Positions 1 through 64,000 of a stretch of 64,000 bases of DNA are shown here, in pieces. The notes under the pieces are model-generated. The model saw only the letters and a list, made by a program, of their open reading frames with translations, searched no databases and was not told where the DNA came from. Location: positions 1-64,000 of the forward strand of contig JAGWBI010000004.1 of NCBI GenBank assembly GCA_021295965.1, given 5' to 3'. Every line of letters starts with the position of its first letter. Within the stretch, counting starts at the first letter, position 1. Position numbers and translations under genes: made by a program. Source of the stretch: Dehalococcoidia bacterium (lineage in GTDB: Bacteria; Chloroflexota; Dehalococcoidia; Lucifugimonadales; UBA3495).

Positions 1-200
1 AGATGGTCAACGCCGCGTATCCGGTTCTCCAACGCCGTGACTTGGGGAAGCAGGGTAACCGTCACGTGAGAGAACTGATTGATGGGACACGTGACCAAAA
101 AGTCAACGTCACCGATCATGCCCTGCACGAGTTCGCCACAGGTGCCAGGAGCAGATGCGGAGGCCGTGCCGATCAATTCGCTCAACGAGTTCACCCGCAC
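1..200 (-). CDS. PduX-like L-threonine kinase (GHMP kinase), N-terminal part, runs off the window
   Basis: Only about the first 65 codons are inside the window. The frame reads a short Ala/Ser-rich start followed by APGTCGELVQG and then DVDFLVTCPIN. This is the signature of the PduX/L-threonine kinase branch of the GHMP kinases, which makes L-threonine phosphate for the aminopropanol arm of cobamides. The frame is the same as that of cobU and opens directly after the cobU stop (212-210). The start must therefore be one of two GTG codons, at 200 or 194; no ATG is available. The position directly after cobQ and cobU on the same strand fits a nucleotide-loop assembly operon. Family assignment is good; substrate is inferred from the family and context. 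Confidence 0.75.
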   Translation of the reverse strand, partial: MRVNSLSELIGTASASAPGTCGELVQGMIGDVDFLVTCPINQFSHVTVTLLPQVTALENRIRGVDH

Positions 201-209
201 CCCGACGGA

Positions 210-779
210 TCACGTTCCCGCGGAGACGGGCTTGATAAGCACCGGGATACCGGCCACCACCAGCGTCACGGAATCCGCTTCGGCCGCCACCGCCTGATTC
301 ACCGTCCCCAATAAATCCTGAAACTGCCGGCCCAGCGCCGAAGTGGCGACCAGGGACTGCCCGACCTCACTGCTTACCACGACGGCGTCGGATTTGATTT
401 CACGCACGAATGTCACGAAGCGACGCACCGCCCCGACCGTCCGCGCCGTCAGCTCGGTGGCCGCGGTGCCTTCGTGTTCAATGAGCAGGTTGGTCACCCA
501 TCCATCCAACGAATCCAACAACAATACGGACCGGTCGCCGGCGCTGCCGCGCGATTTCTGCAGGCCACCCACCGGGTTGAGCGGTACCTCAAGGGTTTCC
601 CATTGGTCGGGGCGCCGTTCTTGATGCAGCCGGATGCGCTCCGCCATTGCCGAATCAGTTGCTACGCCCGTGGCCAGGTAGGTCACGCCGCGACTGCCGG
701 CCAATTCCCCCACCAGTTGTTCGGCATAAGCGCTCTTGCCCGACCGGATACCGCCCATAACGAAATGGATAACGCTCAT
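210..779 (-). CDS. cobU: Adenosylcobinamide kinase / guanylyltransferase (CobU)
   Basis: This 189-residue protein matches the usual length of CobU, which phosphorylates adenosylcobinamide and then transfers GMP to it in the late cobamide pathway. Near the N-terminus is the P-loop GGIRSGKSAYAE, followed by DSLDGWVTNLL and a C-terminal half rich in V/A/S typical of the RecA-like fold. The frame opens further upstream, but the start at MSVIHF is chosen because its ATG overlaps the cobQ stop codon in an ATGA arrangement, implying translational coupling. The PduX-like gene begins about 10 nt after its stop. Acts in the cytoplasm. Confidence 0.92.
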   Translation of the reverse strand: MSVIHFVMGGIRSGKSAYAEQLVGELAGSRGVTYLATGVATDSAMAERIRLHQERRPDQWETLEVPLNPVGGLQKSRGSAGDRSVLLLDSLDGWVTNLLIEHEGTAATELTARTVGAVRRFVTFVREIKSDAVVVSSEVGQSLVATSALGRQFQDLLGTVNQAVAAEADSVTLVVAGIPVLIKPVSAGT

Positions 780-2359
780 GGATCCGGCGTCATCCCGATC
801 ATATCGTAAACCAGCTCCATGCGAAGGCTGGACCGGACCCAATCGGCCAACCGGTCGTACTCCCGATCGCGGGCGACGTCCACGCCCTCGGGCAAAGTCA
901 CTCCTTTCCTGCGGGCCAACTCGTGCAAGAGGGCGCGCCGGACGCCGGCGTTGTGAAACAAGCCGTGGATGTACGTGCCCAGGACCCGCCCGCTGGCTTC
1001 CAGGGCTCCGTCCAGCGCGGTTTCGGGAGTTACGGCGGCGTCAGCGCGGTCGAACACCGTGAAGGGAGGGACGATGCCCTCCCCGACGGTGCGCCCCATG
1101 TGTATCTCGTAGCCGACCACCGTTTCACCGGCTGCGCCACACAGCAGGCCGCCGGGAGCGGCAGCCTCGTCCCGCACGGTGGCTTGAACGCGGTGGGTTT
1201 CCTTGGTTCCCGCAAAGGTGGTCACCAAGGGGAGCAACCCAAGCCCGTCCGCCGCGCCGATGGTTGACTCGATGCGATCCGGGTCCAACAGCGTCCGGCC
1301 CAGCATCTGGTAGCCGCCACAGATCCCGATGATGGCCGCGCCACGGGCGAATGCCGTTGTTACGGCATCGGACAACCCTTGCCGTTCCATCCACATCAGG
1401 TCGGGAATGGTGGTCTTGCTGCCGGGAAGTATTACCAGGTCGGGATCTCCCAGTCGGTCTCCGTGCTGCACATAGCGAAGACTTATGCCCGGTTCGCGGG
1501 CCAACGGGTCGAAGTCGTCAAAGTTGGAGATGTGCGGCACCTGCACCACCGCAACATCCAGTACATCCGGCGCGGAGGAATGAGGAGGAGTAATGTCCAG
1601 AGCCACCGAGTCCTCTTCGGGAATGTGGATGTCACGGAAGTGATGCACCACTCCTACCACCGGCTTCCCGGTGTAATCCTCCAACCACGTCAGTCCATCG
1701 TTAAGCAGGGTCACGTCCCCTCGGAATTTGTTGATGAGCAGACCCTTTACGGCGTCCCGTTCCGCTTCGTCAAGCAGTTGCAGCGTTCCGACCAGCGAAG
1801 CGAACACGCCGCCCCGGTCGATATCTCCGCACAGGAGCACCGGCGCGCCCGAGTATAGCGCGACGCGCATGTTGACGATCTCGGTGGCTTTCAGGTTGAT
1901 TTCCGCTGGGCTTCCCGCGCCTTCGATAACCACCACGTCGTATTCGCTGCGCAGTGTATCGAGGGATTTCGTTACCGAAGTCCAGAGGGTGGACTTGAGG
2001 TCGAAATAATCCCGGGCGCGGGCGGAGGTGAGCGGCCTACCCATGAGGACCACCTGGGCGTGGCTGTCCGCTTCCGGCTTCAGCAGCACCGGATTCATCT
2101 CCACGCGGGCGTCCACCCCGGCCGCTTCCGCCTGAACCGCTTGGGCGCGGCCGATCTCCCCGCCGTCCGGGGTGACGTAGGAATTGTTCGACATATTCTG
2201 CGCCTTGAATGGCGCGACGCGCAGGCCGTCCTGTCGCAGCATCCGGCACAAAGCCGAGACCAGCACACTCTTGCCCACATGGGACGCCGTACCCTGTACC
2301 ATCAGCACCCGGCCGGCCGGAGCGCGTTCTCCGTTTTCGTTGATTATCTCCCTGATCAC
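776..2359 (-). CDS. cobQ: Cobyric acid synthase (CobQ)
   Basis: This 527-residue protein is a full-length glutamine-dependent cobyric acid synthase, which amidates side chains b, d, e and g of adenosylcobyrinic diamide. The N-terminal synthetase domain starts with VMVQGTASHVGKS-type dethiobiotin-synthetase P-loop sequence and contains APFKAQNMSNNS. The C-terminal class I glutaminase domain has the nucleophile region GICGGYQMLG and a late HGLFHN histidine. It is the first gene of the minus-strand cluster cobQ-cobU-pduX-like. No cobalamin riboswitch core was recognised in the roughly 165-200 bases upstream, so regulation is not evident. Confidence 0.95.
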   Translation of the reverse strand: MIREIINENGERAPAGRVLMVQGTASHVGKSVLVSALCRMLRQDGLRVAPFKAQNMSNNSYVTPDGGEIGRAQAVQAEAAGVDARVEMNPVLLKPEADSHAQVVLMGRPLTSARARDYFDLKSTLWTSVTKSLDTLRSEYDVVVIEGAGSPAEINLKATEIVNMRVALYSGAPVLLCGDIDRGGVFASLVGTLQLLDEAERDAVKGLLINKFRGDVTLLNDGLTWLEDYTGKPVVGVVHHFRDIHIPEEDSVALDITPPHSSAPDVLDVAVVQVPHISNFDDFDPLAREPGISLRYVQHGDRLGDPDLVILPGSKTTIPDLMWMERQGLSDAVTTAFARGAAIIGICGGYQMLGRTLLDPDRIESTIGAADGLGLLPLVTTFAGTKETHRVQATVRDEAAAPGGLLCGAAGETVVGYEIHMGRTVGEGIVPPFTVFDRADAAVTPETALDGALEASGRVLGTYIHGLFHNAGVRRALLHELARRKGVTLPEGVDVARDREYDRLADWVRSSLRMELVYDMIGMTPDP

Positions 2360-2524
2360 GCTGGTCCCCCGGCCTCAAAAAATCGATTCTCTCCAGACAT
2401 TAAACCACAAATGAACTCCTGCAACTGCGCCTGGCGTCTCGTAAAGATTTTCCGTCTGCGGCGGCGAAAACCAAATCGCCAGGGCAACGGCCTTGGAGGT
2501 GAGGGGACGGCGGTTTGATGGCGA

Positions 2525-2553
2525 TTGATAATTGGGTTAGGGGATGCTACCGT
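2525..2553 (+). promoter_or_regulatory. Promoter of the PD40 lipoprotein gene, leaderless
   Basis: A TTGATA -35 box (2525-2530) is followed after 17 bp by TACCGT (2548-2553) with an upstream TGC extension. Only 7 bases separate the -10 from ATG 2561, so transcription should begin at or next to the start codon. This argues for ATG 2561 over the TTG at 2525. Confidence 0.55.
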
Positions 2554-2560
2554 TACGCCA

Positions 2561-3970
2561 ATGCACACGCTGGAAACACCGTCGCCGGTAAAACAGCCGG
2601 CAAGGTGCGCACTGATCGCCGCCCAACTCCGGGATCTGATGCTCCTCGTTTTGGCTGCGGCATTGTGGGTGCCGGTGGCGTGCGGGCCGAATCCAACCGA
2701 ACTTCCGGGAACCGCTTCAACCATGCCTGTCAACCGCATCGCCTACATCGATTCCGACGGCCAACTGTTGACTGTCAATCCCGACGGCACGGACCGTCGT
2801 CTGTTGACATCGGGCACGGCGGCCCGGTCCCCAGGCATCTTGGCGCAACCCCAGCGCCGAGATCGGATTTACAGTTGGCCGGTGTGGTCACCTGACGGTG
2901 AACGGATTGCGGTGTCGTTGATTACGGGCAGCTCTCCAAGCGACGCGGAAATCAGCGTGCTGTCGCTGGAAGCTTCAACCGGTTTGGGCGGGGCGGTGTT
3001 CGTTAACGATGCTCCCTTGACCATCGCAGACGGCACACCACATTATGTCCAGTGGTCTCCAGACGGCAGACGGTTGGGCGTCACTGCGGCAACGCCGGAA
3101 GGATTGACGCTGTTTGTAGTAGATGCGATACCGGCGACCGGCGCTGCGGCGCCCGCTGAACCGCTGCCGGTTCAGCGGGGCGCTCCGTTGTACTTCGACT
3201 GGTCGCCGGATGGCACCGCATTGGCGGTCCACAGTGGCGAGGACGTGTCGGTTCTGCGCCTGGATGATGCGGCTGGTCAATTGACCGTGCAGGCGGTGAG
3301 TAACTCGCGGTCTTTCCGAACCCCGGCATGGTCGCCCGACGGGTCGCGATTGGTTTGGTCTGCCCCGGGCGGGGACAGCGAAGCCGTTTGGATAGGCCGA
3401 CCTGGTGAACCAGATTACGCTCCATTGCGTTTGGCCGAAGTGGAGGGTACGTGTGCGTTCTTGTGGTCCAGCGACGGTCAAACCATAGCCGTCGCCGACC
3501 GGCAGGTGGAGGGCGCGCCCGCCTATCGGCGGCTGCGAGTGGTGTCTGTTGATGGCAGCGGAGAGCGTGTCGTCAGGGAAGACGACTGGGTGTTGGGCTT
3601 TTTTTGGGAACCCCACGGGACCAAGCTGGCCTGGGTGGCGCTCAACGAGGAAGACCGGACAATGGAGTGGCGTCTCGCCGACGGTAGTTCGATCCATGGG
3701 GATAGCGGTGAGGCCGTAGGGGGGCTGCGCTTTTCGCCCAGCGGCGAGACCTTTTTGATGTTGGCCTTTTTCGATCAATATTCCCGGAGCCATTCGCCTT
3801 GGGCGCCTGACGGATCAGCGCTGGTGGTATCCGGGACGCAACAATACCTGTCCGAGCGGCGAAACGGCAGCGGCGCGGGCGGCGCCCGGGTGTACGTTAC
3901 CGAGACGGCAGGCGGCGGTGGCCTGAGCGACATAGCGGGCGGTGGAATCGCGGTTTGGTCCACTCGCTGA
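2561..3970 (+). CDS. WD40-like (PD40/TolB-type) beta-propeller lipoprotein
   Basis: The 469-residue product has a hydrophobic N-terminal segment (LMLLVLAAALW) ending in VACG, a plausible though non-ideal lipobox, so it is probably exported and lipid-anchored. The body contains repeated blades of the form W-SPDG (for example WSPDGERIAV, WSPDGRRLGV, DWSPDGTALAV, AWSPDGSRLVW), the hallmark of PD40 repeats found in TolB and other surface propellers. Function is unknown; such proteins usually bind peptides or polymers. The start is set by the promoter 7 nt upstream. The next lipoprotein gene overlaps its 3' end by 16 bases, suggesting co-expression. Confidence 0.8.
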   Translation: MHTLETPSPVKQPARCALIAAQLRDLMLLVLAAALWVPVACGPNPTELPGTASTMPVNRIAYIDSDGQLLTVNPDGTDRRLLTSGTAARSPGILAQPQRRDRIYSWPVWSPDGERIAVSLITGSSPSDAEISVLSLEASTGLGGAVFVNDAPLTIADGTPHYVQWSPDGRRLGVTAATPEGLTLFVVDAIPATGAAAPAEPLPVQRGAPLYFDWSPDGTALAVHSGEDVSVLRLDDAAGQLTVQAVSNSRSFRTPAWSPDGSRLVWSAPGGDSEAVWIGRPGEPDYAPLRLAEVEGTCAFLWSSDGQTIAVADRQVEGAPAYRRLRVVSVDGSGERVVREDDWVLGFFWEPHGTKLAWVALNEEDRTMEWRLADGSSIHGDSGEAVGGLRFSPSGETFLMLAFFDQYSRSHSPWAPDGSALVVSGTQQYLSERRNGSGAGGARVYVTETAGGGGLSDIAGGGIAVWSTR

Positions 3971-4728
3971 CGACGTTGCCAACCGCGCTGGTTCTAATCG
4001 CGCTCCTGACGCTGGCGACTGCTTGCGCCACTCAGGATACCCCGGAACCGACGGCCACTCCCAACATTGACCCGGCGGCGTTGTTGGCCGAAACTGCGGC
4101 AAACGTGAAGGCCACGCGATCCGCAATGTTCAGTGTGACCCACGAAACCGGCAGCATATTCATACGCCCATTCAGTGCCAAGATCACCGAAGTGACCGGC
4201 AGTTGGGACGCCGACAAGGGCGCAGACTTTACGGCAGACGCCTATCTGGTGCCGAACCCCGAAACCGAACCGACGTCGGGAACATATATTCAGATGCAGG
4301 TCGTGATTACTCGGGAGGGTTACTACGCTGCTGACCCTTTGTCCGGTGCATGGATCAAACAGTCGCCCACTCTGTCGCCGATACCGGTGGACCGACTGGC
4401 TGAGATTATGGCCGAAGTCGTGGCGGAGACTGGAAACCCGGTCCTCATGGGTCAAGAGGTTGTGGCTGACACCAATGCGTACAAGATTTCGGGAACGGCG
4501 CCGGCCTCGGTGATGAATTGGTTGCCCATCACCGCCCAGGAAGGGCAAATCTTGCAGGTCGAGATATGGACGGGCGTCGAAGAGAGAATGCTGCGGCGAT
4601 TGCGCGCCACCGGCCCGGTAGGTCAGTTCGATCGGCCTGACACCGTGCGCAGCATCACCCTCACGGATATTAACGAACCCGTTGAGATCGAGCCACCCGA
4701 CAACTTTGTTGACCTGACCGGCGGGTAG
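3955..4728 (+). CDS. LppX/LprAFG-like lipoprotein
   Basis: The 257-residue product begins with a signal peptide (LVLIALLTLATACAT) whose ATAC site looks like a lipobox, followed by a Pro/Thr linker. The mature part resembles the LppX_LprAFG family (Pfam PF07161), a lipid-binding fold known from mycobacteria and also common in Chloroflexota: LLAETAANVKATRSAMFSV at the N-terminus and VEIWTGVEERMLRRL near the end. Family members carry lipids or lipoglycans across the envelope; here that role is inferred. The start is a TTG inside the end of the preceding propeller gene, so the exact N-terminus is uncertain. Confidence 0.7.
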   Translation: MVHSLTTLPTALVLIALLTLATACATQDTPEPTATPNIDPAALLAETAANVKATRSAMFSVTHETGSIFIRPFSAKITEVTGSWDADKGADFTADAYLVPNPETEPTSGTYIQMQVVITREGYYAADPLSGAWIKQSPTLSPIPVDRLAEIMAEVVAETGNPVLMGQEVVADTNAYKISGTAPASVMNWLPITAQEGQILQVEIWTGVEERMLRRLRATGPVGQFDRPDTVRSITLTDINEPVEIEPPDNFVDLTGG

Positions 4729-4756
4729 GCGGACCTCCGCCAAGCCGGGCCGCCTC

Positions 4757-6307
4757 ATGCATCCTGTCCTGGCACCACGAAGGTTTCCCCGTTGGCTGAT
4801 GGTGGGCGCCATCGCTTCAGGAACCTTCATCACCGCGCTGGACCAAACGGTGGTTGTCACCGCTTTACCGGCGGTGATGGCTGACCTCAAGATACCCATT
4901 TTTCGCCTGGAAACGGTAATCTGGATTGTCACGGCTTACCTGTTGGGGTACACCGTCGCTATGCCGTTGCTGGGCAGGTTAGCCGACGTCTATGGTTACC
5001 GCCTGCTGTATCACGTCTCGCTGGGTGTCTTCATGGTGGGAACGACCTTGGTGGCCTTGTCCGGTCAGTGGGATTGGCTGAACGGCGTCATGGACCCGCT
5101 CCACCAGATAGTCGCCGCCAGGGTGATCCAGGCCATTGGCGGAGGCGGGACGGTTCCCATCAGTCTGGCCATCGCCGCGGCGCTGGTTTCCCCACAACAA
5201 CGGGGTCTGGCTTTGGGAGTAGTCGCCGGAGCCGCCGAAGCCGGCAGTATGCTCGGCCCGGCCTACGGGGGAGCGGTGATCGAGTTCTGGGGGTGGAGGG
5301 CAATTTTCTGGCTGAACATACCGCAGGCCGCGTTGATCGGCGCCGCGTTGTTGTTCCTGTCGGAGCGGCGGATCGAAGGCTCCAGGATGGACTACCGGGG
5401 CGCGATGGCGTTGACGGCGGCATTGGCCCTGCTCAGCCTGGCCGTCGCCCACGAGGGTTTGTTCCGGCTCTCGTCCGCTACGCCCTGGTGGCTGCTGGCC
5501 GGATGCCTGCTGTCAGTTGGGGCGCTCATCGCTCTCCACCGGCGGACGGCCCAACCGCTGTTGGCCAGCGCGCTGTTTCGAGCGGGCGCCTTTTTGACGG
5601 CAAACATCTCTCAGCTGTTGGTGGGTGTGTCGCTGATTATTGCCATGGCGACCACCGTAATCATGGCGAACACGGTGATGGACGTGCCACAACGCCCGGT
5701 GGACTCCTTCACCGCCGCTCTGTGGTTGCTCCGCATGACCGCGACTATTCCGATCTGCGCGGTCTTGGGAGGGTTTTTGCTGCGCTGGGTGGACGCCCGC
5801 TGGATCGCGTTGCCGGGCCTCATCCTGATTGCGGTGGGCATGTTCCGCCTCAGCGGGTGGCCCATTGAGATTTCGGAACCGAGGCTTACCGGGGATATGG
5901 TGGTGGCCGGCGTCGGTTTCGGGCTGGTGATCGCGCCGCTGATGCACCGGGCGATTGCCGCCGCGCCGGACGGCTATCGCGCCGTCTCTGCGTCCATGAT
6001 CGTCGTGGCGCGTATGCTGGGGATGACGCTGGGAATGGCCGCGTTGTCGGCCTGGGGCGTAAACGAGATGCTGACTATCTTCGCGGAAACGCCATCACCG
6101 TTCACGACCCCCGGTTTGGATGCGGCGGCTCGAACCCGCGCTTACGCTGAGTACCAGCAGACCTTGCAAATGGCCAGCCTGGACCTGTTCCACGATTTTT
6201 ACCGCGCCGCGGGGATCATCGCGCTGCTCGCCGCGATCCCGGCGGCCCTCATGCGCCCCAGCCGGCAGGAACGGGTGGGGAACTCTGGCGACGGCGACGC
6301 CAATTGA
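4757..6307 (+). CDS. MFS multidrug-type transporter (DHA2-like, 14 TM)
   Basis: This 516-residue integral membrane protein has the length and pattern of DHA2 drug:proton antiporters. The first helix carries SGTFITALDQTVVVTALPAV, matching motif D1 (the LDxTVVNVALP type), and the first cytoplasmic loop carries GRLADVYGYR, the motif A region. A GAAEAGSMLGPAYGG segment corresponds to motif C, typical of antiporters. It lies between the two lipoproteins and an aldo/keto reductase on the same strand. Substrate cannot be deduced. An alternative start is Met at 4799, directly before the first helix. Confidence 0.85.
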   Translation: MHPVLAPRRFPRWLMVGAIASGTFITALDQTVVVTALPAVMADLKIPIFRLETVIWIVTAYLLGYTVAMPLLGRLADVYGYRLLYHVSLGVFMVGTTLVALSGQWDWLNGVMDPLHQIVAARVIQAIGGGGTVPISLAIAAALVSPQQRGLALGVVAGAAEAGSMLGPAYGGAVIEFWGWRAIFWLNIPQAALIGAALLFLSERRIEGSRMDYRGAMALTAALALLSLAVAHEGLFRLSSATPWWLLAGCLLSVGALIALHRRTAQPLLASALFRAGAFLTANISQLLVGVSLIIAMATTVIMANTVMDVPQRPVDSFTAALWLLRMTATIPICAVLGGFLLRWVDARWIALPGLILIAVGMFRLSGWPIEISEPRLTGDMVVAGVGFGLVIAPLMHRAIAAAPDGYRAVSASMIVVARMLGMTLGMAALSAWGVNEMLTIFAETPSPFTTPGLDAAARTRAYAEYQQTLQMASLDLFHDFYRAAGIIALLAAIPAALMRPSRQERVGNSGDGDAN

Positions 6308-6332
6308 ACGGACAAACGGGAGAATGGATTTC

Positions 6333-7157
6333 ATGCAATACCAAGAGTTGGGCAAGACCGGAGTCCTGGTTCCGGAAATTGGTCTCGGGACCTGGCGGTA
6401 CACAGGAGGTCCCGAGCCTTTGCGACGCGGAATTGAACTGGGCGCCAACTTGATCGATACAGCGGAAATGTACCGGACGGAAGATGCAGTGGGCGAGGCC
6501 ATCGTCGGTATCAGGGACGAAGTATTGGTCGCGACCAAAGTGCTGGGCAGCAACCTGCGCTATGACGACCTGCTTCGCGCCGCCGATCGGAGCCTGAAAC
6601 TCCTCCGCGTGGACAAAATCGACCTGTATCAAATCCATTGGCCCAACCCGCGAATTCCCATCGCGGAAACTATGCGCGCGATGGACCGACTGGTATCAGG
6701 CGGCTTGGTTGACCATGTGGGAGTGAGCAATTTTTCCGTGGGCGAAATGCAGGCTGCCCAAGCCGCGATGCCTAATGTGCCCATCGTATCCAATCAGATC
6801 CTGTACAACCTGCGCCGTCGCGGCGCCGAGCGGGATGTCATTCCCTATTGCCGCCGGCATGGCATCACGGTGATTGCTTATTCGCCCTTGCATGAAGGAG
6901 CTCTGACCGGCAGCGCCAGTGGGCGGCTGCGTCGCGCTTTGGGGATGAACCGGGGAAACGAAACGTTGGAGAAGGTGGCGCGGCAAACCGGCTATTCGGT
7001 CGCTCAGGTCGCGCTCAACTGGGTGTCGGACCAAGCCGGAATTATTGCCATCCCGAAATCAAACAGCGTGCAGCGCACCGAGGACAACTGTGCGGCCTCC
7101 GGCTGGCATTTGACGCCGGAGCAACGGCAGTCTTTGGATCAGGCTTTTCCGGTTTGA
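6333..7157 (+). CDS. Aldo/keto reductase
   Basis: The 274-residue TIM-barrel oxidoreductase uses NAD(P)H to reduce carbonyl substrates. Catalytic tetrad motifs are visible: LIDTAEMYRTED (Asp, Tyr), EVLVATKV (Lys), and the histidine in DLYQIHWP. The late segment IIAIPKSNSVQRTEDN is the cofactor phosphate-binding loop. ATG 6333 has a GGGAGA ribosome binding site with 9-base spacing; the in-frame ATG at 6324 lies only one base from it. The gene follows the MFS gene by 25 bases and is probably in its operon. Substrate unknown. Confidence 0.88.
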   Translation: MQYQELGKTGVLVPEIGLGTWRYTGGPEPLRRGIELGANLIDTAEMYRTEDAVGEAIVGIRDEVLVATKVLGSNLRYDDLLRAADRSLKLLRVDKIDLYQIHWPNPRIPIAETMRAMDRLVSGGLVDHVGVSNFSVGEMQAAQAAMPNVPIVSNQILYNLRRRGAERDVIPYCRRHGITVIAYSPLHEGALTGSASGRLRRALGMNRGNETLEKVARQTGYSVAQVALNWVSDQAGIIAIPKSNSVQRTEDNCAASGWHLTPEQRQSLDQAFPV

Positions 7158-7170
7158 TCCGGAGGGCGTC

Positions 7171-7818
7171 CTACAGACCGAAGCTGCCGACCACCCGCCA
7201 CTGCAAGTCGGGAGCCCATCGCCCATAGGACCAGTCGTCGCCGGCGGCGTCGGAGGCGAAGCGGGTTAGCGCCAGACGCCAGGCACGGGTGATCTGCGAC
7301 ACTTTCAGCTCGTCCGTGACCGCCCGCGCGAACTCCAGGGCACTGTCGAAAACCGAGTCGGACAGATTCGCGTGAGACAGCAGCGGCATTTGGGGTGGGA
7401 AATCCGGGCCGAACACGCGCCTCGGGCCACCTACTCCGTTGCTGCGCTCCAACAGGTCCGCGACCATTGACTGCAATCGGAAAAGGGATTCGTTCACCAC
7501 CTCGGGGGAAAAGTCCAGCCAGATATTTCCATCAGAATCCGATAGGCGGGTCGTGGTGATGCCGCGGTTGAATATTGGAAAGCGAGGGGACACCCGGCGG
7601 TAGCGGTCGGCCAGTTGCTCCAACTCCGCAGCCAGCAGCGTTTCGGCGTCCGGGTCTTCAGCGCCGTCGAAAGGGAAATAGTCCGACATGGGCAGATGAA
7701 CCATGTGCATTTCGGCGGCCCAACACGCGTACTGGCCGCAGATCAACTGCCGCGCCCGGTAGGCCCTGGCGGTAAAATCGGGATCCGTGAGCAGGCTCAC
7801 GCCGTACCGAATTGACAT
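7171..7818 (-). CDS. Possible 2H phosphoesterase-like protein (2'-5' RNA ligase fold)
   Basis: The 215-residue product is not recognised with confidence. Its layout resembles the 2H (LigT/2'-5' RNA ligase) fold: an N-terminal strand (IRYGVSLL), a helix, then a first H-x-x-x motif (HLPM), and about 115 residues later a second (HANL) followed by a strand and helix. Both motifs lack the usual Thr/Ser at the second position after His, so catalysis may be changed or absent. The start at ATG 7818 is preferred because the frame extension upstream is Pro/Arg-rich and overlaps the 3' end of the ProV gene. It lies 76 bases downstream of that gene on the same strand. Confidence 0.45.
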   Translation of the reverse strand: MSIRYGVSLLTDPDFTARAYRARQLICGQYACWAAEMHMVHLPMSDYFPFDGAEDPDAETLLAAELEQLADRYRRVSPRFPIFNRGITTTRLSDSDGNIWLDFSPEVVNESLFRLQSMVADLLERSNGVGGPRRVFGPDFPPQMPLLSHANLSDSVFDSALEFARAVTDELKVSQITRAWRLALTRFASDAAGDDWSYGRWAPDLQWRVVGSFGL

Positions 7819-7894
7819 CGTTCGTAATCCAGAGGGAGGAGCAGCAGCCGAAATGGGCGGCCTAGTGGGCGGTCGTCCGGCGGGTTCGCTGTGT

Positions 7895-9211
7895 TCAAGA
7901 CGCTGCGGCGTCTGCGGCAAGCGCCTCGTTGGCCGCCACGTTGGCCGCGTAATCCTGGTCGGCGTTGGAGGTTTCCGCAATCGCCTCTGCCAGCGCGCTG
8001 CGATGGACCTCTCCGATCAATATGTTCTGGGCGTCCGTGATCGGGATCGGGTAATCGCTGGTCATTGCCATTGGAATGAGTTGGTCAAAGGACGTGGTCG
8101 GCGCTACTGCCAGGTATTCGCGGTCCACGTAATCCCACGCTTCATCAAGCCGCTTAACGCCGGCCCGCAACGCTCGTTCGGCGTTGGCGATGGAAAGCAG
8201 ACCGATGTAGTGTTGCGCCATATCCACTACCCAAGCGGCGTCGCCGTCGCTGTCGCCAATGGTGTGCAGCGCAGCTCTGGGCCCCTGGTGGCCCATCACG
8301 GTGGCTTTGGGGTGCACCATGACCTTCGTCGCCGTCAGGATGGTCTCCAGGCGCACATCCTGCGTGAAATCGCCCACGTACTCGTCTTCGGGTCGCAGTA
8401 CGATGTCTTCGGGAGACCCGATCTGCGCGACTTTCCCGTCGTGCATGATGGCGATGCGGTCACCGAGCTTCAGAGCTTCGTTCAGGTCGTGGGTGATGAA
8501 AACGATGGTCTTGTGCAATTCCGTTTGCAGCCTCAGCAGCTCGTCCTGCATCTGCCGGCGGATCAATGGATCCAGACCGCTGAACGGTTCGTCCATCAGC
8601 AGGATGTCGGTGTCCACGGCCAGGGCGCGGGCCAGGCCGACCCGTTGCTGCATACCGCCGGAGAGTTGGCGCGGGTATGAATCTTCCCACCCGGCCAGGC
8701 CGACCAGGGCGAGCACCTCACGAGTTCGGGCGTCCCTTTCCGGTTTTTTCACGCCCTGGACTTCGAGACCCCATCCGGCGTTTTCAATCACGTTGCGGTG
8801 CGGCATGAGGCCGTAATGTTGGAACACCATCGCGATTTTGTTTCGTCGGAATTCGATCAACTCCTTGTCCGTCATCCCGGTAATTTCTTCCCCGGCGATA
8901 ACGATCTCGCCGGCGGTCGGTTCAATCAGACGGATCAGACAGCGCACCATGGTTGACTTGCCGCTACCGGACAGGCCCATGATGACGAAAGTTTCGCCCC
9001 GCGCGACGTCGAATGAAACGTCCTGGAGGCCGATAACGTTGCCAAATTCGCTTTGGAAGAACGTCTTGTCATGGTCAGCGTATTGGGGTTCCAGCACTCG
9101 CTCGGGATTTCTCCCAAAAACTTTCCAGACTGAATTCACCCGGATATACGGCTGACCGTCGTTCCCCTCCGGACCGCCGGCGGCGGCCGCAATCTTGTCA
9201 GCGGCGACCAT
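7895..9211 (-). CDS. proV: Glycine betaine/proline-type ABC transporter ATPase with CBS pair (ProV/OpuAA-like)
   Basis: The 438-residue protein has an ABC ATPase domain with Walker [10 protein letters not shown], the signature [15 protein letters not shown] and Walker [14 protein letters not shown]. The extended N-terminus and C-terminal region of about 130 residues resembling tandem CBS domains are the layout of ProV/OpuAA, whose CBS pair senses ionic strength. A GGAGGT site 7 bases before ATG 9211 fixes the start. No permease or substrate-binding gene flanks it, so its partners must be elsewhere or lost. A good promoter lies upstream. Confidence 0.88.
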
Positions 9212-9267
9212 ATTTCGTACCTCCGGAGCAACGGATAGTGGCAATCCAACAGGTTCGCTAAAAAAGC

Positions 9268-9296
9268 ACCGTAGAGCCGCAGCGATGGTTTGTCAA
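9268..9296 (-). promoter_or_regulatory. Promoter of the proV-like gene
   Basis: On the minus strand, TTGACA (9296-9291) and TACGGT (9273-9268) are separated by 17 bp. The 5' leader to ATG 9211 would be about 50 nt. The element abuts the inserted repeat at 9309-9486. Confidence 0.6.
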
Positions 9297-9308
9297 CCCT
9301 GATGCACT

Positions 9309-9486
9309 CTCACGCGTACCCAGTTTGTTGGCATGAGCTACGGCGGGCCCATGGCACGGAGCTTTAACGCAAAGACGCAGAGACGCAAAGGGACAATTGG
9401 GCTTGCGAGGGGAGTGTCCAATGATGAACCTCGGGATCCTGTTGCGTGAGCAACATCAAGGTTTGATCAAACTGGGTACGCATGAG
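9309..9486. mobile_element. MITE-like element, copy 1 (TIRs plus 9-bp target duplication)
   Basis: The 178-bp element starts with CTCACGCGTACCCAGTTTG and ends with its near-perfect inverted copy (CAAACTGGGTACGCATGAG). It is flanked by the perfect 9-bp direct repeat TGATGCACT at 9300-9308 and 9487-9495, indicating transposition. No open frame of note. It is similar along its whole length to 25306-25492 and shares its ends with 40918-41064. The interior has short tandem units of the form CGCAAAGACGCAGAGACG. Confidence 0.85.
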
Positions 9487-9654
9487 TGATGCACTTTATT
9501 TCGTAAGGGGGTTCCTACGCCAATTTCGCGTGAATGGAAAACGGAGTATCCGGACAACGTGACATTCGGATTGGAACCTCGGACCTCGGCTGAGCCGGGA
9601 GAGTCTGCGACGAACCGACAATGGGCTGTTACTCCCCAATTTATGTCTTGCCGT

Positions 9655-9683
9655 TTTACCAGCGGCAACGGATGTTGTACACT
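9655..9683 (+). promoter_or_regulatory. Possible promoter of tyrA
   Basis: TTTACC (9655-9660) and TACACT (9678-9683) with 17-bp spacing. If used, transcription starts near 9690, which excludes the ATG at 9675 and leaves the TTG codons at 9699 or 9714 as start. Confidence 0.4.
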
Positions 9684-9713
9684 ACGGGCAACCTTTACTT
9701 GACGGATAGGGTC

Positions 9714-10754
9714 TTGGCGCAAGTTACGATCATCGGCACAGGTCTCATCGGCACATCGCTGGGTTTGGCGTTGCGCGGCTCCACGCTGCGTAACCTGTCC
9801 GTCGTCGGGACCGATGCGGAGTCCTCGGCGCGGACCGGCGCCCAGAAGCGACAGGCTTTCGACCGGGTGGAGTCTCGGCTGGGCAACGCTATTGCCGAAG
9901 CCGACATCATTGTGCTGGCAACCCCAGTGCTGGCGATGCGAGAACTGATGGAGGGTATGGCTCCCTACCTGCCGGAGGGCTGTGTCGTCTCCGACGTGGG
10001 CAGCACCAAGACCCAGGTGTTGCAGTGGGCAGACGAATTGCTGCCAGCATCCGTTGACTTTGTGGGTGGGCATCCGATGGCCGGACGGGAAACCCCCGGA
10101 CCGGAGAATGCCGACGGTCAACTGTTCGCCGGCAAGCCTTACTGCGTAATTCCCAGCCCCAGGGCGAGCCAACGGGCGGTGGGGGAGATTTCTACCCTTG
10201 CGGAAGCTGTGGGAGGGGTACCTTATTTCATCAGCGTTGACGAACACGATAGCTTCGTCGCGGCGGTAAGCCACCTGCCTTTCGTCCTGTCCACGGCCCT
10301 GGTCGGATGCACCAGCAAGTCAGCCAACTGGACCGATATCGGCCAATTGGCGTCGTCCGGCTACCGCGACATAACCCGGCTGGCTTCCGGCGATCCCACC
10401 ATGCACCGGGATATTTGCATCAGCAACGCCCAACCAATCGTAGCCTGGATCGACGCGTTTATACGGGAACTCTACGAATACCGCAAACTGCTGGACACCG
10501 ACGGCGTTCCCCCTGATACCGATGCCGTCGGTGAGATGTTTGAGGACGCCCGTCTGGCGCGTAACAAGTGGCTGGCCGGTGAGGTGAACTCGAAGGCGCG
10601 CGAACTGGAGAACACGCCGGAATACCCGACATTCAGCCAATCGGTGGGGCAAATGTTCCTGGGAGGTTGGGCCGACCGCGCCCGCCGTATGATGACGGGC
10701 GCCCCGCCTAATGATCGAGGCGGGAACGATGGCAACCAACGGGGCGGTCGCTGA
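9714..10754 (+). CDS. tyrA: Prephenate dehydrogenase (TyrA family)
   Basis: The product (346 residues from this start) oxidises and decarboxylates prephenate to 4-hydroxyphenylpyruvate in tyrosine synthesis, or acts on arogenate. The N-terminus is an NAD(P)-binding Rossmann fold, VTIIGTGLIGTSLGLAL, followed by SDVGSTK and the substrate region GGHPMAGRE, both conserved in TyrA. TTG 9714 is chosen because a GGATAGG purine tract precedes it and the fold starts at once; TTG 9699 and ATG 9675 are alternatives. It is followed by aroA after 29 bases, a typical aromatic amino acid pair. Confidence 0.88.
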   Translation: MAQVTIIGTGLIGTSLGLALRGSTLRNLSVVGTDAESSARTGAQKRQAFDRVESRLGNAIAEADIIVLATPVLAMRELMEGMAPYLPEGCVVSDVGSTKTQVLQWADELLPASVDFVGGHPMAGRETPGPENADGQLFAGKPYCVIPSPRASQRAVGEISTLAEAVGGVPYFISVDEHDSFVAAVSHLPFVLSTALVGCTSKSANWTDIGQLASSGYRDITRLASGDPTMHRDICISNAQPIVAWIDAFIRELYEYRKLLDTDGVPPDTDAVGEMFEDARLARNKWLAGEVNSKARELENTPEYPTFSQSVGQMFLGGWADRARRMMTGAPPNDRGGNDGNQRGGR

Positions 10755-10783
10755 TTCGGTTGGGGCGGATTGGGAGGAACCAA

Positions 10784-12091
10784 ATGGAGCTAACTGTCCG
10801 CAGCCCCGAACGTCTGGCCGGCTCTCTGGCCGTTCCTGGGGACAAATCGGTTTCTCATCGTTCCTTGATCCTCAACGCCATCGCTCGGGGCGAGGCCACC
10901 GTTACGGGGCTTTCCGACGGCGCTGATGTGCGTTCCACAGCGGCTTGTCTCCGGGCTATGGGTGTGACCATAGATCCGTTGGATGAACCCGGCAGTTTTC
11001 GGGTGGCCGGACCGGGGGCAAACCTGGCCGAGCCCGTCGATATGCTAGATGCGGGCAACAGCGGCACCTCCATGCGGTTGCTTTCCGGCCTGTTGGCCGG
11101 TCAGGACTTCCTCTCCGTGCTCACGGGTGATGGTTCATTGCGGTCCCGGCCCATGGGTCGGATTGTTCAACCCCTGCAGCAGATGGGCGCATCCATCATG
11201 GGCCGCAGCGGAAATACCCTGGCGCCACTGGCCATACGGGGCGGCAACCTCCGATCCATCGAGTACGACATGCCCGTCGCCAGCGCCCAGGTCAAATCCT
11301 GCCTGATGTTAGCCGGCCTTACCGCCGCCGGCCCGACGGTTTTGCATCAGCCGGCGTTGTCACGTGACCACACCGAACGCATGATGACCGCCATGGGCGC
11401 CCGAGTAGAAACCGACGGCCTGGCGCTCACCCTCCATCCGACGCAATTGGATGCCGTGGATGTCGCCGTTCCGGGTGACATTTCGTCGGCAGCGTTTTGG
11501 ATGGTGGCCGGCCTGATCCATCCCAACGCCCGGGTAACCATCACCGGCGTTGGCCTGAATCCCAGCCGGGCCGGGATCATCGACGCCTTGCAGATGATGG
11601 GCGCCGGTGGCTCGCTGCGCCTTGAAAACGAGCGTGTCGAGGGTGGAGAACCGGTGGCGGACGTCGTGGCGTCCTCCGGCGGCCTCAAGGGGATCGACCT
11701 GGGCGGAGACATTATCCCCATCATGATTGACGAGCTTCCCGTGCTGGCGGTGGCTGCCTGCTTCGCTGAAGGCGATACCGTGATCCGAGATGCCGCCGAG
11801 CTTCGCGTCAAGGAGTCCGACCGCATCGCCACCACCGTATCGGAGCTGACCCGCCTGGGTGGCGCTCTGGAGCCTCGAGAGGACGGCATGGTGATTCACG
11901 GCGTCGGGAAACTGTCCGGGGCAGAGGTAGAGAGCCACGGCGACCACCGGCTGGCGATGTCCATGGCCGTGGCCGGCTTGGCTGCTTCCGGCAGTACGGT
12001 GATCAGCGGCGCTGAGGATGCGTCGGTGTCCTATCCCACCTTCTGGGAGCATTTGGCCGCCATCGGTGGCGAGATTGGCGAAGGTAGCTGA
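10784..12091 (+). CDS. aroA: 3-phosphoshikimate 1-carboxyvinyltransferase (EPSP synthase)
   Basis: The 435-residue enzyme joins shikimate 3-phosphate and phosphoenolpyruvate in the shikimate pathway. Diagnostic motifs are GDKSVSHRSLILNA near the N-terminus, LDAGNSGTSMRLLSGLLAG, VASAQVKSCLMLAGL, and the C-terminal RVKESDRIATT with HGDHRLAMSMAVAGL. GGGAGG at 10772-10777, six bases before ATG 10784, fixes the start. It follows tyrA and precedes gmk with very short gaps, so these genes are probably one transcript. Confidence 0.96.
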   Translation: MELTVRSPERLAGSLAVPGDKSVSHRSLILNAIARGEATVTGLSDGADVRSTAACLRAMGVTIDPLDEPGSFRVAGPGANLAEPVDMLDAGNSGTSMRLLSGLLAGQDFLSVLTGDGSLRSRPMGRIVQPLQQMGASIMGRSGNTLAPLAIRGGNLRSIEYDMPVASAQVKSCLMLAGLTAAGPTVLHQPALSRDHTERMMTAMGARVETDGLALTLHPTQLDAVDVAVPGDISSAAFWMVAGLIHPNARVTITGVGLNPSRAGIIDALQMMGAGGSLRLENERVEGGEPVADVVASSGGLKGIDLGGDIIPIMIDELPVLAVAACFAEGDTVIRDAAELRVKESDRIATTVSELTRLGGALEPREDGMVIHGVGKLSGAEVESHGDHRLAMSMAVAGLAASGSTVISGAEDASVSYPTFWEHLAAIGGEIGEGS

Positions 12092-12100
12092 TCGCTAACG

Positions 12101-12730
12101 ATGTCGGTGAATACCGAGTTGCCGCAGGCCAGCCCGGCGCCCCCTTTGTTGGTAGTCGTATCCGGCCCTTCAGCATCAGGCAAGGGTTCTGTGATGGCCG
12201 GGCTGCGGGAACTGGACCGCCCGTGGCATTTCGCGGTCACGGCAACCACGCGTCCCATGCGGGCTGGCGAGGAAGACGGCAAAGACTACATATTCGTGGA
12301 CTTGGAAACTTTCCTGCGGATGAGGGAACGGGATGAGCTACTCGAATCCGCCCAGGTTTATGACCGTTGGTACGGCGTCCCGCGGCAACAGGTGCGCGAT
12401 CCCCTGATCGCCGGCAAGGATGTTATCCTTGAGATAGACGTGCAGGGTGCGGCTACCATACGTCAAATAGCGCCGGAGGCGCTGACCATTTTCGTGATGC
12501 CCGGCAGCGTGGACGAACTTCGCAGGCGACTTATGGGTCGGGGAACCGAAGACGAAAACGAAATGCGGCGCCGCTTGGAAGAAGCATCCGTCGAATTGTC
12601 TCGAATCGGCGAATTCGATTACCGAGTGGTCAACAGGGACGGAGAGTTGGAAGCCGCCGTTCGAGAAGTTGACGCTATCATCGCCGCAGAAAAGTGCCGA
12701 GTTGAACCGAGACTAGTGCAGTTTCTCTGA
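12101..12730 (+). CDS. gmk: Guanylate kinase
   Basis: This 209-residue enzyme phosphorylates GMP to GDP. The P-loop VVSGPSASGKGSVM is near the N-terminus, and TATTRPMRAGEEDGKDYIF forms the GMP-binding region, followed by LIAGKDVILEIDVQGAATIR. The length is normal for bacterial Gmk. It begins 10 bases after aroA and is followed 42 bases later by lipA, all on one strand. No strong ribosome binding site is visible, so coupling to aroA translation is possible. Confidence 0.95.
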   Translation: MSVNTELPQASPAPPLLVVVSGPSASGKGSVMAGLRELDRPWHFAVTATTRPMRAGEEDGKDYIFVDLETFLRMRERDELLESAQVYDRWYGVPRQQVRDPLIAGKDVILEIDVQGAATIRQIAPEALTIFVMPGSVDELRRRLMGRGTEDENEMRRRLEEASVELSRIGEFDYRVVNRDGELEAAVREVDAIIAAEKCRVEPRLVQFL

Positions 12731-12772
12731 TTCCCATTGGGAACTCTGAAAGGCGGCATTTCAGGAGCCAAT

Positions 12773-13663
12773 ATGACCACCACCGAAGCCCCATTGCGTC
12801 CTCGTCTGCCGGACTGGTTGAAAGTCCGTATGCCGGGCGGTCCTCGGTACATAGAGCTGAAACAACTGATGCGGGACAGCCAGTTGCACACCGTTTGCGA
12901 GGAAGCCCATTGTCCCAACATCGGAGAATGTTGGGAGCGTTCGGCGGCCACGTTCATGATCCTGGGGGACATCTGCACCCGCGCCTGCGCCTACTGCGCG
13001 GTGACCACGGGGCGCCCCGGCACGCTGGACCTGGGGGAACCGTTTCGCCTGGCGTCCACCGTCAAGCGCATGGACCTGAAATATTGCGTCATCACGTCGG
13101 TCAACCGCGATGACCTTCCCGACGGAGGAGCCGGTATCTTTGCCGCGTGCATAAAGCAGGTCCGGGCGGCTGTTGGCGGTTGCCGGGTGGAGGTGCTGAT
13201 CCCCGACTTTGACGGCAATTGGGATGCGCTGGCCAAAGTGGTTGCTGCCCAACCCCAGGTGCTCAACCACAACATTGAATCCGTGGAACGCGTGTTCCGG
13301 CGAGTCCGCCCCAAGGGCGATTATCGTCAGTCCCTGGAATTATTGCGCCGGGTCAAGGAATTGGATCCTGATATGCCCACCAAGTCGGGTATCATCGTGG
13401 GGATGGGCGAGACCGTTGACGAGGTACGCCAGACCATGGCCGACCTGCGCGCGGTGGGTTGCGACCTGCTGACTATCGGTCAGTACCTGCGTCCGTCGAT
13501 CAAGCACATCCGCATCGACCGTTTCTACACGCCCGCCGAATTCGACGAATTGCGCCAAGCCGGCGAGGACATGGGCTTCAAACACGTCGCTTCCGGACCG
13601 TTGGTGCGCTCCTCCTATCACGCTGACGAGCAGCATGATGCGGCGGGACCCCAAACTGGTTGA
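12773..13663 (+). CDS. lipA: Lipoyl synthase
   Basis: This 296-residue radical-SAM enzyme inserts two sulfur atoms into octanoyl groups on lipoyl-dependent proteins. The auxiliary cluster motif C-x4-C-x5-C is seen as CEEAHCPNIGEC and the radical-SAM CxxxCxxC as CTRACAYC; the C-terminal Arg-Ser-Ser-Tyr (VRSSYHADE) that ligates the auxiliary cluster is present. ATG 12773 is preceded by AGGAGC. The rest of lipoate metabolism (lipB, dehydrogenase complexes) is not in the window. Confidence 0.96.
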   Translation: MTTTEAPLRPRLPDWLKVRMPGGPRYIELKQLMRDSQLHTVCEEAHCPNIGECWERSAATFMILGDICTRACAYCAVTTGRPGTLDLGEPFRLASTVKRMDLKYCVITSVNRDDLPDGGAGIFAACIKQVRAAVGGCRVEVLIPDFDGNWDALAKVVAAQPQVLNHNIESVERVFRRVRPKGDYRQSLELLRRVKELDPDMPTKSGIIVGMGETVDEVRQTMADLRAVGCDLLTIGQYLRPSIKHIRIDRFYTPAEFDELRQAGEDMGFKHVASGPLVRSSYHADEQHDAAGPQTG

Positions 13664-13746
13664 GATCCTTGGGGTCGGGAGGTTCCTGTGGGTTCCAGCG
13701 ACTCTGGTTCAGGCGAATATCGCACATTACGTTTGGAGGAATTCGT

Positions 13747-14877
13747 ATGGACATCATAGACGCAGTACGGTTGGCCCAAGAGAACATAAAGCGGGGCAGG
13801 ATCCGCAATGAGGCGGCGGTGTCTCAGGCTGTGGTCATGCCTATTTTGCAGGGCTTGGGCTGGCCTGTTTTCGACGCAAGTGTGGTTGCCCCGCAATTCA
13901 GCATCGATATCCCTGGTAAGACCCACCCTCGTAGGGAAGATCACGCCTTGCTGAACCAAAACGGAAGGCCGCTGGCTTTCATCGAAGCGAAAGGTTTGGG
14001 AAAATCATCAGATGCTGAACCCCAATTGTTTGAGTATTGCTATCATGCTAACGTGGAATTCGCCGTACTTACTGATGGTACAAAATGGCATTTCGTCCTC
14101 CCGTGGAAAAGGATAGACCATCATGAGAGTTGGGACCTGAACAGAACTTTCGAAGATCGCAAAGCACATATGCTGGACATTTTGGAAAGGAGCGTCGACG
14201 ATTGTTGCGCTCAGTTACAGCGTTATCTGTCAATGGAGAATGTCCTGCAAGGAGATAATATCAGACATGCGCTGGCCGATATCGAGGATAGTAGTAGCCG
14301 CGTGCAAACGGTCCGTGATGTATTGCCAGTTGCGTTGCAAACATTGTTTGGCGATCCTGATGGCTCTTTGGTGACCGCTTTGATTGAAAAAGTAACGGAA
14401 CTCTACGGATTTGAGCCTGATCCGGATGCATGTGCCAATTTCTTGGCTGAACGAAATGCTGACACCCTCGGCTCGCCTGTAAACGCGGAGCGCCTTGACC
14501 AGCGGGAATTACCGACATCGCCCACGGCTTTGGATTTTGTTGGGTTTGCCTTGCGCGGTGAAACCCGAGAATGCGCTTCGGCCGTGGACGTCATGGTACA
14601 GTTGTTGAAACGTTTCTCGAGTGATGACCCAACCTTCCTCGAACGATTAGAAACGCGAAACCCCTCCAACTCCCGCGCTGTCCGTTTCGTAGCGAAAGAA
14701 AAGCGACAGTTGTACACTACTAACCCAAGCAAGGGGGAGGTCGCTTCCCACGAAGTAGTTCCTGGATGGTACGTCAGCACACATAGGGGGCCGGCTTCGA
14801 TAAAGCGCGTAGTGGAAGTGGCTTGTGAAGTGGCCGGATTCCGGTTCGGCAGCGACGTGGTGATCAATCTTCAATAG
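13747..14877 (+). CDS. Orphan HSDR_N-like PD-(D/E)xK nuclease domain protein
   Basis: The 376-residue protein has an N-terminal region like the type I restriction R-subunit nuclease domain (HSDR_N). After NEAAVSQAVVMPILQGLGW come D65 in RREDHALL and the E80-x-K82 pair in LAFIEAK, the usual PD-(D/E)xK metal site. There is no helicase domain, and no modification or specificity gene nearby. The C-terminal half contains a compact ending (PGWYVSTHRGPASIKRVVEVA) that I do not recognise. GGAGGA upstream of ATG 13747 sets the start. The gene looks AT-richer than its neighbours, suggesting horizontal transfer. Similar stand-alone proteins are common and of unknown role; nuclease activity is inferred. 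Confidence 0.7.
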   Translation: MDIIDAVRLAQENIKRGRIRNEAAVSQAVVMPILQGLGWPVFDASVVAPQFSIDIPGKTHPRREDHALLNQNGRPLAFIEAKGLGKSSDAEPQLFEYCYHANVEFAVLTDGTKWHFVLPWKRIDHHESWDLNRTFEDRKAHMLDILERSVDDCCAQLQRYLSMENVLQGDNIRHALADIEDSSSRVQTVRDVLPVALQTLFGDPDGSLVTALIEKVTELYGFEPDPDACANFLAERNADTLGSPVNAERLDQRELPTSPTALDFVGFALRGETRECASAVDVMVQLLKRFSSDDPTFLERLETRNPSNSRAVRFVAKEKRQLYTTNPSKGEVASHEVVPGWYVSTHRGPASIKRVVEVACEVAGFRFGSDVVINLQ

Positions 14878-15107
14878 TCGGTCTCAATCTGGGCGGGTAT
14901 CTTTGCGAGCTTTGGCAGCGCGACAATCTTGGGGCACGCGGTTCCACCGCTGGTTTTGCTAAAGCGCATACATTTTGCGAACCCAGATTTCATCGCGTTC
15001 CCGTGATGTCACATATGCGCTTCCCCGTTGCTGAACCGTCTTCGCAACCCGCCCCGATTGATAACTTAATCCGGTCGACTTTCCCTCATTAGTTGGTCGA
15101 TCTGCCC

Positions 15108-15136
15108 TTGCCACCCTGCCGCCCATACGCTAACCT
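15108..15136 (+). promoter_or_regulatory. Possible promoter of oppD-oppF
   Basis: TTGCCA (15108-15113) and TAACCT (15131-15136) with 17-bp spacing, about 32 bases before the TTG start of oppD. The -10 is weak. The rest of the gap 14878-15107 shows nothing I recognise. Confidence 0.35.
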
Positions 15137-15168
15137 TGTCGCCGCAAAAACGGGGAGGAGATGGCATT

Positions 15169-16164
15169 TTGACTACCACCGCCGCTACAAGTCCCATATT
15201 GGAGGTAAAAGACCTCCAGACTTACTTTTTTACGCGCACCGGAACCGTCAAGGCCGTGGACGGGGTGAGCTTCGAGCTTTATCCCGGTGAGACGCTTGGG
15301 GTCGTGGGTGAATCCGGCTCGGGCAAGAGCATGACGGCGTTGTCCATCATGGGTTTGGTGCCGGGACCGGCGGGCAGGACTGTGGGCGGACAAATCCTGT
15401 ACAAAGGCGAAGACCTGTTGGAGAAGTCTGCGGCCGAAATGCGAGCGATACGCGGCAAGGAAATCTGCATGATCCTGCAGGATCCGATGACTTCGTTGAA
15501 TCCCGTGTACACCGTCGGCAATCAGGTAATTGAGACGCTGAGACAGAGCGACGAAAGCCGCAGTTCCAGCTTGCGCGCTCGCGCGATTGAGTTGCTGGAA
15601 AAGGTGAAAATTCCGGCGGCCGATTCGCGCTTCGCCAACTTCCCTCACCAGATGTCCGGCGGGATGCGCCAGCGGGTCGTGGGAGCCATCGCGGTAGCCG
15701 GGTCGCCAAATGTGTTGATCGCCGACGAGGCCACCACCTCACTGGACGCCACCATCCAATATCAGTATTTGGCCTTGCTCAAAGAGCTGCAGGACGAAAC
15801 GGGCATGGCCATCATCTTCATTACCCACGACTTTGGCATCGTCGCCAAGATGTGCGACCGGGTGGCGGTCATGTACGCCGGACGCCTGGCCGAGATCGCT
15901 GATGTGCGGGATCTGTTCAACAATCCGCAACACCCCTACACCGAAGCCCTCATGCGCTCGGTGCCCAACGTAGATGAGGACGTGGATTTTCTGTACTCCA
16001 TAGAGGGGCAACCACCGGCTTTGGACGATTTGCCGCCTGGCTGCACATTCGCGGATCGCTGCCCCTATGTCTTCGAGCGGTGCCTGGAGGAGTTTCCAGC
16101 TATCGTTGAAGTGGGAGAAAGGCACATGGCGACCTGTTGGCGCTTGACTGAGGAGGCCCGCTGA
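15169..16164 (+). CDS. oppD: Oligopeptide/dipeptide ABC transporter ATPase (OppD-like)
   Basis: The 331-residue ATPase powers peptide or nickel-type uptake on the cytoplasmic face. Walker A is GESGSGKS, the signature [14 protein letters not shown], and the Walker B segment ends in DEATTSLD. The C-terminal oligo_HPY domain is present, with [10 protein letters not shown] and a cysteine cluster ([12 protein letters not shown]...ERC) that in family members binds an iron-sulfur centre. TTG 15169 is taken as start because GGGGAGGAG precedes it and the upstream frame has no Met. Its stop overlaps the oppF start. No permease or binding protein lies in the window. Confidence 0.9.
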
Positions 16165-17177
16165 TGACCCAGGCAGCAACCCGACCCGACACCGATGCCG
16201 CTGCCAACAACGGCGATGGCATTATTGAGTTGGAGAATATCCGAAAGTATTTCCCCATCACCAAGGGCGTTATCATGCGTCGCGCCATGGGTCAGGTTAA
16301 AGCGGTGGACGGCGTCTCCTTCCGCATTCGGGAGGGCGAGACGTACAGTCTGGTGGGCGAGTCCGGCTGCGGAAAAACCACGACGGCGCGCATGGTGCTG
16401 CAGGTTGAAACCCCGACCGACGGAGTGATGAAGTTCAACGGCAAGGATACCCGGCAGTTCACCAACGCAGATCGCCGGGAATACCGGGCCTCGGTGCAAG
16501 CGGTGTTCCAGGACCCCTGGAGCTCACTGAACCCCAGGATGCGCGTCGGATCCATCATCATGGAACCGCTGCTGACCAACCATCCGATGGGCAAGCACGA
16601 AGCCCAGGAGCAATTAGAGACGCTGTTGCGCGACGTTGGCCTGCGCCAGGCTCAGGGCGATTACTTCCCGCACGAATTCAGTGGCGGACAGCGCCAACGG
16701 ATCGCCATTGCCCGCGCATTGTCCCTGCGCCCCAAACTCATCGTGCTGGATGAACCCGTATCGGCGTTGGACGTGTCCATCCGCGCCCAGATTATGAACC
16801 TTCTCCGGGAGTTGCAGGACCAATATGGCGTCAGCTATCTGCTCATCGCGCACAACCTGGCGACGGTTCGTTATATGAGCCACCAGGTGGGCGTCATGTA
16901 CCTTGGGCGAATGGTGGAGGAAGCGCCAACGCGGGAACTGTTTGCCAACCCCAGTCACCCCTACACCAAGGTACTGATCGCCGCTTCATTGCCCTCGCAT
17001 CCCGACATTGAACGCGAGGAAATGGTGATTTCCGGTGAAGTCCCCTCGCCACTGAACCCTCCCACCGGGTGCCATTTCCACCCGCGTTGCCCCATGGCGA
17101 TGGATCAATGCTCGACAATCGACCCGGAGACTAGGCAATTGTCACCGGTTCACCAGGTAGCCTGCCACTTGTACTGA
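16164..17177 (+). CDS. oppF: Oligopeptide/dipeptide ABC transporter ATPase (OppF-like)
   Basis: This 337-residue ATPase is the usual heterodimer partner of OppD. Walker A is GESGCGKTT, the signature FSGGQRQRIAIARAL, and Walker B IVLDEPVSALD. The oligo_HPY extension has NPSHPYTKVLIAA and the cysteine-containing end (PPTGCHFHPRCPMAMDQC). ATG 16164 overlaps the oppD TGA (ATGA) with AGGAGG seven bases upstream, a clear sign of coupled translation. A terminator follows, so the operon seems to hold only these two genes; the transport substrate is unknown. Confidence 0.9.
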   Translation: MTQAATRPDTDAAANNGDGIIELENIRKYFPITKGVIMRRAMGQVKAVDGVSFRIREGETYSLVGESGCGKTTTARMVLQVETPTDGVMKFNGKDTRQFTNADRREYRASVQAVFQDPWSSLNPRMRVGSIIMEPLLTNHPMGKHEAQEQLETLLRDVGLRQAQGDYFPHEFSGGQRQRIAIARALSLRPKLIVLDEPVSALDVSIRAQIMNLLRELQDQYGVSYLLIAHNLATVRYMSHQVGVMYLGRMVEEAPTRELFANPSHPYTKVLIAASLPSHPDIEREEMVISGEVPSPLNPPTGCHFHPRCPMAMDQCSTIDPETRQLSPVHQVACHLY

Positions 17178-17184
17178 ACAAATA

Positions 17185-17214
17185 GCCCGGCAAGCCGCTT
17201 GCCGGGCGCATTTT
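17185..17214 (+). terminator. Rho-independent terminator after oppF
   Basis: A perfect 10-bp stem (GCCCGGCAAG and CTTGCCGGGC) with a 3-base loop at 17185-17207 is followed by GCATTTT. It lies 8 bases after the oppF stop and closes the two-gene operon. Confidence 0.75.
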
Positions 17215-17235
17215 ACGGACAAAAGCCGGGCCGGT

Positions 17236-17574
17236 TCAGCCGGCGACCGTTCCGGCTGGTCGGCTGGTGCGCTTGCGGCGGCGCAACTCCGCAATCTCTT
17301 CGTCGGTAACGTCGGGGCCGTCAAAATAGTTACCGTGAGTCACTCGGAGCGTATCTACCGAGTCGGCCAGCAACAAGACATACTCCATGCGCAGCGGTAT
17401 GCCGGTTTTGACGAAACGCTCCAGCTCGTCAGCTTGGCTCTCCTCGAGCTCAGTCAACCGACGATAGGCTTCCTTGCGTTGCGAAGGTTCTGTGTACTCC
17501 GTTTCCGGGCGTTTCAAACGACCGCCAGCCGATTCTCCGATGCCCAATCTGCCCAAGTCAAAGGTCGTCAGCAA
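17236..17574 (-). CDS. Hypothetical protein, possibly truncated start
   Basis: The 112-residue frame is not recognised. It is charged and probably helical (RKEAYRRLTELEESQADELERF), followed by MEYVLLLADSVDTLR and a basic tail. The apparent TTG start is doubtful: the same frame stays open for 29 more codons to a TGA at 17664-17662 and reads like protein (ERLRETATAEHRALPAEYR), but offers only CTG or ATT as start. Either a rare start codon is used or the 5' end is damaged. It lies downstream of the MoaD/ThiS-like gene on the same strand and could belong to that operon. Confidence 0.5.
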   Translation of the reverse strand: MLTTFDLGRLGIGESAGGRLKRPETEYTEPSQRKEAYRRLTELEESQADELERFVKTGIPLRMEYVLLLADSVDTLRVTHGNYFDGPDVTDEEIAELRRRKRTSRPAGTVAG

Positions 17575-17707
17575 TAGCGTTTCAAAGAACGACTCCCGGT
17601 ACTCAGCAGGCAGCGCACGGTGTTCTGCCGTCGCGGTTTCCCGCAGCCGTTCCCCAATCGGTCAATCTGCCGCCGGGATGGCCCGGCCCCCGGCGTGGCC
17701 ATCGGCG

Positions 17708-17986
17708 TTAGCCGCCGCCGGCTACAGCCGGCACGATGCTGACTTCGTCTCCTGATTTGATGGCGGTACGCAGCCCCTGGTCGAAACGGATGTCTTCTCC
17801 GTTGACGTAGATGTTGACGAAGTAGCGCAGTTCACCTTCTTCGTCCAGCAAACGCTCTTTGAACCCGGGATAGTCGGTTTCCAGCCGGTCAATCATCTGT
17901 GACAGGTCGGCGACTTCCAGCTCAACTTTGTCGGCTCCGCCGGTCATGCGTCGCAGCGGTGTGGGGATGCGTACCGTAACGCCCAT
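17708..17986 (-). CDS. MoaD/ThiS-family sulfur carrier protein
   Basis: The 92-residue ubiquitin-like protein has the family outline: TVRIPTPLRRMTGG at the start, YVNGEDIRFDQGL in the middle, and GDEVSIVPAVAGGG at the end. The C-terminal Gly-Gly is where sulfur is carried as a thiocarboxylate after adenylation by an E1-like enzyme. GAGGAG precedes the ATG. The neighbours are a NIL-domain protein and a threonine-synthase-like enzyme rather than molybdopterin genes, so the sulfur may serve cysteine or homocysteine synthesis as in mycobacterial CysO-CysM. That role is inference. No MoeB/ThiF partner is in the window. Confidence 0.85.
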   Translation of the reverse strand: MGVTVRIPTPLRRMTGGADKVELEVADLSQMIDRLETDYPGFKERLLDEEGELRYFVNIYVNGEDIRFDQGLRTAIKSGDEVSIVPAVAGGG

Positions 17987-18077
17987 GGGAAACTCCTCTT
18001 CAAGATACTGGATTGTCGCGCTCGGTGCGCAATGGCATGGTTCCGGGAGGCAATATGATTTCGATTGGTGGCGGGTT

Positions 18078-18320
18078 CTAACCTTCGATGACGTCGCCGG
18101 CTATGGGATCGACCCGGACGCCGGTATCACTGACCCATGCCAGCCCTTGCTGGATGTCTTCTTCGGAGCCTTCCAGCTCGAGCACCACCCAACCCACGTC
18201 GGTGCGCACGTCGGCGCGGCGGATGTTGGTTACCACGTCGAAATCGCGGCCCAAGCGGTAGATTATCGGTTCCTTCACCAAGTCTGATGAAAAAGTAAAC
18301 CGCACTCGTTGCTTAGCCAT
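18078..18320 (-). CDS. NIL-domain protein
   Basis: The 80-residue product matches the NIL domain (Pfam PF09383), a ferredoxin-like fold found at the C-terminus of the methionine importer MetN, where it binds methionine, and as a stand-alone protein. Visible features are the starting strand RVRFTFSSDLVKEPIIY, the NIR motif VTNIRRADVRTDVGWVVLELEG, and the late DTGVRVDPI. It sits 6 bases after the threonine-synthase-like gene and 91 bases before the sulfur carrier, all one strand. It may bind a sulfur amino acid and act as a sensor or chaperone of the pathway; this is inferred. Confidence 0.8.
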   Translation of the reverse strand: MAKQRVRFTFSSDLVKEPIIYRLGRDFDVVTNIRRADVRTDVGWVVLELEGSEEDIQQGLAWVSDTGVRVDPIAGDVIEG

Positions 18321-18326
18321 GTTTTC

Positions 18327-19616
18327 CTATGCGCGGGCGGCCAAGCGGTTTTCCAACGCGGCCTCGAACGAGCCCATCATCGGTTTCACCAAAAGGGGGT
18401 TGACCACTTCTTCCACGGCTTCCTGCGTCTTGAGACCGTTACCCGTAATGTAGGCTACGGCAAGCTCGTCGGCCCCTATGGCGCCGGTTTCCGCCAGGTA
18501 CTTCAGGGTGGAGACAGTCACGCCGCCGGCGGTTTCGGTGAAAATCCCTTCCGTTTCCGCCAAGAGTTTGATGCCTTCCACCACCTGATTCTCCGGTACG
18601 GCGTATCCGCTACCATCAGACTCCCGGATCACCCGGAGAGCGTAGATCCCATCTGCGGGATTGCCGATGGCGAGAGATTTGGCGATGCTGTCGGGACGGA
18701 CCGGCCTGATCTGGTTCTGGTGATTCTCCCACGCGGTTACGATGGGGCAACAACCGGCGGCCTGCGCCATGTGCATCCGTGTGGTGACCGCGGGGTGATG
18801 CACGGTGTTTTGGTCGGCGCCGAAGGGGATGGGGTCAACCTGGTCCAGCAGCCCCAGGCAGGCCAATTCGTTGAACCCTTTCCAGATTTTGGTGAACATG
18901 GCGCCGGATGCGGACGGGACAATCACGTGGTCGGGAACCCGCCAGCCCAGTTGCTCGGCAACCTCGTAGCCCAGGGTCTTGCTGCCCTCGGCGTAGTAAG
19001 GCCTCATGTTGATGTTTACGAAGGCCCAATGGTAGTTGTCGCTGACCTCGCTGCACAGGCGATTGACCTCGTCGTAGGTGCCTTCCACCGCAACCAGGGT
19101 CGGATTGTACACCGCCGCGCCGATGACCTTGCCCCGTTCGAGATCGGCGGGAATGAACACCACCGCGTTTACCCCGGCCCGGGCGGCGTGAGCGGCCACG
19201 CTGCAGGCCAAATTACCGGTGCTGGCGCACGCCAATGTGTCGTAGCCAAACTCGACCGCTTTGGTGGCTGCTACCGATACCACGCGGTCTTTGAACGAAA
19301 ACGACGGATTAACGCTGTCGTTTTTTATGTAAAGGTTGTTCAAACCCAGGCGTTTGCCCAAGTTTTTGGCCTTGAGCAGGGGGGTGTACCCGGCCATGAT
19401 GTCCACTGGATCATCCGCGTTGGCTGGTAACAAATCCTGGTAACGCCAAATGCTCAACGGCCCGTCGGAGATACGCTGATGGTCGATGACCTCCGATATA
19501 GTCACGTAGTCGTAAATGACTTCCAGGGGGCCGAAACAGAAGTCGCAAACGTTCAGGGGTTCGCCCGGGTATTCCCGGCCGCATTCCCGGCACTTCAATC
19601 CTTTGACAAACGCCAC
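18327..19616 (-). CDS. thrC: Threonine synthase-like PLP enzyme
   Basis: The 429-residue fold-type II PLP enzyme matches threonine synthase, which converts O-phosphohomoserine to threonine. The N-terminus has a zinc-ribbon-like C-x2-C...C-x2-C (CRECG and CDFC), and the PLP lysine is in SFSFKDRV, followed by ACASTGNLACSVAAHAA for phosphate binding. GGAGGT eight bases before GTG 19616 supports that start. Its tight linkage with NIL and sulfur-carrier genes suggests it may instead make homocysteine or cysteine from a phosphorylated substrate. Sequence alone cannot separate these options. Confidence 0.82.
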   Translation of the reverse strand: MAFVKGLKCRECGREYPGEPLNVCDFCFGPLEVIYDYVTISEVIDHQRISDGPLSIWRYQDLLPANADDPVDIMAGYTPLLKAKNLGKRLGLNNLYIKNDSVNPSFSFKDRVVSVAATKAVEFGYDTLACASTGNLACSVAAHAARAGVNAVVFIPADLERGKVIGAAVYNPTLVAVEGTYDEVNRLCSEVSDNYHWAFVNINMRPYYAEGSKTLGYEVAEQLGWRVPDHVIVPSASGAMFTKIWKGFNELACLGLLDQVDPIPFGADQNTVHHPAVTTRMHMAQAAGCCPIVTAWENHQNQIRPVRPDSIAKSLAIGNPADGIYALRVIRESDGSGYAVPENQVVEGIKLLAETEGIFTETAGGVTVSTLKYLAETGAIGADELAVAYITGNGLKTQEAVEEVVNPLLVKPMMGSFEAALENRLAARA

Positions 19617-19855
19617 CGGAAAATACCTCCGTTGGTGTGGGTTGTTGGCTCATTGCCGGATCACAGCGCAAGACTCTGATCGGCAAATGGCAGAGTACTA
19701 TTGTGCCAGAGGCCGGCGGTACTGACAACAGAGGTACGACGCCCGACGGTTGGCCGTCGCAGTGCCAGCGGGACTGTATGTTGTTCCTCGGGCCAGGTTG
19801 AGACAGGACCGTGCCCTACCAATGTACCCGGCAACGCCCCAATCACAGTTCGGGA

Positions 19856-20344
19856 TTATTCGTGGGCCGGGTGATACCAGTGACTGTCGTAGAACATCAG
19901 AGGATTGGCGTCGTCCCCGCTCTGTTTCATCTGCTTGACCTCTCCCACGTAAATGGTGTGATCGCCGTACACGTGAGAACCGACGATGTCGCAGTTGAAA
20001 AATACCATTGAACCGTCGAGTTCGGGCACGCCGTGTTCACCCGTGGTGTAGGAATAATCCGGGTTGCCCACCCGTTGCTCCGGCCGCCGGGCGAAGTACA
20101 TCCCCAACTCTTCCTGCTCCTCACGCAGGACGTTCACCCCGATCCGCTTCTGCTCCTCCACATACCCGTAGGTAATGGTGTTGTGAGCGACGCATACCAG
20201 AAGCGTGGGCGGGTCCAGGCAAACCGACGTAAAAGCGTTGGCCGTCATCGCATGGGGATTTCCCGATGGATCCAACGTCGTGATTACCGTAACGCCGGTT
20301 GCGAACTTTGCCATGGCATGACGAAAATCATCTGGAATGACCAC
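19856..20344 (-). CDS. Flavin reductase-like FMN-binding protein
   Basis: The 162-residue product belongs to the flavin reductase-like split-barrel family, which supplies reduced FMN or FAD to monooxygenases. The core motif FATGVTVITTLDPSGNPHAMTAN is clear, with SVCLDPPTLLVCV next and a GDHTIYVGEV strand near the end. GTG 20344 is chosen: a GGGGGTAAG tract precedes it and a strong promoter lies just upstream, so the longer frame to 20500 cannot be translated from that transcript. No monooxygenase partner is adjacent. Confidence 0.82.
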   Translation of the reverse strand: MVIPDDFRHAMAKFATGVTVITTLDPSGNPHAMTANAFTSVCLDPPTLLVCVAHNTITYGYVEEQKRIGVNVLREEQEELGMYFARRPEQRVGNPDYSYTTGEHGVPELDGSMVFFNCDIVGSHVYGDHTIYVGEVKQMKQSGDDANPLMFYDSHWYHPAHE

Positions 20345-20374
20345 TGCGCGCTTACCCCCGATAAGTTGTTGATG

Positions 20375-20404
20375 ATTATACCCGGCCAGTATCACTAATG
20401 CCAA
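20375..20404 (-). promoter_or_regulatory. Promoter of the flavin reductase gene
   Basis: On the minus strand, TTGGCA (20404-20399), an 18-bp spacer and a consensus TATAAT (20380-20375). Transcription should start near 20368, about 23 nt before GTG 20344. The promoter overlaps the 3' end of the btuF-like gene. Confidence 0.65.
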
Positions 20405-21428
20405 CCGGTGTCGGCAGTGGGGTGTATCCGTTCGGGCGCCGCTCGATTCCGGACGGTGGCCAAGGTCGGAAGGCGTCGCCGATGTGTTCCGGATCCACAC
20501 TCGCCGCGACGGTCGCGTCTAACTTCAACACGGCTCCGGCGGGGATATGGTCTGAAAAATGGTCGGGATGAGTGAGCTGAGCCAACAATTCCAGCCCGCT
20601 CACCACCCGGGGACTCGGCCGACTAAGCGTGCTGTGATCGATGAGATATACCTCCCCGGTGCGGACCGCTGGCAGATCCTCCCATCCTGGTTGTGATACC
20701 AACCACGGGATTTCCCGGACGCTGCGCGCCAGGTCAGATGAGCACAGATCGATGAATAGCTTCTCCGGTTGTGCTGCAACCACTTCGTCCCACTGAATAC
20801 GTTCCGCCGCGCACCCGGGAGCGAATCGCTCCGGCAGGATTCCCCCGGCCCTGGTCACCAGATCCGTGACCCAATGGCCCCCGATTACTAGTGGGTTCAC
20901 CCCTTCCAGAGAGAAGACAGATGGTCGGGTTTGTGATTGCGTGACTTTGCGTTCCACGGCGTCGATGCGTTTACGCAATTGGGACACCAACGCGACGGCT
21001 CGCCCCGACACCCCGCAGGCTTCGCCGACTTCAAGGAAACTAACGAGGATTTCGTCCAGGGTCCGAGGGTTCAAGTTCAGGACATGAGGCGGATCCGGTA
21101 TCGGATCCACTGCCTTGCGAACCGTCCCAGCGTCAACTTCGCAGAAATAGCACAGGTCCTGCGTGAGGACCAGGTCGGGCGCCGCCTGGTTGAGCCATTC
21201 AACGTCCAGGTCATACGGGCTTTCGCCGGCCGAGAGGATGCGGTGCATCTCCGCCTCTACTTCCTCACTGGACATCACGGTAGGGTCTATGCGGCTCCGG
21301 CAGACGATCCGAATGTCCTTTGCGGCCGGAGGATAGTCGCAAAGGTCAGTTACTCCGATGATCTGCTCGCCCAACCCTAAGGCAAACAGTATCTCGGTTC
21401 CACTGGGGAGGAGCGAACAAATGCGCAC
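20376..21428 (-). CDS. BtuF-like cobalamin-binding / ABC substrate-binding domain protein
   Basis: The 350-residue product is a class III periplasmic-binding fold protein of the type annotated as cobalamin-binding. It begins RICSLLPSGTEILFALGLG and has VTDLCDYPP, then the central PDLVLTQDLCYFCEV and the Trp-rich IPWLVSQPGWEDLPAVRTG. There is no signal peptide, so unlike BtuF it is probably cytoplasmic; many Chloroflexota and cyanobacterial relatives share this. GTG 21428 is chosen because the -10 box lies further upstream at 21475-21470, which rules out the Met codons at 21485 and 21479. Ligand is inferred from family. Confidence 0.75.
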   Translation of the reverse strand: MRICSLLPSGTEILFALGLGEQIIGVTDLCDYPPAAKDIRIVCRSRIDPTVMSSEEVEAEMHRILSAGESPYDLDVEWLNQAAPDLVLTQDLCYFCEVDAGTVRKAVDPIPDPPHVLNLNPRTLDEILVSFLEVGEACGVSGRAVALVSQLRKRIDAVERKVTQSQTRPSVFSLEGVNPLVIGGHWVTDLVTRAGGILPERFAPGCAAERIQWDEVVAAQPEKLFIDLCSSDLARSVREIPWLVSQPGWEDLPAVRTGEVYLIDHSTLSRPSPRVVSGLELLAQLTHPDHFSDHIPAGAVLKLDATVAASVDPEHIGDAFRPWPPSGIERRPNGYTPLPTPVGISDTGRV

Positions 21429-21450
21429 CGCGCTTTCCAGTGCCGTTAGA

Positions 21451-21479
21451 TTGATAGTCCGGCGGGCGCATTGTAGCAT
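21451..21479 (+). promoter_or_regulatory. Promoter of the frameshifted MFS gene, overlapping the btuF-like promoter
   Basis: TTGATA (21451-21456), 17-bp spacer, TAGCAT (21474-21479). The opposite-strand promoter has TACAAT at 21475-21470 with an upstream TGC extension. The two -10 boxes overlap, so RNA polymerase should not occupy both at once. Confidence 0.5.
21470..21475 (-). promoter_or_regulatory. Extended -10 of the btuF-like gene
   Basis: Minus-strand TGC-TACAAT with no good -35. It predicts a start of transcription near 21463, leaving a leader of about 35 nt before GTG 21428. Confidence 0.5.
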
Positions 21480-21527
21480 ATGCAAAGATACCGATTTCAG
21501 ACCCCAGGGTATTCATACCGGGCCACC

Positions 21528-22854
21528 ATGAACGCATACAGTTACACAACTCAGTCGCCGCAGGCGTCGCCCGGGTTTGTCTGGGGGAAATGGGCGCTGG
21601 TGCGTCTGAACGCGTACAGCTTCGGGCTGGCCGGCTTCGTGCTGGCGATGGATACCGCCGTGCTGCCGATCCTCGTGCTGGAGGTCGCTCCGGAGGCGGC
21701 CAAGAACACCCTGCTGGGAGTGGTGGGATTGGCTGGGCTGCTGGCGGCAGCGTTGGTACAGGTGCCGGTCGGTTGGGCCAGTGACCGGACCCGGTCGCGG
21801 CTGGGCCGGCGATTGCCCTATATGCTGTGGGGCGGCGTCTGCATCACGGTCGCCCTGGGCGCTCTCGCCATGCCGTTGACCTACACCAGCCTGTTGGTGG
21901 TGTGGCTCTTCATCCAGACGAACTCCGGGATCGCGTATTCGCCCTACCTGGCAAGCATACGGGAGTTAGTGCCGGCTAACCGCGTGGGCGTCGCGGCATC
22001 CATAAAAACTTTGATGGAGGCGCTGGGCGGGGCCAGCATCCTGTTCCTGACCGCGTTGATGATAGGTCATTATTCGTGGCCCGAAAGCGCCCAATGGCTT
22101 TGGATCACGCTGGCGTTGTTCGGGGGAGCGATAATCGTGACCGCCAGCGTCAGCTCCACCACCATATACAGGCGCATGCACGACACCGGCGGGGTAACCG
22201 CGGCAGCGTTTCACCGCGCTGCCATGGCTTTCCCCGAAACGGCTAGCATGGCCCGCCTCCACGCCGACCTGCCCTGGTTCGTGGCCTCCCGCAGCGCTTT
22301 TATCGGCGCTATCGTTATCTTCACCACCTACGGCCTGTTTTTCCTCCGCGACAAGGTGCAGGTCGAGAATCCGGCGCAAGCCCTGGGCATGGCCATAATC
22401 GGGATCGGTGGAATGCTGATTTTGACAACCTACCCTTCGGGGTGGCTGTCGGATCGTAGTCTTCGGGACAATCGCGGCGGTGTTGTCCACCATCGCGATG
22501 ATGTGGGTCAGCACCTATTTGCTGGCGGTGGTGGTCGCCAGCGTGATTGGTGGGGCGGTGGGGATCATCCTGACAACTCACTGGGCGATGGCCAATGACC
22601 TGGGAACCCCGGGCCGCGAGGCGCAGCACATGGGAGTGGTCAATCTAGGCACCCTGTTCGGCGCTGCCGGCGCCAAGGCTATCGGCCCTCTTCCTGACCT
22701 GGTCGCGGTGTGGTTCGGTCCGGGGTTCGGATACACCGCGCTGTTGGGCGCCAGCGCGTTGCTGTTTATCGTCGGCGGTTCACTCGTGCTCAAGATAAGG
22801 GTTGAACACCCTGCTGTGTTGGCGGAACCGGCCAACGCTACCGGGAATTCCTGA
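21528..22854 (+). pseudogene. Frameshifted MFS transporter
   Basis: Two frames together make one major facilitator protein. The first, from ATG 21528, runs through LRLNAYSFGLAGFVLAMDTAVLP and WASDRTRSRLGRRLPYMLWGG to GWLSDR near 22467, then turns into non-membrane sequence and stops at 22598. The second frame carries the missing part from IVVFGTIAAVLSTIAMM to the end at 22854. The break lies in the loop that normally reads G-x-x-S-D-R-x-G-R, so part of that motif is lost. It is either a real mutation or a sequencing/assembly error. ATG 21528 is preferred to 21480 because the latter overlaps the -10 box. Confidence 0.75.
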
Positions 22855-22899
22855 CCGCCGGCAACGGAAGTCGGCAGCGCGGGCGGTGAGGCCAAGCGC

Positions 22900-24174
22900 C
22901 TACGATGGCCGACGTCGATACGTTTCGCGTACAAACAGCAACAACCCTATACCCGACGCCGCCAGGATAATCGCGTCCACCCACAGGGACCACGCAAAAC
23001 TGGTGGTGTCGGCTATTGCGCCCAACGACATGGCCCCGATAATAGTGCCGACTCCCCCGAAGGTTCGCAGCAGCCCGATGGTCACGCCCTCCAAACCCGG
23101 GGGAGCGATGTCCGCGAAGAACACCGTGCCGGCCGGACTGCCCAAGCCCTCGCCCAGGCCTAGCAGAACTCCCGATAGCAACAGTTGCCACAGATTGCCG
23201 GCCCACACGAAAGCGGCGATGCCCAGGCAGAGCAGAGCAATCGAAGGCAGGATGGGCGTCTTGCGCCCGAAACGGTCCGAAAGATAACCGGAGGCCATCG
23301 TGGTGAAGAACTGTGGGAAATGGGTCACGCTGAGCCAAAGTCCCAGGTGATCCGGCCCAAACCCTTTCTCGCGGCCGTACAGCGGCATTACGCTTAACCG
23401 CGCGCCCTGTCGGTTGGCCACGATCATCAGCGCGAATAGGCCCACAAAGATGAACGCTGGGCTGAATACAAGACGCCACAGAGTATTCCGTGTTCTCGCC
23501 GGCGTCTCTGCCGGCCCGGCGCTCGTGGACGTTGCCGCCGCTGCTCCGCCGCCCAACCGTCGTCGCGGAGCCTCTGGTTGCCGGCGTGGTTCGGGAAGCG
23601 CCGTTACGATGATGGCTAACGAGGCCGCCATCAATATGGCCTGGCCAAACAGGGGGATGCGCAGCCCGAAGATGCTGGCTGTGAAGCCGCCAAGCAGAGG
23701 CCCCAAAATCTGGCCGGCCAATATGCTCAATTCTTGTAGGCTCAGCAGGCGACCCCGGGTTTCGGGGTCAGCCTCGTCTCGGAGGTAAATTGTGGCGACC
23801 GTAAGGAAAATGCTGCCGCCAAACCCCGAGACGAACCGCCAGCCGGTCAGCCACACGTAACTGAACGACAGCGACACCATGGATGCTCCGGCCGTATTGA
23901 TGGCTGCGCCCATGGCCAGGACTCGCCGCCGTCCGTATCGCTGTGCCAGGAATCCCGCGGGTACGCTGGTGACCAAGCGGCCCACGCCGAACAAGCCAAC
24001 CGCAATGCCGACCTCGGCGGCAGTCACGCCGTACTCTTGCTCCAGGAACAGGGGTAGCACCGGCGAGATGATGCCCATGCCCAGGCTGTTGAGCGCGACG
24101 ATGACGCATAGCAGTGATACGCCACGGTAACGACTGTTCCTACCGAAAGCGGACTGCCAGAACCCACGCCTCAC
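22900..24174 (-). CDS. MFS transporter (12 TM)
   Basis: The 424-residue membrane protein has the two-fold symmetry of major facilitators. Motif A appears twice: FLAQRYGRRRVLAMG in the first half and YLSDRFGRKTPILPS in the second. The first helix includes LNSLGMGIISPVLPLFLEQEYGV, typical of drug or sugar efflux members. The linker is rich in Ala, Ser and Arg. It is the last gene of a minus-strand run pyrF-DUF951-MFS, with 5 bases between DUF951 and itself. Substrate unknown. A convergent frameshifted MFS gene lies next to it. Confidence 0.85.
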   Translation of the reverse strand: MRRGFWQSAFGRNSRYRGVSLLCVIVALNSLGMGIISPVLPLFLEQEYGVTAAEVGIAVGLFGVGRLVTSVPAGFLAQRYGRRRVLAMGAAINTAGASMVSLSFSYVWLTGWRFVSGFGGSIFLTVATIYLRDEADPETRGRLLSLQELSILAGQILGPLLGGFTASIFGLRIPLFGQAILMAASLAIIVTALPEPRRQPEAPRRRLGGGAAAATSTSAGPAETPARTRNTLWRLVFSPAFIFVGLFALMIVANRQGARLSVMPLYGREKGFGPDHLGLWLSVTHFPQFFTTMASGYLSDRFGRKTPILPSIALLCLGIAAFVWAGNLWQLLLSGVLLGLGEGLGSPAGTVFFADIAPPGLEGVTIGLLRTFGGVGTIIGAMSLGAIADTTSFAWSLWVDAIILAASGIGLLLFVRETYRRRPS

Positions 24175-24179
24175 TGGTT

Positions 24180-24401
24180 TTAGCGCTCGCCGGCGTCGGA
24201 CGTTGGGCGGTTGATGTCTCGTATGTGCCGGATGATACGGAATCGAGGGGTCATTATGTTGTGGCCGCAGGTCTGGCAGCGCAGCCCGATGTCACCGCCC
24301 ACCCGGTTGACGCGCCACTCATAACCACCGCAGGGATGCGGTTTTTTGAGCCGGACAATGTCACCGGTCTTCAGGTGCGAAAGGTTGTTTCCTAACGCCA
24401 T
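24180..24401 (-). CDS. DUF951 family small protein
   Basis: The 73-residue product matches DUF951, a small conserved protein of Firmicutes and Chloroflexota. The family core is visible: GDIVRLKKPHPCGGYEW, then RVNRVGGDIGLRCQTCGHNIM with a CxxC pair that with the earlier Cys could bind zinc. Function is unknown; nucleic-acid binding is often guessed. Its start overlaps the end of pyrF by 10 bases, which implies coupled translation. Confidence 0.85.
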   Translation of the reverse strand: MALGNNLSHLKTGDIVRLKKPHPCGGYEWRVNRVGGDIGLRCQTCGHNIMTPRFRIIRHIRDINRPTSDAGER

Positions 24402-25231
24402 CCCAAGCCCATTTCGCCGAGAGTAGCGTTGATGCCGTCGCGAAGTTCCATTGCCCGATTTCGCGCCGCTTCCGCGTAATCGGGACCGGAGGAGGCGTAT
24501 ATGATGCCTCGAGCGGAGTTGATGACGGCCATCCTGCCTCGCCGGTCCACGCCGTGACGCACCGACTCATCCAGATCCCCACCCTGTGTACCCACGCCGG
24601 GAATGAGTATGGGCAGTTCTGGGCAGACCTCCCGCACCGCGGCCAGTTGGTGAGGCGCAGTCGCTCCAACCACCACGCCCAGATTCCCATGGGTTGCCCG
24701 TTGTTGGGTGCGCCGGGCGAGCCGCAGATAGGCCGGTTGGGTAAGGTTCCCCATGCCGCTGATCGGCAAGTCCTGCAGGTCGGCGGCGCCGCGGTTGGAG
24801 CCTCGACACCAAACGAATGCCCCCCGTTCGGGGTACTTGAGCCACGGCTCTACGGTGTCCATACCACCCCAAGGATTGACGGTCACCGCGTCGAAACCCC
24901 AGACGTCGAACATTGCGGTGGCGTAAGCGTTGGCGGAAACGTCGATGTCGCCCCGTTTGCAGTCTCCGATGATGATGCAATGAGGGGCAACGTCGCGGAT
25001 GTGGGCCAGGGTCGCCTCCAGAATGTGCATACCCGGTATGCCCAAAGCCTCGTAAAAAGCCAAATTGGGTTTGTAGGCGCACACCAAGTCAGCCGTGGAA
25101 CTGACTATAGCTCGGTTGAACTCGTTGGGGTCGGCGACAGGTATCTGCTTTGGGTCTATGTCCAAACCAATGCACAGGAGGCTTTGAGCGGTTTCGCTGG
25201 CGTTGAGAAGGCGTTGAGCGAATGTAGGCAT
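24392..25231 (-). CDS. pyrF: Orotidine 5'-phosphate decarboxylase
   Basis: The 279-residue enzyme makes UMP in the last step of pyrimidine synthesis. It is of the longer type 2 family: the catalytic stretch is IIGDCKRGDIDVSANAYA, preceded by LLCIGLDIDPKQIP and followed by VTVNPWGGMDTVEPWL; a phosphate loop IPGVGTQGGD occurs near the end. A TATAAT-like -10 lies 33 bases before ATG 25231, giving a short leader. It leads the run pyrF-DUF951-MFS. Confidence 0.94.
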   Translation of the reverse strand: MPTFAQRLLNASETAQSLLCIGLDIDPKQIPVADPNEFNRAIVSSTADLVCAYKPNLAFYEALGIPGMHILEATLAHIRDVAPHCIIIGDCKRGDIDVSANAYATAMFDVWGFDAVTVNPWGGMDTVEPWLKYPERGAFVWCRGSNRGAADLQDLPISGMGNLTQPAYLRLARRTQQRATHGNLGVVVGATAPHQLAAVREVCPELPILIPGVGTQGGDLDESVRHGVDRRGRMAVINSARGIIYASSGPDYAEAARNRAMELRDGINATLGEMGLGWR

Positions 25232-25263
25232 ATTCGATTATCCGGATCCTTGGGTATTGGTAA

Positions 25264-25269
25264 ATTATA
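25264..25269 (-). promoter_or_regulatory. -10 box of pyrF
   Basis: Minus-strand TATAAT at 25269-25264; a matching -35 is not clear. It lies 33 bases from ATG 25231. Confidence 0.45.
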
Positions 25270-25305
25270 GACTGACCGGGCTGCCCGCCGCCACCGCCCG
25301 CGGCC

Positions 25306-25492
25306 CTCACGCGTACCCAGTTAGTTGGTATGAACTACCCGTTGGGCCATTGCGCAGGAGATTTAACGCAAAGGCGCGAAGGCGCAGAGACGCAAAGGGG
25401 AATCGGGGTTTGTGCGGAGCGTGTCTGGCGATGAACTTCGGTTTTCTGGCGCGAGAGCACATGACGGTTTGATCAAACTGGGTACGCGTGAG
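25306..25492. mobile_element. MITE-like element, copy 2
   Basis: The 187-bp element begins CTCACGCGTACCCAGTTAG and ends CAAACTGGGTACGCGTGAG. It is homologous along its length to 9309-9486 and is longer mainly by an extra 8-9 bp unit in the internal CGCAAAGGCGC tandem stretch. No clear target duplication remains (CCCGCGGCC against AGCACGGTC). It lies between divergent pyrF and the DUF3500 gene. Confidence 0.8.
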
Positions 25493-25545
25493 AGCACGGT
25501 CGGGTCGCCAGGACGAATGCAAAGTCTCCGCGTAACCCTTTTCCG

Positions 25546-25606
25546 CTCATCCTGAGTTTGCCGAGGGATTCTCATTGCGGTGGTTGACGGTTCGACAGGC
25601 TCACCA
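25546..25606. repeat. Imperfect inverted repeat, dispersed-repeat type
   Basis: CATCCTGAGTTTGCCGAG and, about 30 bases later, TTCGACAGGCTCACCATG form an imperfect inverted pair (12 of 18 matching). Similar GACAGGCTCACC sequences occur as dispersed repeats in many bacterial genomes. It is next to the MITE-like copy, so this intergenic gap has collected repeats. Confidence 0.45.
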
Positions 25607-25663
25607 TGTGCCAATGACAAACAGGACGTTCCAATGGTCTTGGTCGGGTTGCGTAAGCGTTCT

Positions 25664-25692
25664 TGACACCTATCACAAGGCTTGCCTACACT
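25664..25692 (+). promoter_or_regulatory. Strong promoter of the DUF3500 gene
   Basis: Consensus TTGACA (25664-25669), 17-bp spacer, TACACT (25687-25692). The leader to ATG 25735 is about 35 nt and carries GGAGGT. Confidence 0.75.
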
Positions 25693-25734
25693 GCCGCCAA
25701 ATGTACTTCACAGTTTGGCAGGAGGTCATCAGAG

Positions 25735-26730
25735 ATGGTAACGGGTCGTTACACGCATCCTCACGCCCACGTATCCGCCGCGATGGTGGACTCAGCCCGG
25801 CGCTGGTTGGCGAGCCTGGACACCGAGCAGCGGGCGAAGGCGACCTATCATTATATGGACGGCGAGCGCATCTTCTGGTACTACCCGCCGCTGAACCGCC
25901 ACGGCTTGCCCCTCCGCGACATGACCCAACACCAGCGTCATTTGGCGATGGAGTTGCTGGCGACCGGGCTTACCGAGGATTCCAATCGTCAAGCCCGGCT
26001 GATTATTGAGCACGAGGATGTCCTTGGCCCTCTGGAAGAGGAATGGGGACAGATCACATTCGTACGCGACCCGGAGCTGTACTACTGGACGGTCTTCGGC
26101 GACCCCGGACGGGCAGATCCCTGGGGATGGCGCGTGGAAGGCCATCACCTGTCCGTACACTACAGCGTCTGGGGCGATCAGGTCATCGCGGTCACGCCGT
26201 TCTTCCTGGGCGCAAACCCTGCCGAAGTGCGCAAGGGTTCCAAAGAGGGCCTACGCATTCTGGGCCGGCGCGAGGACCTGGCCATCGAGCTGATCGGGTC
26301 TCTCGACGCGGGACAGCGCGGCAAGGCGGTGATCCACGACAAGGCTCCCTGGGACATACTGGGGTATAACGCCAGCAAACAGGCCATTCACGACGAAGAG
26401 GGTCTGGCTGCTCGCGACATGAACGGGACCCAGCAGGAAATCCTGATGACGCTCATCGCTGAGTACGTCAACGGCGCGCCGGCCCCAGTGGCTGATCAAC
26501 GGCTGGCGGCTATCCGGGAGTCTGGCCTGGACGACTTCCGATTGGTGTGGGCCGGAGGGCTGGATCGGAACCGGGACCACTACTACCGCATCCACGGTGG
26601 ACAGTTCATCGTGGAGTTCGACAACATCCAGAATGAAGCCAACCACATCCACTCGGTGTGGCGGGAGGTGGAAAACGACTTCGCCCAGGACGTGCTACGG
26701 GACCACCGGATGTTGTATCACGTTCTGTAA
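25735..26730 (+). CDS. DUF3500 family protein
   Basis: The 331-residue product matches DUF3500, a family of unknown function found in many soil and marine bacteria. Typical stretches are WLASLDTEQRAKATY, WYYPPLNRHGLPLRDM, WRVEGHHLSVHYSVWGD and VEFDNIQNEANHIHSVWR. The repeated SLD-x-x-QR-x-KA phrase appears twice, suggesting an internal duplication. No signal peptide is seen. GGAGGT eight bases before ATG 25735 fixes the start. It is a single-gene unit with its own strong promoter and a palindromic repeat after it. Confidence 0.85.
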   Translation: MVTGRYTHPHAHVSAAMVDSARRWLASLDTEQRAKATYHYMDGERIFWYYPPLNRHGLPLRDMTQHQRHLAMELLATGLTEDSNRQARLIIEHEDVLGPLEEEWGQITFVRDPELYYWTVFGDPGRADPWGWRVEGHHLSVHYSVWGDQVIAVTPFFLGANPAEVRKGSKEGLRILGRREDLAIELIGSLDAGQRGKAVIHDKAPWDILGYNASKQAIHDEEGLAARDMNGTQQEILMTLIAEYVNGAPAPVADQRLAAIRESGLDDFRLVWAGGLDRNRDHYYRIHGGQFIVEFDNIQNEANHIHSVWREVENDFAQDVLRDHRMLYHVL

Positions 26731-26756
26731 AGTAGGCGACGCGATACGAGTGATAT

Positions 26757-26780
26757 AGGGGCGGATTTTTATTCGCCCCT
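26757..26780. repeat. GGGGCGA palindrome, copy 1
   Basis: AGGGGCGGAT and ATTCGCCCCT form an imperfect stem around TTTT between two convergent genes. The stop codon of the minus-strand gene (26771-26769) lies inside it. Confidence 0.65.
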
Positions 26781-27701
26781 GCTTACTTCGGACAGCGCTT
26801 CTTCCAGTTCCGTCAGCGTGGCGTAGCCCTCAAAACGCTGGTGCACGATGCCTTGGCTGTCCAGGACGAAAACCCAGGACTCGTTGGTCCATCCTGGTAT
26901 CTGGGTGAATCCCCATTCATCGGCGGCAGGCACCAATTGGGCGCGGCTCAAATCGCCCTGGATCTCCTCCGGGTTGTCGTACAGCTCTACGTGGATGTAG
27001 TTGGCTTTCTCGGGATGAGCGGCGCGAAGTTCGGAGACGGTGTCCACTTGGGGTCCGCAAGTTGGACTGGTGCAGAAGGCAGGTGTGGCGAAAACAATCA
27101 CCGTAGGCTCCGGCGACGCGATGGCATCCGCCACCGAAAGTTGGTAAAGATCCTCGTCCGGCTCAAAGTCCGTGGTGAGGTCGAACACGGCGGTGCCGTC
27201 GCCCAGCGTTTTGGTCTGGCTTTTGGGCGTTGTGTCTCCCACCGATGGCACCGGCGACTCCGGAAGGACTTCAATATCAATCGTCGCTTGGCCGGATACC
27301 TCGCCGCCGATGGGTTCCGCCGTCAATTGATATTTGCCCGCGGCGGGGAATTCGACCGGCGCGGCATATGAACCGCGAACGCCGTAAGGCCATGGATTGT
27401 AATCGGCCGTGACCTGAGCGATTGGTTCCACGGTCCCCGCGTGGGCAACGGAGATCTGCACCTGGGGAGCGTCGATCAAAGCCTTTTGAGTGTTCAGCAG
27501 AAAAGCGACGCGCTGATTTCCCACCTCCAACACTTTGGTAGCCAGATGTGACTGGATGGTTTGGTCGGCCGAGTCAACGGTCGGCATCTGGATTACCGGA
27601 ACGGCGGTAGGCGAAGGTACCCCCGCCGAATTGGAACACGCCCCAATGGCGAACACCACGGCAATCGCGAACGCGACGATCAAAATGTTTCGCGGCATCA
27701 T
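26769..27701 (-). CDS. Thioredoxin-fold lipoprotein
   Basis: The 310-residue protein has a signal peptide ending in the lipobox AIGAC, so it is likely anchored outside the membrane. A middle immunoglobulin-like part (about residues 55-150) precedes a thioredoxin-like domain with VIVFATPAFCTSPTCGP, where the cysteines are spaced C-x4-C rather than C-x2-C. IPGWTNESWVFVLDSQG is the cis-Pro and strand region. It follows the DipZ-like gene with stop and start codons touching, so both are surely one operon and may form a redox or metal-insertion relay. The last residues and stop are encoded by the palindromic repeat. Confidence 0.78.
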   Translation of the reverse strand: MMPRNILIVAFAIAVVFAIGACSNSAGVPSPTAVPVIQMPTVDSADQTIQSHLATKVLEVGNQRVAFLLNTQKALIDAPQVQISVAHAGTVEPIAQVTADYNPWPYGVRGSYAAPVEFPAAGKYQLTAEPIGGEVSGQATIDIEVLPESPVPSVGDTTPKSQTKTLGDGTAVFDLTTDFEPDEDLYQLSVADAIASPEPTVIVFATPAFCTSPTCGPQVDTVSELRAAHPEKANYIHVELYDNPEEIQGDLSRAQLVPAADEWGFTQIPGWTNESWVFVLDSQGIVHQRFEGYATLTELEEALSEVSRGE

Positions 27702-29117
27702 CTACGGCCCCTGGGCATATACGCCAAAAGTGAAGGCAAACAAACCGAAATCTTCAGAGTTGGAGCGCATCGTGAGGACCGACTGTGGAAGGTATTGGGG
27801 ATTGTCCACGATACCGTACATCCGGGGTCCATCCACCAGGATGTATGAATAGCCGTCTTCGTCCCACTGGATGTCGGCGCCGGCATTGTCCGGCGTCAGC
27901 ATCGCGCCGTCCACTGTAACAATTACCTGATACGGCTCCCCGGAGTCGGAGGTCAAAACTGCGTTGACGCTTTTGGCTGCGTAGTTGAGGGCGAGATAGT
28001 CCTCAAGGTTCTCCGTGGTTCGGGCGTGGCGTATCCGCTCGGGTTCGACCGACCATTGCCCCTGGAAGTAGAGGACGTGCGACTGGAGGTCTTGGGGGAT
28101 AGTCACGTCGATTATGCCCGTGGCGTTCTCCACGCCGAAGGGGATGGACTCAAAATACTCTTCGTACTGGGCGACGTAAGGATGGCGTCCGGCGCGCGCC
28201 ACTCCCAAGTTGCGTTCCCAGCCGGCGTATAACTCGGGCGTGACTTGGGCGTTGCCCATGACCCACGCCGATTGGAACGCAGCGTCGCGGATCTGGTCCT
28301 CCGGCAGGTCGAGCGGGTCGTCACTGAGGTCGGCGCCGGCTTCCACCAACGCGTTTCGGATCTGCTGCTCGGTTTCGCCGTATTTGCCTTCCCCGAAATG
28401 AGAATAGATCATCTCCCCGCGGCTATTGAAAAGATACTTGGCCGGCCAGTAGCGGTTTTCAAAATTGCGCCAGGTTACCCGGCGGTTATCCTGGGCCACC
28501 GGCCACCCGATTTCGTGGGTGCCAAGGGCTTCTACCACGTTGTCGTAGTCTTTTTCGAACTCAAACTCTGGGGTGTGGATGCCCAGGATCACTAGCCCGT
28601 CGTCCTCGTATCGTGCCCACCAGTCTCGCAAGAATGGCAAAGTGCGGATGCAATTGACGCAGGTGTACGTCCAGAAATCGACAAGGACGACGTTGCCATC
28701 GCCGACCAGATCGGCGATGGAAAGCTCCATGTCTGTGTTTAACCAGGCATCGATCCCGTCCACCTGGGGGATGTGTTCCAAGTTGACGAGCACCCGCGCT
28801 CGATCCGCAATCGCCGCATCGGTAGCGGATTGGGCATCTGCGGATACAGCGGTAGGTTCAGTCGATTCTGTCGTGGCTGGAGTGGATTCCGAGGTCGGCC
28901 CGCTCGTGTTCTGAGCCGGGCCGGCGTCGCTGGGAGTTGGCTCATCGCTGGATTGAGCGTCTGCGGCTGCTGTCGCCGGCGGGGGCATCGTAGGCGCCGA
29001 TTCGTCCGATGGCGCGGTTGGCGCGGCGCTCTGGCCGCATGCGGCGGCTGCAGTCGCCAAAAACAACCCCAGTGCCAGCAAGAACGGCGCGACAGCTCGT
29101 TTGGTAGAAAACATCAT
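27702..29117 (-). CDS. DipZ/TlpA-like thioredoxin lipoprotein
   Basis: The 471-residue product has a signal peptide and lipobox-like AAAACG, then a long Pro/Ser/Thr/Ala/Glu linker (about residues 30-100). The thioredoxin domain follows, with DFWTYTCVNCIRTLPFL; the WTYTCVNC signature is that of the periplasmic C-terminal half of DipZ. VTWRNFENRYWPAKYLF and a C-terminal jelly-roll-like part complete the DipZ layout. The membrane CcdA-like half is missing, so another electron donor is needed. ATG 29117 is preferred over GTG 29129, which is too close to the AAGGAA site. Confidence 0.82.
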   Translation of the reverse strand: MMFSTKRAVAPFLLALGLFLATAAAACGQSAAPTAPSDESAPTMPPPATAAADAQSSDEPTPSDAGPAQNTSGPTSESTPATTESTEPTAVSADAQSATDAAIADRARVLVNLEHIPQVDGIDAWLNTDMELSIADLVGDGNVVLVDFWTYTCVNCIRTLPFLRDWWARYEDDGLVILGIHTPEFEFEKDYDNVVEALGTHEIGWPVAQDNRRVTWRNFENRYWPAKYLFNSRGEMIYSHFGEGKYGETEQQIRNALVEAGADLSDDPLDLPEDQIRDAAFQSAWVMGNAQVTPELYAGWERNLGVARAGRHPYVAQYEEYFESIPFGVENATGIIDVTIPQDLQSHVLYFQGQWSVEPERIRHARTTENLEDYLALNYAAKSVNAVLTSDSGEPYQVIVTVDGAMLTPDNAGADIQWDEDGYSYILVDGPRMYGIVDNPQYLPQSVLTMRSNSEDFGLFAFTFGVYAQGP

Positions 29118-29226
29118 GGCGTTTCTCACTTTCCTTGGACCTGGCGGCAGTATAACCCTGCCGGCCGGAGATCATGGGTTGACAACGAAACGAAAAGGCA
29201 TCCGGCAGGATGACGACGTTATATGC

Positions 29227-29232
29227 TACTAT
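29227..29232 (+). promoter_or_regulatory. Extended -10 of the hypothetical gene at 29297
   Basis: TGC-TACTAT, about 64 bases before the start codon; no clear -35. Confidence 0.35.
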
Positions 29233-29296
29233 ACGCCGAGGTATGTCCGGCGGTTTAAGCGTTCCGGGCGTCAAGTGACTGAAGGAGGAATTTCGA

Positions 29297-29761
29297 ATGG
29301 CTACTATGATTGACGGCGAGTCCTATCTGGGTCGGGTGATGGTGCGCCCGTTGAGCAAGTCGGGCGACGTTACCATGTACCTGTGGCCGCTGCGCTGTCT
29401 CAAAGCCAAGTTTGGAGGCCCCACATTCGGAGTGGACGTGAACGGCGTTGAAATCATCCGCTTCGACCCGCACGGAGCGCGTGGGCACTGGCACAAAGGT
29501 GGTTATGACAAGCTGGGGGCTGGCGGTTCCCACGTCGATTACCCCGAAGGGGTGTCGGAAAGCGCGTCGCAAATGGAGTTTTCCTTGCAGGTTCTGCGCG
29601 AGCAGACTGGAGCTTATCTGGCTGAGGCCGGCTACCCCGAAGCGGCAGCCAATTTGGATTCTGAATTGCTGCAGGCCGCCAGCGACGCTATCGTGGCCCA
29701 TCTGCAAGGCGAAGGCGACTTGATATCTGAAGCGAAGGCGAAAGACCTGATCGCCGCCTAA
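29297..29761 (+). CDS. Hypothetical protein, 154 aa
   Basis: I do not recognise this protein. It has no signal peptide or membrane segment. Notable is a conserved-looking central patch, IIRFDPHGARGHWHKGGYD followed by SHVDYPEGV, rich in His, Asp and Gly and therefore a candidate metal or nucleotide site. The rest is helical (MEFSLQVLREQTGAYLAE). GGAGGA precedes ATG 29297 by six bases, so it is very likely a real gene. It stands alone, divergent from the DipZ-like operon and convergent with argB, with a palindromic repeat after it. Confidence 0.6.
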   Translation: MATMIDGESYLGRVMVRPLSKSGDVTMYLWPLRCLKAKFGGPTFGVDVNGVEIIRFDPHGARGHWHKGGYDKLGAGGSHVDYPEGVSESASQMEFSLQVLREQTGAYLAEAGYPEAAANLDSELLQAASDAIVAHLQGEGDLISEAKAKDLIAA

Positions 29762-29792
29762 CGTCCCAAAAGTCGGCGCATCAAATGGATGC

Positions 29793-29817
29793 AAGGGCGG
29801 GCTTCAAACCCGCCCTT
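29793..29817. repeat. GGGGCGA-type palindrome, copy 2 (GGGCGGG variant)
   Basis: AAGGGCGGGC and its inverted partner ACCCGCCCTT surround TTCAA, between the convergent hypothetical gene and argB. A bidirectional terminator role is plausible. Confidence 0.65.
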
Positions 29818-29840
29818 ACGCATTTCCACCTACCGACAGG

Positions 29841-30644
29841 TCACGCCGTGATGCGGGTGCCGATGGGTTTTCCTGCCACACAATCCATCAACGCGCCGGT
29901 TTCTCGCCCGTCGATGATGTGGGCACTGGGCACTGCGCGATCGGCGAGTGCATCAAGACAGGCCGCAAGTTTCGGCAGCATCCCGCCACGGGCAACGCCG
30001 GAACTGCGCAGCGCCTCCGCTCCCCGGGCGTCCAGGCGCGGAATGACCCTGCCGCCGTTGTCCATCACTCCGGCCACGTCGGTGAGGAAGATGATGCGTT
30101 CGGCCTTCAGGGCGTGGGCCAACGCGCCGGCGGCGGTATCTCCGTTGACGTTGAGGGGTTGTCCGGCGTGGTCACTGGCAACCGTCACGTCCACCGCGAT
30201 GGGGGATACCATGGGAATGAAGCCGGCGGACACGATGGCGTTGACCGGCGCGGGGTCCACGGCGGTGACTTCGCCCACGTAACCCAGGTCCGGATTCGCG
30301 ACCCTGGCTTGCAGAAGGCAGCCGTCCATACCGCTGATGCCGATGGTGGGAGCGCCCAAACGCTGCATCTGAGCGGTGAGTTCCTTATTGACCAGCCCTC
30401 CCAGTACCGCCACCACGATGTCCAGTGATGGCGCGTCAGTGACCCGCAACCCGTTAACGAAGTTGGGCGCAAGGTTCTGCCGCTGCATCCATTCGCTGAT
30501 AACGTTGCCGCCGCCATGCACGATCACAATAGGCTTTCCGGCAGCGTGGAGAGCAACGAGATCCTGCAAAGACGTATCGTTTCCGCCCAGCGTGCTGCCG
30601 CCGATTTTAACTACGATGGGCGGTTCGAGAATGGCTTGGGACAC
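29841..30644 (-). CDS. argB: Acetylglutamate kinase
   Basis: The 267-residue amino-acid kinase phosphorylates N-acetylglutamate in arginine synthesis. VVKIGGSTLGG at the N-terminus and VIVHGGGNVISEWM are the nucleotide and substrate loops; DGCLLQAR and NVNGDTAAGALAHALKAERI follow the family order. GTG 30644 with a GAGAGGAA site is chosen because the longer frame would run through the palindromic repeat upstream. It follows argJ on the same strand, and the two probably form an arginine unit. Confidence 0.9.
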   Translation of the reverse strand: MSQAILEPPIVVKIGGSTLGGNDTSLQDLVALHAAGKPIVIVHGGGNVISEWMQRQNLAPNFVNGLRVTDAPSLDIVVAVLGGLVNKELTAQMQRLGAPTIGISGMDGCLLQARVANPDLGYVGEVTAVDPAPVNAIVSAGFIPMVSPIAVDVTVASDHAGQPLNVNGDTAAGALAHALKAERIIFLTDVAGVMDNGGRVIPRLDARGAEALRSSGVARGGMLPKLAACLDALADRAVPSAHIIDGRETGALMDCVAGKPIGTRITA

Positions 30645-30675
30645 GGCGAGGTTCCTCTCGACGGTTGGCCGGCGT

Positions 30676-30699
30676 AGGGGCGAAATATCACTCGCCCCT
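30676..30699. repeat. GGGGCGA palindrome, copy 3
   Basis: AGGGGCGA and TCGCCCCT form an 8-bp stem with an 8-base loop, located between argJ and argB inside the presumed operon. Confidence 0.6.
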
Positions 30700-30727
30700 G
30701 CCTTGGTCAATCATTATTGGCGCCCGA

Positions 30728-31954
30728 CTACGTGGTGTACGCGCTGTTGATGATGACGTACTGCTCGGTTAGGTCGCACCCGTAAGCGGTGGCTGCGCCG
30801 TCGGAAAGGTTGAGGCTTATCCTAAAATCCACCTGCTCGCTGGACATCAGCGCCACCACAGCATCCCGGTGGAACGGGATGGGAGTTCCTGCCTCCATGA
30901 TGCAGACACCGTTGACGAACAGATCTACCTTCTCTTCGACGGCCTCGGCGCCGCTGCGGCCGAGCGCCATCATCAGGCGTCCCCAGTTGGGATCAGCGCC
31001 GTACACCGCTGATTTGACAAGGTTGCTGCCGGCGATGGTCAAGGCTGCTCTCCGGGCGTCGTTGTCGCTGCGGGCGCCATCCACCTCCACAGTGATCAAC
31101 CGCGTCGCGCCTTCGCCGTCTCGCGCCAGCATACGGGTCAGATTAGAGCAAACTTGATGCAAGGCCCGCCGGAACAAATCGGCATCGGGAGAGCGATCGT
31201 CAATCGTCGGATTGCCAGCCTGGCCGTTGGCGAAGGCCAGGAACGTGTCGTTCGTGCTGCTGTCGCCGTCCACGGTCAGCATATTGTAGGTCTCGTCGGC
31301 CACGGCTTTGACGGTGGTTTGGAGGAAACCCGGATCAACGGCGCCGTCGGTGGCCGCAAAGGACAGCATGGTCGCCATGTTTGGGTGGATCATGCCCGAA
31401 CCCTTGGCAACGCCTCCGATGGTGATGGTCTGACCGGTGGAGGCGGTGAAGGAAACTGCGGTCTCCTTGGGATGGGTATCGGTGGTCATCATGGCGCGGG
31501 CCAGTTCGTTGCCGCCAGCGGCGTTGAGTTCGATCTGGGTAATGCCCGAACGGATCAGTGACATGGGCAGCTCGACGCCAATGACGCCGGTGCTGCACAC
31601 CAGCACGTCCTCGGCGGTCAGGCCCAACTGCTCGGCGGCCAAGCGGGTCATCTCTTCGGCATCCTTATATCCCTGAGGGCCGACGCAGGTGTTGGCAATG
31701 CCGGCGTTTACGATGAGCGCGGAGGCTTGGCCACGGGCCACCCGCTCCCGATCCAGGTCAACCGTCGCAGATCGGATGGCCGATGTAGTGAATACGCCGC
31801 CTATCGAGCAGGGGGCGTCGGACACCAGCATAGCGAGGTCCAGCTTGTCCTCGCCCCGGGTCTTGAGTCCTATGAAAACGCCACCGGCGGAAAAACCCTG
31901 AGGGGAGGTGATGGTGCCGTCGGGGATCGGGATAATATCTTCGCTGCCGGGCAT
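30728..31954 (-). CDS. argJ: Glutamate N-acetyltransferase / amino-acid acetyltransferase (ArgJ)
   Basis: The 408-residue precursor recycles acetyl groups from N-acetylornithine to glutamate and may also use acetyl-CoA. The autocleavage site is the Ala-Thr in PNMATMLSFAATDG, where the Thr becomes the nucleophile of the beta chain. KGSGMIHP before it and DPNWGRLMMALGRSG near the end are family landmarks. ATG 31954 is chosen, with AGGAGA upstream, over a longer frame without a good site. It precedes argB. Confidence 0.93.
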   Translation of the reverse strand: MPGSEDIIPIPDGTITSPQGFSAGGVFIGLKTRGEDKLDLAMLVSDAPCSIGGVFTTSAIRSATVDLDRERVARGQASALIVNAGIANTCVGPQGYKDAEEMTRLAAEQLGLTAEDVLVCSTGVIGVELPMSLIRSGITQIELNAAGGNELARAMMTTDTHPKETAVSFTASTGQTITIGGVAKGSGMIHPNMATMLSFAATDGAVDPGFLQTTVKAVADETYNMLTVDGDSSTNDTFLAFANGQAGNPTIDDRSPDADLFRRALHQVCSNLTRMLARDGEGATRLITVEVDGARSDNDARRAALTIAGSNLVKSAVYGADPNWGRLMMALGRSGAEAVEEKVDLFVNGVCIMEAGTPIPFHRDAVVALMSSEQVDFRISLNLSDGAATAYGCDLTEQYVIINSAYTT

Positions 31955-32077
31955 GGTGTGGGGTCTCCTGGTGAACTTAATTGGCGTAGAAATGCCGCAT
32001 AAATATACCATAGTACGCGGCGAACAGACCGGCAGCATGACGCGAGGTCGCCGGAGGCAGCCAACCTACGCCGAGGT

Positions 32078-32539
32078 TCAATCCTGACGGCGCCGCTCCT
32101 CGAAGTTAGCGGTGATTGTCTGTTCCGCGCGCCGGCTGTGCTGGGCGATGAACTGTTCCAGGCGGCGGATTTCGGCGGCGGCATCTGCGGACGCCGGTTG
32201 ACGACCAAACTGCTGCCTGAGTTGCGCCAGGGCCTTTCGCGCTTCGTCAACCTGCTGGACCGACTCCAAGGCGGCCAGTTCGTCCAACGCCGCTTTTTTG
32301 ACCGTGAGCAGACGTCGGCGGTTGTCCTCAGCGTCCCGTAAGCGTTCTTCGATTTCGCCCATGGCCGACAGCGCCATATCCAGAGGGGCGCGGCCGTATA
32401 TGGTCTGCCTCGGCAATCGACGCAGCTGGGCGCGGAACTGGTTAATGGAGGCGTCGAGTTGCTCTTCTTTATGCCGAATTTCGGCCAGCGACAGGCGCAA
32501 GGACGCCATGGCCTGCTGCAATTGCGAGTTAGTTGACAT
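32078..32539 (-). CDS. Coiled-coil protein, unknown function
   Basis: The 153-residue product is almost wholly helical and charged, with heptad-like runs (SLAEIRHKEEQLDASI, EIEERLRDAEDNRRRLL, ALDELAALESVQQVDEARKALAQLR). It has no membrane segment. A short RQTIYGRAPLDMAL break near residues 43-58 divides two coiled-coil arms. Composition makes homology hard to judge. It lies between argJ and the aminotransferase on the same strand. Confidence 0.6.
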   Translation of the reverse strand: MSTNSQLQQAMASLRLSLAEIRHKEEQLDASINQFRAQLRRLPRQTIYGRAPLDMALSAMGEIEERLRDAEDNRRRLLTVKKAALDELAALESVQQVDEARKALAQLRQQFGRQPASADAAAEIRRLEQFIAQHSRRAEQTITANFEERRRQD

Positions 32540-32556
32540 GGCTCAAGATAAGCGTA

Positions 32557-32578
32557 GGGGCGAATGATCGTTCGCCCC
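32557..32578. repeat. GGGGCGA palindrome, copy 4
   Basis: GGGGCGAA and TTCGCCCC form a perfect 8-bp stem with loop TGATCG, in the gap after the aminotransferase gene on the minus strand. Confidence 0.65.
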
Positions 32579-32600
32579 CAATTTTCCTAATGTTGAAGGT

Positions 32601-33716
32601 CTAACCCTTGAAACCGACCTTTGGCAGCACGCGCTCAAGGGCTTCCAGGACCTCGGTGATGTCTTCCTTGGTAACCCAGCCGAGGTGTCCGATGCGGAAG
32701 CAGTGGCCGGTAAGCTTGCCCTGTCCACCGGCCAGCACCACGCCCTCATCCTCGCGCATCATGGCCATGAACCTGCCGCCGTCGATATCCTCGGGCATCT
32801 TTATCCCGGTGACGGTATTGGAAGCACGGGTTTCGTCGTTGGCGAGCAGTTGAAGACCCAAAGCCTTGACGCCGGCGCGGGTGTATTCGGCGACGTCGGC
32901 GTGACGCTCGTACACCGTTTCAAGCCCCTCGTTCAGAATCCGGTCCAATCCGAGCCGCAGGCCGTAAAGCAGGGCCACGTTTGGAGTCCAGGGAGTCTGA
33001 CCGCGCTCCAAAGAACGCTCGGCAGCCATCAGGTCGAAATAGAACCGGGGCATTTTGGCGTCCTGGTAGGCTTCCCAGCCACGGGCGCTGATACTGATGA
33101 AGGCCAGGCCCGGCGGGATCATAAAGCCCTTCTGTGATCCGGTTGCCACCAGGTCGCAGTTCCAGCCATCAACCGGCAGCGGAATGCAGCCCAGGCTGCT
33201 CACCGCATCCACCAGGAGCAACTTGTCGAATTCGCCCTTTACCACCCGCGCGATGGACTCCAAGTCGTGGGTGACGCCGGTGGAGGTCTCGTTGTGTGTC
33301 ACCAAGACGGCTTTGATTTCAGGGTTTTTTTGCAGCTCGGACCGGATAGCGTCCGGATCGATGGCATCGCCCCATTCAAAATCCATGCGGGTTACGTCCG
33401 CGCCGTAACCTTGGGCGATCTGTACAAAGCGGTCGCCGAAGGAGCCAGCGGTGGCGGCGATAACCTTGTCGCCGGGAGACAGGGTGTTGACTACCGCTGC
33501 TTCCAGGGCGCCGGTGCCGCTGGACGTGAGGATATAGAGATCATCGGTGGTCATGAAGACCTGTTTCAACCCGGCGGTGGTGGCCTCGATCAGTTCTTTG
33601 AACTCCGGTCCCCGGTGGTTGATCATGGGCAGCGACATTTCCTCGACGATGTCGTCGGGGATAGGCGTTGGGCCGGGGGTACGCAGGTTCTGGGGTTCAA
33701 TTTTGGTCAAGGTCAT
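32601..33716 (-). CDS. Alanine/serine-glyoxylate aminotransferase family protein
   Basis: The 371-residue class V PLP aminotransferase matches the serine- or alanine-glyoxylate and aspartate aminotransferase group (SgaA/PucG type). The N-terminal RTPGPTPIPDDI with MINHRGPEF is typical, and the PLP lysine lies in VATGSQKGFMIPPGLAF. VLVTHNETSTGV carries the cofactor region. AGGAGC before ATG 33716 fixes the start. Together with the DUF1015 gene upstream it may belong to serine/glyoxylate metabolism. Exact amino donor not resolved. Confidence 0.88.
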   Translation of the reverse strand: MTLTKIEPQNLRTPGPTPIPDDIVEEMSLPMINHRGPEFKELIEATTAGLKQVFMTTDDLYILTSSGTGALEAAVVNTLSPGDKVIAATAGSFGDRFVQIAQGYGADVTRMDFEWGDAIDPDAIRSELQKNPEIKAVLVTHNETSTGVTHDLESIARVVKGEFDKLLLVDAVSSLGCIPLPVDGWNCDLVATGSQKGFMIPPGLAFISISARGWEAYQDAKMPRFYFDLMAAERSLERGQTPWTPNVALLYGLRLGLDRILNEGLETVYERHADVAEYTRAGVKALGLQLLANDETRASNTVTGIKMPEDIDGGRFMAMMREDEGVVLAGGQGKLTGHCFRIGHLGWVTKEDITEVLEALERVLPKVGFKG

Positions 33717-33909
33717 CAGGGAAGCTCCTAGAGGAATACTAATTTTGGGTGGCGGATGTTGACACAACGCTCGATATTATACCAGTGAACTACGAAATCT
33801 GTCGGAAGTCAGCGAAATCCGGCGTGGACCTTCGTTTGAACACCCCGTACGGACCGTTGAGAAAGCCGGTGTTCGCGAGACGAATGCGAGCCACAAATAT
33901 CCTGCCCGG

Positions 33910-35193
33910 CTAAAGGTCGCCCGCCAGTTGGTTGATCACCAACCCGGTGGGTAATTTGGGATAAAAGAACGTCGATTTGGGCGGGAGACGGTTGCCGGCG
34001 CTGACGATTTGCCGGAAGGGTTCCAGTGGGAATGGCTTGAGGAAAATAGCCGCCTGCTTTTCGCCGGCGGCGACGCCCTGCGCGATGGCGTCGTGGTCGG
34101 GGCTGTAGTCGACGTGCCGGACCAAGGCTTCGCCCAAAACCGGCGACAGTACGCGCTCCTGCAACAGCCAAGCCTCCGAAACGGCCAATGAACCCCAAGA
34201 ACCCCAATCTACCCCCGAGCGCAACGTGTGGATGGTGGGAGGGGCGTCCGCCCAAAAAACGGCGAAACAGTGGCCGCCGGCGCCGATTCTGGTGACCTCT
34301 CCCACTGCGGCCGCCGGGGTGATGTCAGGGTTCATGGGTCGGGTATCAAATGTGTCCTCCATCTTGAGACGGACTGCGGACAATTGTTCCGGGGATAGCC
34401 CCTGGAGCACCCGGTGATAAGGCAGCAGCAGGAGTCCAGGATCGTCAAACTCGATGAGGGTCATCATGACGTAGTTGGCAGCGGCCTGCAGGTCTGACTG
34501 AGCGCCGGCGGATTGACTGCGTCGGTAGCGCAGCGCGGCTTCGTAGCGGTGGTGCCCGTCGGCCAGGAACACGGGTCGGTTGGCAAAGGCATCGTTGATT
34601 TCGGCCTGGACAGCGGGGTCAACGATGCGCCACAGCCGGGCGTGGCCGCCGGCTGGAGTTTCGGCGGCAGCGTCCGGAGGATTGGAACTGATGCCATCAA
34701 AAATGTTTCGCAAGGCGCCTTCCGAATCACGATACAGCGACATTATCGGGCTGAATTGAGCCTGGCAGGCATCGAGCAACGCCACCCGGTCCAAGACAGC
34801 CGGTTCCCTGGTGAACTCGTGGGGGAAAACGGCCCTAGCGTCGTAATCCTCAACCAACACGTCGGCAAACAAACCCAGGTGTTGGTAATGCCGTCCTCCG
34901 AAATCATAGGTGTGGCTCATCAGGTAGAAGGAGGGATTTTCGTCCCTGGTGAGAATGCCATCGACGAGCCAACCGCTGAATAATGCTGCCGCCTGTCGGT
35001 AACCGGTTTGGGGGTCAACCGGGTCGGGTTGCTCGCCACCTTCGAGGTGCACCGCGTTGTACGGACTGCGCTGCTGCAGGTCCGCCTTGAGATCGGGCCC
35101 GATCATGTCGTACGGCGGGCAGATTACCGAGGACAGGCTGCCCACGGAATTGGGGTCGAAACGGCAGCCGCGGAAGGGTTTGATGGTGGCCAT
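33910..35193 (-). CDS. DUF1015 family protein
   Basis: The 427-residue cytoplasmic protein matches DUF1015, common in Firmicutes, Chloroflexota and archaea. Family motifs are CPPYDMI near the N-terminus, ARAVFPHEFTR, and FLADGHHRYEAALRYR, a conserved His-rich stretch that suggests an enzyme site. The biochemical role is unknown. In many genomes it lies near serine-metabolism genes, as here next to the aminotransferase. Between the two, 33768-33909 holds no gene. Confidence 0.85.
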   Translation of the reverse strand: MATIKPFRGCRFDPNSVGSLSSVICPPYDMIGPDLKADLQQRSPYNAVHLEGGEQPDPVDPQTGYRQAAALFSGWLVDGILTRDENPSFYLMSHTYDFGGRHYQHLGLFADVLVEDYDARAVFPHEFTREPAVLDRVALLDACQAQFSPIMSLYRDSEGALRNIFDGISSNPPDAAAETPAGGHARLWRIVDPAVQAEINDAFANRPVFLADGHHRYEAALRYRRSQSAGAQSDLQAAANYVMMTLIEFDDPGLLLLPYHRVLQGLSPEQLSAVRLKMEDTFDTRPMNPDITPAAAVGEVTRIGAGGHCFAVFWADAPPTIHTLRSGVDWGSWGSLAVSEAWLLQERVLSPVLGEALVRHVDYSPDHDAIAQGVAAGEKQAAIFLKPFPLEPFRQIVSAGNRLPPKSTFFYPKLPTGLVINQLAGDL

Positions 35194-35278
35194 GGGTATC
35201 GGAGCTCCGGGAGGTTGGTTGGTTTCATTATACGGCGACCCGGCGACGAATTACCGCGTCGCCCGATATCATCGCCGC

Positions 35279-36496
35279 TTATCCCAGGGTCTGGTTTACC
35301 AAAGTTAGACCGGCTCCCAGTTTGTCCCGCCAGTCGAGTTGGGGATGACGGATCGTGTTCGTGCATATCCTAAACAAACAGACTGCTTCGCGCAAAGCAA
35401 GCTCTCGCTCATTCCAGCCGAACCGTTCCAACGCGGCGCACCGAAACAGGTCATAGTATGAGCCGCTCGCGTCTTTGCGGCGCATACGTCCCAGCGAAGA
35501 CCTCCACCGCAGGTGCGCCAGGAAGTTGCCAACGTCCAGCATCGGGTCCCCCGGACCCGCTTCTTCAAAGTCCACCAAGGCCATCCTGCCGTCGGGCAAG
35601 ACCAGCATCTGGTCATCATAAAAGTCGTTATGCGCCAAGCCCGTGGGCTCCCACGATTTGACGAACGGGTCCAGCGTCTTGGTGGCCTCTTGGAGGCTCC
35701 GGAACGCCGCGTCGCCGGGGTCAACTTTGTGCCTGATTGTGCGCTTGGCCCGGCCGTATGCCGCCGACAGGTTGAATGGTTGTGGCGACCGGATTGCCGG
35801 CCCTTGTACCCATAGAGTTTCCAGTCCTTCCAACAACGGCGCCGGATCGGGCATATTTCCCCGGCGGATGTGGCGGCGCAGGTTCTTGCCGGGAATTTCC
35901 GGGGTCCAGATGACGCCGCCCTCGGCCCAATATCCGGCAAGCCTCGGCAGAACGAAGCTCGAGCGCCCTATTGGTTGCCGGGCAGCCAGCAGAGGCTCGG
36001 CCGCGTCGAGCTGCATCACTCGCGCGTAGAATCTGACCCGGCCCACGCTGTGGCGCAACACGGCTCTACTGCCCGGCCTGTAGCGAACCACTTCGACCAG
36101 CGCACGTCGCGACCCGACTGCCAGGACGTGTCTGTTGAGCAGCCGAAGGGCGGCCTCGGGGTGGGCCACTTCGCTTAGCCCCGGCAGTAGAGGGTCATCT
36201 GGGAAATGAAATACCGCAGCAGGTTTGCCGTGATCAATCTTGACGGTGAAGTGCTCTGTCGGGAGGTAATCGTCGGGACGCCATTCCACCTCATAGCTGA
36301 TGATGGCGCTCCTGCCCTGACTGTGGCTGAATTGGCGGATACGGATCTGGTGCGGGTCGTTCTCCGGTCTTTCAAACTGTTGACAAAAGGTTTCCCAGAC
36401 CCAGTTCGCGTCGAAGAGATTGGGCAATTCGATCAAGCCCGGGTCTTCTGGAAAATCGACCTGCGGGTACAGCGGTGCGGCAGTTGGTGTGGGCAT
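35279..36496 (-). CDS. Aminoglycoside phosphotransferase (APH)-like kinase
   Basis: The 405-residue protein has the APH/choline-kinase fold. The catalytic loop is GLAHNDFYDDQMLVLPDG with the expected H-x-D, and ALVDFEEAGPGDPMLDVGNFLAHL gives the metal-binding Asp and following helix. The N-terminal lobe is about 200 residues and atypical. Substrate could be a sugar, amino alcohol or nucleotide; drug resistance is only one possibility. It starts 9 bases after the stop of the DxDxDG-repeat gene, so the two may be co-transcribed. Confidence 0.75.
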   Translation of the reverse strand: MPTPTAAPLYPQVDFPEDPGLIELPNLFDANWVWETFCQQFERPENDPHQIRIRQFSHSQGRSAIISYEVEWRPDDYLPTEHFTVKIDHGKPAAVFHFPDDPLLPGLSEVAHPEAALRLLNRHVLAVGSRRALVEVVRYRPGSRAVLRHSVGRVRFYARVMQLDAAEPLLAARQPIGRSSFVLPRLAGYWAEGGVIWTPEIPGKNLRRHIRRGNMPDPAPLLEGLETLWVQGPAIRSPQPFNLSAAYGRAKRTIRHKVDPGDAAFRSLQEATKTLDPFVKSWEPTGLAHNDFYDDQMLVLPDGRMALVDFEEAGPGDPMLDVGNFLAHLRWRSSLGRMRRKDASGSYYDLFRCAALERFGWNERELALREAVCLFRICTNTIRHPQLDWRDKLGAGLTLVNQTLG

Positions 36497-36505
36497 CTTG
36501 ATCAG

Positions 36506-38257
36506 CTAACTACTGGCTCCGCTGTCATCGCTGTCCGGAGTGTCCGGCGTTTCGGGGGTGTCCGGGGTCGGGGTGCCGGGAGTTTCAGGCGTATCGATGC
36601 CGTCGGAGTCGGTGCCGTCGTTGTCGGTGGGAGTGGGGGTGTCCACCCCATCACTGTCTGTCCCGTCGTTGTCTGTGGTGTCCAATCCGTCGTTATCCGT
36701 AGTGTCAACTCCGTCGCCATCGGTATAGGGAGTGGCAACGCCGTCGTGGTCGGTGGTGTCCACGCCATCGTTGTCGGTGTACGGAGTATCTACGCCGTCG
36801 TTATCGGTGGTGTCCGCTCCGTCGTTGTCAGTGTACGGAGTATTCACGCCATCATTGTCCGAGGTATCAACCCCGTCGTCGTCCGTGTACGGCGTGTTCA
36901 CTCCGTCGTTGTCAGTGGTGTCCACCCCGTCGCCGTCGGTGTAGGGAGTATCGATGCCATCGTCGTCGGTGACAGGAGTGTCGATTCCGTCGTTATCGGT
37001 GGTATCTACGCCATCGTTGTCCGTGGCGGTGGGCGTATCAACACCATCGTTGTCCGTGGTATCGATGTTGTCGTTGTCAGTGGTGTCCACTCCATCGTCA
37101 TCGGTGTGGGGAGTCGCAACGCCATCGCCGTCGGTCCCAGCGGTGTTGATTCCATCGTTGTCGGAGGTATCCACGCCGTCATTATCGGTTCGAGGGGTGT
37201 CGACGCCGTCGTCATCAGTGTCATCGGTGTTGATACCGTCATTGTCGGTCTCTGGGGTATCCACGCCGTCATTGTCGGTCGCCGGGGTACTGATGCCGTC
37301 GTTATCCGAAGTGTCGGTCCCGTCCTCATCGGTGTAGGGCGTCTCGACGCCGTCATCATCGGTAGCAGGGGTGTTGATCCCGTCGTTGTCGGTGGTGTCG
37401 ATGCCGTCGTTGTCCGTGGGTGTGGGAGTATTTATGCCGTCGCCGTCAGTGGTATCAATGTTGTCGTTATCGGTGGTGTCGATCCCGTCATCGTCGGTGT
37501 AGGGGGTGTTGATCCCATCATCGTCAGTCTCGTGGGTGTCCACACCGTCACGGTCGGTAGCAGGAGTGTTGATGCCGTCGTTATCCGAGGTATCCACGCC
37601 GTCATCGTCGGTGTAAGGAGTGTTCACGCCATCATTGTCGGTGGTATCCACTCCGTCACCGTCGGTATAAGGCGTATCCACCCCATCGTCGTCGGTGGCT
37701 GGGGTGTCGATGCCGTCATTATCGGTGGTATCTACGCCGTCGTTGTCGGTAGCCGTTGGGGTGTCGACACCGTCGTTGTCGGTGGTATCGATGTTGTCGT
37801 TATCGGTCGTGTCCACACCGTCATTGTCGGTGCGAGGTGTATCGGCGCCGTCGTTGTCGGTGTCGTCCGTATTTATGCCGTCGTTGTCCGTCGTATCGAC
37901 ACCGTCGTCGTCAGTGTAGGGAGTGTCGATGCCGTCGTTGTCCGTGGTGTCCACTCCATCGTCATCCGTGTAAGGAGTGTCCACGCCATCGTTGTCAGTC
38001 TCGGGAGCGTCGCCGGCGCTGTCGTCCGCCTCGTCCTCTTCTTCTGCTACCGGGACGGAAACCCGAGAGACTATGGCGGCGGTTACGGTCACGTCGGAGC
38101 CCGCCGCCTTTACCGCGGAGGCTACGCCTCCCCACAACAACGACAGGGACATCAAGAGCGATACGAAGATCAAACCGATTGACGTGCTCACGGCAATCCA
38201 CCCGTTAACAACGCTGCCCGTCGGCCTGCCTTCGACGGGACTGGCGATTGAGTACAC
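36506..38257 (-). CDS. Membrane-anchored acidic repeat protein with DxDxDG units
   Basis: The 583-residue product starts with a short cytoplasmic stretch and one transmembrane helix (TSIGLIFVSLLMSLSLLWGG), then is acidic to the end. From about residue 85 it consists of about 50 units of 8-11 residues of the form T-D-N-D-G-V-D-T, often with a P-Y or P-A spacer. D-x-D-x-D-G is the calcium-binding loop of EF-hand and thrombospondin type 3 repeats, so Ca2+ binding is likely. The end is a Pro/Thr/Asp tail. There is no sorting signal or enzymatic domain. Orientation is set by the membrane segment; the opposite strand is also open because the DNA is repetitive. Confidence 0.75.
   Translation of the reverse strand: MYSIASPVEGRPTGSVVNGWIAVSTSIGLIFVSLLMSLSLLWGGVASAVKAAGSDVTVTAAIVSRVSVPVAEEEDEADDSAGDAPETDNDGVDTPYTDDDGVDTTDNDGIDTPYTDDDGVDTTDNDGINTDDTDNDGADTPRTDNDGVDTTDNDNIDTTDNDGVDTPTATDNDGVDTTDNDGIDTPATDDDGVDTPYTDGDGVDTTDNDGVNTPYTDDDGVDTSDNDGINTPATDRDGVDTHETDDDGINTPYTDDDGIDTTDNDNIDTTDGDGINTPTPTDNDGIDTTDNDGINTPATDDDGVETPYTDEDGTDTSDNDGISTPATDNDGVDTPETDNDGINTDDTDDDGVDTPRTDNDGVDTSDNDGINTAGTDGDGVATPHTDDDGVDTTDNDNIDTTDNDGVDTPTATDNDGVDTTDNDGIDTPVTDDDGIDTPYTDGDGVDTTDNDGVNTPYTDDDGVDTSDNDGVNTPYTDNDGADTTDNDGVDTPYTDNDGVDTTDHDGVATPYTDGDGVDTTDNDGLDTTDNDGTDSDGVDTPTPTDNDGTDSDGIDTPETPGTPTPDTPETPDTPDSDDSGASS
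36530..38010. repeat. Coding tandem-repeat array, 24-33 bp units
   Basis: About 1.5 kb of units rich in GTCGTTGTC/GTCGTTATC on the plus strand, differing mostly by silent changes. Higher-order blocks exist: the protein phrase TDNDNIDTTD recurs three times at intervals of about 111 and 131 residues. The array is prone to slippage and misassembly. Confidence 0.85.
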
Positions 38258-38351
38258 GCAAGGGAGCGCTATCTGTCTGTAAGTCTAACGATATTCGTCG
38301 CGACCATGCAACAAGTTCTGCAGAAAATGATCACCTTCCGAGAGACGCTAA

Positions 38352-39599
38352 TCAATAAACCACCTGCTCATCCACCAATCGGGCCAGCTCATCGTCTTCG
38401 ATGCCGAGCAATTCGCTGAGAATATACCTGTTGTGCTGGCCCAGGAGTGGAGCGGGAGTGCGGACGCCGCCGGGAGTGTCGCTGAAACGCCACGGCACGC
38501 CGTAGAGCATTTCGGCCCCGATATGAGGGTGGTCGATTTCGGCGTAGGTTTCGCGGGCGTTCAGGTGCGGGTCCGCGAACTGGTCAGCAATGTTCATCAC
38601 TGGCATGGCGGCCACGCCGACGGCTTGCAGACGTTCCATCACCTGCCGGGGCGTCAGCGTGCGTGTCCACGAGGAAATGATTTCGTCCAGGGCGCGGCGG
38701 TTGTCCCAACGGGACGCTGAGTTCGCGAACCGGCGATCTTTGGATAGAACGTCGTCTTCGATGACTCCGGCAAGGGCTCCCCATTCAGCATCAGTACGCA
38801 CGGCAATGGCTACCCAGGCGTCTTCGCCGGAGCATGGATAGTTGTTGTGGGGAGCGAACCCGGGATCATCGTTGCCCGGGGGCTTGGGTACGATGCCAGT
38901 CATTTGGTATTCGAGCATGGGAACGCCCAAAAGCGCGGTTGTCCCCTCCAGATGCGCCGCTTCGACGTATTGACCCGCGCCGGTGCGGTTGCGGTGCCGG
39001 AGGGCGGCTACCACCCCCAAGGCCGCGCACAAGGCAGCCACGGTGTCGCTCCACGCGGCCTGCAATTCGCCGACCAACGGCTCGCCCTCCTCGGGCGGGT
39101 ACCCAACCAGGCTCATCATGCCGGACATGGCCTGGATTATCGGGGCGTAGGCGACCATATCCCGCAGGGGTCCAGCGTCTCCAAAGGCCGGCATGGCGGC
39201 GACGATGATGTCGGGTTTGACGGCGCGAAGCGTCTCGTGATCCATGCCCAGACGTTGCAAAACGCCGGGCGAGAAATTGGACAGCACCACGTCGCTTGTC
39301 GCAGCCAGCCTCTTGAGGATGTCGCGCCCAGCGTCGGTACGCAGGTTGAGCGACACGCTCAACTTGTTGCGGTTGAGGCCGTGGAACACGGGCTGCAACT
39401 CAGGCCACAAGCCTCGGTCGCCGCCGGCGAGGTCTTCACCCACCATGGGCCGTCCCAAGCGCATACCGTCCATGCGGGCGCGGCTTTCCACCTTGATTAC
39501 CTGCGCGCCCATGTCGGCGAGCAACTGTCCGGCCATTGGGCCGGCCCAGGCGCTGCCCAAGTCAACGACGCGGACGTTGTGCAACGGCGCGCGAGTCAT
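38352..39599 (-). CDS. CaiB/BaiF family CoA-transferase (second of pair)
   Basis: The 415-residue protein belongs to family III CoA-transferases, which move CoA between carboxylic acids. VRVVDLGSAWAGPMAGQLLADMGAQVIKVE is the N-terminal signature, with the catalytic Asp expected within NKLSVSLNLRTDAGRDIL-NFSPGV context and the later MSGMMSLVGYPPEEGEP. ATG 39599 overlaps the stop of the upstream CoA-transferase in an ATGA arrangement, so the long upstream frame is not used. The pair may form a heteromer like BbsEF or Chloroflexus SmtAB. Substrates unknown. Confidence 0.88.
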   Translation of the reverse strand: MTRAPLHNVRVVDLGSAWAGPMAGQLLADMGAQVIKVESRARMDGMRLGRPMVGEDLAGGDRGLWPELQPVFHGLNRNKLSVSLNLRTDAGRDILKRLAATSDVVLSNFSPGVLQRLGMDHETLRAVKPDIIVAAMPAFGDAGPLRDMVAYAPIIQAMSGMMSLVGYPPEEGEPLVGELQAAWSDTVAALCAALGVVAALRHRNRTGAGQYVEAAHLEGTTALLGVPMLEYQMTGIVPKPPGNDDPGFAPHNNYPCSGEDAWVAIAVRTDAEWGALAGVIEDDVLSKDRRFANSASRWDNRRALDEIISSWTRTLTPRQVMERLQAVGVAAMPVMNIADQFADPHLNARETYAEIDHPHIGAEMLYGVPWRFSDTPGGVRTPAPLLGQHNRYILSELLGIEDDELARLVDEQVVY

Positions 39600-40789
39600 A
39601 GGCGGGTTTCGGTAGGAGAAGACGCCGCGCCCAGCAACTCGTCGTTGTGCTGTCCCAGCAACGGCGCCGGGCGCACGATACGACAGGGCGAGCCGTACAG
39701 TCGCACTGGCGCCCCAGGATAACGAAACGCACCGGCTTCGGCATGGTCGTGGTCGCGGAACCACGCCCGTTCACGCAATTGCGGGGTTTCCAACATCTCG
39801 TCAACAGTGAGCACGGGGGCACACGGGATGCGGTTTTCTAGGCACAATTGCAGGATCTCGGCTTTATCGTGGTCCATGAACCAGGGCGCGATTAGATTTT
39901 CGGCCTCTTCAGGATACCGGTCGCTCATCGCCCGGCGGTCGCGATAGCGGGGATTGTCGATCCAATCCGGATCACCCAGCAGGTTCAGGAAGCGTTGGTA
40001 CTGTTCCATCTGCGGCGCGTCGATGCAGACGTATCCATCTCGGCAGGGCAGGACGCAGTTGGGAAACAGCCCGAGCCGCATTCGGTTGCCGGAGCGGGAA
40101 CCGGCGACGCCCCGATATATGAACGTAGGCAGATGGTAGCCCGTGAGCAGCGTGGCGATGATCCCTGAATCGGCGACGTCGATGTACTGACCCTCCGCCG
40201 CGCCCTCCGCCGATTCTCGCGCCAGCAACCCTACCATGGCTGCAAATGCCCCTCCCAAGCCGGCCAGGTACGACGCCTGCTGACCGGGTGTGGTCAATGG
40301 TTCCCGGTGGGTATGACCGGTGCCGAAGCTCATGCCGCTCAGCGCGTTGACTTGCAAGTCGTAGCCGGCGTATTCACGGTAATCCCCGGTTCGTCCGTAC
40401 GGCGAAATCGAAACGGTGATCAGGTGAGGATGCCGCCAACGCAATTCCGCTTCCGTGATTCCGGCATCGGAAAGCCCGCCGTAGGGTTGATTCTCAACGA
40501 AAATATCCACGCTTCCCAACAGACGATGGAGCTGTTCAATGCCGGCGTCGGCTGCGGTATCCAGCATGACCCCGCGTTTCCCCAGGTTGGCGAAGAGGAA
40601 CAGACCGCTCCGCTCAGGATGTGGCACATCTCCGGGGAAAGGGCCGGCGGCACGCGCGCGATCGCCCCCTGAGGACTCGACCTTTATTACGTCGGCGCCA
40701 AGTTCAGCCAGTACTTTGGCGCAGAAAGGGGCGGAAATCACTTCACCCCATTCAATCACACGGATGCCCTCCAATGGAGCGGAGGGCAT
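39596..40789 (-). CDS. CaiB/BaiF family CoA-transferase (first of pair)
   Basis: The 397-residue product starts LEGIRVIEWGEVISAPFCAKVLAELGADVIKVE, the family III signature, followed by NLGKRGVMLD and VNALSGMSFGTG. It is paralogous, but not closely so, to the gene it overlaps downstream. ATG 40789 is the start because the longer frame would pass through the MITE-like element at 40918-41064. Known two-gene family III enzymes act in aromatic, carnitine or malate/mesaconate metabolism; none of those pathways is visible here. Confidence 0.88.
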   Translation of the reverse strand: MPSAPLEGIRVIEWGEVISAPFCAKVLAELGADVIKVESSGGDRARAAGPFPGDVPHPERSGLFLFANLGKRGVMLDTAADAGIEQLHRLLGSVDIFVENQPYGGLSDAGITEAELRWRHPHLITVSISPYGRTGDYREYAGYDLQVNALSGMSFGTGHTHREPLTTPGQQASYLAGLGGAFAAMVGLLARESAEGAAEGQYIDVADSGIIATLLTGYHLPTFIYRGVAGSRSGNRMRLGLFPNCVLPCRDGYVCIDAPQMEQYQRFLNLLGDPDWIDNPRYRDRRAMSDRYPEEAENLIAPWFMDHDKAEILQLCLENRIPCAPVLTVDEMLETPQLRERAWFRDHDHAEAGAFRYPGAPVRLYGSPCRIVRPAPLLGQHNDELLGAASSPTETRL

Positions 40790-40917
40790 GGTACCGGGGA
40801 GCGGCGTTGATGGCTTTGGCTGCGACACGGGCCGGGGATCTTCGGCGGATATGGTTGGGAATAGCCCGGCGGCAGTATAGAGCCGGGATCGTCGTGGGCG
40901 CAAGGCGGAGCGGGTGC

Positions 40918-41064
40918 GCTCATGCGTACCCACTTTGCACAACCTGCCATTGCGAGCGAAGGGTGGCAATCTCGACGGGGCAACGGACATCGCTACAGAA
41001 GCGAGATCGCCATCCGCCTGCGGCGGACTACGCACCTCGCGATGACAAACTAAGTACGCTTAAC
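40918..41064. mobile_element. MITE-like element, copy 3 (divergent or shortened)
   Basis: The left end CTCATGCGTACCCACTTTG matches the other copies at 17 of 19 positions; the right end CAAACTAAGTACGCTTAAC is more decayed. Flanks GGAGCGGGTGC (40907-40917) and GGAGCGGATGC (41065-41075) differ at one base and look like an aged target duplication. The interior differs from copies 1 and 2 and carries GCGAGCGAAGGGTGGCAATC with a partly inverted partner. Confidence 0.65.
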
Positions 41065-41096
41065 GGAGCGGATGCAGCGACGGGCTGCGGCGCTTG

Positions 41097-41125
41097 TTGA
41101 CAATCATGTGGCCGCAGAATATTTT
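41097..41125 (+). promoter_or_regulatory. Promoter of the histidine kinase gene
   Basis: Consensus TTGACA (41097-41102), 17-bp spacer, TATTTT (41120-41125). The leader to ATG 41198 is about 65 nt. The promoter lies just outside the MITE-like copy. Confidence 0.5.
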
Positions 41126-41197
41126 GTATCATCAAAGACTACGTTGGCTCGCATACAAGCTTGGCACCAGGGTTAGCCGATAGGGGGACAAAAGGCA

Positions 41198-42583
41198 ATG
41201 AGCACCCAGCAAGACCTGCAGCAGGAAGTTGACCACCTCACCGCTGAGCTGGCAGAGCGCGATAAAGAGTTGGCCGCGCTGCGCGACCAGGACCATCTGG
41301 ACGTGAGCGCCGATCGCCTGCCCATTATCCGCCTCGAAAACCAGGAAGTTTTCAACACCTATGCGGCGGAATCGTTCGAGGATACCTTGCGGGTCATGGC
41401 CTTTCGAGCGCGCCAAATGTTGGGGGCCCACCAGTCGGCCATCAGTTACGTTCCCGATGGCGACTTCAAGGCGGCCGTTCATGCCGTATCTCTATCGGAC
41501 AAGTACGCCCGCTATCGGGCCTACGACGTGATGCCCACGGGAGAGGGGATTTGGGGGCTAATCGTCATGCATCACAGGCCGGTTCGGATGACCGAGGAGG
41601 CCCTCTATTCGCACCCGCAATTCAAGAATTTCAGCGGCCTCAAAACCGTCGAGGGCCTTGAACACCCTCCCATGCCGGGGTGGCTTGCGGTGCCCGTCCT
41701 GCGCAAGGGAGGCGGGCTCATCGGGGTGATCCAGCTCAGCGATAAGTTCGAAGGAGAATTCACGGACGATGACCAAGAGCAACTGACCAAGCTGGCCACT
41801 TTGTACACGCCAATCTTTGAGCTGCAATATGTCAACGATGGCTTGCAACGGCAAGCGGCCTCGCTGACGCAAGCCACGCTGGAATTGCAGCGTTCCAACG
41901 CCGAGCTGGAGCAGTTCGCCTACGTGGCGTCCCATGACCTCCAGGAGCCGTTGCGGATGGTGACCAGCTATCTGCAGCTCCTGGAACGACGCTACAAAGA
42001 TAAGCTGGATCAAGATGCCGAAGAGTTCATCGGGTTTGCCGTTGACGGCGCGTCCCGGATGCAGACGCTGATCCAGGATTTGTTGACCTATTCGCGCGTG
42101 GGGACCCGCGGGGCCGCCTTTGAGCCCACGGATTGCGACGAGGTGCTGAGCCGGGTATTGACGAATCTGGAGGTGGCAATCGAAGAAAGCGGGACGGAGA
42201 TAACCTGCGGGACACTGCCCAACATCGCGGTTGACGCTTCCCAGTTGTCCCAATTGCTGCAGAATCTGATTGGCAACGCGATCAAGTTCAGGGGAGACAA
42301 CCCCCCGCGCATCCAGATTGAAGCACAACGGCGGGACGAGGATTGGTTATTTTCAGTTAGCGACAACGGTATAGGCATTGACCCACGTCATGGCGAGCGC
42401 ATATTCCAGGTGTTCCAACGTCTGCACGGGATCGGTCGATACCAGGGTACCGGCATCGGCCTCGCGGTTTGCAAGAAAATTGCGGAACGGCACCAGGGAC
42501 AGATCTGGGTAGAGTCTGAGGAAGGCGCCGGGGCGACCTTTTACTTCACTATCCCAAATCATCTCGCCGCGGTTTCCGCGTAG
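41198..42583 (+). CDS. GAF-domain sensor histidine kinase (phytochrome-kinase type)
   Basis: The 461-residue cytoplasmic kinase begins with a coiled coil (QQEVDHLTAELAERDKEL), then a GAF domain (about residues 60-215). The dimerisation helix has LEQFAYVASHDLQEPLRMV with the phosphate-accepting His, and ATP-binding boxes follow: LLQNLIGNAIKF (N), VSDNGIGID (G1), and GTGIGLAVCKKIAERHQGQIWVES (G2). This kinase class is typical of bacteriophytochromes, but the GAF domain lacks an obvious bilin cysteine context, so the signal is unknown. Two receiver-only proteins follow and are likely targets. Confidence 0.92.
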   Translation: MSTQQDLQQEVDHLTAELAERDKELAALRDQDHLDVSADRLPIIRLENQEVFNTYAAESFEDTLRVMAFRARQMLGAHQSAISYVPDGDFKAAVHAVSLSDKYARYRAYDVMPTGEGIWGLIVMHHRPVRMTEEALYSHPQFKNFSGLKTVEGLEHPPMPGWLAVPVLRKGGGLIGVIQLSDKFEGEFTDDDQEQLTKLATLYTPIFELQYVNDGLQRQAASLTQATLELQRSNAELEQFAYVASHDLQEPLRMVTSYLQLLERRYKDKLDQDAEEFIGFAVDGASRMQTLIQDLLTYSRVGTRGAAFEPTDCDEVLSRVLTNLEVAIEESGTEITCGTLPNIAVDASQLSQLLQNLIGNAIKFRGDNPPRIQIEAQRRDEDWLFSVSDNGIGIDPRHGERIFQVFQRLHGIGRYQGTGIGLAVCKKIAERHQGQIWVESEEGAGATFYFTIPNHLAAVSA

Positions 42584-42678
42584 AGTCAGGTCACCAAACC
42601 GAGGGAAATTGCGCCAGCGCTCAATTGCCTGATTACATCGCAACCAAGCCTCAACAGCGCGGATCAGGAGGTGAAAAT

Positions 42679-43128
42679 ATGACGACAACACCCCCACGAC
42701 GCCGGCCGGTGGAGATCCTCCTGGTCGAGGATAACCCGGGAGACGTGCGGCTTACGCGCGAAGCTTTTGCGGACACCCGGATCACCAACAACCTGTCGGT
42801 GGTTGGAGACGGGGAAGAGGCCATGGCGTTCCTCAGGCGGGAGGGCAATTACTCCGCCGCGCCGCGTCCCGACATCATTTTGCTGGACCTCAATCTGCCC
42901 CGCAAGAGCGGGCGCGAAGTGCTGGAAGAGGTGAAAACCGATCCGAATCTGCTTGCCATACCCATTGTGGTGATGACCACCTCGGAGGCCGAAGGGGATA
43001 TCCTGAATTCGTACTACCACCACGCCAACGCTTACGTCACCAAGCCGGTGGACCTGGATTGCTTCATAGACGTCGTCACCAAGATTGAGGGGTTTTGGCT
43101 CACCATCGTAAAGCTTCCGCCGGAGTGA
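42679..43128 (+). CDS. Rcp1-like single-domain response regulator (first)
   Basis: The 149-residue receiver has no output domain. Acidic pocket VEDNPGDVRLT, phosphorylated Asp in IILLDLNLPRKSGREVL, Thr in VVMTTSEAEGDI and Lys in AYVTKPVDLDCF are all present. The long alpha4 and the ending KIEGFWLTIVKLP are typical of Rcp1, the partner of cyanobacterial phytochrome Cph1. AGGAGGTG precedes ATG 42679. It lies 95 bases after the kinase gene. Confidence 0.92.
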   Translation: MTTTPPRRRPVEILLVEDNPGDVRLTREAFADTRITNNLSVVGDGEEAMAFLRREGNYSAAPRPDIILLDLNLPRKSGREVLEEVKTDPNLLAIPIVVMTTSEAEGDILNSYYHHANAYVTKPVDLDCFIDVVTKIEGFWLTIVKLPPE

Positions 43129-43223
43129 GATCACGATGACCGTCCGTTCTTACTGACCCGTTCGGCTCCGGGCGGCGTCTCCGTAGCGCAGGTTCCGAGC
43201 TACCACAAAGGAGGTAGAGTGCC

Positions 43224-43733
43224 ATGACCACACGCTCTTCGGAAAACCCCATCGAGGTACTGCTGGTTGAGGACAACCCCGCCGACGCGAGATTGACGGA
43301 AGAGATCCTAAAAGACTCGGAGTACGCCGTGAACTTTTCGGTCGTGGAAGACGGAGAGGCTGCCATGACGTATCTCCGTCGTCAGGGCGAACATGCGTAC
43401 ACCGCCCGGCCGGATCTGGTCCTGTTGGACCTGAACCTGCCCAGAAAGAGCGGTCAGGAAGTCCTGGCGGAAATGAACGAGGACTCCAATCTGAGGAACA
43501 TTCCGGTGATGATCCTGACCGGAACAGCCGCGGAGCAGAGCCTGCTCTTTTCGTACAACATCCCGCCGTCGCGGTTCTGTCGCAAGCCAATCGACGTGCC
43601 TCGCTTCGACGCGGTGGTCGGTCAACTCGACGCGCTCAGCGAACGGCCCCTGGTGATGGGAACCCCTCCGGCGGCGCGGCAGGCGGCCAGCAGCGGAGGC
43701 GGGCGCAAATGGTGGTGGCCCTTCGGGCGTTAG
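43224..43733 (+). CDS. Rcp1-like response regulator with basic tail (second)
   Basis: The 169-residue receiver is a paralogue of its neighbour: VEDNPADARLTEEIL, LVLLDLNLPRKSGQEVL with the Asp, and MILTGTAAEQSLLFSY. The Lys that should close the pocket is in RFCRKPID. Unlike its neighbour it ends in a flexible Ala/Ser/Gly stretch and a Trp/Arg motif (RKWWWPFGR), possibly for membrane or protein contact. AAGGAGG precedes the ATG. One kinase with two receivers suggests a branched output or a phosphate sink. Confidence 0.9.
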   Translation: MTTRSSENPIEVLLVEDNPADARLTEEILKDSEYAVNFSVVEDGEAAMTYLRRQGEHAYTARPDLVLLDLNLPRKSGQEVLAEMNEDSNLRNIPVMILTGTAAEQSLLFSYNIPPSRFCRKPIDVPRFDAVVGQLDALSERPLVMGTPPAARQAASSGGGRKWWWPFGR

Positions 43734-43789
43734 CCGGCGGGGCCGGCCGGGCTCGGCGTCCGGCGCATCTTCGCTGGCGCGGTTGACAA

Positions 43790-43818
43790 TTGACAAGCGG
43801 CGCGAATGCGCATACCAT
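43790..43818 (+). promoter_or_regulatory. Promoter of the NYN gene
   Basis: TTGACA (43790-43795), 17-bp spacer, TACCAT (43813-43818). A second TTGACA overlaps at 43783-43788. Downstream, ACCGCCC and GGGCGGT (43861-43880) form a hairpin in the leader just before the gene, which could affect translation. Confidence 0.55.
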
Positions 43819-43900
43819 TATAAGTGACTCCCCCACCCCTCTTCGTCGGGTGGGCAGCGAACCGCCCGCAAATGGGCGGTTACGCATTTAAGGATTTCCT

Positions 43901-44539
43901 ATGCCGGAAGCGGTTGCATACATCGACGGATGGAATTTTTACTACGGAGCTGTCAGGAACCGGCCGGGCTTGAAGTGGGTGAATCCGAGGGCAATGCTGG
44001 AGAGGTTATTGCCGCACGAGAGCATTACCACTATCCGGTACTTTTCAGCTCCGCTGGTTAAAAGTGTCGCTGATCCGGGCGCATTGGCCCGGAGGTCAGT
44101 TTATTTCCGGGCGTTGGCTACTATATCTGGTCTGGTTATCCACGAGGGGCGGATGGCGATCAGGACAAAAAGGGGCGTGGTGTTGCCAAAATCGACGCCG
44201 CCTCAATTGGCGACGATTGAAGTATTTGAGGAAAAGCGCACCGATGTTAATATTGCATCGCACTTGTTGGTGGACGCTTTTGGAGGCCGGTACGATACTG
44301 CCGTGGTAGTATCCAACGACTCGGATTTGACTACGCCTATTGATATGGGGGTGAACCAGCTGGGCAAAGGAGTGATTGTAGTCAATCCTTACCCGGTCAG
44401 AAGGCAGAGCAGCGAGTTGCGGAGGGCCGCATCACGGACGATACCGGCAATCAATGCTTCGGTGTTGAGGGCCAGCCAGTTCCCGGACAGGCTCACCGAC
44501 GCACGGGGCAGTTTCACACGGCCCGGTTCGTGGGTGTAA
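43901..44539 (+). CDS. NYN-domain ribonuclease-like protein
   Basis: The 212-residue protein matches the NYN branch of PIN-like nucleases. Metal-binding acids are visible in AYIDGWNFYYG, EEKRTDVNIASHLLVDA and VVVSNDSDLTTPI, the usual D...D...SNDSD order. It probably cleaves RNA; such genes occur both as housekeeping and as toxin or defence components. No antitoxin-like partner is seen; the convergent neighbour is a GIY-YIG nuclease gene 20 bases away. The leader has a hairpin. Confidence 0.85.
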   Translation: MPEAVAYIDGWNFYYGAVRNRPGLKWVNPRAMLERLLPHESITTIRYFSAPLVKSVADPGALARRSVYFRALATISGLVIHEGRMAIRTKRGVVLPKSTPPQLATIEVFEEKRTDVNIASHLLVDAFGGRYDTAVVVSNDSDLTTPIDMGVNQLGKGVIVVNPYPVRRQSSELRRAASRTIPAINASVLRASQFPDRLTDARGSFTRPGSWV

Positions 44540-44559
44540 CTGCCGCGAAAAGTAGCTCA

Positions 44560-45054
44560 TCAGGAAGTTTCGAAACTATTGTAGCCTCCTTGCTCCAGAG
44601 TAGTTCCTAACTCTAGCGCGGCATATAACTCAAACGAGTACTGCTCATAGTCATCGTTTACCTTTACGATGCGAAACTGCATCTTGCTGACACGTTCTCT
44701 TGCCTCACTGAGAGTATTGGGATAATTTTTAACATCTGCATTGGTTATTCGTGAAGAAGGCTTACCGGGTATTCTCATAGGCTCAATATCTAGATCTGTC
44801 AAACATTTTTTTGCCAACAGGTAAGCAAAAGTGGCCGATTTGGTGTTGCTTACGTGTTGATCGATCCGACTAGGCAGATTTTTTGACCGCCCGACATAAA
44901 TGGGCTTGCCGTTTTCGTAGAGCACGTAACAGCCCTTACGGGGAAGGTCGCCCTGATTATCGGGGGTGCGAAAGTTGTCCAAGTTCAGGGTTTGCAGTAG
45001 TTCGGGCATTTTGTCGATAACATTTTTCCAAGCCTGTAGTTTCTGGTTTGTCAT
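44560..45054 (-). CDS. GIY-YIG nuclease-domain protein
   Basis: The 164-residue product has the GIY-YIG core GCYVLYENGKPIYVGRSKNLPSRIDQH, with the first motif relaxed to CYV and the second as YVG, followed by the catalytic Arg. The C-terminus (about 70 residues) is unknown. The DNA is visibly AT-richer than its surroundings, indicating transfer. ATG 45054 has AAGGA at a good distance; ATG 45063 is an alternative. It faces the NYN gene tail to tail. Target, if any, unknown. Confidence 0.8.
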   Translation of the reverse strand: MTNQKLQAWKNVIDKMPELLQTLNLDNFRTPDNQGDLPRKGCYVLYENGKPIYVGRSKNLPSRIDQHVSNTKSATFAYLLAKKCLTDLDIEPMRIPGKPSSRITNADVKNYPNTLSEARERVSKMQFRIVKVNDDYEQYSFELYAALELGTTLEQGGYNSFETS

Positions 45055-45101
45055 CGTTACCATCCTTATCTAACTGGGTGTGGCCGACGTGTAGGTGAAG
45101 A

Positions 45102-45126
45102 CGGGGCGAATGTTAAATTCGCCCCG
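45102..45126. repeat. GGGGCGA palindrome, copy 5
   Basis: CGGGGCGAAT and ATTCGCCCCG form a 10-bp perfect stem with a 5-base loop, in the gap after the dihydropyrimidinase-like gene. Confidence 0.7.
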
Positions 45127-45152
45127 ACGTTTTTGCGAGATGCGACTGTCTG

Positions 45153-46577
45153 TTACCCAATCGGCCGGCTGGTCACCTCCCGGTCCACCTTGCGGGGGAG
45201 CCACTGGCCGAAGCCGGCCGGCGCGGTTAGTTGGCCGTTCTCCACGGCCACCGTGCCGCGCATGATGGTCATCACGGGCCAGCCCTCGATTTCGAACCCT
45301 TCCCAGATGCTGTAGTCGCTGATGTGGAAATCGTCCATGGTGAGGCGCTTCTTGATGGACGGGTCGATGAGGGTGATGTCGGCGTCGCTGCCGGGGGCCA
45401 GGGCGCCCTTGCGCGGGTACAGGCCCATGATGCGGGCGCAGTTGGCCGAGGTCACGTCCACGAAGCGTTGCAGGGACATTCCGCGCTTGGACACGCCCTC
45501 GCTGTAGGTGATGCCCACGCGGGTCTCGGCTCCATTGTGGCCGCCGGTGACGTCCCGCACCGTCTTGCCCTGGATCTTGAGGTTCCAGTCGGTGCAGTAT
45601 TCGTCGGTGGCCATGGTATGCAGGCCGCCCCAGGCGATGCCTTTCCACAACATGGCGGCGTCTTCCGGTGATTTCAATGACGGGTAGGTGTGGTACTTCA
45701 TCCCGTCTTCTTCTTTGTAGTTGTTGGCGTTGAAGCAGGCGTAGTTGTGCAACGTTTCGCCGTAGGCCGGCACCCCCCGGTTGCGGGCCTCGCCGATGGC
45801 GTTGATGCCTTCGCGGGCGCTGACGTGGACGAAGTACACCGGAGCGCCGGTCCATTCGGCGACGCGGAGCACGCGGCGGAAGGACACGTCCTCGGACTCG
45901 TTGCTGTGGACGAGGGGCATGTTCCACCACTCGTTTTGCTCCTCCCGCTGGAGCTTTTCGTACATGTACTGCACCATGTCGTCGTCCTCGGAATGGACGA
46001 GGAGCATGGCATCGTTGCGCTGGATGACCTCCATCAGGTCGTGAAGGTGGCCCATGCCCACCTTGCGCGGTTCGCCGGACATCTCGGGCGGTCGGATGTT
46101 GGTGGTGAAGATCTTCACGCTGGACCAACCTCCCTCAATGTACTCATGCAGCGATTCCAGGGTGCGCTGGGGTATCTCGCCCAAGAGCATCAGGTGGTGG
46201 GCGTAGTCGGCGTATGAGTTGCCGCGCCAAGAGTTGTTGCGCTCCTGGATGGCCTCTTCGATGGTGTTGCCGGGATGGTGGATTGCGAAGTCCAGCAGGG
46301 TGGTGGTGCCGCCGAACAAGGCGGCCCGGCTGACCTGCTCCGGCGGTGCGGTGCGCAGGTTGCCCGGCCCCATGATGGGCGCGTCGATGTGGGCATGGGG
46401 TTCGATGCCGCCGGGAACGACGATCTTGCCCGTAGCGTCGATGACACGGCTTACGTCGTCAGTCATGGTGTTGGGCGCGGTGATGGCGACGATCTTGTCG
46501 CCCTGAATACATACGTCCCAGTCGCCCACGCCCCAGGGCGTGACGACCTGTCCGCCGCGTATTATCAAGTCCAGCAT
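45153..46577 (-). CDS. Dihydropyrimidinase/D-hydantoinase-like amidohydrolase
   Basis: The 474-residue cyclic amidohydrolase has metal-binding HxH in GIEPHAHIDAPIMG, a probable carbamylated lysine in WSSVKIFTTNI, and further His ligands in MLLVHSEDDD and YFVHVSAREG; ATDEYCTDW holds the late Asp. It hydrolyses a dihydropyrimidine, hydantoin or similar cyclic amide. No beta-ureidopropionase or carbamoylase is adjacent. A divergent 2-hydroxyacid dehydrogenase gene lies upstream. Exact substrate unknown. Confidence 0.9.
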   Translation of the reverse strand: MLDLIIRGGQVVTPWGVGDWDVCIQGDKIVAITAPNTMTDDVSRVIDATGKIVVPGGIEPHAHIDAPIMGPGNLRTAPPEQVSRAALFGGTTTLLDFAIHHPGNTIEEAIQERNNSWRGNSYADYAHHLMLLGEIPQRTLESLHEYIEGGWSSVKIFTTNIRPPEMSGEPRKVGMGHLHDLMEVIQRNDAMLLVHSEDDDMVQYMYEKLQREEQNEWWNMPLVHSNESEDVSFRRVLRVAEWTGAPVYFVHVSAREGINAIGEARNRGVPAYGETLHNYACFNANNYKEEDGMKYHTYPSLKSPEDAAMLWKGIAWGGLHTMATDEYCTDWNLKIQGKTVRDVTGGHNGAETRVGITYSEGVSKRGMSLQRFVDVTSANCARIMGLYPRKGALAPGSDADITLIDPSIKKRLTMDDFHISDYSIWEGFEIEGWPVMTIMRGTVAVENGQLTAPAGFGQWLPRKVDREVTSRPIG

Positions 46578-46745
46578 TTTTGTCCCTCCGGGTACGACGC
46601 GAGCCGACGGCAGATCGGCTCAAGCCGATTTGGATGGGCGCAGTATAGCGCAAAACCACGGAGGCGACTGAGGCTAACCTTTCGGGAGATATGGGATTAC
46701 AATGCACACCGAAAACGCCGGACAGACAAAATGGAGGTTAGCCCC

Positions 46746-47699
46746 ATGGCATTCAAGCTGGTGATCTGTCCGCCCAACTACCAGGAGCATTGGGAAGGGC
46801 GGCTGCGCGAAGAGATTCCCGACATCGACGTTCACGTTTGCCCCACCGTTGGGGAGGCGATGGAGGTGATCGGAGACGCTGACGCGGCCTTCGGCGACAT
46901 TGTGCCGGAACTGTTGGAGCGGGCACAAAACCTGAAGTGGATAGCGTGTCCGCAGGCCGGACCTCGGGCCGGGTATTATCACCAATCGCTGGTCGAAAGC
47001 GACGTGGTTGTCACCAACACCAGGGAGATCTACAACGACCATATCAGCGCCCACATCATGTCGCTGCTGCTGGCGTTCGCCCGGGGGTTGCAGGTGTACA
47101 TACCCCAGCAGGTGGCCGGAGTGTGGCGTCAGGGATACCAGACCATCTACCTGCCCGAGGCTACTGTCGTAGTTGTAGGCGTGGGAGGCATCGGCGGCGA
47201 AACGGCGAGGCTCTGCGCGGAGTTCGGGATGACGGTGTTGGGGGTTGATCCGCGGTTGCCGGAACCGACTTATGGAGTAGCAGAGCTGCTCCGGCCCGAT
47301 GATCTGTTGACGGTCCTGCCCCGTGGAGACTTCGTCATCGCAACCGTACCGGAAACCCCTGAGACGCAAGGGATGTTTGGGGCGGCGCAGTTCCGAGCCA
47401 TGAAGAACAGCGGCTTCTTCATCAACATCGGGCGTGGCGCTACCGTAATTCTCGACGATCTGGTGGGTGCGCTCCGGTCGGGTGAGATTGCCGGCGCCGG
47501 GCTGGATGTGTTCCAGATTGAGCCTTTACCGGCGGGCCATCCGCTATGGAGTATGCCCAACACGCTCATCACGCCTCATGTGGCCGGCAACGGGCCGTAT
47601 CTCGACGACCGGCGCACGGAGCTCTTTATCGACAACTGCAAACGCTTCAACGAAGGGCGGGAACTGCGCAACGTCGTGGATAAGGCAAACTGGTTCTGA
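46746..47699 (+). CDS. D-isomer specific 2-hydroxyacid dehydrogenase
   Basis: The 317-residue enzyme interconverts 2-keto acids and D-2-hydroxy acids with NAD(P)H. The Rossmann motif is VVVVGVGGIGGETARLC. The catalytic set fits R in NIGRGATVILDDL, E in FQIEPLPAGHPLW and H in LITPHVAGN. The N-terminal catalytic lobe begins FKLVICPPNYQEHWE. ATG 46746 is chosen: the GGAGGT site lies just before it and inside the alternative reading from 46731. Substrate not resolved. A palindromic repeat follows. Confidence 0.9.
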   Translation: MAFKLVICPPNYQEHWEGRLREEIPDIDVHVCPTVGEAMEVIGDADAAFGDIVPELLERAQNLKWIACPQAGPRAGYYHQSLVESDVVVTNTREIYNDHISAHIMSLLLAFARGLQVYIPQQVAGVWRQGYQTIYLPEATVVVVGVGGIGGETARLCAEFGMTVLGVDPRLPEPTYGVAELLRPDDLLTVLPRGDFVIATVPETPETQGMFGAAQFRAMKNSGFFINIGRGATVILDDLVGALRSGEIAGAGLDVFQIEPLPAGHPLWSMPNTLITPHVAGNGPYLDDRRTELFIDNCKRFNEGRELRNVVDKANWF

Positions 47700-47705
47700 T
47701 CCAAC

Positions 47706-47733
47706 GTAGGGGCGAATAATTATTCGCCCCTAC
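47706..47733. repeat. GGGGCGA palindrome, copy 6 (perfect, 28 bp)
   Basis: GTAGGGGCGAATAA is followed at once by its exact inverse. It lies between two convergent genes, 6 bases after the dehydrogenase stop. A further small hairpin (TTCCCG...CGGGAA, 47746-47763) follows. Confidence 0.8.
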
Positions 47734-47781
47734 TCCGTTTCTGGATTCCCGTGAAAGCGGGAATGACAGTGTTGCTACGCG

Positions 47782-48771
47782 CTAGTTGGGGAACCACATT
47801 ACCGAGGAAATTTCGCTGAACTCCCGGTCAAACTTGTTCCATGACGCGCCGGCGTCGTCGGACCGGTACAGGTAGCCGTAGCGGCTTCCAGCCAGCAGGA
47901 AGTCCGGGTTCTGGGGCTGAGAGTTCACCACCCACATAGCGGTGTTGGGCTCCACCGGCAGGGACAGGCTGTTCCAGGTCGCGCCGGCGTCGGTGGAGCG
48001 CATCACGACGCCGGTGGAGCCGGGCGTGGTGTCGCCGAAGGTGGTGAAGATGGTCTGGGGGTCGTCGGCCTTCACCTTGATGCCGCGCGGGTAGCCCAGG
48101 GGGAAATTCTGCCGCACGTCGAGGTTGCGCCAGGTCCCGCCGTCGTCCTCGGTCAGGAACACGTCATCGTTGACCATCACCACTACCCGGTGGGGAGGGC
48201 CGGAGGTCACGGTGACGTTGTGGATATCCAGGTTGGGGATGTCCTGGTGGGGGACGGTTTCCCAAGTGTCGCCGCCGTCGGAACTGTGGCGCAGGCCGTC
48301 CACCTCGATGCCAACCCACACGCTGTTGCCGTTGGTGGGATCGATGGCAATGCCGGTGACGCGCGGCACGCCCACGGCGGGGCACTCGGCGGCAACCTCG
48401 CAGGGGCGCAGTTCCCACGTCGCGCCACCGTCGCGGGTGCGATAGATCTGGCACGGATCAGGGGTTCCGGTTCCGGCAAAGCCGACCTGTGGGTTGTTAG
48501 GGTCGAAGGCGACGGCCCAGACGGCAGTGCCGTTCATGGGTGTGTCGATGGAACGCCAGGTGTCGCCGTTGTCATCACTTCGGATGATGCCCCGGTCACA
48601 GCCGGCCAGGACGCCGGACTCGCTGCCCGGGATGGGGGTGAGGCATCGCACGACCGCATCGGAGTGGATGCCCTGGGTGATGCCGACGCGCCGCCAGGAC
48701 TGGCCGCTGTCGGTGCTGCGCATCACGCCCTGCCCGGCGGTGCCGACGAGTATGGTGATTCCGTTTGCCAT
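47782..48771 (-). CDS. BNR/YCF48-like beta-propeller (sialidase-like fold)
   Basis: The 329-residue protein has repeated Asp-box motifs: STDSGQSWRRV, SDDNGDTWRSI, TRDGGATWEL, SSDGGDTWETV, TEDDGGTWRNL, STDAGATWNSL and SDDAGASWNKF, about one every 40-45 residues. This S-x-D-x-G-x-T-W pattern makes six- or seven-bladed propellers of sialidases and photosystem/VPS10-type proteins. No catalytic arginine triad of sialidases is evident, and there is no signal peptide, so it is likely a binding protein in the cytoplasm. Role unknown. Confidence 0.8.
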   Translation of the reverse strand: MANGITILVGTAGQGVMRSTDSGQSWRRVGITQGIHSDAVVRCLTPIPGSESGVLAGCDRGIIRSDDNGDTWRSIDTPMNGTAVWAVAFDPNNPQVGFAGTGTPDPCQIYRTRDGGATWELRPCEVAAECPAVGVPRVTGIAIDPTNGNSVWVGIEVDGLRHSSDGGDTWETVPHQDIPNLDIHNVTVTSGPPHRVVVMVNDDVFLTEDDGGTWRNLDVRQNFPLGYPRGIKVKADDPQTIFTTFGDTTPGSTGVVMRSTDAGATWNSLSLPVEPNTAMWVVNSQPQNPDFLLAGSRYGYLYRSDDAGASWNKFDREFSEISSVMWFPN

Positions 48772-48934
48772 GGTGAAGCCTCCTTACTCGCGTCCTCTCC
48801 GCAGTTTAGGGAAGGGACGCACGTTGCGGATACAGTGTATTTGGCGACATAATAACGCCGGCGACACGAAAAATGCTAGCGGGGACGGCCGAATGAACCG
48901 TCCCCGCCGGCGCTCTGTTGTTGATGACGCCTTG

Positions 48935-50473
48935 TCAGTTGCCGTCGCCCGAACCGGGGGCCGGTGCTGGGGAACCGCCGGCCGGAGCAGGTGCGGTATT
49001 CGCCGGAGCCGCCGGCTCCGCGCCGGTGCGGTACTCTGGGGGCAGCTGCTCCTCCCAGTCGGGCAGTTGATGCTGGTGAGTGTTAGGCAGGCACAAGATG
49101 GCGATGACCCCGCCCAGGCTCATCAAGAAGGACAGCAGGATAGTCCAGCAGTAGGGGTTGTCCAAGATAACCGGGAAACCCAGCTCGGTGACGCCGATGT
49201 ATAGTCCGCTGCCCAACAGCGCTCCACTGGCCATGCCCGCGCCGGCTCCCATCATCTGGAAACCGTAGGCGCTGCCAATGGGAGCCCTGCCGTAGTATTG
49301 GCGGTTGATGATGGGGAAGGCGGACATCTCACCGCCGAAGCCGATGCCAAACAATACGGCGAAGAGGTAGAACATCCACAGTTCGTTGGCGAACAAGAGG
49401 ATCAGCACCGGCGCGAACTGGAGGGTGAAGCAGGCGGCCATCACCCACTTGCTGCCCAGCAGGTCCGCTGCTATGGGAGCGCCAAACCGGGTTATGGTGC
49501 TGGTCAGGTGCATGGTGCCCGCGATGGTGATGCCGATTCCCGTGGCGCCAAGCAGGGCCTTGTCCACCCCCTGATAGCCGCCTTCCGGCGCCAGCAGGTC
49601 CACCACCATGACCTGGAGAAACATGATGATGATGGCGTGGCCGGCGCATCCCCAGTAGTGAATTCCGACCAGGTTCCAGAAGGTACCGGTTTTACGCGCC
49701 TGGCGGAGGAAAATCCGAGCCCGCTCTTTGGCGCCTCTTCCGGTGGTAGGCGCGGACCGTATCGGCTCGTTGGGGTCGGCGCCCAACTGTCGCATCCCCA
49801 CGTCTTCCGGGGAATTGTGAAAGAGGCGAGTCAGCAGCAGGAGGACGACGCCGCCCACGATACCGGGGATCCAGAAGGCCATCCTGATGCCAATGCTGTC
49901 GGCGCTGAATACCGGGAAGGCTTCTGCCCATTGCCCGCCTGGCCCGAGCGAGAAGAAGGCGACCAAACCCAGCATTATGCCCGGGACCATCACCGGCCCG
50001 ACTCCCTGGGAGGACTGAAGCAATCCCATGCCCAATCCCAGGTGGCGGCGGAACCAGGACGTCACGGACACCGTGAGCGGCACCTGGAATATCCCCATGG
50101 AGGCGCTGAGCATCACGCCAAAGAAAAGGTAGAGATGCCACAGTTCGGTCATGAACCCCGCGAGGATCATGCTGACGATATACAGAGACGCGCCCAACGT
50201 CAGCGTAAACCGGGCGCCGTATCGATCGCCAAGCCATCCGGAGGGCGGGCCGAACATGCCAGACACTACCCATTGCAGGGAGAACGCGAACAGGATGAGG
50301 CCGGGGCTCCAGCCAAACACCTCGGAAATGATGGGAACCAGTGCCGGAAAAGACATGCGGAACGACGACGACACCAGTCTCATCAATGCCGTGATGAAGA
50401 CGATCACCCAAGCATAGTGGATCTGGCGCCCAGCGAGCGCAAACTCCGCGGGTTTGAAATTTACTGCGGACAT
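48935..50473 (-). CDS. MFS transporter (oxalate/formate antiporter-like)
   Basis: The 512-residue protein resembles the OFA or monocarboxylate branch: YAWVIVFITALMRLVSSSFRMSFPALVPII at the first helix, GPPSGWLGDRYGARFTLTLG as motif A, and SFRRHLGLGMGLLQSS-type linker (WFRRHLGLGMGL). A long loop between helices 6 and 7 and a low-complexity Pro/Ala/Gly C-terminus are present. It may carry an organic acid, which would suit the 2-hydroxyacid dehydrogenase nearby; this is conjecture. Its promoter is divergent from copA. Confidence 0.85.
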   Translation of the reverse strand: MSAVNFKPAEFALAGRQIHYAWVIVFITALMRLVSSSFRMSFPALVPIISEVFGWSPGLILFAFSLQWVVSGMFGPPSGWLGDRYGARFTLTLGASLYIVSMILAGFMTELWHLYLFFGVMLSASMGIFQVPLTVSVTSWFRRHLGLGMGLLQSSQGVGPVMVPGIMLGLVAFFSLGPGGQWAEAFPVFSADSIGIRMAFWIPGIVGGVVLLLLTRLFHNSPEDVGMRQLGADPNEPIRSAPTTGRGAKERARIFLRQARKTGTFWNLVGIHYWGCAGHAIIIMFLQVMVVDLLAPEGGYQGVDKALLGATGIGITIAGTMHLTSTITRFGAPIAADLLGSKWVMAACFTLQFAPVLILLFANELWMFYLFAVLFGIGFGGEMSAFPIINRQYYGRAPIGSAYGFQMMGAGAGMASGALLGSGLYIGVTELGFPVILDNPYCWTILLSFLMSLGGVIAILCLPNTHQHQLPDWEEQLPPEYRTGAEPAAPANTAPAPAGGSPAPAPGSGDGN

Positions 50474-50495
50474 GATCCTCTCCCTGAATTGAGGC

Positions 50496-50525
50496 AGTAT
50501 GCTCCCGGTGTAAACGGCATGTCAA
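50496..50525 (-). promoter_or_regulatory. Promoter of the OFA-like MFS gene
   Basis: Minus-strand TTGACA (50525-50520), 18-bp spacer, CATACT (50501-50496), 23 bases before ATG 50473. Confidence 0.6.
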
Positions 50526-50555
50526 GGAAAGGGCCGCCTCATTATCATCCACTGC

Positions 50556-50561
50556 TATAAT
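50556..50561 (+). promoter_or_regulatory. Extended -10 of copA
   Basis: TGC-TATAAT; -35 is not evident. It overlaps the Met at 50560, so translation must begin downstream at ATG 50611. No CopY/CsoR-like operator was recognised. Confidence 0.6.
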
Positions 50562-50610
50562 GCAAGAAGTTTGGTACGTAATCAGTCACTGCCCCGGTGT
50601 GCCTGCAACT

Positions 50611-52938
50611 ATGTCGCAACAGAGTTCCAAAACGTTGGTCTTTCCAGTGGCCGGGATGACCTGCGCGGCATGCGTGTACCATGTCAGCGAGGCGCTGCGC
50701 TCCGTGGAGGGGGTGTCCGATGTGAGCGTCAACCTGGCGACCGAGCGAGCCACGATCAGCCTGGCTTCGGCCGATGGTGCCCCAGTTCCAGCCGTTGAAA
50801 CCCTGGCAAAAGCCGTTGGCGACGCCGGCTATCGCATGGATACGGCCCCGGTTGCCGACAAAGGGCCCGGAGCAGTTGCTGATTCGCCACGAGCACGAGA
50901 CGCCAGAACGCTACGAACACGATTGGCGGTGGCGTTGCCGGTCGGAATTGGGCTGCTCCTGATCAGTTTTCCGGCCCTGCCTTGGGTCACCGGTTTGTTC
51001 TCATTGGGTTGGTGGTATCCGGTGCTGTTGTGGGCAGCGGCTACGCCGGTACAGCTGTGGGCCGGATGGCCTTTCTACGTGGCCGGTTGGGCCGGGCTGA
51101 GACGCTTGAAACCCAACATGCACACCCTTATTGCCCTGGGAACCTCCGTTGCCTACGGGTACAGCGTAGTAGCGACGCTGTTGATGGTGTTCGCCCCTGG
51201 AGCGATTTCAGTGGCGGGGCATCAACTGCATTTCGACATGGCGGCGATCATCATCGCCCTGATCCTGCTGGGCAGGTGGCTGGAAGCGCGGGCGTTATCG
51301 CGGACGTCGGACGCCATCGGAAAGCTGTTGGATCTGCGTCCGCAAACTGCCCATCTTATGCGGGGGGACGGCGTCGTGGTGGATGTTCCCGTGGACAGGG
51401 TCGATGTCGGCGATACTTTGGCGGTGCGTCCTGGGGAACAGATACCGGTGGATGGGGAGGTGACCAGCGGCGTTTCGACCGTGGACCAGTCCGCTTTGAC
51501 CGGCGAGAGTATGCCGGCCGAAAAGTCCCCGGGAGTTTCCGTATTCGCCGGGACGATGAACGGAACGGGCGCTTTCCTGATGCGCGCGTCCCGCGTGGGC
51601 GCGGACACAACATTGGCGCAGGTTATACGGCTGGTGGAGGAAGCCCAGGGCTCGGCGGCTCCGGTGCAACGTCTCGCCGATCGGGTCGCTGCATGGTTTG
51701 TGCCTGCGGTGGGCATGATCGCGCTGGCGGCGGCGGTGCTGTGGCTATTCCTGGGGCCCGACCCGTCGATCCGTTACGCCATGCTGACGCTGGTGGCGGT
51801 TTTCATCATCGCCTGTCCCTGTGCGCTGGGTCTCGCGACGCCGACGGCCATCATAGTTGGCGTCGGCCGATCGGCCGAGCGCGGCATATTGATTGGCAGC
51901 GCGACGGCTTTGGAAACTGCCCATCGCGTAAACGTGGTCGCGCTGGACAAGACCGGAACCCTGACCACGGGTCGACTCCAAGTTATGGACATCGTCCCAG
52001 TGGCAGGAATTACGGAGGATTTCGTTCTGGCGTCCGCAGCCTCGGTTGAGTTGTTATCCGAGCATCCCATAGGAACAGCGTTGCGCCGCCGCGTAGAGCA
52101 GGAAGGACTGACACTTGCCGGAGCCACCGGATTCGCCGCGCACCGGGGATCCGGCGTGACCGCCGTGCTCGACGGTGAGCCAATCGCAGTAGGCAACGCG
52201 GCTCTGATGGGAGATATGGGAATCCCGGTGTGCGAAGAGATGTCTGCTACGGCAAATGAGTTGGCGCGACAAGGAAACACCCCCATGTTCGTCGCCCATG
52301 GGGGCAGCTTGCTCGGCGTCATTGCTGTAGCGGACACCGTGAAACCGGGAGCGCAGCAGGCGGTGGCCGCGTTGCGCGGCATGGGTGTTCGCACGATCAT
52401 GCTTTCCGGAGACCGACCCGAAGTGGCTTCCGCTGTAGCCTCCGTTTGCGGCGTGGATGAATGGCAGGCGGAAATGCTGCCGGGAGACAAATCGGATGCC
52501 ATAATCAGGATGCAGGCTGACGGGAACGTGGTTGCCATGGTGGGCGACGGGATCAACGACGCCCCGGCTCTGGCTTTAGCTGACGTGGGCATCGCGATGG
52601 GCGCCGGTTCGGACATAGCAAGGGAATCGGCCGACATTACGCTGATGCGCGACGACTTGGCGGGCGTTACTACCTCCCTGCAAATGTCGCGGGCGACGAT
52701 GCGGACCATCCGGCAAAATCTCTTCTGGGCGTTCTTTTACAACACCATGCTGATCCCAGTGGCAGCAGGCGTTCTTTACCCAGTGTTTGCCGCTTTGGGC
52801 GGCGTGCCGAGTGGCCTGACCTTTTTCTTCGGTGACGCGGGTTTTCTGAACCCGATCCTGGCGGCGTTGGCCATGGCCTTCAGCTCGGTAAGCGTGGTGA
52901 GCAACTCATTACGATTGCGTCGCGCCAACGTGGGCTGA
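50611..52938 (+). CDS. copA: Copper-transporting P1B-type ATPase
   Basis: The 775-residue pump exports Cu+ using ATP. An N-terminal metal-binding domain has GMTCAACVYHV (C18, C21), the transmembrane metal site is ACPCALG, and phosphorylation occurs at the Asp of DKTGTLTTG. SEHPIG is the P1B His-Pro motif and VGDGINDAPALA the hinge. The TGES actuator loop is seen as TGESMPAEK. ATG 50611 is set by the -10 box upstream. The YHS gene after it may assist copper handling. Confidence 0.95.
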   Translation: MSQQSSKTLVFPVAGMTCAACVYHVSEALRSVEGVSDVSVNLATERATISLASADGAPVPAVETLAKAVGDAGYRMDTAPVADKGPGAVADSPRARDARTLRTRLAVALPVGIGLLLISFPALPWVTGLFSLGWWYPVLLWAAATPVQLWAGWPFYVAGWAGLRRLKPNMHTLIALGTSVAYGYSVVATLLMVFAPGAISVAGHQLHFDMAAIIIALILLGRWLEARALSRTSDAIGKLLDLRPQTAHLMRGDGVVVDVPVDRVDVGDTLAVRPGEQIPVDGEVTSGVSTVDQSALTGESMPAEKSPGVSVFAGTMNGTGAFLMRASRVGADTTLAQVIRLVEEAQGSAAPVQRLADRVAAWFVPAVGMIALAAAVLWLFLGPDPSIRYAMLTLVAVFIIACPCALGLATPTAIIVGVGRSAERGILIGSATALETAHRVNVVALDKTGTLTTGRLQVMDIVPVAGITEDFVLASAASVELLSEHPIGTALRRRVEQEGLTLAGATGFAAHRGSGVTAVLDGEPIAVGNAALMGDMGIPVCEEMSATANELARQGNTPMFVAHGGSLLGVIAVADTVKPGAQQAVAALRGMGVRTIMLSGDRPEVASAVASVCGVDEWQAEMLPGDKSDAIIRMQADGNVVAMVGDGINDAPALALADVGIAMGAGSDIARESADITLMRDDLAGVTTSLQMSRATMRTIRQNLFWAFFYNTMLIPVAAGVLYPVFAALGGVPSGLTFFFGDAGFLNPILAALAMAFSSVSVVSNSLRLRRANVG

Positions 52939-52982
52939 CCGGCAACGGGCAATTTGATAGCCCAAACCCACTCCGGCTCTGT

Positions 52983-52988
52983 TACAAT
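52983..52988 (+). promoter_or_regulatory. -10 box of the YHS gene
   Basis: TGT-TACAAT, about 35 bases before ATG 53024, showing that the YHS gene can be transcribed separately from copA. Confidence 0.45.
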
Positions 52989-53023
52989 CGCCGTACACCA
53001 TTGCTACAGGCTGGGAAACTATC

Positions 53024-53257
53024 ATGGCAACTGCAACGGACCCGATCTGCTCGATGCAAGTGGACATTGACAACCCCAACGGCGGTACCAGTGAATACGA
53101 AGGGCAGACCTACTACTTCTGTGCGCCGGGCTGCCGGATCGCGTTTGAGCGTGACCCGGAAGGATGGGCGTCCGGACGCAACAAACCCATAGCTATGGAG
53201 GAACCTCAGCCCCAACCACTGACAATCGTGCGGCGACTGTTCCGGCGAGGGAAATAG
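53024..53257 (+). CDS. YHS-domain small protein
   Basis: The 77-residue protein holds a YHS domain: TDPICSMQVDIDN followed by YEGQTYYFCAPGCRIAFERDPEGW. The three cysteines (PIC, FC, GC) are positioned to bind metal. YHS domains are often fused or next to copper and heavy-metal P-type ATPases and are thought to deliver or sense metal, which fits the copA context. The basic C-terminal tail RRLFRRGK is unusual. A palindrome separates it from convergent secA. Confidence 0.88.
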   Translation: MATATDPICSMQVDIDNPNGGTSEYEGQTYYFCAPGCRIAFERDPEGWASGRNKPIAMEEPQPQPLTIVRRLFRRGK

Positions 53258-53280
53258 GCAGTGGTTATACAGCGCAACGG

Positions 53281-53309
53281 GTAGGGGCGGGTTTCAAACC
53301 CGCCCCTAC
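53281..53309. repeat. GGGGCGA-type palindrome, copy 7 (perfect, GGGCGGG variant)
   Basis: GTAGGGGCGGGTTT, one central base, then its exact inverse. It lies between convergent YHS and secA genes and may terminate both. Confidence 0.8.
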
Positions 53310-53337
53310 GATTTGCGCTTTGTTCCCAAGCCGAGAA

Positions 53338-56013
53338 TCAGGCCGCGGCGCCGCAGCAGCGCTTGTACTTCTTGTCGCTCCCGCAAGGGCATTTGGAATT
53401 GCGCCCAATCTTGCGGCCGGCCCGTGGAGCGGCGGCGTTTCGCGCCGGCGAAACTGCCTCCATGGGACTGACGGGGGCTCGGGAGTTGCGCCGACTCCCG
53501 GACGTAGATGCGTCGTCGTTCGGCGAAGAACGGGCCGGTGGCGCTTCCGGCGCGAGAGTTACGTGGAACAGGGTGTGCGTGACGTCCCGCTGCATCTGTC
53601 GCGTCAACTCGGTAAAAGCCCGTTGACCCTCGGACCGGTACACGGTGAGCGGGTCCCGCTGCCCGACCGCCTGCAGGCCGACGCCAGTGCGCAGGTTTTC
53701 CATGTGGGTGAGGTGGTTGACCCAATGGGTGTCGATGGATTTCAGAAGCAGCAACCGAACCAGGGTCTCCATGTTTTCTGCGCCCATGGACTGCTCTTTG
53801 GATTGGTAAAGGGTTTCGGAGTACGCCTCCAGGATGTCCTCAATGTGGTCGCGACGGAGTTGCGACACCTTGTCGGCATTGTCCAATTCGGTAGGGGGTG
53901 GGCAGATTTGTCGCAATCCGGACAAGAATCCATCTATGTCCCAGTCATCGGCGTGGCGTGACTGCAGGTGAGCGTCCATCAGCCGGTCGAACTCCGCGCC
54001 CAGCATGTCCACAACCCGCTCTCTAAGTCCCTGGTTGGTCAGGATATTGGAACGCTGGTCGTAGATGACTGACCTTTGTTGATTGAGCACGTCGTCAAAA
54101 TTGAGGAGGTGCTTCCGCATGTCGAAGTGATGACCTTCTACCTTCACCTGCGCGCTGGTGATGGACTTGGTGATCAGCTTGTTCTCCAGCGGCTCATCGT
54201 CGTTGAGACCGGTCCAGTTCATCACGTTTTTGATCCGGTCGCCGCCGAAGCGCTGCATCAGTTCGTCTTCAAGGGCGATAAAAAACTGGCTGCTGCCGGG
54301 GTCTCCCTGGCGTCCAGCGCGGCCCCGGAGCTGGTTATCCACACGACGCGCTTCGTGATGCTCGGTGCCGATGACATGGAGGCCGCCCAGGGAGATAACT
54401 TGGTCGTGCTCCTGCCGCCAATCGTCGCGGTCGGTGTCTGCGCCGCCCAGCACGATGTCGGTTCCGCGGCCGGCCATGTTGGTGGAGACGGTAACAGCTC
54501 CGGAGCGTCCCGCCTGGGCTACGATCGACGCTTCCTGTTCGTGGTTGCGTGCGTTGAGTACTTGGTGCTCGACGCCGCGCTTGCGGAGCCGGTCGCTCAG
54601 GACTTCGGACGTTTCTATGGAAGTGGTTCCCACCAGCACGGGTTGTCCGGCAGTCGAACGGTCAATGATGGCGTCTATCACCGCCCGCCACTTACCCTCT
54701 TCGGTGGGGAAAATCAGATCGCTGCTGTCGTCGCGTATCATTGGTAGGTTGGTAGGTACGGCGACGACCTCGAGGCCGTAGATTTTGTAGAATTCGTCGG
54801 CCTCGGTGACTGCGGTTCCGGTCATACCGGCCAATTTCCGGTACATTCGGAAGTAGTTTTGCAGAGTGATGGTGGCGTAAGTGACGCTCTCGCGCTGGAC
54901 CCTCAGGCCTTCTTTCGCCTCCACTGCCTGGTGGAGACCGTCGGCCCAGCGTCGCCCGTACTGCAGGCGACCGGTGAACTCGTCAACGATGACGACTTCT
55001 CCGTCGGCGACGACATAGTCCTTGTCCTTGACCTTCTGCACCTGGGCGACGACAGCATTTTCAACGTACTGGACCAGATGGAAATTTTCCGGATCGTACA
55101 GATTGTCCACGCGCAGGTGTCGTTCGGCTTTTCCGATGCCCTCTTCGGTCAGTGAAATTGCCTGAGTGCGCTCGTCAATTGTGTAATCCTCGTATTCGCG
55201 CAGACGAGGAGCCAACCGGGCGCAATTGGCGTAGTGTTCCACCGGTTGTTGTGCCGGGCCGCTGATGATCAGAGGTGTGCGGGCCTCGTCGATGAGGATG
55301 TTGTCAACCTCGTCCACGATGGCGAAATTGTGGCAGGGCCGGCCCGCGTCACGAGACTGGACCTGCAGGTCGGAGGTTACAGCCATGTTGTCGCGGAGAT
55401 AGTCGAATCCGAACTCGTTGTTGGTGCCGTATAGCACGTCGGCACGATAGGCTTCGGCGCGAGAAACCGGAGTCAGGTGGCGATAACCGCCCCGGCCCGG
55501 GTCGTCCATGGTGGGGTCGTAGATGTGGGCCGCGTCATGCTGGAGGCAACCGACCGTGAGGCCCAGGAGGTCGTACACCGGTCCCATCCAAACCGGGTCG
55601 CGGCGGGCCAGGTAATCGTTGACGGTAACGATGTGCACGCCACCGCCGGTGAGCGCGTTCAAATATGCGGGAAGGGTGGCGACCAGAGTTTTTCCTTCGC
55701 CGGTTTTCATTTCGGCGATTTTCCCCTGATGCAGGACTGCGCCGCCAATGATCTGAACGTCGTAGTGGCGCTGGCCGAGGGTGCGGCGCGCTGCCTCCCG
55801 TACGACGGCAAAGGCTTCGGGCAACAGGTCGTTTAAAGATGCCCCATCATCCAGGCGGCGGCGGAACTCACCGGTCTTGGCTCTGAGGCCATCATCGCTG
55901 AGGTTTTGAATGGTGCTTTCTAGTCGGTTGATTTGGGGTACCAACTGACTGCGAAGTTTTTCGGCGGCCCGTTCGGGCGTATCTCCGACAATTTTTTTCA
56001 GGAACGAAACCAT
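53338..56013 (-). CDS. secA: Preprotein translocase motor SecA (housekeeping)
   Basis: The 891-residue ATPase pushes unfolded preproteins through SecYEG. It shows Walker A EMKTGEGKT, the DEAD-like FAIVDEVDNILIDEARTPLIISG, VEAKEGLRVQ and LAGMTGTA in the first half, and the DRGTDI-equivalent AGRGTDIVLGG with QLRGRAGRQGDPGSS in the second. The C-terminal zinc motif KCPCGSDKKYKRCCG, for SecB or lipid contact, is intact. Length and all domains are normal. It is the standard of comparison for the divergent SecA at 62175. Confidence 0.97.
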   Translation of the reverse strand: MVSFLKKIVGDTPERAAEKLRSQLVPQINRLESTIQNLSDDGLRAKTGEFRRRLDDGASLNDLLPEAFAVVREAARRTLGQRHYDVQIIGGAVLHQGKIAEMKTGEGKTLVATLPAYLNALTGGGVHIVTVNDYLARRDPVWMGPVYDLLGLTVGCLQHDAAHIYDPTMDDPGRGGYRHLTPVSRAEAYRADVLYGTNNEFGFDYLRDNMAVTSDLQVQSRDAGRPCHNFAIVDEVDNILIDEARTPLIISGPAQQPVEHYANCARLAPRLREYEDYTIDERTQAISLTEEGIGKAERHLRVDNLYDPENFHLVQYVENAVVAQVQKVKDKDYVVADGEVVIVDEFTGRLQYGRRWADGLHQAVEAKEGLRVQRESVTYATITLQNYFRMYRKLAGMTGTAVTEADEFYKIYGLEVVAVPTNLPMIRDDSSDLIFPTEEGKWRAVIDAIIDRSTAGQPVLVGTTSIETSEVLSDRLRKRGVEHQVLNARNHEQEASIVAQAGRSGAVTVSTNMAGRGTDIVLGGADTDRDDWRQEHDQVISLGGLHVIGTEHHEARRVDNQLRGRAGRQGDPGSSQFFIALEDELMQRFGGDRIKNVMNWTGLNDDEPLENKLITKSITSAQVKVEGHHFDMRKHLLNFDDVLNQQRSVIYDQRSNILTNQGLRERVVDMLGAEFDRLMDAHLQSRHADDWDIDGFLSGLRQICPPPTELDNADKVSQLRRDHIEDILEAYSETLYQSKEQSMGAENMETLVRLLLLKSIDTHWVNHLTHMENLRTGVGLQAVGQRDPLTVYRSEGQRAFTELTRQMQRDVTHTLFHVTLAPEAPPARSSPNDDASTSGSRRNSRAPVSPMEAVSPARNAAAPRAGRKIGRNSKCPCGSDKKYKRCCGAAA

Positions 56014-56063
56014 GACAATGCCTCACCCGGCCCCTTCGCTACGGAAGCGGGCTACACTGTACC

Positions 56064-56069
56064 AGTATA
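56064..56069 (-). promoter_or_regulatory. Extended -10 of secA
   Basis: Minus-strand TGC-TATACT, about 50 bases before ATG 56013; no clear -35. Confidence 0.45.
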
Positions 56070-56171
56070 GCAAGTATGCCACCGATACGTCGGTGAGCCC
56101 AAATCGGATTGCCCGACGTTTTCGCCGGCATGGTCTTTTTGTCAGTGCGCCGATCCGGAGGCAGCTCGCAG

Positions 56172-58709
56172 CTAGCCACGTTCCAAGCGCGCCAGGCCCA
56201 CCAATAACCGTTTCAGGCCGGCGCCCGCAAAGTTCACGGTAGCCTGTTCGGTGTCGCCGGCGCCGTCGACTTCCTGAACCACGCCTTCCCCGAAAGTGGG
56301 ATGGCGGACGATTTCGCCCACCGCCAGGGGTACACGCTCCGGTGTGTCGACAGAAGCGCCTGGCCGGCTGGAAGTCCATTCGGTAAGACGCTCATCGATA
56401 TTGCCTCGGAGGCGGCCTCCCGTCGCCTCGCCTCCGGCGTCGGTACCTTCACCCGGCCGCGTGCGCGAGGCTCGCCTGGACTGTCCGTAGGAACCGCCTA
56501 TCACCGCGTCGGCGTTCCGCGACGGGCGGGATGCGTTCAATCCATGAGATTCGGCGCGGGAACCAGGCGGTCGATCAATAGCCGCGGAGGCCAGCGCTTC
56601 CTCCGGGAGGTCTTCGAGAAAACGCGACGGCAGCGACACTCCACCCGAAGACGGATAACGCCTCCTGAAAGCTCGCAGCAGATAAAGGCGTTCTTTAGCC
56701 CTGGTCATGCCCACGTAGCACAAGCGACGTTCCTCTTCGATCTCGGCCAGTGTATCCATGGAACGACTGTGGGGCAGCAGCCCTTCCTCCATTCCGGCCA
56801 TCATCACAACCGGGAACTCCAGCCCTTTGGCCTGATGTAGGGTGATCAAGGTGAGCGAATCATCGGACTGTTCGTAAGCGTCCACGTCGGAGACCAGGGA
56901 AACCCGCTCCAGAAACGCGCTCAACCCGTCGGCGGAACCGTCGCCCGGTGGACCGTAGTCTTCAGCCAAAGCGCGCAACTCCAGGATGTTTTCCCATCGC
57001 TCGTCGCCGTCATCCTGGGCATTGATGTGTTTGGCCAACCCGGTCATGTCCAATGTGCGATCAAGGAGGTCCGGGACACCCAGCTCGCGGGAGGCGTCAG
57101 CGAGGCGATCCAGGGTAACGGACAAATCGGCGATTGACCGTGCCGCGCGGGCCGTTACTGGAATGGGACATGGCGCCCCGTCCGTCCGGGCCGCGGCGAT
57201 TTCCCGCATCGCCTGTCTGGTCGTGGCTTCGCGCTGGGTCGCGAAGTTTGTCAGTTGCTGAACGGATTTGGCGCCGATGCCCCGAGGAGGCTGATTAATG
57301 ATGCGTCGCAGGCTGACTTCGTCATCAGGGTTGAAAATCACCCGAAGGTAGCCCACTGCATCCTTGATCTCCTTGCGGTGGTAGAAACGCACACCGCCCA
57401 CCAGCCGGTAGGGTATTCCCTGGCGCATGCACTGATCTTCAAAGGCGCGGCTTTGGGCGTTGATGCGGTACATGATGGCGCAGTCGCCGGACCGGTATTC
57501 GCCGGTTCGGGTGAGGCGGCCCACCTCATCCACAGCCCAGAGGGCTTCATCTTCCTCGCTGAAAGCTTCGTGCAGCGTGACGGGTCGCCCCGTTGGATTT
57601 TGCGTAAATAGCGGGCGTTCAATCCGCTCCGTGTTGATGGCGATGACACCGGCGGCGGCGTTGAGGATGTTTTTGGTGGAGCGATAGTTTTCGCCCAGGC
57701 TGATAACCGTGGCGTCGGGGAAATCGGTCTGAAAGCTCAGGATGTTCCGGATGTCGGCGTTACGCCACGAGTAGATGCTCTGGTCCGGGTCTCCGACGAC
57801 GCACAGGTTCCGATGTTGTCCGGTGAGCAGCCGGGCCAGACGGTACTGCGCGACATTGGTGTCCTGAAACTCGTCGATGAGCAGGTAGCGGTATCGGGTG
57901 TGGTACTGTTCCTGAACGTCGGAGACATCCTCCAACAGTTGGGCAGTCCGCATCAGGAGGTCGTCGAAATCCAAAGCGTTTTGTCGCGTCAGCGCCTCCT
58001 CGTAATAGCGATAGACGCGGGAGCAGGTCTCCACCCAATGAGCGCCATATTCGTCCTCGGCGTCATAGGCTGTTTGAGCCATACGGCGGGCGTCCTGGAG
58101 GTTGCTTTTGGCGGCGGAAATCCGCGAGAGAATAGCTCTGGGGATATATCGTTTACTATCCACGTCGGCCAGCTGCATCGCGGACTTGAGCGCGTCCAAC
58201 TGATCGTCCTGATCGTAAATGGTGAAGTTACGATCGAGGCCGATACGTTCGCCGTGTCGGCGAAGTATGCGGGCACAGACAGCGTGGAAGGTGCCCATGG
58301 TGACGGCCTCGCTGCGGCCGAGGAGCAAACGATCGAGGCGGTCCCGCATTTCCCGGGCAGCCTTGTTCGTGAACGTAACGGCCAATATCTGCCAAGGGTT
58401 AACGCCACGTTCTCCAACCAGATAAGCGATACGGTGCGTGATAACGCGGGTTTTGCCGGAACCGGGACCGGCGACTATGAGGAGAGGTCCCTCGGTAGTG
58501 ACGACCGCCTGCTCCTGGGCCTCGTTGAGCCCTTGCAGGACAGCGGCGCTGGAAATTGAGGGATCGTCGGACTTACGCCCGTCCCCGTCGTAGTCTGCCA
58601 ATTCGGGCGCGTCCCAAAATGGAGAGGAGGGCGGTTCTTCCCAGTATGGAGCAGACGGTGGAGCATCTTCGGATGGTATATGCTCCGAAAATTGGGACTG
58701 CAACGCCAT
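56172..58709 (-). CDS. pcrA: UvrD/PcrA-type DNA helicase
   Basis: The 845-residue superfamily 1A helicase unwinds DNA in repair and plasmid or replication-fork restart. Motifs: GLNEAQEQAV (Q), AGPGSGKTRVITHRIA (I), LLIDEFQDTN (II), VGDPDQSIYSWR (III), GENYRSTKNIL (IV), LITLHQAKGLEFPVV (V) and ERRLCYVGMTRAKERLYL (VI). The C-terminal part includes the VGEIVRHPTFGEGVV motif of PcrA, a Tudor-like interaction domain for RNA polymerase. An extended -10 lies 8 bases before the ATG, so the transcript is probably leaderless. Confidence 0.95.
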   Translation of the reverse strand: MALQSQFSEHIPSEDAPPSAPYWEEPPSSPFWDAPELADYDGDGRKSDDPSISSAAVLQGLNEAQEQAVVTTEGPLLIVAGPGSGKTRVITHRIAYLVGERGVNPWQILAVTFTNKAAREMRDRLDRLLLGRSEAVTMGTFHAVCARILRRHGERIGLDRNFTIYDQDDQLDALKSAMQLADVDSKRYIPRAILSRISAAKSNLQDARRMAQTAYDAEDEYGAHWVETCSRVYRYYEEALTRQNALDFDDLLMRTAQLLEDVSDVQEQYHTRYRYLLIDEFQDTNVAQYRLARLLTGQHRNLCVVGDPDQSIYSWRNADIRNILSFQTDFPDATVISLGENYRSTKNILNAAAGVIAINTERIERPLFTQNPTGRPVTLHEAFSEEDEALWAVDEVGRLTRTGEYRSGDCAIMYRINAQSRAFEDQCMRQGIPYRLVGGVRFYHRKEIKDAVGYLRVIFNPDDEVSLRRIINQPPRGIGAKSVQQLTNFATQREATTRQAMREIAAARTDGAPCPIPVTARAARSIADLSVTLDRLADASRELGVPDLLDRTLDMTGLAKHINAQDDGDERWENILELRALAEDYGPPGDGSADGLSAFLERVSLVSDVDAYEQSDDSLTLITLHQAKGLEFPVVMMAGMEEGLLPHSRSMDTLAEIEEERRLCYVGMTRAKERLYLLRAFRRRYPSSGGVSLPSRFLEDLPEEALASAAIDRPPGSRAESHGLNASRPSRNADAVIGGSYGQSRRASRTRPGEGTDAGGEATGGRLRGNIDERLTEWTSSRPGASVDTPERVPLAVGEIVRHPTFGEGVVQEVDGAGDTEQATVNFAGAGLKRLLVGLARLERG

Positions 58710-59243
58710 GATGGGGGATTATAGCATGGCGACCTATGAGCCAATAAGAAGCTCGTCCTATAAGCGGTGGCTGCGAGTATATGGACGGGGCTAGCGTTGG
58801 GCGGGGACTTGGACGCGCGCTTGCTTACTGACCTTCGGGCGCTGTCTGAACGCCCACGGCCGCAGCGACGGGGATTGGTAGTCCGGGACTTCATGTGCCA
58901 TCGACATGGCGTTCAGCGATCCCGGCCGGCGGCGCAATCGCGCCAACCACATAACCAACTCGCTCCTTCGAGCGGACCCAACCCTGTGTCGCTATCAGGG
59001 CCCGCTCCGTCTTCCATCAACTCACGTCGGGAACAAGCCGCGCCCAAGTTGGCCGCGAGACGGCACAACGCGGGAAACGCTTTCCCCAAGTGATCCAGAC
59101 GATGAGTAAGCTATGGAGTGTCCGGCGATTCGGCCCGACCGCATCACCGCGTATGCGGATGTGATTGGTGCCCCGGCTCGGCTGATGCCACCCCGGGCCT
59201 ACCAACCTACATCCGCTCGGCCGACTGTCCCAGAGTTCACCCT
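58710..59243. other. 534-bp gap without a recognisable gene
   Basis: Apart from the pcrA -10 box at its left edge, I see no gene supported by codon pattern or ribosome binding site and no RNA family I can name. Short frames on both strands are Arg/Pro-rich and look random. A structured RNA or a decayed gene remains possible. Confidence 0.4.
58718..58723 (-). promoter_or_regulatory. Extended -10 of pcrA, leaderless
   Basis: Minus-strand TGC-TATAAT at 58723-58718. Only 8 bases separate it from ATG 58709, so transcription should begin at or next to the start codon. Confidence 0.6.
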
Positions 59244-60344
59244 TTAGAAATCGGGTTGCTGCGGGGCGCCCCAACCCTGGGGGATATTGACCAAGTTTGT
59301 CTCCATGTCCTTCACAGAGGTCTGGCCGCAGTATGCCATGGCCCGGTCGATTTCTTCCCGGAGCAGTTCCAGGACGCCGTGGACGCCCTCGGCGCCGTTG
59401 ACGGCCAGTCCCCAGAAGAGGGGACGCCCGATGCCAACGGCCTTGGCTCCCAGGGCCAGCGCCTTGACGACGTCGCTGCCGCGGCGGACACCGGAGTCAA
59501 CGTACACTTCGCAATTCCCTTTGACCGCATCGACGACCTCGGGCACCATCTCGATTGCGCCCATGGTCATGTCCAGTTGGCGTCCACCGTGGGTCGATAC
59601 CAGGACGCCGTCGACGCCGCTCTCGGCGGCGATGTGGGCATCCTCGGCGGTGCGGATGCCCTTGAGTACCAAGGGCAGGCCGGTGAGACCGCGGAGCCAT
59701 TCAAGCTCGTGCCAGGTGAGGGGAACGGTGCGGTTGACGTTCCAGCCTACAGACTCGTCGGTGCCGCGCAACACGTTCTCCGGCTGATTCACGCCCCGGA
59801 AGTTGCCCTGCTCGAAATTCCGGTTGTACCGGTTGCGCAGGTCACGCTCCTTGGGGCTGGGAGTCGGAGTGTCCACCGTCAGAGTGATGGCCTTGAACCC
59901 GGCCTCTTCGGCGCGACGAACCAGCATTTCGGTGAGGTCGTAACCCCGGTGGTAGAGCTGGAAGAAAAGGGGGCTGGTAGCTTCCTCGGCGACCTCTTCC
60001 ATGCTGCAGTTGGAACCGGTGCTGAGCATCATCAGGGTGTTGGACATGCTTGCACCGCGGGCGGTGGCCACCTCTCCCTCGGGATGGGCCCGGTGATGGG
60101 AGCCAGCGGGGCAGACGAACACGGGCATGCTGAGTTCATTGCCCAGCATGGTGGTCGAAAGGTCACGCTCCCCGATGTCACGGAGGAACCTGGGACGTAG
60201 CGTCAGTTCCTCGAAGGCGGTGCGGTTGCGCCGGGTGGTGAACATGTCCATGGCCCCGGCGTCGATGGTGTCCCAATCGTCGTGGGGCAGGACCAGCCTG
60301 GCACGTTCCTCGTAATCGTAGAGGTTGATGGGGTCGAGTCGCAT
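59244..60344 (-). CDS. FMN-dependent alpha-hydroxyacid dehydrogenase/oxidase
   Basis: The 366-residue TIM-barrel flavoenzyme oxidises L-2-hydroxy acids such as L-lactate or glycolate. The active-site His is in VSTHGGRQLD, with FMN contacts in LVLKGIRTAEDA and YVDSGVRRGSDVVKALALGA; FQLYHRGYD and TLTVDTPTPSPKERDLRN match the family. GGGAGGT five bases before ATG 60344 fixes the start; the frame upstream is spurious. Whether it is an oxidase or quinone-linked dehydrogenase cannot be told. It stands alone on the minus strand. Confidence 0.92.
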   Translation of the reverse strand: MRLDPINLYDYEERARLVLPHDDWDTIDAGAMDMFTTRRNRTAFEELTLRPRFLRDIGERDLSTTMLGNELSMPVFVCPAGSHHRAHPEGEVATARGASMSNTLMMLSTGSNCSMEEVAEEATSPLFFQLYHRGYDLTEMLVRRAEEAGFKAITLTVDTPTPSPKERDLRNRYNRNFEQGNFRGVNQPENVLRGTDESVGWNVNRTVPLTWHELEWLRGLTGLPLVLKGIRTAEDAHIAAESGVDGVLVSTHGGRQLDMTMGAIEMVPEVVDAVKGNCEVYVDSGVRRGSDVVKALALGAKAVGIGRPLFWGLAVNGAEGVHGVLELLREEIDRAMAYCGQTSVKDMETNLVNIPQGWGAPQQPDF

Positions 60345-60474
60345 CTTGACCTCCCTTTGGAGACGGATCATGCACGCCGCACCCCGCCCTGCATCAGGGT
60401 ATGGAGCAGCGTTCTCAGTGAGTAGAGTTGACTGCGCCCACACTTTACGGCCTGGAGCGGCTGCGGGCAAGTCC

Positions 60475-60536
60475 CAACGGGATGACGCCAACGGGCCCAA
60501 TCCCGTCAGTAGGTGCAATCGGCGTCATCCCCGTTG
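60475..60536. repeat. Long inverted repeat before the transglutaminase-SecA-like operon
   Basis: CAACGGGATGACGCC (60475-60489) pairs with GGCGTCATCCCCGTTG (60521-60536), 15 pairs with one bulged G. The 31-base loop contains a second small stem, ACGGG/CCCGT. It lies between divergent genes, with 209 bases to the next start. The rest of 60345-60744 shows no clear promoter or gene. Confidence 0.6.
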
Positions 60537-60744
60537 ATGATCTCCTCAGTTGTTTGTTTCCGATTGGGCATGTGTCGGTCCCTTTTTGTCCGGGATGCTG
60601 ACACTGATGCCGCATCTATGTTTGGGAGTCGGGTCATCCCGGGTGACCATGTGCGAGCCTACTACTCGTGCAGTGTGGTATGGTGCAATCCACTTTCGTC
60701 AGCCGACACGTGCCGAAGATGGTGGGAATGACCTCCCGTTTGCC

Positions 60745-62178
60745 ATGCCGCCATCCCTGATCCTGCGTATTACAGATAGCGTCTCCGGCCGAACTGCGGC
60801 TCTGCGGCTGGACTGCCCCGCTGACCAGGCGGCCCCGTTGGGTCGTTTGCTGGAACGCTACTTGAGAGACGCGCCCAACGATGACCGCCTGATCCGGACC
60901 GGGGCGGTTACGACTGACGGTTTGCTATCCTTGCGGAACCTGCAGGATTTGGTGTATCGCTCCGACGACTCCGGCCGGCTAACCGAGATTTTCGCGGGCT
61001 TGAAGTTTCTCCAGGAGGGTAGGACAGCCTGCCTTGCCCAGCCGGCGTCGATACAGTCGGCGGCGGCCGGCGAAGTTCCTCTGGAATTGATCGATGTGAC
61101 GGTGGAACGCACTGACGCCGGTTACGACCGCAACTGGACCGGTTTTCACCGGCGCCGTTGGAACCACGATGCGCATTTTTATGAAGACTTCGTCCGCGAC
61201 GCTGTGGCTAAGGCATACGGTCCGAAAGAAAGTGAACGGGTTTTGCGTATGGACACGCCCGGCCGGCAACGAAAGTTGATTCGCGCGCTGGCGTTGCGCA
61301 TCTGGAACAGTGATTTCGAAAACTACTCGCGTTTCTCAAACGAAGGCTTGCGGTTCAAGGCCGGCGACGAGACGGTGCGGAACATTGCCGCGGACGCCGG
61401 CGGTATCTGCACCGAGAAGGTGCAAGCGTTGAAGTTCCTTACCGACCACGACCGGCTGGAGTCGGAATACCTGCTGGGCGGTCCAAATGCGCCAGGGCCG
61501 TTTCCGGCCGACCGGTTGCGGGAAATGCTTAACACCTTCGATTTCCGCTTCGCGCAGCGCCACATGCGCTACTGGCAACACGCCGCCCTGCTGTACTGGG
61601 TGGATGGCGAGCCTCTGTTGGTGGACGCCACCAACGGCAACATCCCCTTTCTTTTTCTCCAAGGCGATGCGGCCCAGCGGCTGTTGCGCGACGACGCGGC
61701 AGGAAATCGCCCCAGCGTGCCGGTGCAGATGGTGGCGGAAACGGAAGACTATTACTATCACCGGGTCGAACAGGACATTCCGCAAAACCTGTTTTTCGCC
61801 CTTGAAGGCTGGCTGGACGACGCTGACCTGGTGCAAGTGTTCGAGAACGAACTCGGTCTCTACCTGTCGGAGCGGCACTACGTGATGCCGCTGCTCTATC
61901 GTAGCGACAGAGAATTCCGGCGTTCTCAACAAAGGTACGAGGAACTCTGCCTAAACGCCGGTTTTCGCGTTGACGTGAGCGCGGACTGGAACCTGGATGG
62001 ACCAGTGGGGCAGGAACTTGCCGCCGTAAATCCGGCATTGGCGGCGCGCCTGCTGGCGGCAGAAGACAGACTGGTTGCCCGCTACGACTGGTGGGATTGT
62101 CCGGGACACCGGTCCGGCTTGGCCGTAATCGCGCTGAAACCGTCCGCCGGCACCTCACTTGAAGGGCGATCGCCATGA
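60745..62178 (+). CDS. Transglutaminase-like protein coupled to a SecA paralogue
   Basis: I do not recognise the full 477-residue protein as a named family. A central region looks like a transglutaminase-like (papain-fold) domain: C222 in AGGICTEKVQALKFL, H279 in WQHAALLYWVDGEP and D294 in LLVDATNGN give a Cys, His, Asp triad with the usual 15 residues between His and Asp. Up- and downstream parts are unknown and no signal peptide or membrane helix is seen, so it should be cytoplasmic. ATG 60745 is chosen because the upstream extension lacks protein character. Its stop overlaps the start of the SecA-like gene (ATGA), implying equal expression and joint function. Confidence 0.65.
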   Translation: MPPSLILRITDSVSGRTAALRLDCPADQAAPLGRLLERYLRDAPNDDRLIRTGAVTTDGLLSLRNLQDLVYRSDDSGRLTEIFAGLKFLQEGRTACLAQPASIQSAAAGEVPLELIDVTVERTDAGYDRNWTGFHRRRWNHDAHFYEDFVRDAVAKAYGPKESERVLRMDTPGRQRKLIRALALRIWNSDFENYSRFSNEGLRFKAGDETVRNIAADAGGICTEKVQALKFLTDHDRLESEYLLGGPNAPGPFPADRLREMLNTFDFRFAQRHMRYWQHAALLYWVDGEPLLVDATNGNIPFLFLQGDAAQRLLRDDAAGNRPSVPVQMVAETEDYYYHRVEQDIPQNLFFALEGWLDDADLVQVFENELGLYLSERHYVMPLLYRSDREFRRSQQRYEELCLNAGFRVDVSADWNLDGPVGQELAAVNPALAARLLAAEDRLVARYDWWDCPGHRSGLAVIALKPSAGTSLEGRSP

Positions 62179-64000
62179 GCGCAATGCCAGCCATGCCCAG
62201 GCTCCGCCGGACCGGGATGCGGCGCCCGCGCTCGCAGGAAGACCGGATCCTGCGAAGCATTCGGGCGACCCGGCGCGACTGGCGTATCGCCGATTGGTCA
62301 GACCGAGAGTTGCGGAAGGCCGTCGGCGATCTGAGGGATGAGTCTGCGTCCTCTGATTCAATACCGGAGGATACGCTGGTCCGTGTGTTCGCGGTGGTTG
62401 ACGAGACGATCCGACGCCGCCTGGGGTTGTGGCGAGTCTTCGACCTACCGGATGCCGACGAGCCAAGCATCGCAGACGCCCGCCGCAAGCTGGCCGCCGC
62501 CGGTCGAGGCCGCTACCCAGGAAGCGACTTGCTCCTTCCGGCGGAGTTTTACCAGACAGCTCGCCGCCGGCAAGCCTGCGACGCCGAGGTACTGCGCTTT
62601 CGCCCCACCGACGAGCAATTGCTGGCCGGCCTGCACCTGTGCCACGGCCGGGTCGTGGAAATGGCGGCCGGCGAGGGCAAGACCGTTGCTGCCGCCTTCC
62701 CGGCGGCGTTGTACGGTCTATTGGGTCGCACCGTCCGCGTCATTACCGCCAACGATTACCTTGCCGCCAGGGACGCCGAACTGCTGGCGCCCGTGTACCG
62801 AGCATTGGGGCTTACCGTCGGATCAGTGCTGGACCACATGGCCGGACCCGAGCGTCGGGAGTCCTACACCCACCGGATCATATACGGCACGCTACGCGAG
62901 TTCGCCTTCGACTACCTGCGGGACCGGATGGTGATGTCGCCGGACGAGCAAATCCAGGGGCCGCTGGACGTTGCTATCATCGACGAGGCGGACCAGACGC
63001 TGTTGGATGAGGCGGTCACTCCGATGGTCATTGCCGGCGCGCCTATCCTCAGCCGGCGTATGATTATTCGCGCCAATCGGGCGGTGCGGGAGCTCGCGGT
63101 GGAGCAGGCCCGGTTCGCGGAGGAATGCCGGAGCGAGCTGGAACAACGCGTTGCAAGCGGCTCGGCCGACGACGCGTCGGCGATGCTGCTGGCCCGGGCG
63201 TTGCTGGCCCAACCCGACGCTGGAGAGACACTTCGCTTGGCTGCTGACCATCCACGCCTCCGGCGCCGGGCCCGGTCCTTCATTGATACGGATGGATCCG
63301 GCAAACCCCGCCCGGAGGTTGAAGCAGGTCTGTATTGCGCGGTGGATGCCGAGAGAGGCAGCTTGAGCCTGCTGCCCGAGGGCGTAGCATTCCTGGAGGC
63401 TCGTCTGGGCGATTTGTACTCCACCAACACCGAAGACCTTAATCCAGGTTCGCGGCGAGCCGCCCAACGAATCGATCTGGTCAACCAAGTGCATCAGCTG
63501 CTGCGGGCCCACCTGCTGCTGCGCCGCGGCGTCGAGTACGTGGTGGACGATGACCGGGTGGTGCTGGTGGATCGGGATACGGGCCGTCCCCGGCCCGACA
63601 CTCACTACCAGGATGGGCTGCACCCAGCGGTGGAAGCCAAAGAAGGCGTGACAATTCACCCCGACCACCGGAACCTCGGGGAGATCAGTGTCCCGGGTTT
63701 CCTCCGCCGCTACCGGAGCCTGTCCGGTTTGACCGGTACGGCTGAGGCGGCAACCGACGAATTCCGCCGCCTTTATCAATTGGAAGTGGCCGTGGTTGCA
63801 GAGACCCGCCAAACGCATCGCCGGGATCTGCCCACTCGCGTGTACGCTAACTCCGAGGACCAACTGAGCGCAGTCGTGGACGAGGTACGAAACTGCCACC
63901 GGTCAGGGCGCCCGGTCTTGGTGGCCGCAAGGACAGTGGACCAGTCGGAGATCATCAGCCAACGGTTAAGCGATGCGCGTATCGGGCACCGTCTGCTCAA
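62175..64000 (+). CDS. Divergent SecA-like translocase ATPase, partial at right edge
   Basis: The frame is open from ATG 62175 to the window edge (608 codons). It has SecA order: HGRVVEMAAGEGKT for Walker A (EMKTGEGKT in housekeeping SecA), VITANDYLAARDAE, YGTLREFAFDYLRD, VAIIDEADQTLLDEAVTPMVIAG, a preprotein-crosslinking-like part ending in YVVDDDRVVLVDRDTGR, then AVEAKEGVTIHPDH and LSGLTGTAEAATDEF. The N-terminal 160 residues differ strongly from canonical SecA (Arg-rich). Motor residues are conserved, so it is probably active. It resembles accessory SecA2 proteins, which export special substrates. Its second ATPase half and C-terminus lie outside. Confidence 0.85.
   Translation, partial: MSAMPAMPRLRRTGMRRPRSQEDRILRSIRATRRDWRIADWSDRELRKAVGDLRDESASSDSIPEDTLVRVFAVVDETIRRRLGLWRVFDLPDADEPSIADARRKLAAAGRGRYPGSDLLLPAEFYQTARRRQACDAEVLRFRPTDEQLLAGLHLCHGRVVEMAAGEGKTVAAAFPAALYGLLGRTVRVITANDYLAARDAELLAPVYRALGLTVGSVLDHMAGPERRESYTHRIIYGTLREFAFDYLRDRMVMSPDEQIQGPLDVAIIDEADQTLLDEAVTPMVIAGAPILSRRMIIRANRAVRELAVEQARFAEECRSELEQRVASGSADDASAMLLARALLAQPDAGETLRLAADHPRLRRRARSFIDTDGSGKPRPEVEAGLYCAVDAERGSLSLLPEGVAFLEARLGDLYSTNTEDLNPGSRRAAQRIDLVNQVHQLLRAHLLLRRGVEYVVDDDRVVLVDRDTGRPRPDTHYQDGLHPAVEAKEGVTIHPDHRNLGEISVPGFLRRYRSLSGLTGTAEAATDEFRRLYQLEVAVVAETRQTHRRDLPTRVYANSEDQLSAVVDEVRNCHRSGRPVLVAARTVDQSEIISQRLSDARIGHRLL

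Follow-up and report, generated by a model that had tools for sequence, protein, structure and literature searches.

We found that the right-hand end of the analysed DNA opens into a conserved gene cluster of the SAR202 lineage, and we give about an even chance to the reading, drawn from gene order and protein composition, that its second SecA (SecA2) is a dedicated exporter of the adjoining Arg/Ser-rich lipoprotein within a membrane-protecting module of the PspA/DUF350 type. The window, that is the whole stretch of 64,000 nucleotides, covers positions 1-64000 of contig JAGWBI010000004.1 (97.8 kb), which belongs to a 3.23-Mb genome of 86 contigs. An earlier, sequence-only reading had described a 477-aa ORF (60745..62178, + strand) with Cys222, His279 and Asp294, the stop of which overlaps the start of a SecA-like frame in an ATGA (62175..62178, +), and had called this SecA a paralogue beside the ordinary secA (SecA1; 53338-56013, - strand); all of this was borne out. 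That reading had also advised following the sequence to the right of 64000. Done so, the SecA2 frame (62175..65249, +, crossing the window edge at 64000) proved complete at 1024 aa, with the reported GKT168, DEAD270 (62982..62993, +), VEAKEG486 and SGLTGTA517 and also TNMAGRGTD633 and GRSGRQG748. Directly behind it, past the window edge and so invisible to the earlier reader, lies its likely substrate, a lipoprotein with the lipobox LVAC (about 65293-66168, +). It is followed by X374 (ending at 67246, +), a DUF350 protein (67266-68147, -), a DUF4178-like protein (68179-68823, -), PspA (69230-69952, +), PspAA (70033-70311, +), a DUF3326 protein (70334-71704, -) and an NspC-like decarboxylase (71692-72888, -). 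By eye, a transposase-like ORF (L003:14206-15393) and a repeat protein in which a CWG motif recurs (L003:15340-15708) come after the cluster.

A contig scan with an alignment of 47 enzyme sequences retrieved 41 related loci, whose titles all name SAR202, Dehalococcoidia or Chloroflexi/Chloroflexota, making 42 with our own; since the loci were fetched through the enzyme, its presence holds by construction. ORF clustering placed SecA2 in 37 of them, the lipoprotein in 31, X374 in 30, DUF350 in 27, DUF3326 in 26, the DUF4178-like protein and an RCK potassium channel in 19 each, the NspC-like protein in 18, PspA and PspAA in 13 each, and AMP-ligase-like or GNAT-like genes in 9-11, all of these counts being lower bounds because many loci end at the 10-kb flank or at a contig end. 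Of the 34 loci with at least 6 kb available downstream of the enzyme, 31 have SecA2 no more than 10 kb away and on the enzyme's strand. In the three exceptions it is found elsewhere in the genome, about 115 kb away (L026), more than 1 Mb away (L045) or on a separate contig (L042), and there too it adjoins the lipoprotein. At one such remote site (L082, G420:C1:114000-133000; enzyme ~115 kb off), Paa271, a channel, Paa426, a GNAT-like gene, SecA2 and the lipoprotein are still together. No more than 186 nt separate SecA2 from the lipoprotein in all but one of the 31 loci with both (the exception, L022, has 3285 nt), and in the six loci with SecA2 and no lipoprotein (L014, L017, L018, L020, L028 and L043) the sequence stops inside or just behind SecA2. 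The pairing of enzyme and SecA2 that had been singled out from the sequence is thus conserved as linkage, but direct adjacency is confined to one version of the cluster (15 of the 37 loci with both genes); in the other 22, RCK channel, AMP-ligase-like, GNAT-like or NspC/DUF3326 genes stand between the two. SecA2 and the lipoprotein therefore form a tight unit, to which the enzyme is a looser partner.

The same association was seen at the level of genomes. Among 148 genomes of the class, the same three (G000, G362 and G477) hold the enzyme, the lipoprotein and a second full-length SecA; G362 is apparently the same genome as G431, the source of L037, with identical contig numbers and coordinates. 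The other genomes of the 148 have no second SecA among the matches listed that span over 200 of 290 positions; the remaining double entries reflect a single gene in pieces, the ends of contigs or low-scoring matches, and any SecA match beyond those listed has an E-value above 1.5e-4. Of the 42 enzyme-bearing genomes, 41 contain a complete or partial second SecA, and G409 has one SecA.

The candidate cargo has a conserved domain and a tail about 130 residues long, and 28/31 of its ORFs carry a lipobox by pattern match. Across 30 loci (L046 counted with its N stretch excluded), the tail contains 12-21 Arg, 0-8 Lys and 0-9 Asp plus Glu, and the last 140 residues hold 18-35 Ser. Its median net charge is +17.5 per 130 residues; 13 further families of the cluster also contain windows as basic as this (up to net +26), but their 99.9th percentile, +15, lies below the tail median. 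The Lys fraction of the tail is lower than that of the SecA2 from the same locus in 27/30 loci and higher in 3/30 (L023, L030 and L034). The signal peptides of the 28 ORFs are also less hydrophobic (mean 1.61 versus 2.46) and richer in Gly plus Pro (3.1 versus 1.1) than those of a control set of 18 lipobox ORFs from elsewhere in these loci, which is small and of which not all members are surely genes. A Gly/Pro-rich signal peptide is likewise a feature of streptococcal SecA2/SecY2 cargo. The DUF1190 lipoprotein profile was matched by 1/19 lipoprotein members, at E 1.7. In G477 (L079) the lipoprotein frame has one in-frame TAG, for which decay, sequencing error or the choice of frame are possible explanations. 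PMC9110029 describes Arg as rate-limiting in Sec transport and a preference of neutrophile Sec substrates for Lys. Arg-rich and Lys-poor, the tail is the opposite of that preference, and we infer that a second SecA is kept to move it.

Gene neighbours predict a setting of membrane protection, to which PspA, PspAA, DUF350 and the DUF4178-like protein point, plus amine metabolism. At our own locus, PspA (84.7 bits) and DUF350 (174.4 bits) both match their Pfam families, the DUF4178-like protein reaches 23.2 bits against a cut-off of 25, and the NspC-like decarboxylase 264.6 bits against an NCBIfam cut-off of 409.05. Operons with PspA, DUF350, DUF4178, a lipoprotein, a potassium channel and polyamine enzymes are known elsewhere, in two groups, and have been proposed to serve membrane dynamics under stress, according to section 19 and further passages of PMC11237479. 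The SAR202 cluster has in common with these operons (groups 2 and 3) PspA, DUF350, a lipoprotein and, at scores below the profile cut-offs, the DUF4178-like protein and a polyamine-type enzyme, and in 19/42 loci also a potassium channel with a cytosolic sensing domain. It differs in having PspAA beside PspA, instead of CesT/Tir, and in SecA2, the Cys-His-Asp enzyme, X374 and DUF3326, which are absent from the operons described in that section; neither SecA nor transglutaminase is mentioned in the text of the paper. Seen this way, the SAR202 cluster is a variant of such operons to which new parts have been added. DUF3326 and the NspC-like decarboxylase are paired at our locus (L003:10334-12888), at L080, at L081 and at other loci, on either side of the cluster, and DUF3326 may be part of the amine pathway. 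An Ion_trans channel stands beside NspC in our locus (L003:12933-14003) and in two relatives (L080:2552-3538 and L081:3293-4306); with the RCK channel behind the enzyme in 19 other loci, this looks like a swap of channel type in our own lineage.

As for the enzyme, the catalytic-type Cys222 (codon 61408..61410, +; in GG-I-C-T-E-K), His279 (61579..61581, +) and Asp294 (61624..61626, +) are invariant in 47/47 aligned sequences and at 42/42 loci. Structure comparison revealed a papain-like core in its predicted fold, which matches that of arylamine N-acetyltransferases (NATs), NAT-type structures outscoring transglutaminases. Of the transglutaminase-like identity first proposed, the triad and the papain-like core thus stand, but the fold is nearer to N-acetyltransferases and no transglutaminase model is among the 12 Pfam families that the 47 members match with E-values of 5 or less. 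PF00797 was matched in 4/47 members, with a best E of 0.0026, below the Pfam cut-off. RGGxCxE is a motif of arylamine N-acetyltransferases; at its positions the enzyme has the C, the E and the first G in 42/42 loci and the second G in 34/42. Set against arylamine N-acetyltransferases and amide synthases (7qi3, 4guz, ShGdmF), it differs by an identity of 8-16% in the NAT-type rows, low Foldseek TM-scores (at most 0.42), an extra N-terminal domain and the failure to reach any Pfam cut-off. A signal peptide is not visible by eye. The protein probably acts in the cytosol as an acyl or amide transferase, using an amine from the NspC-like decarboxylase, and its target may be the lipoprotein tail or a small molecule.

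The small-molecule option leads to an alternative that we consider possible, if short of an even chance: the enzyme, the NspC-like decarboxylase, DUF3326 and the AMP-ligase-like protein would form an acyl-polyamine pathway that merely has a membrane-stress regulon in common with SecA2 and the lipoprotein and never touches the exported protein. The distance between enzyme and SecA2 in three genomes means that the enzyme may not act in export. Against the alternative, no AMP-ligase-like ORF clustered in our own locus or in L006-L014, Paa271 matched no Pfam family, and the two genes, which overlap here, stay together in 31/34 loci. Rather unlikely, in our view, is the proposal of the sequence-only reading that a transglutaminase- or protease-type modifier processes the lipoprotein in the cytosol before export; the higher scores of NAT-type structures and the lack of a transglutaminase Pfam match in 47 members argue against it. 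More broadly, its picture of a dedicated secretion or processing module is upheld by the paralogous SecA and the conserved linkage, but not by a SecY2, which was not found, nor by the neighbours, which suggest membrane protection and amine metabolism.

SecA2 itself combines an intact motor with a changed C-terminal part. Our SecA2 exceeds the Pfam cut-offs for SecA_DEAD (253.5 bits), P-loop_SecA (134.1), SecA_PP_bind (61.9) and SecA_SW (48.6), as does the L024 SecA2 for the DEAD, P-loop, PP_bind and wing/scaffold domains. Walker A GEGKT (62670..62684, + in our SecA2) is kept in 37/37 SecA2 ORFs, our own included (four are <900 aa); among the 33 longer than 900 aa, GEGKT is found in 33, GRGTD in 32, GRxGRQG (motif VI) in 31 and DEA[DV] in 30. 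Our SecA2 scores 490 bits with the NCBIfam equivalog for housekeeping SecA (cut-off 814) and 427.9, 388.4, 366.2 and 304.5 bits with four NCBIfam SecA2 models (cut-offs 1085, 930, 725 and 1100), reaching none of them. The C-terminal zinc-binding motif is present in 27/31 SecA1 and 0/37 SecA2 (at least five are incomplete; our own is complete). The proline that ends a helix of the two-helix finger is present in 31/31 SecA1 and 0/31 SecA2, with six further SecA2 gapped there, in a region of low similarity aligned by the preceding D-x-x-W-x-x-H; the fingertip Tyr is kept in 8/31 SecA2. SecA1 sequences show at least 97% identity in 238 alignment columns, of which 88 are retained by 90% or more of the SecA2 proteins and 78 by fewer than 20%. 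Before residue 600 of our SecA1, SecA2 retains 83 of 198 such columns and has lost 56; past it, 5 of 40 are retained and 22 lost. There is, in addition, an insert between motifs V and VI. By these alignments, the C-terminal part is shown to have been rebuilt while the motor motifs stay intact.

This rebuilding, together with the loss of the finger proline and zinc-binding tail and the failure to find a SecY2, also fits an ATPase derived from SecA that serves the PspA complex at the membrane or as a chaperone, works without SecY and is no preprotein translocase. We hold this to be very unlikely: the preprotein cross-linking domain and both nucleotide-binding folds exceed Pfam cut-offs, DEA[DV] and motif VI are retained at the frequencies given above, and a lipoprotein gene adjoins SecA2 on its 3' side. 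There is next to no chance that a duplicated secA is a fortuitous neighbour in one genome: the ordinary secA does lie 5-10 kb away in the window, as first noted, but this closeness recurs in 0/41 related loci, as do the upstream neighbours LldD-like, UvrD and SecA1 as a whole (29 loci reach at least 8 kb upstream of the enzyme), the synteny of the cluster itself is conserved, and in a tree built with a quick method SecA2 forms one side of a long branch (SH-aLRT 100, stem 2.05) against 31 SecA1, our own and 30 from other genomes.

None of the 42 enzyme-bearing genomes has two full SecY; SecY matches number exactly one in 38, none in 3, which are probably incomplete, and two fragments in 1. Accessory SecA systems are best known in Gram-positive bacteria. 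With the streptococcal SecA2/SecY2 that exports serine-rich surface proteins, the SAR202 system has in common a dedicated SecA2 and an adjoining Ser-rich candidate cargo; it differs in its SecY complement, in the candidate cargo being a short lipoprotein and in having no glycosyltransferase among the families of the cluster named by searches. With the SecA2 of mycobacteria and Clostridioides difficile, which work without SecY2, it has in common a second SecA beside the housekeeping one, no second SecY found and a presumed special substrate, but it stands apart by the motif V-VI insert, the cluster with PspA and DUF350 and its length (1024 aa versus 762-776 in the NCBIfam SecA2 models). PMC7503281, on C. 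difficile SecA2, reports that the finger proline is missing where a SecA2 has its own SecY2, as in streptococci, and is retained in C. difficile. The SAR202 finger is thus changed as in SecY2-paired proteins, yet no SecY2 was found, and use of SecYEG by this SecA2 is not secure.

If SecA2 is nevertheless the exporter of the lipoprotein, it would hand its cargo to the single SecYEG; a tail with so much Arg and so little Lys, Asp and Glu would presumably suit the ordinary SecA badly. Once exported and lipid-anchored, the lipoprotein could bind an anionic surface or lipid, with PspA at work on the inner side of the membrane and the DUF350 protein and ion channel inside it. The 477-aa enzyme would act in the cytosol, as an acyl or amide transferase that uses NspC-derived amine. 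A stronger version, which we think clearly unlikely, would see here a third accessory Sec pathway inside the PspA membrane-protection machine of SAR202, in which a finger-rewired SecA without SecY2 or glycan partners serves one Arg/Ser-rich lipoprotein after the NAT/transglutaminase-fold enzyme has attached a polyamine-type amine to its tail.

In the literature searched, limited to one library, we found no report on a SAR202 SecA2, and the one paper there that brings up SAR202 along with SecA deals with Ktedonobacteria; judged by title, no paper on SecA2 with Chloroflex- or with transglutaminase concerns this system, and the work on DUF350, DUF4178 and PspA has no SecA in its text. What emerges is that these uncultured bacteria, in which no SecY2 was found, possess an accessory SecA linked to PspA, DUF350 and genes of polyamine type. 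As its candidate cargo has the kind of composition that ordinary Sec moves slowly according to PMC9110029, the reason why SAR202 would keep a second SecA becomes testable.
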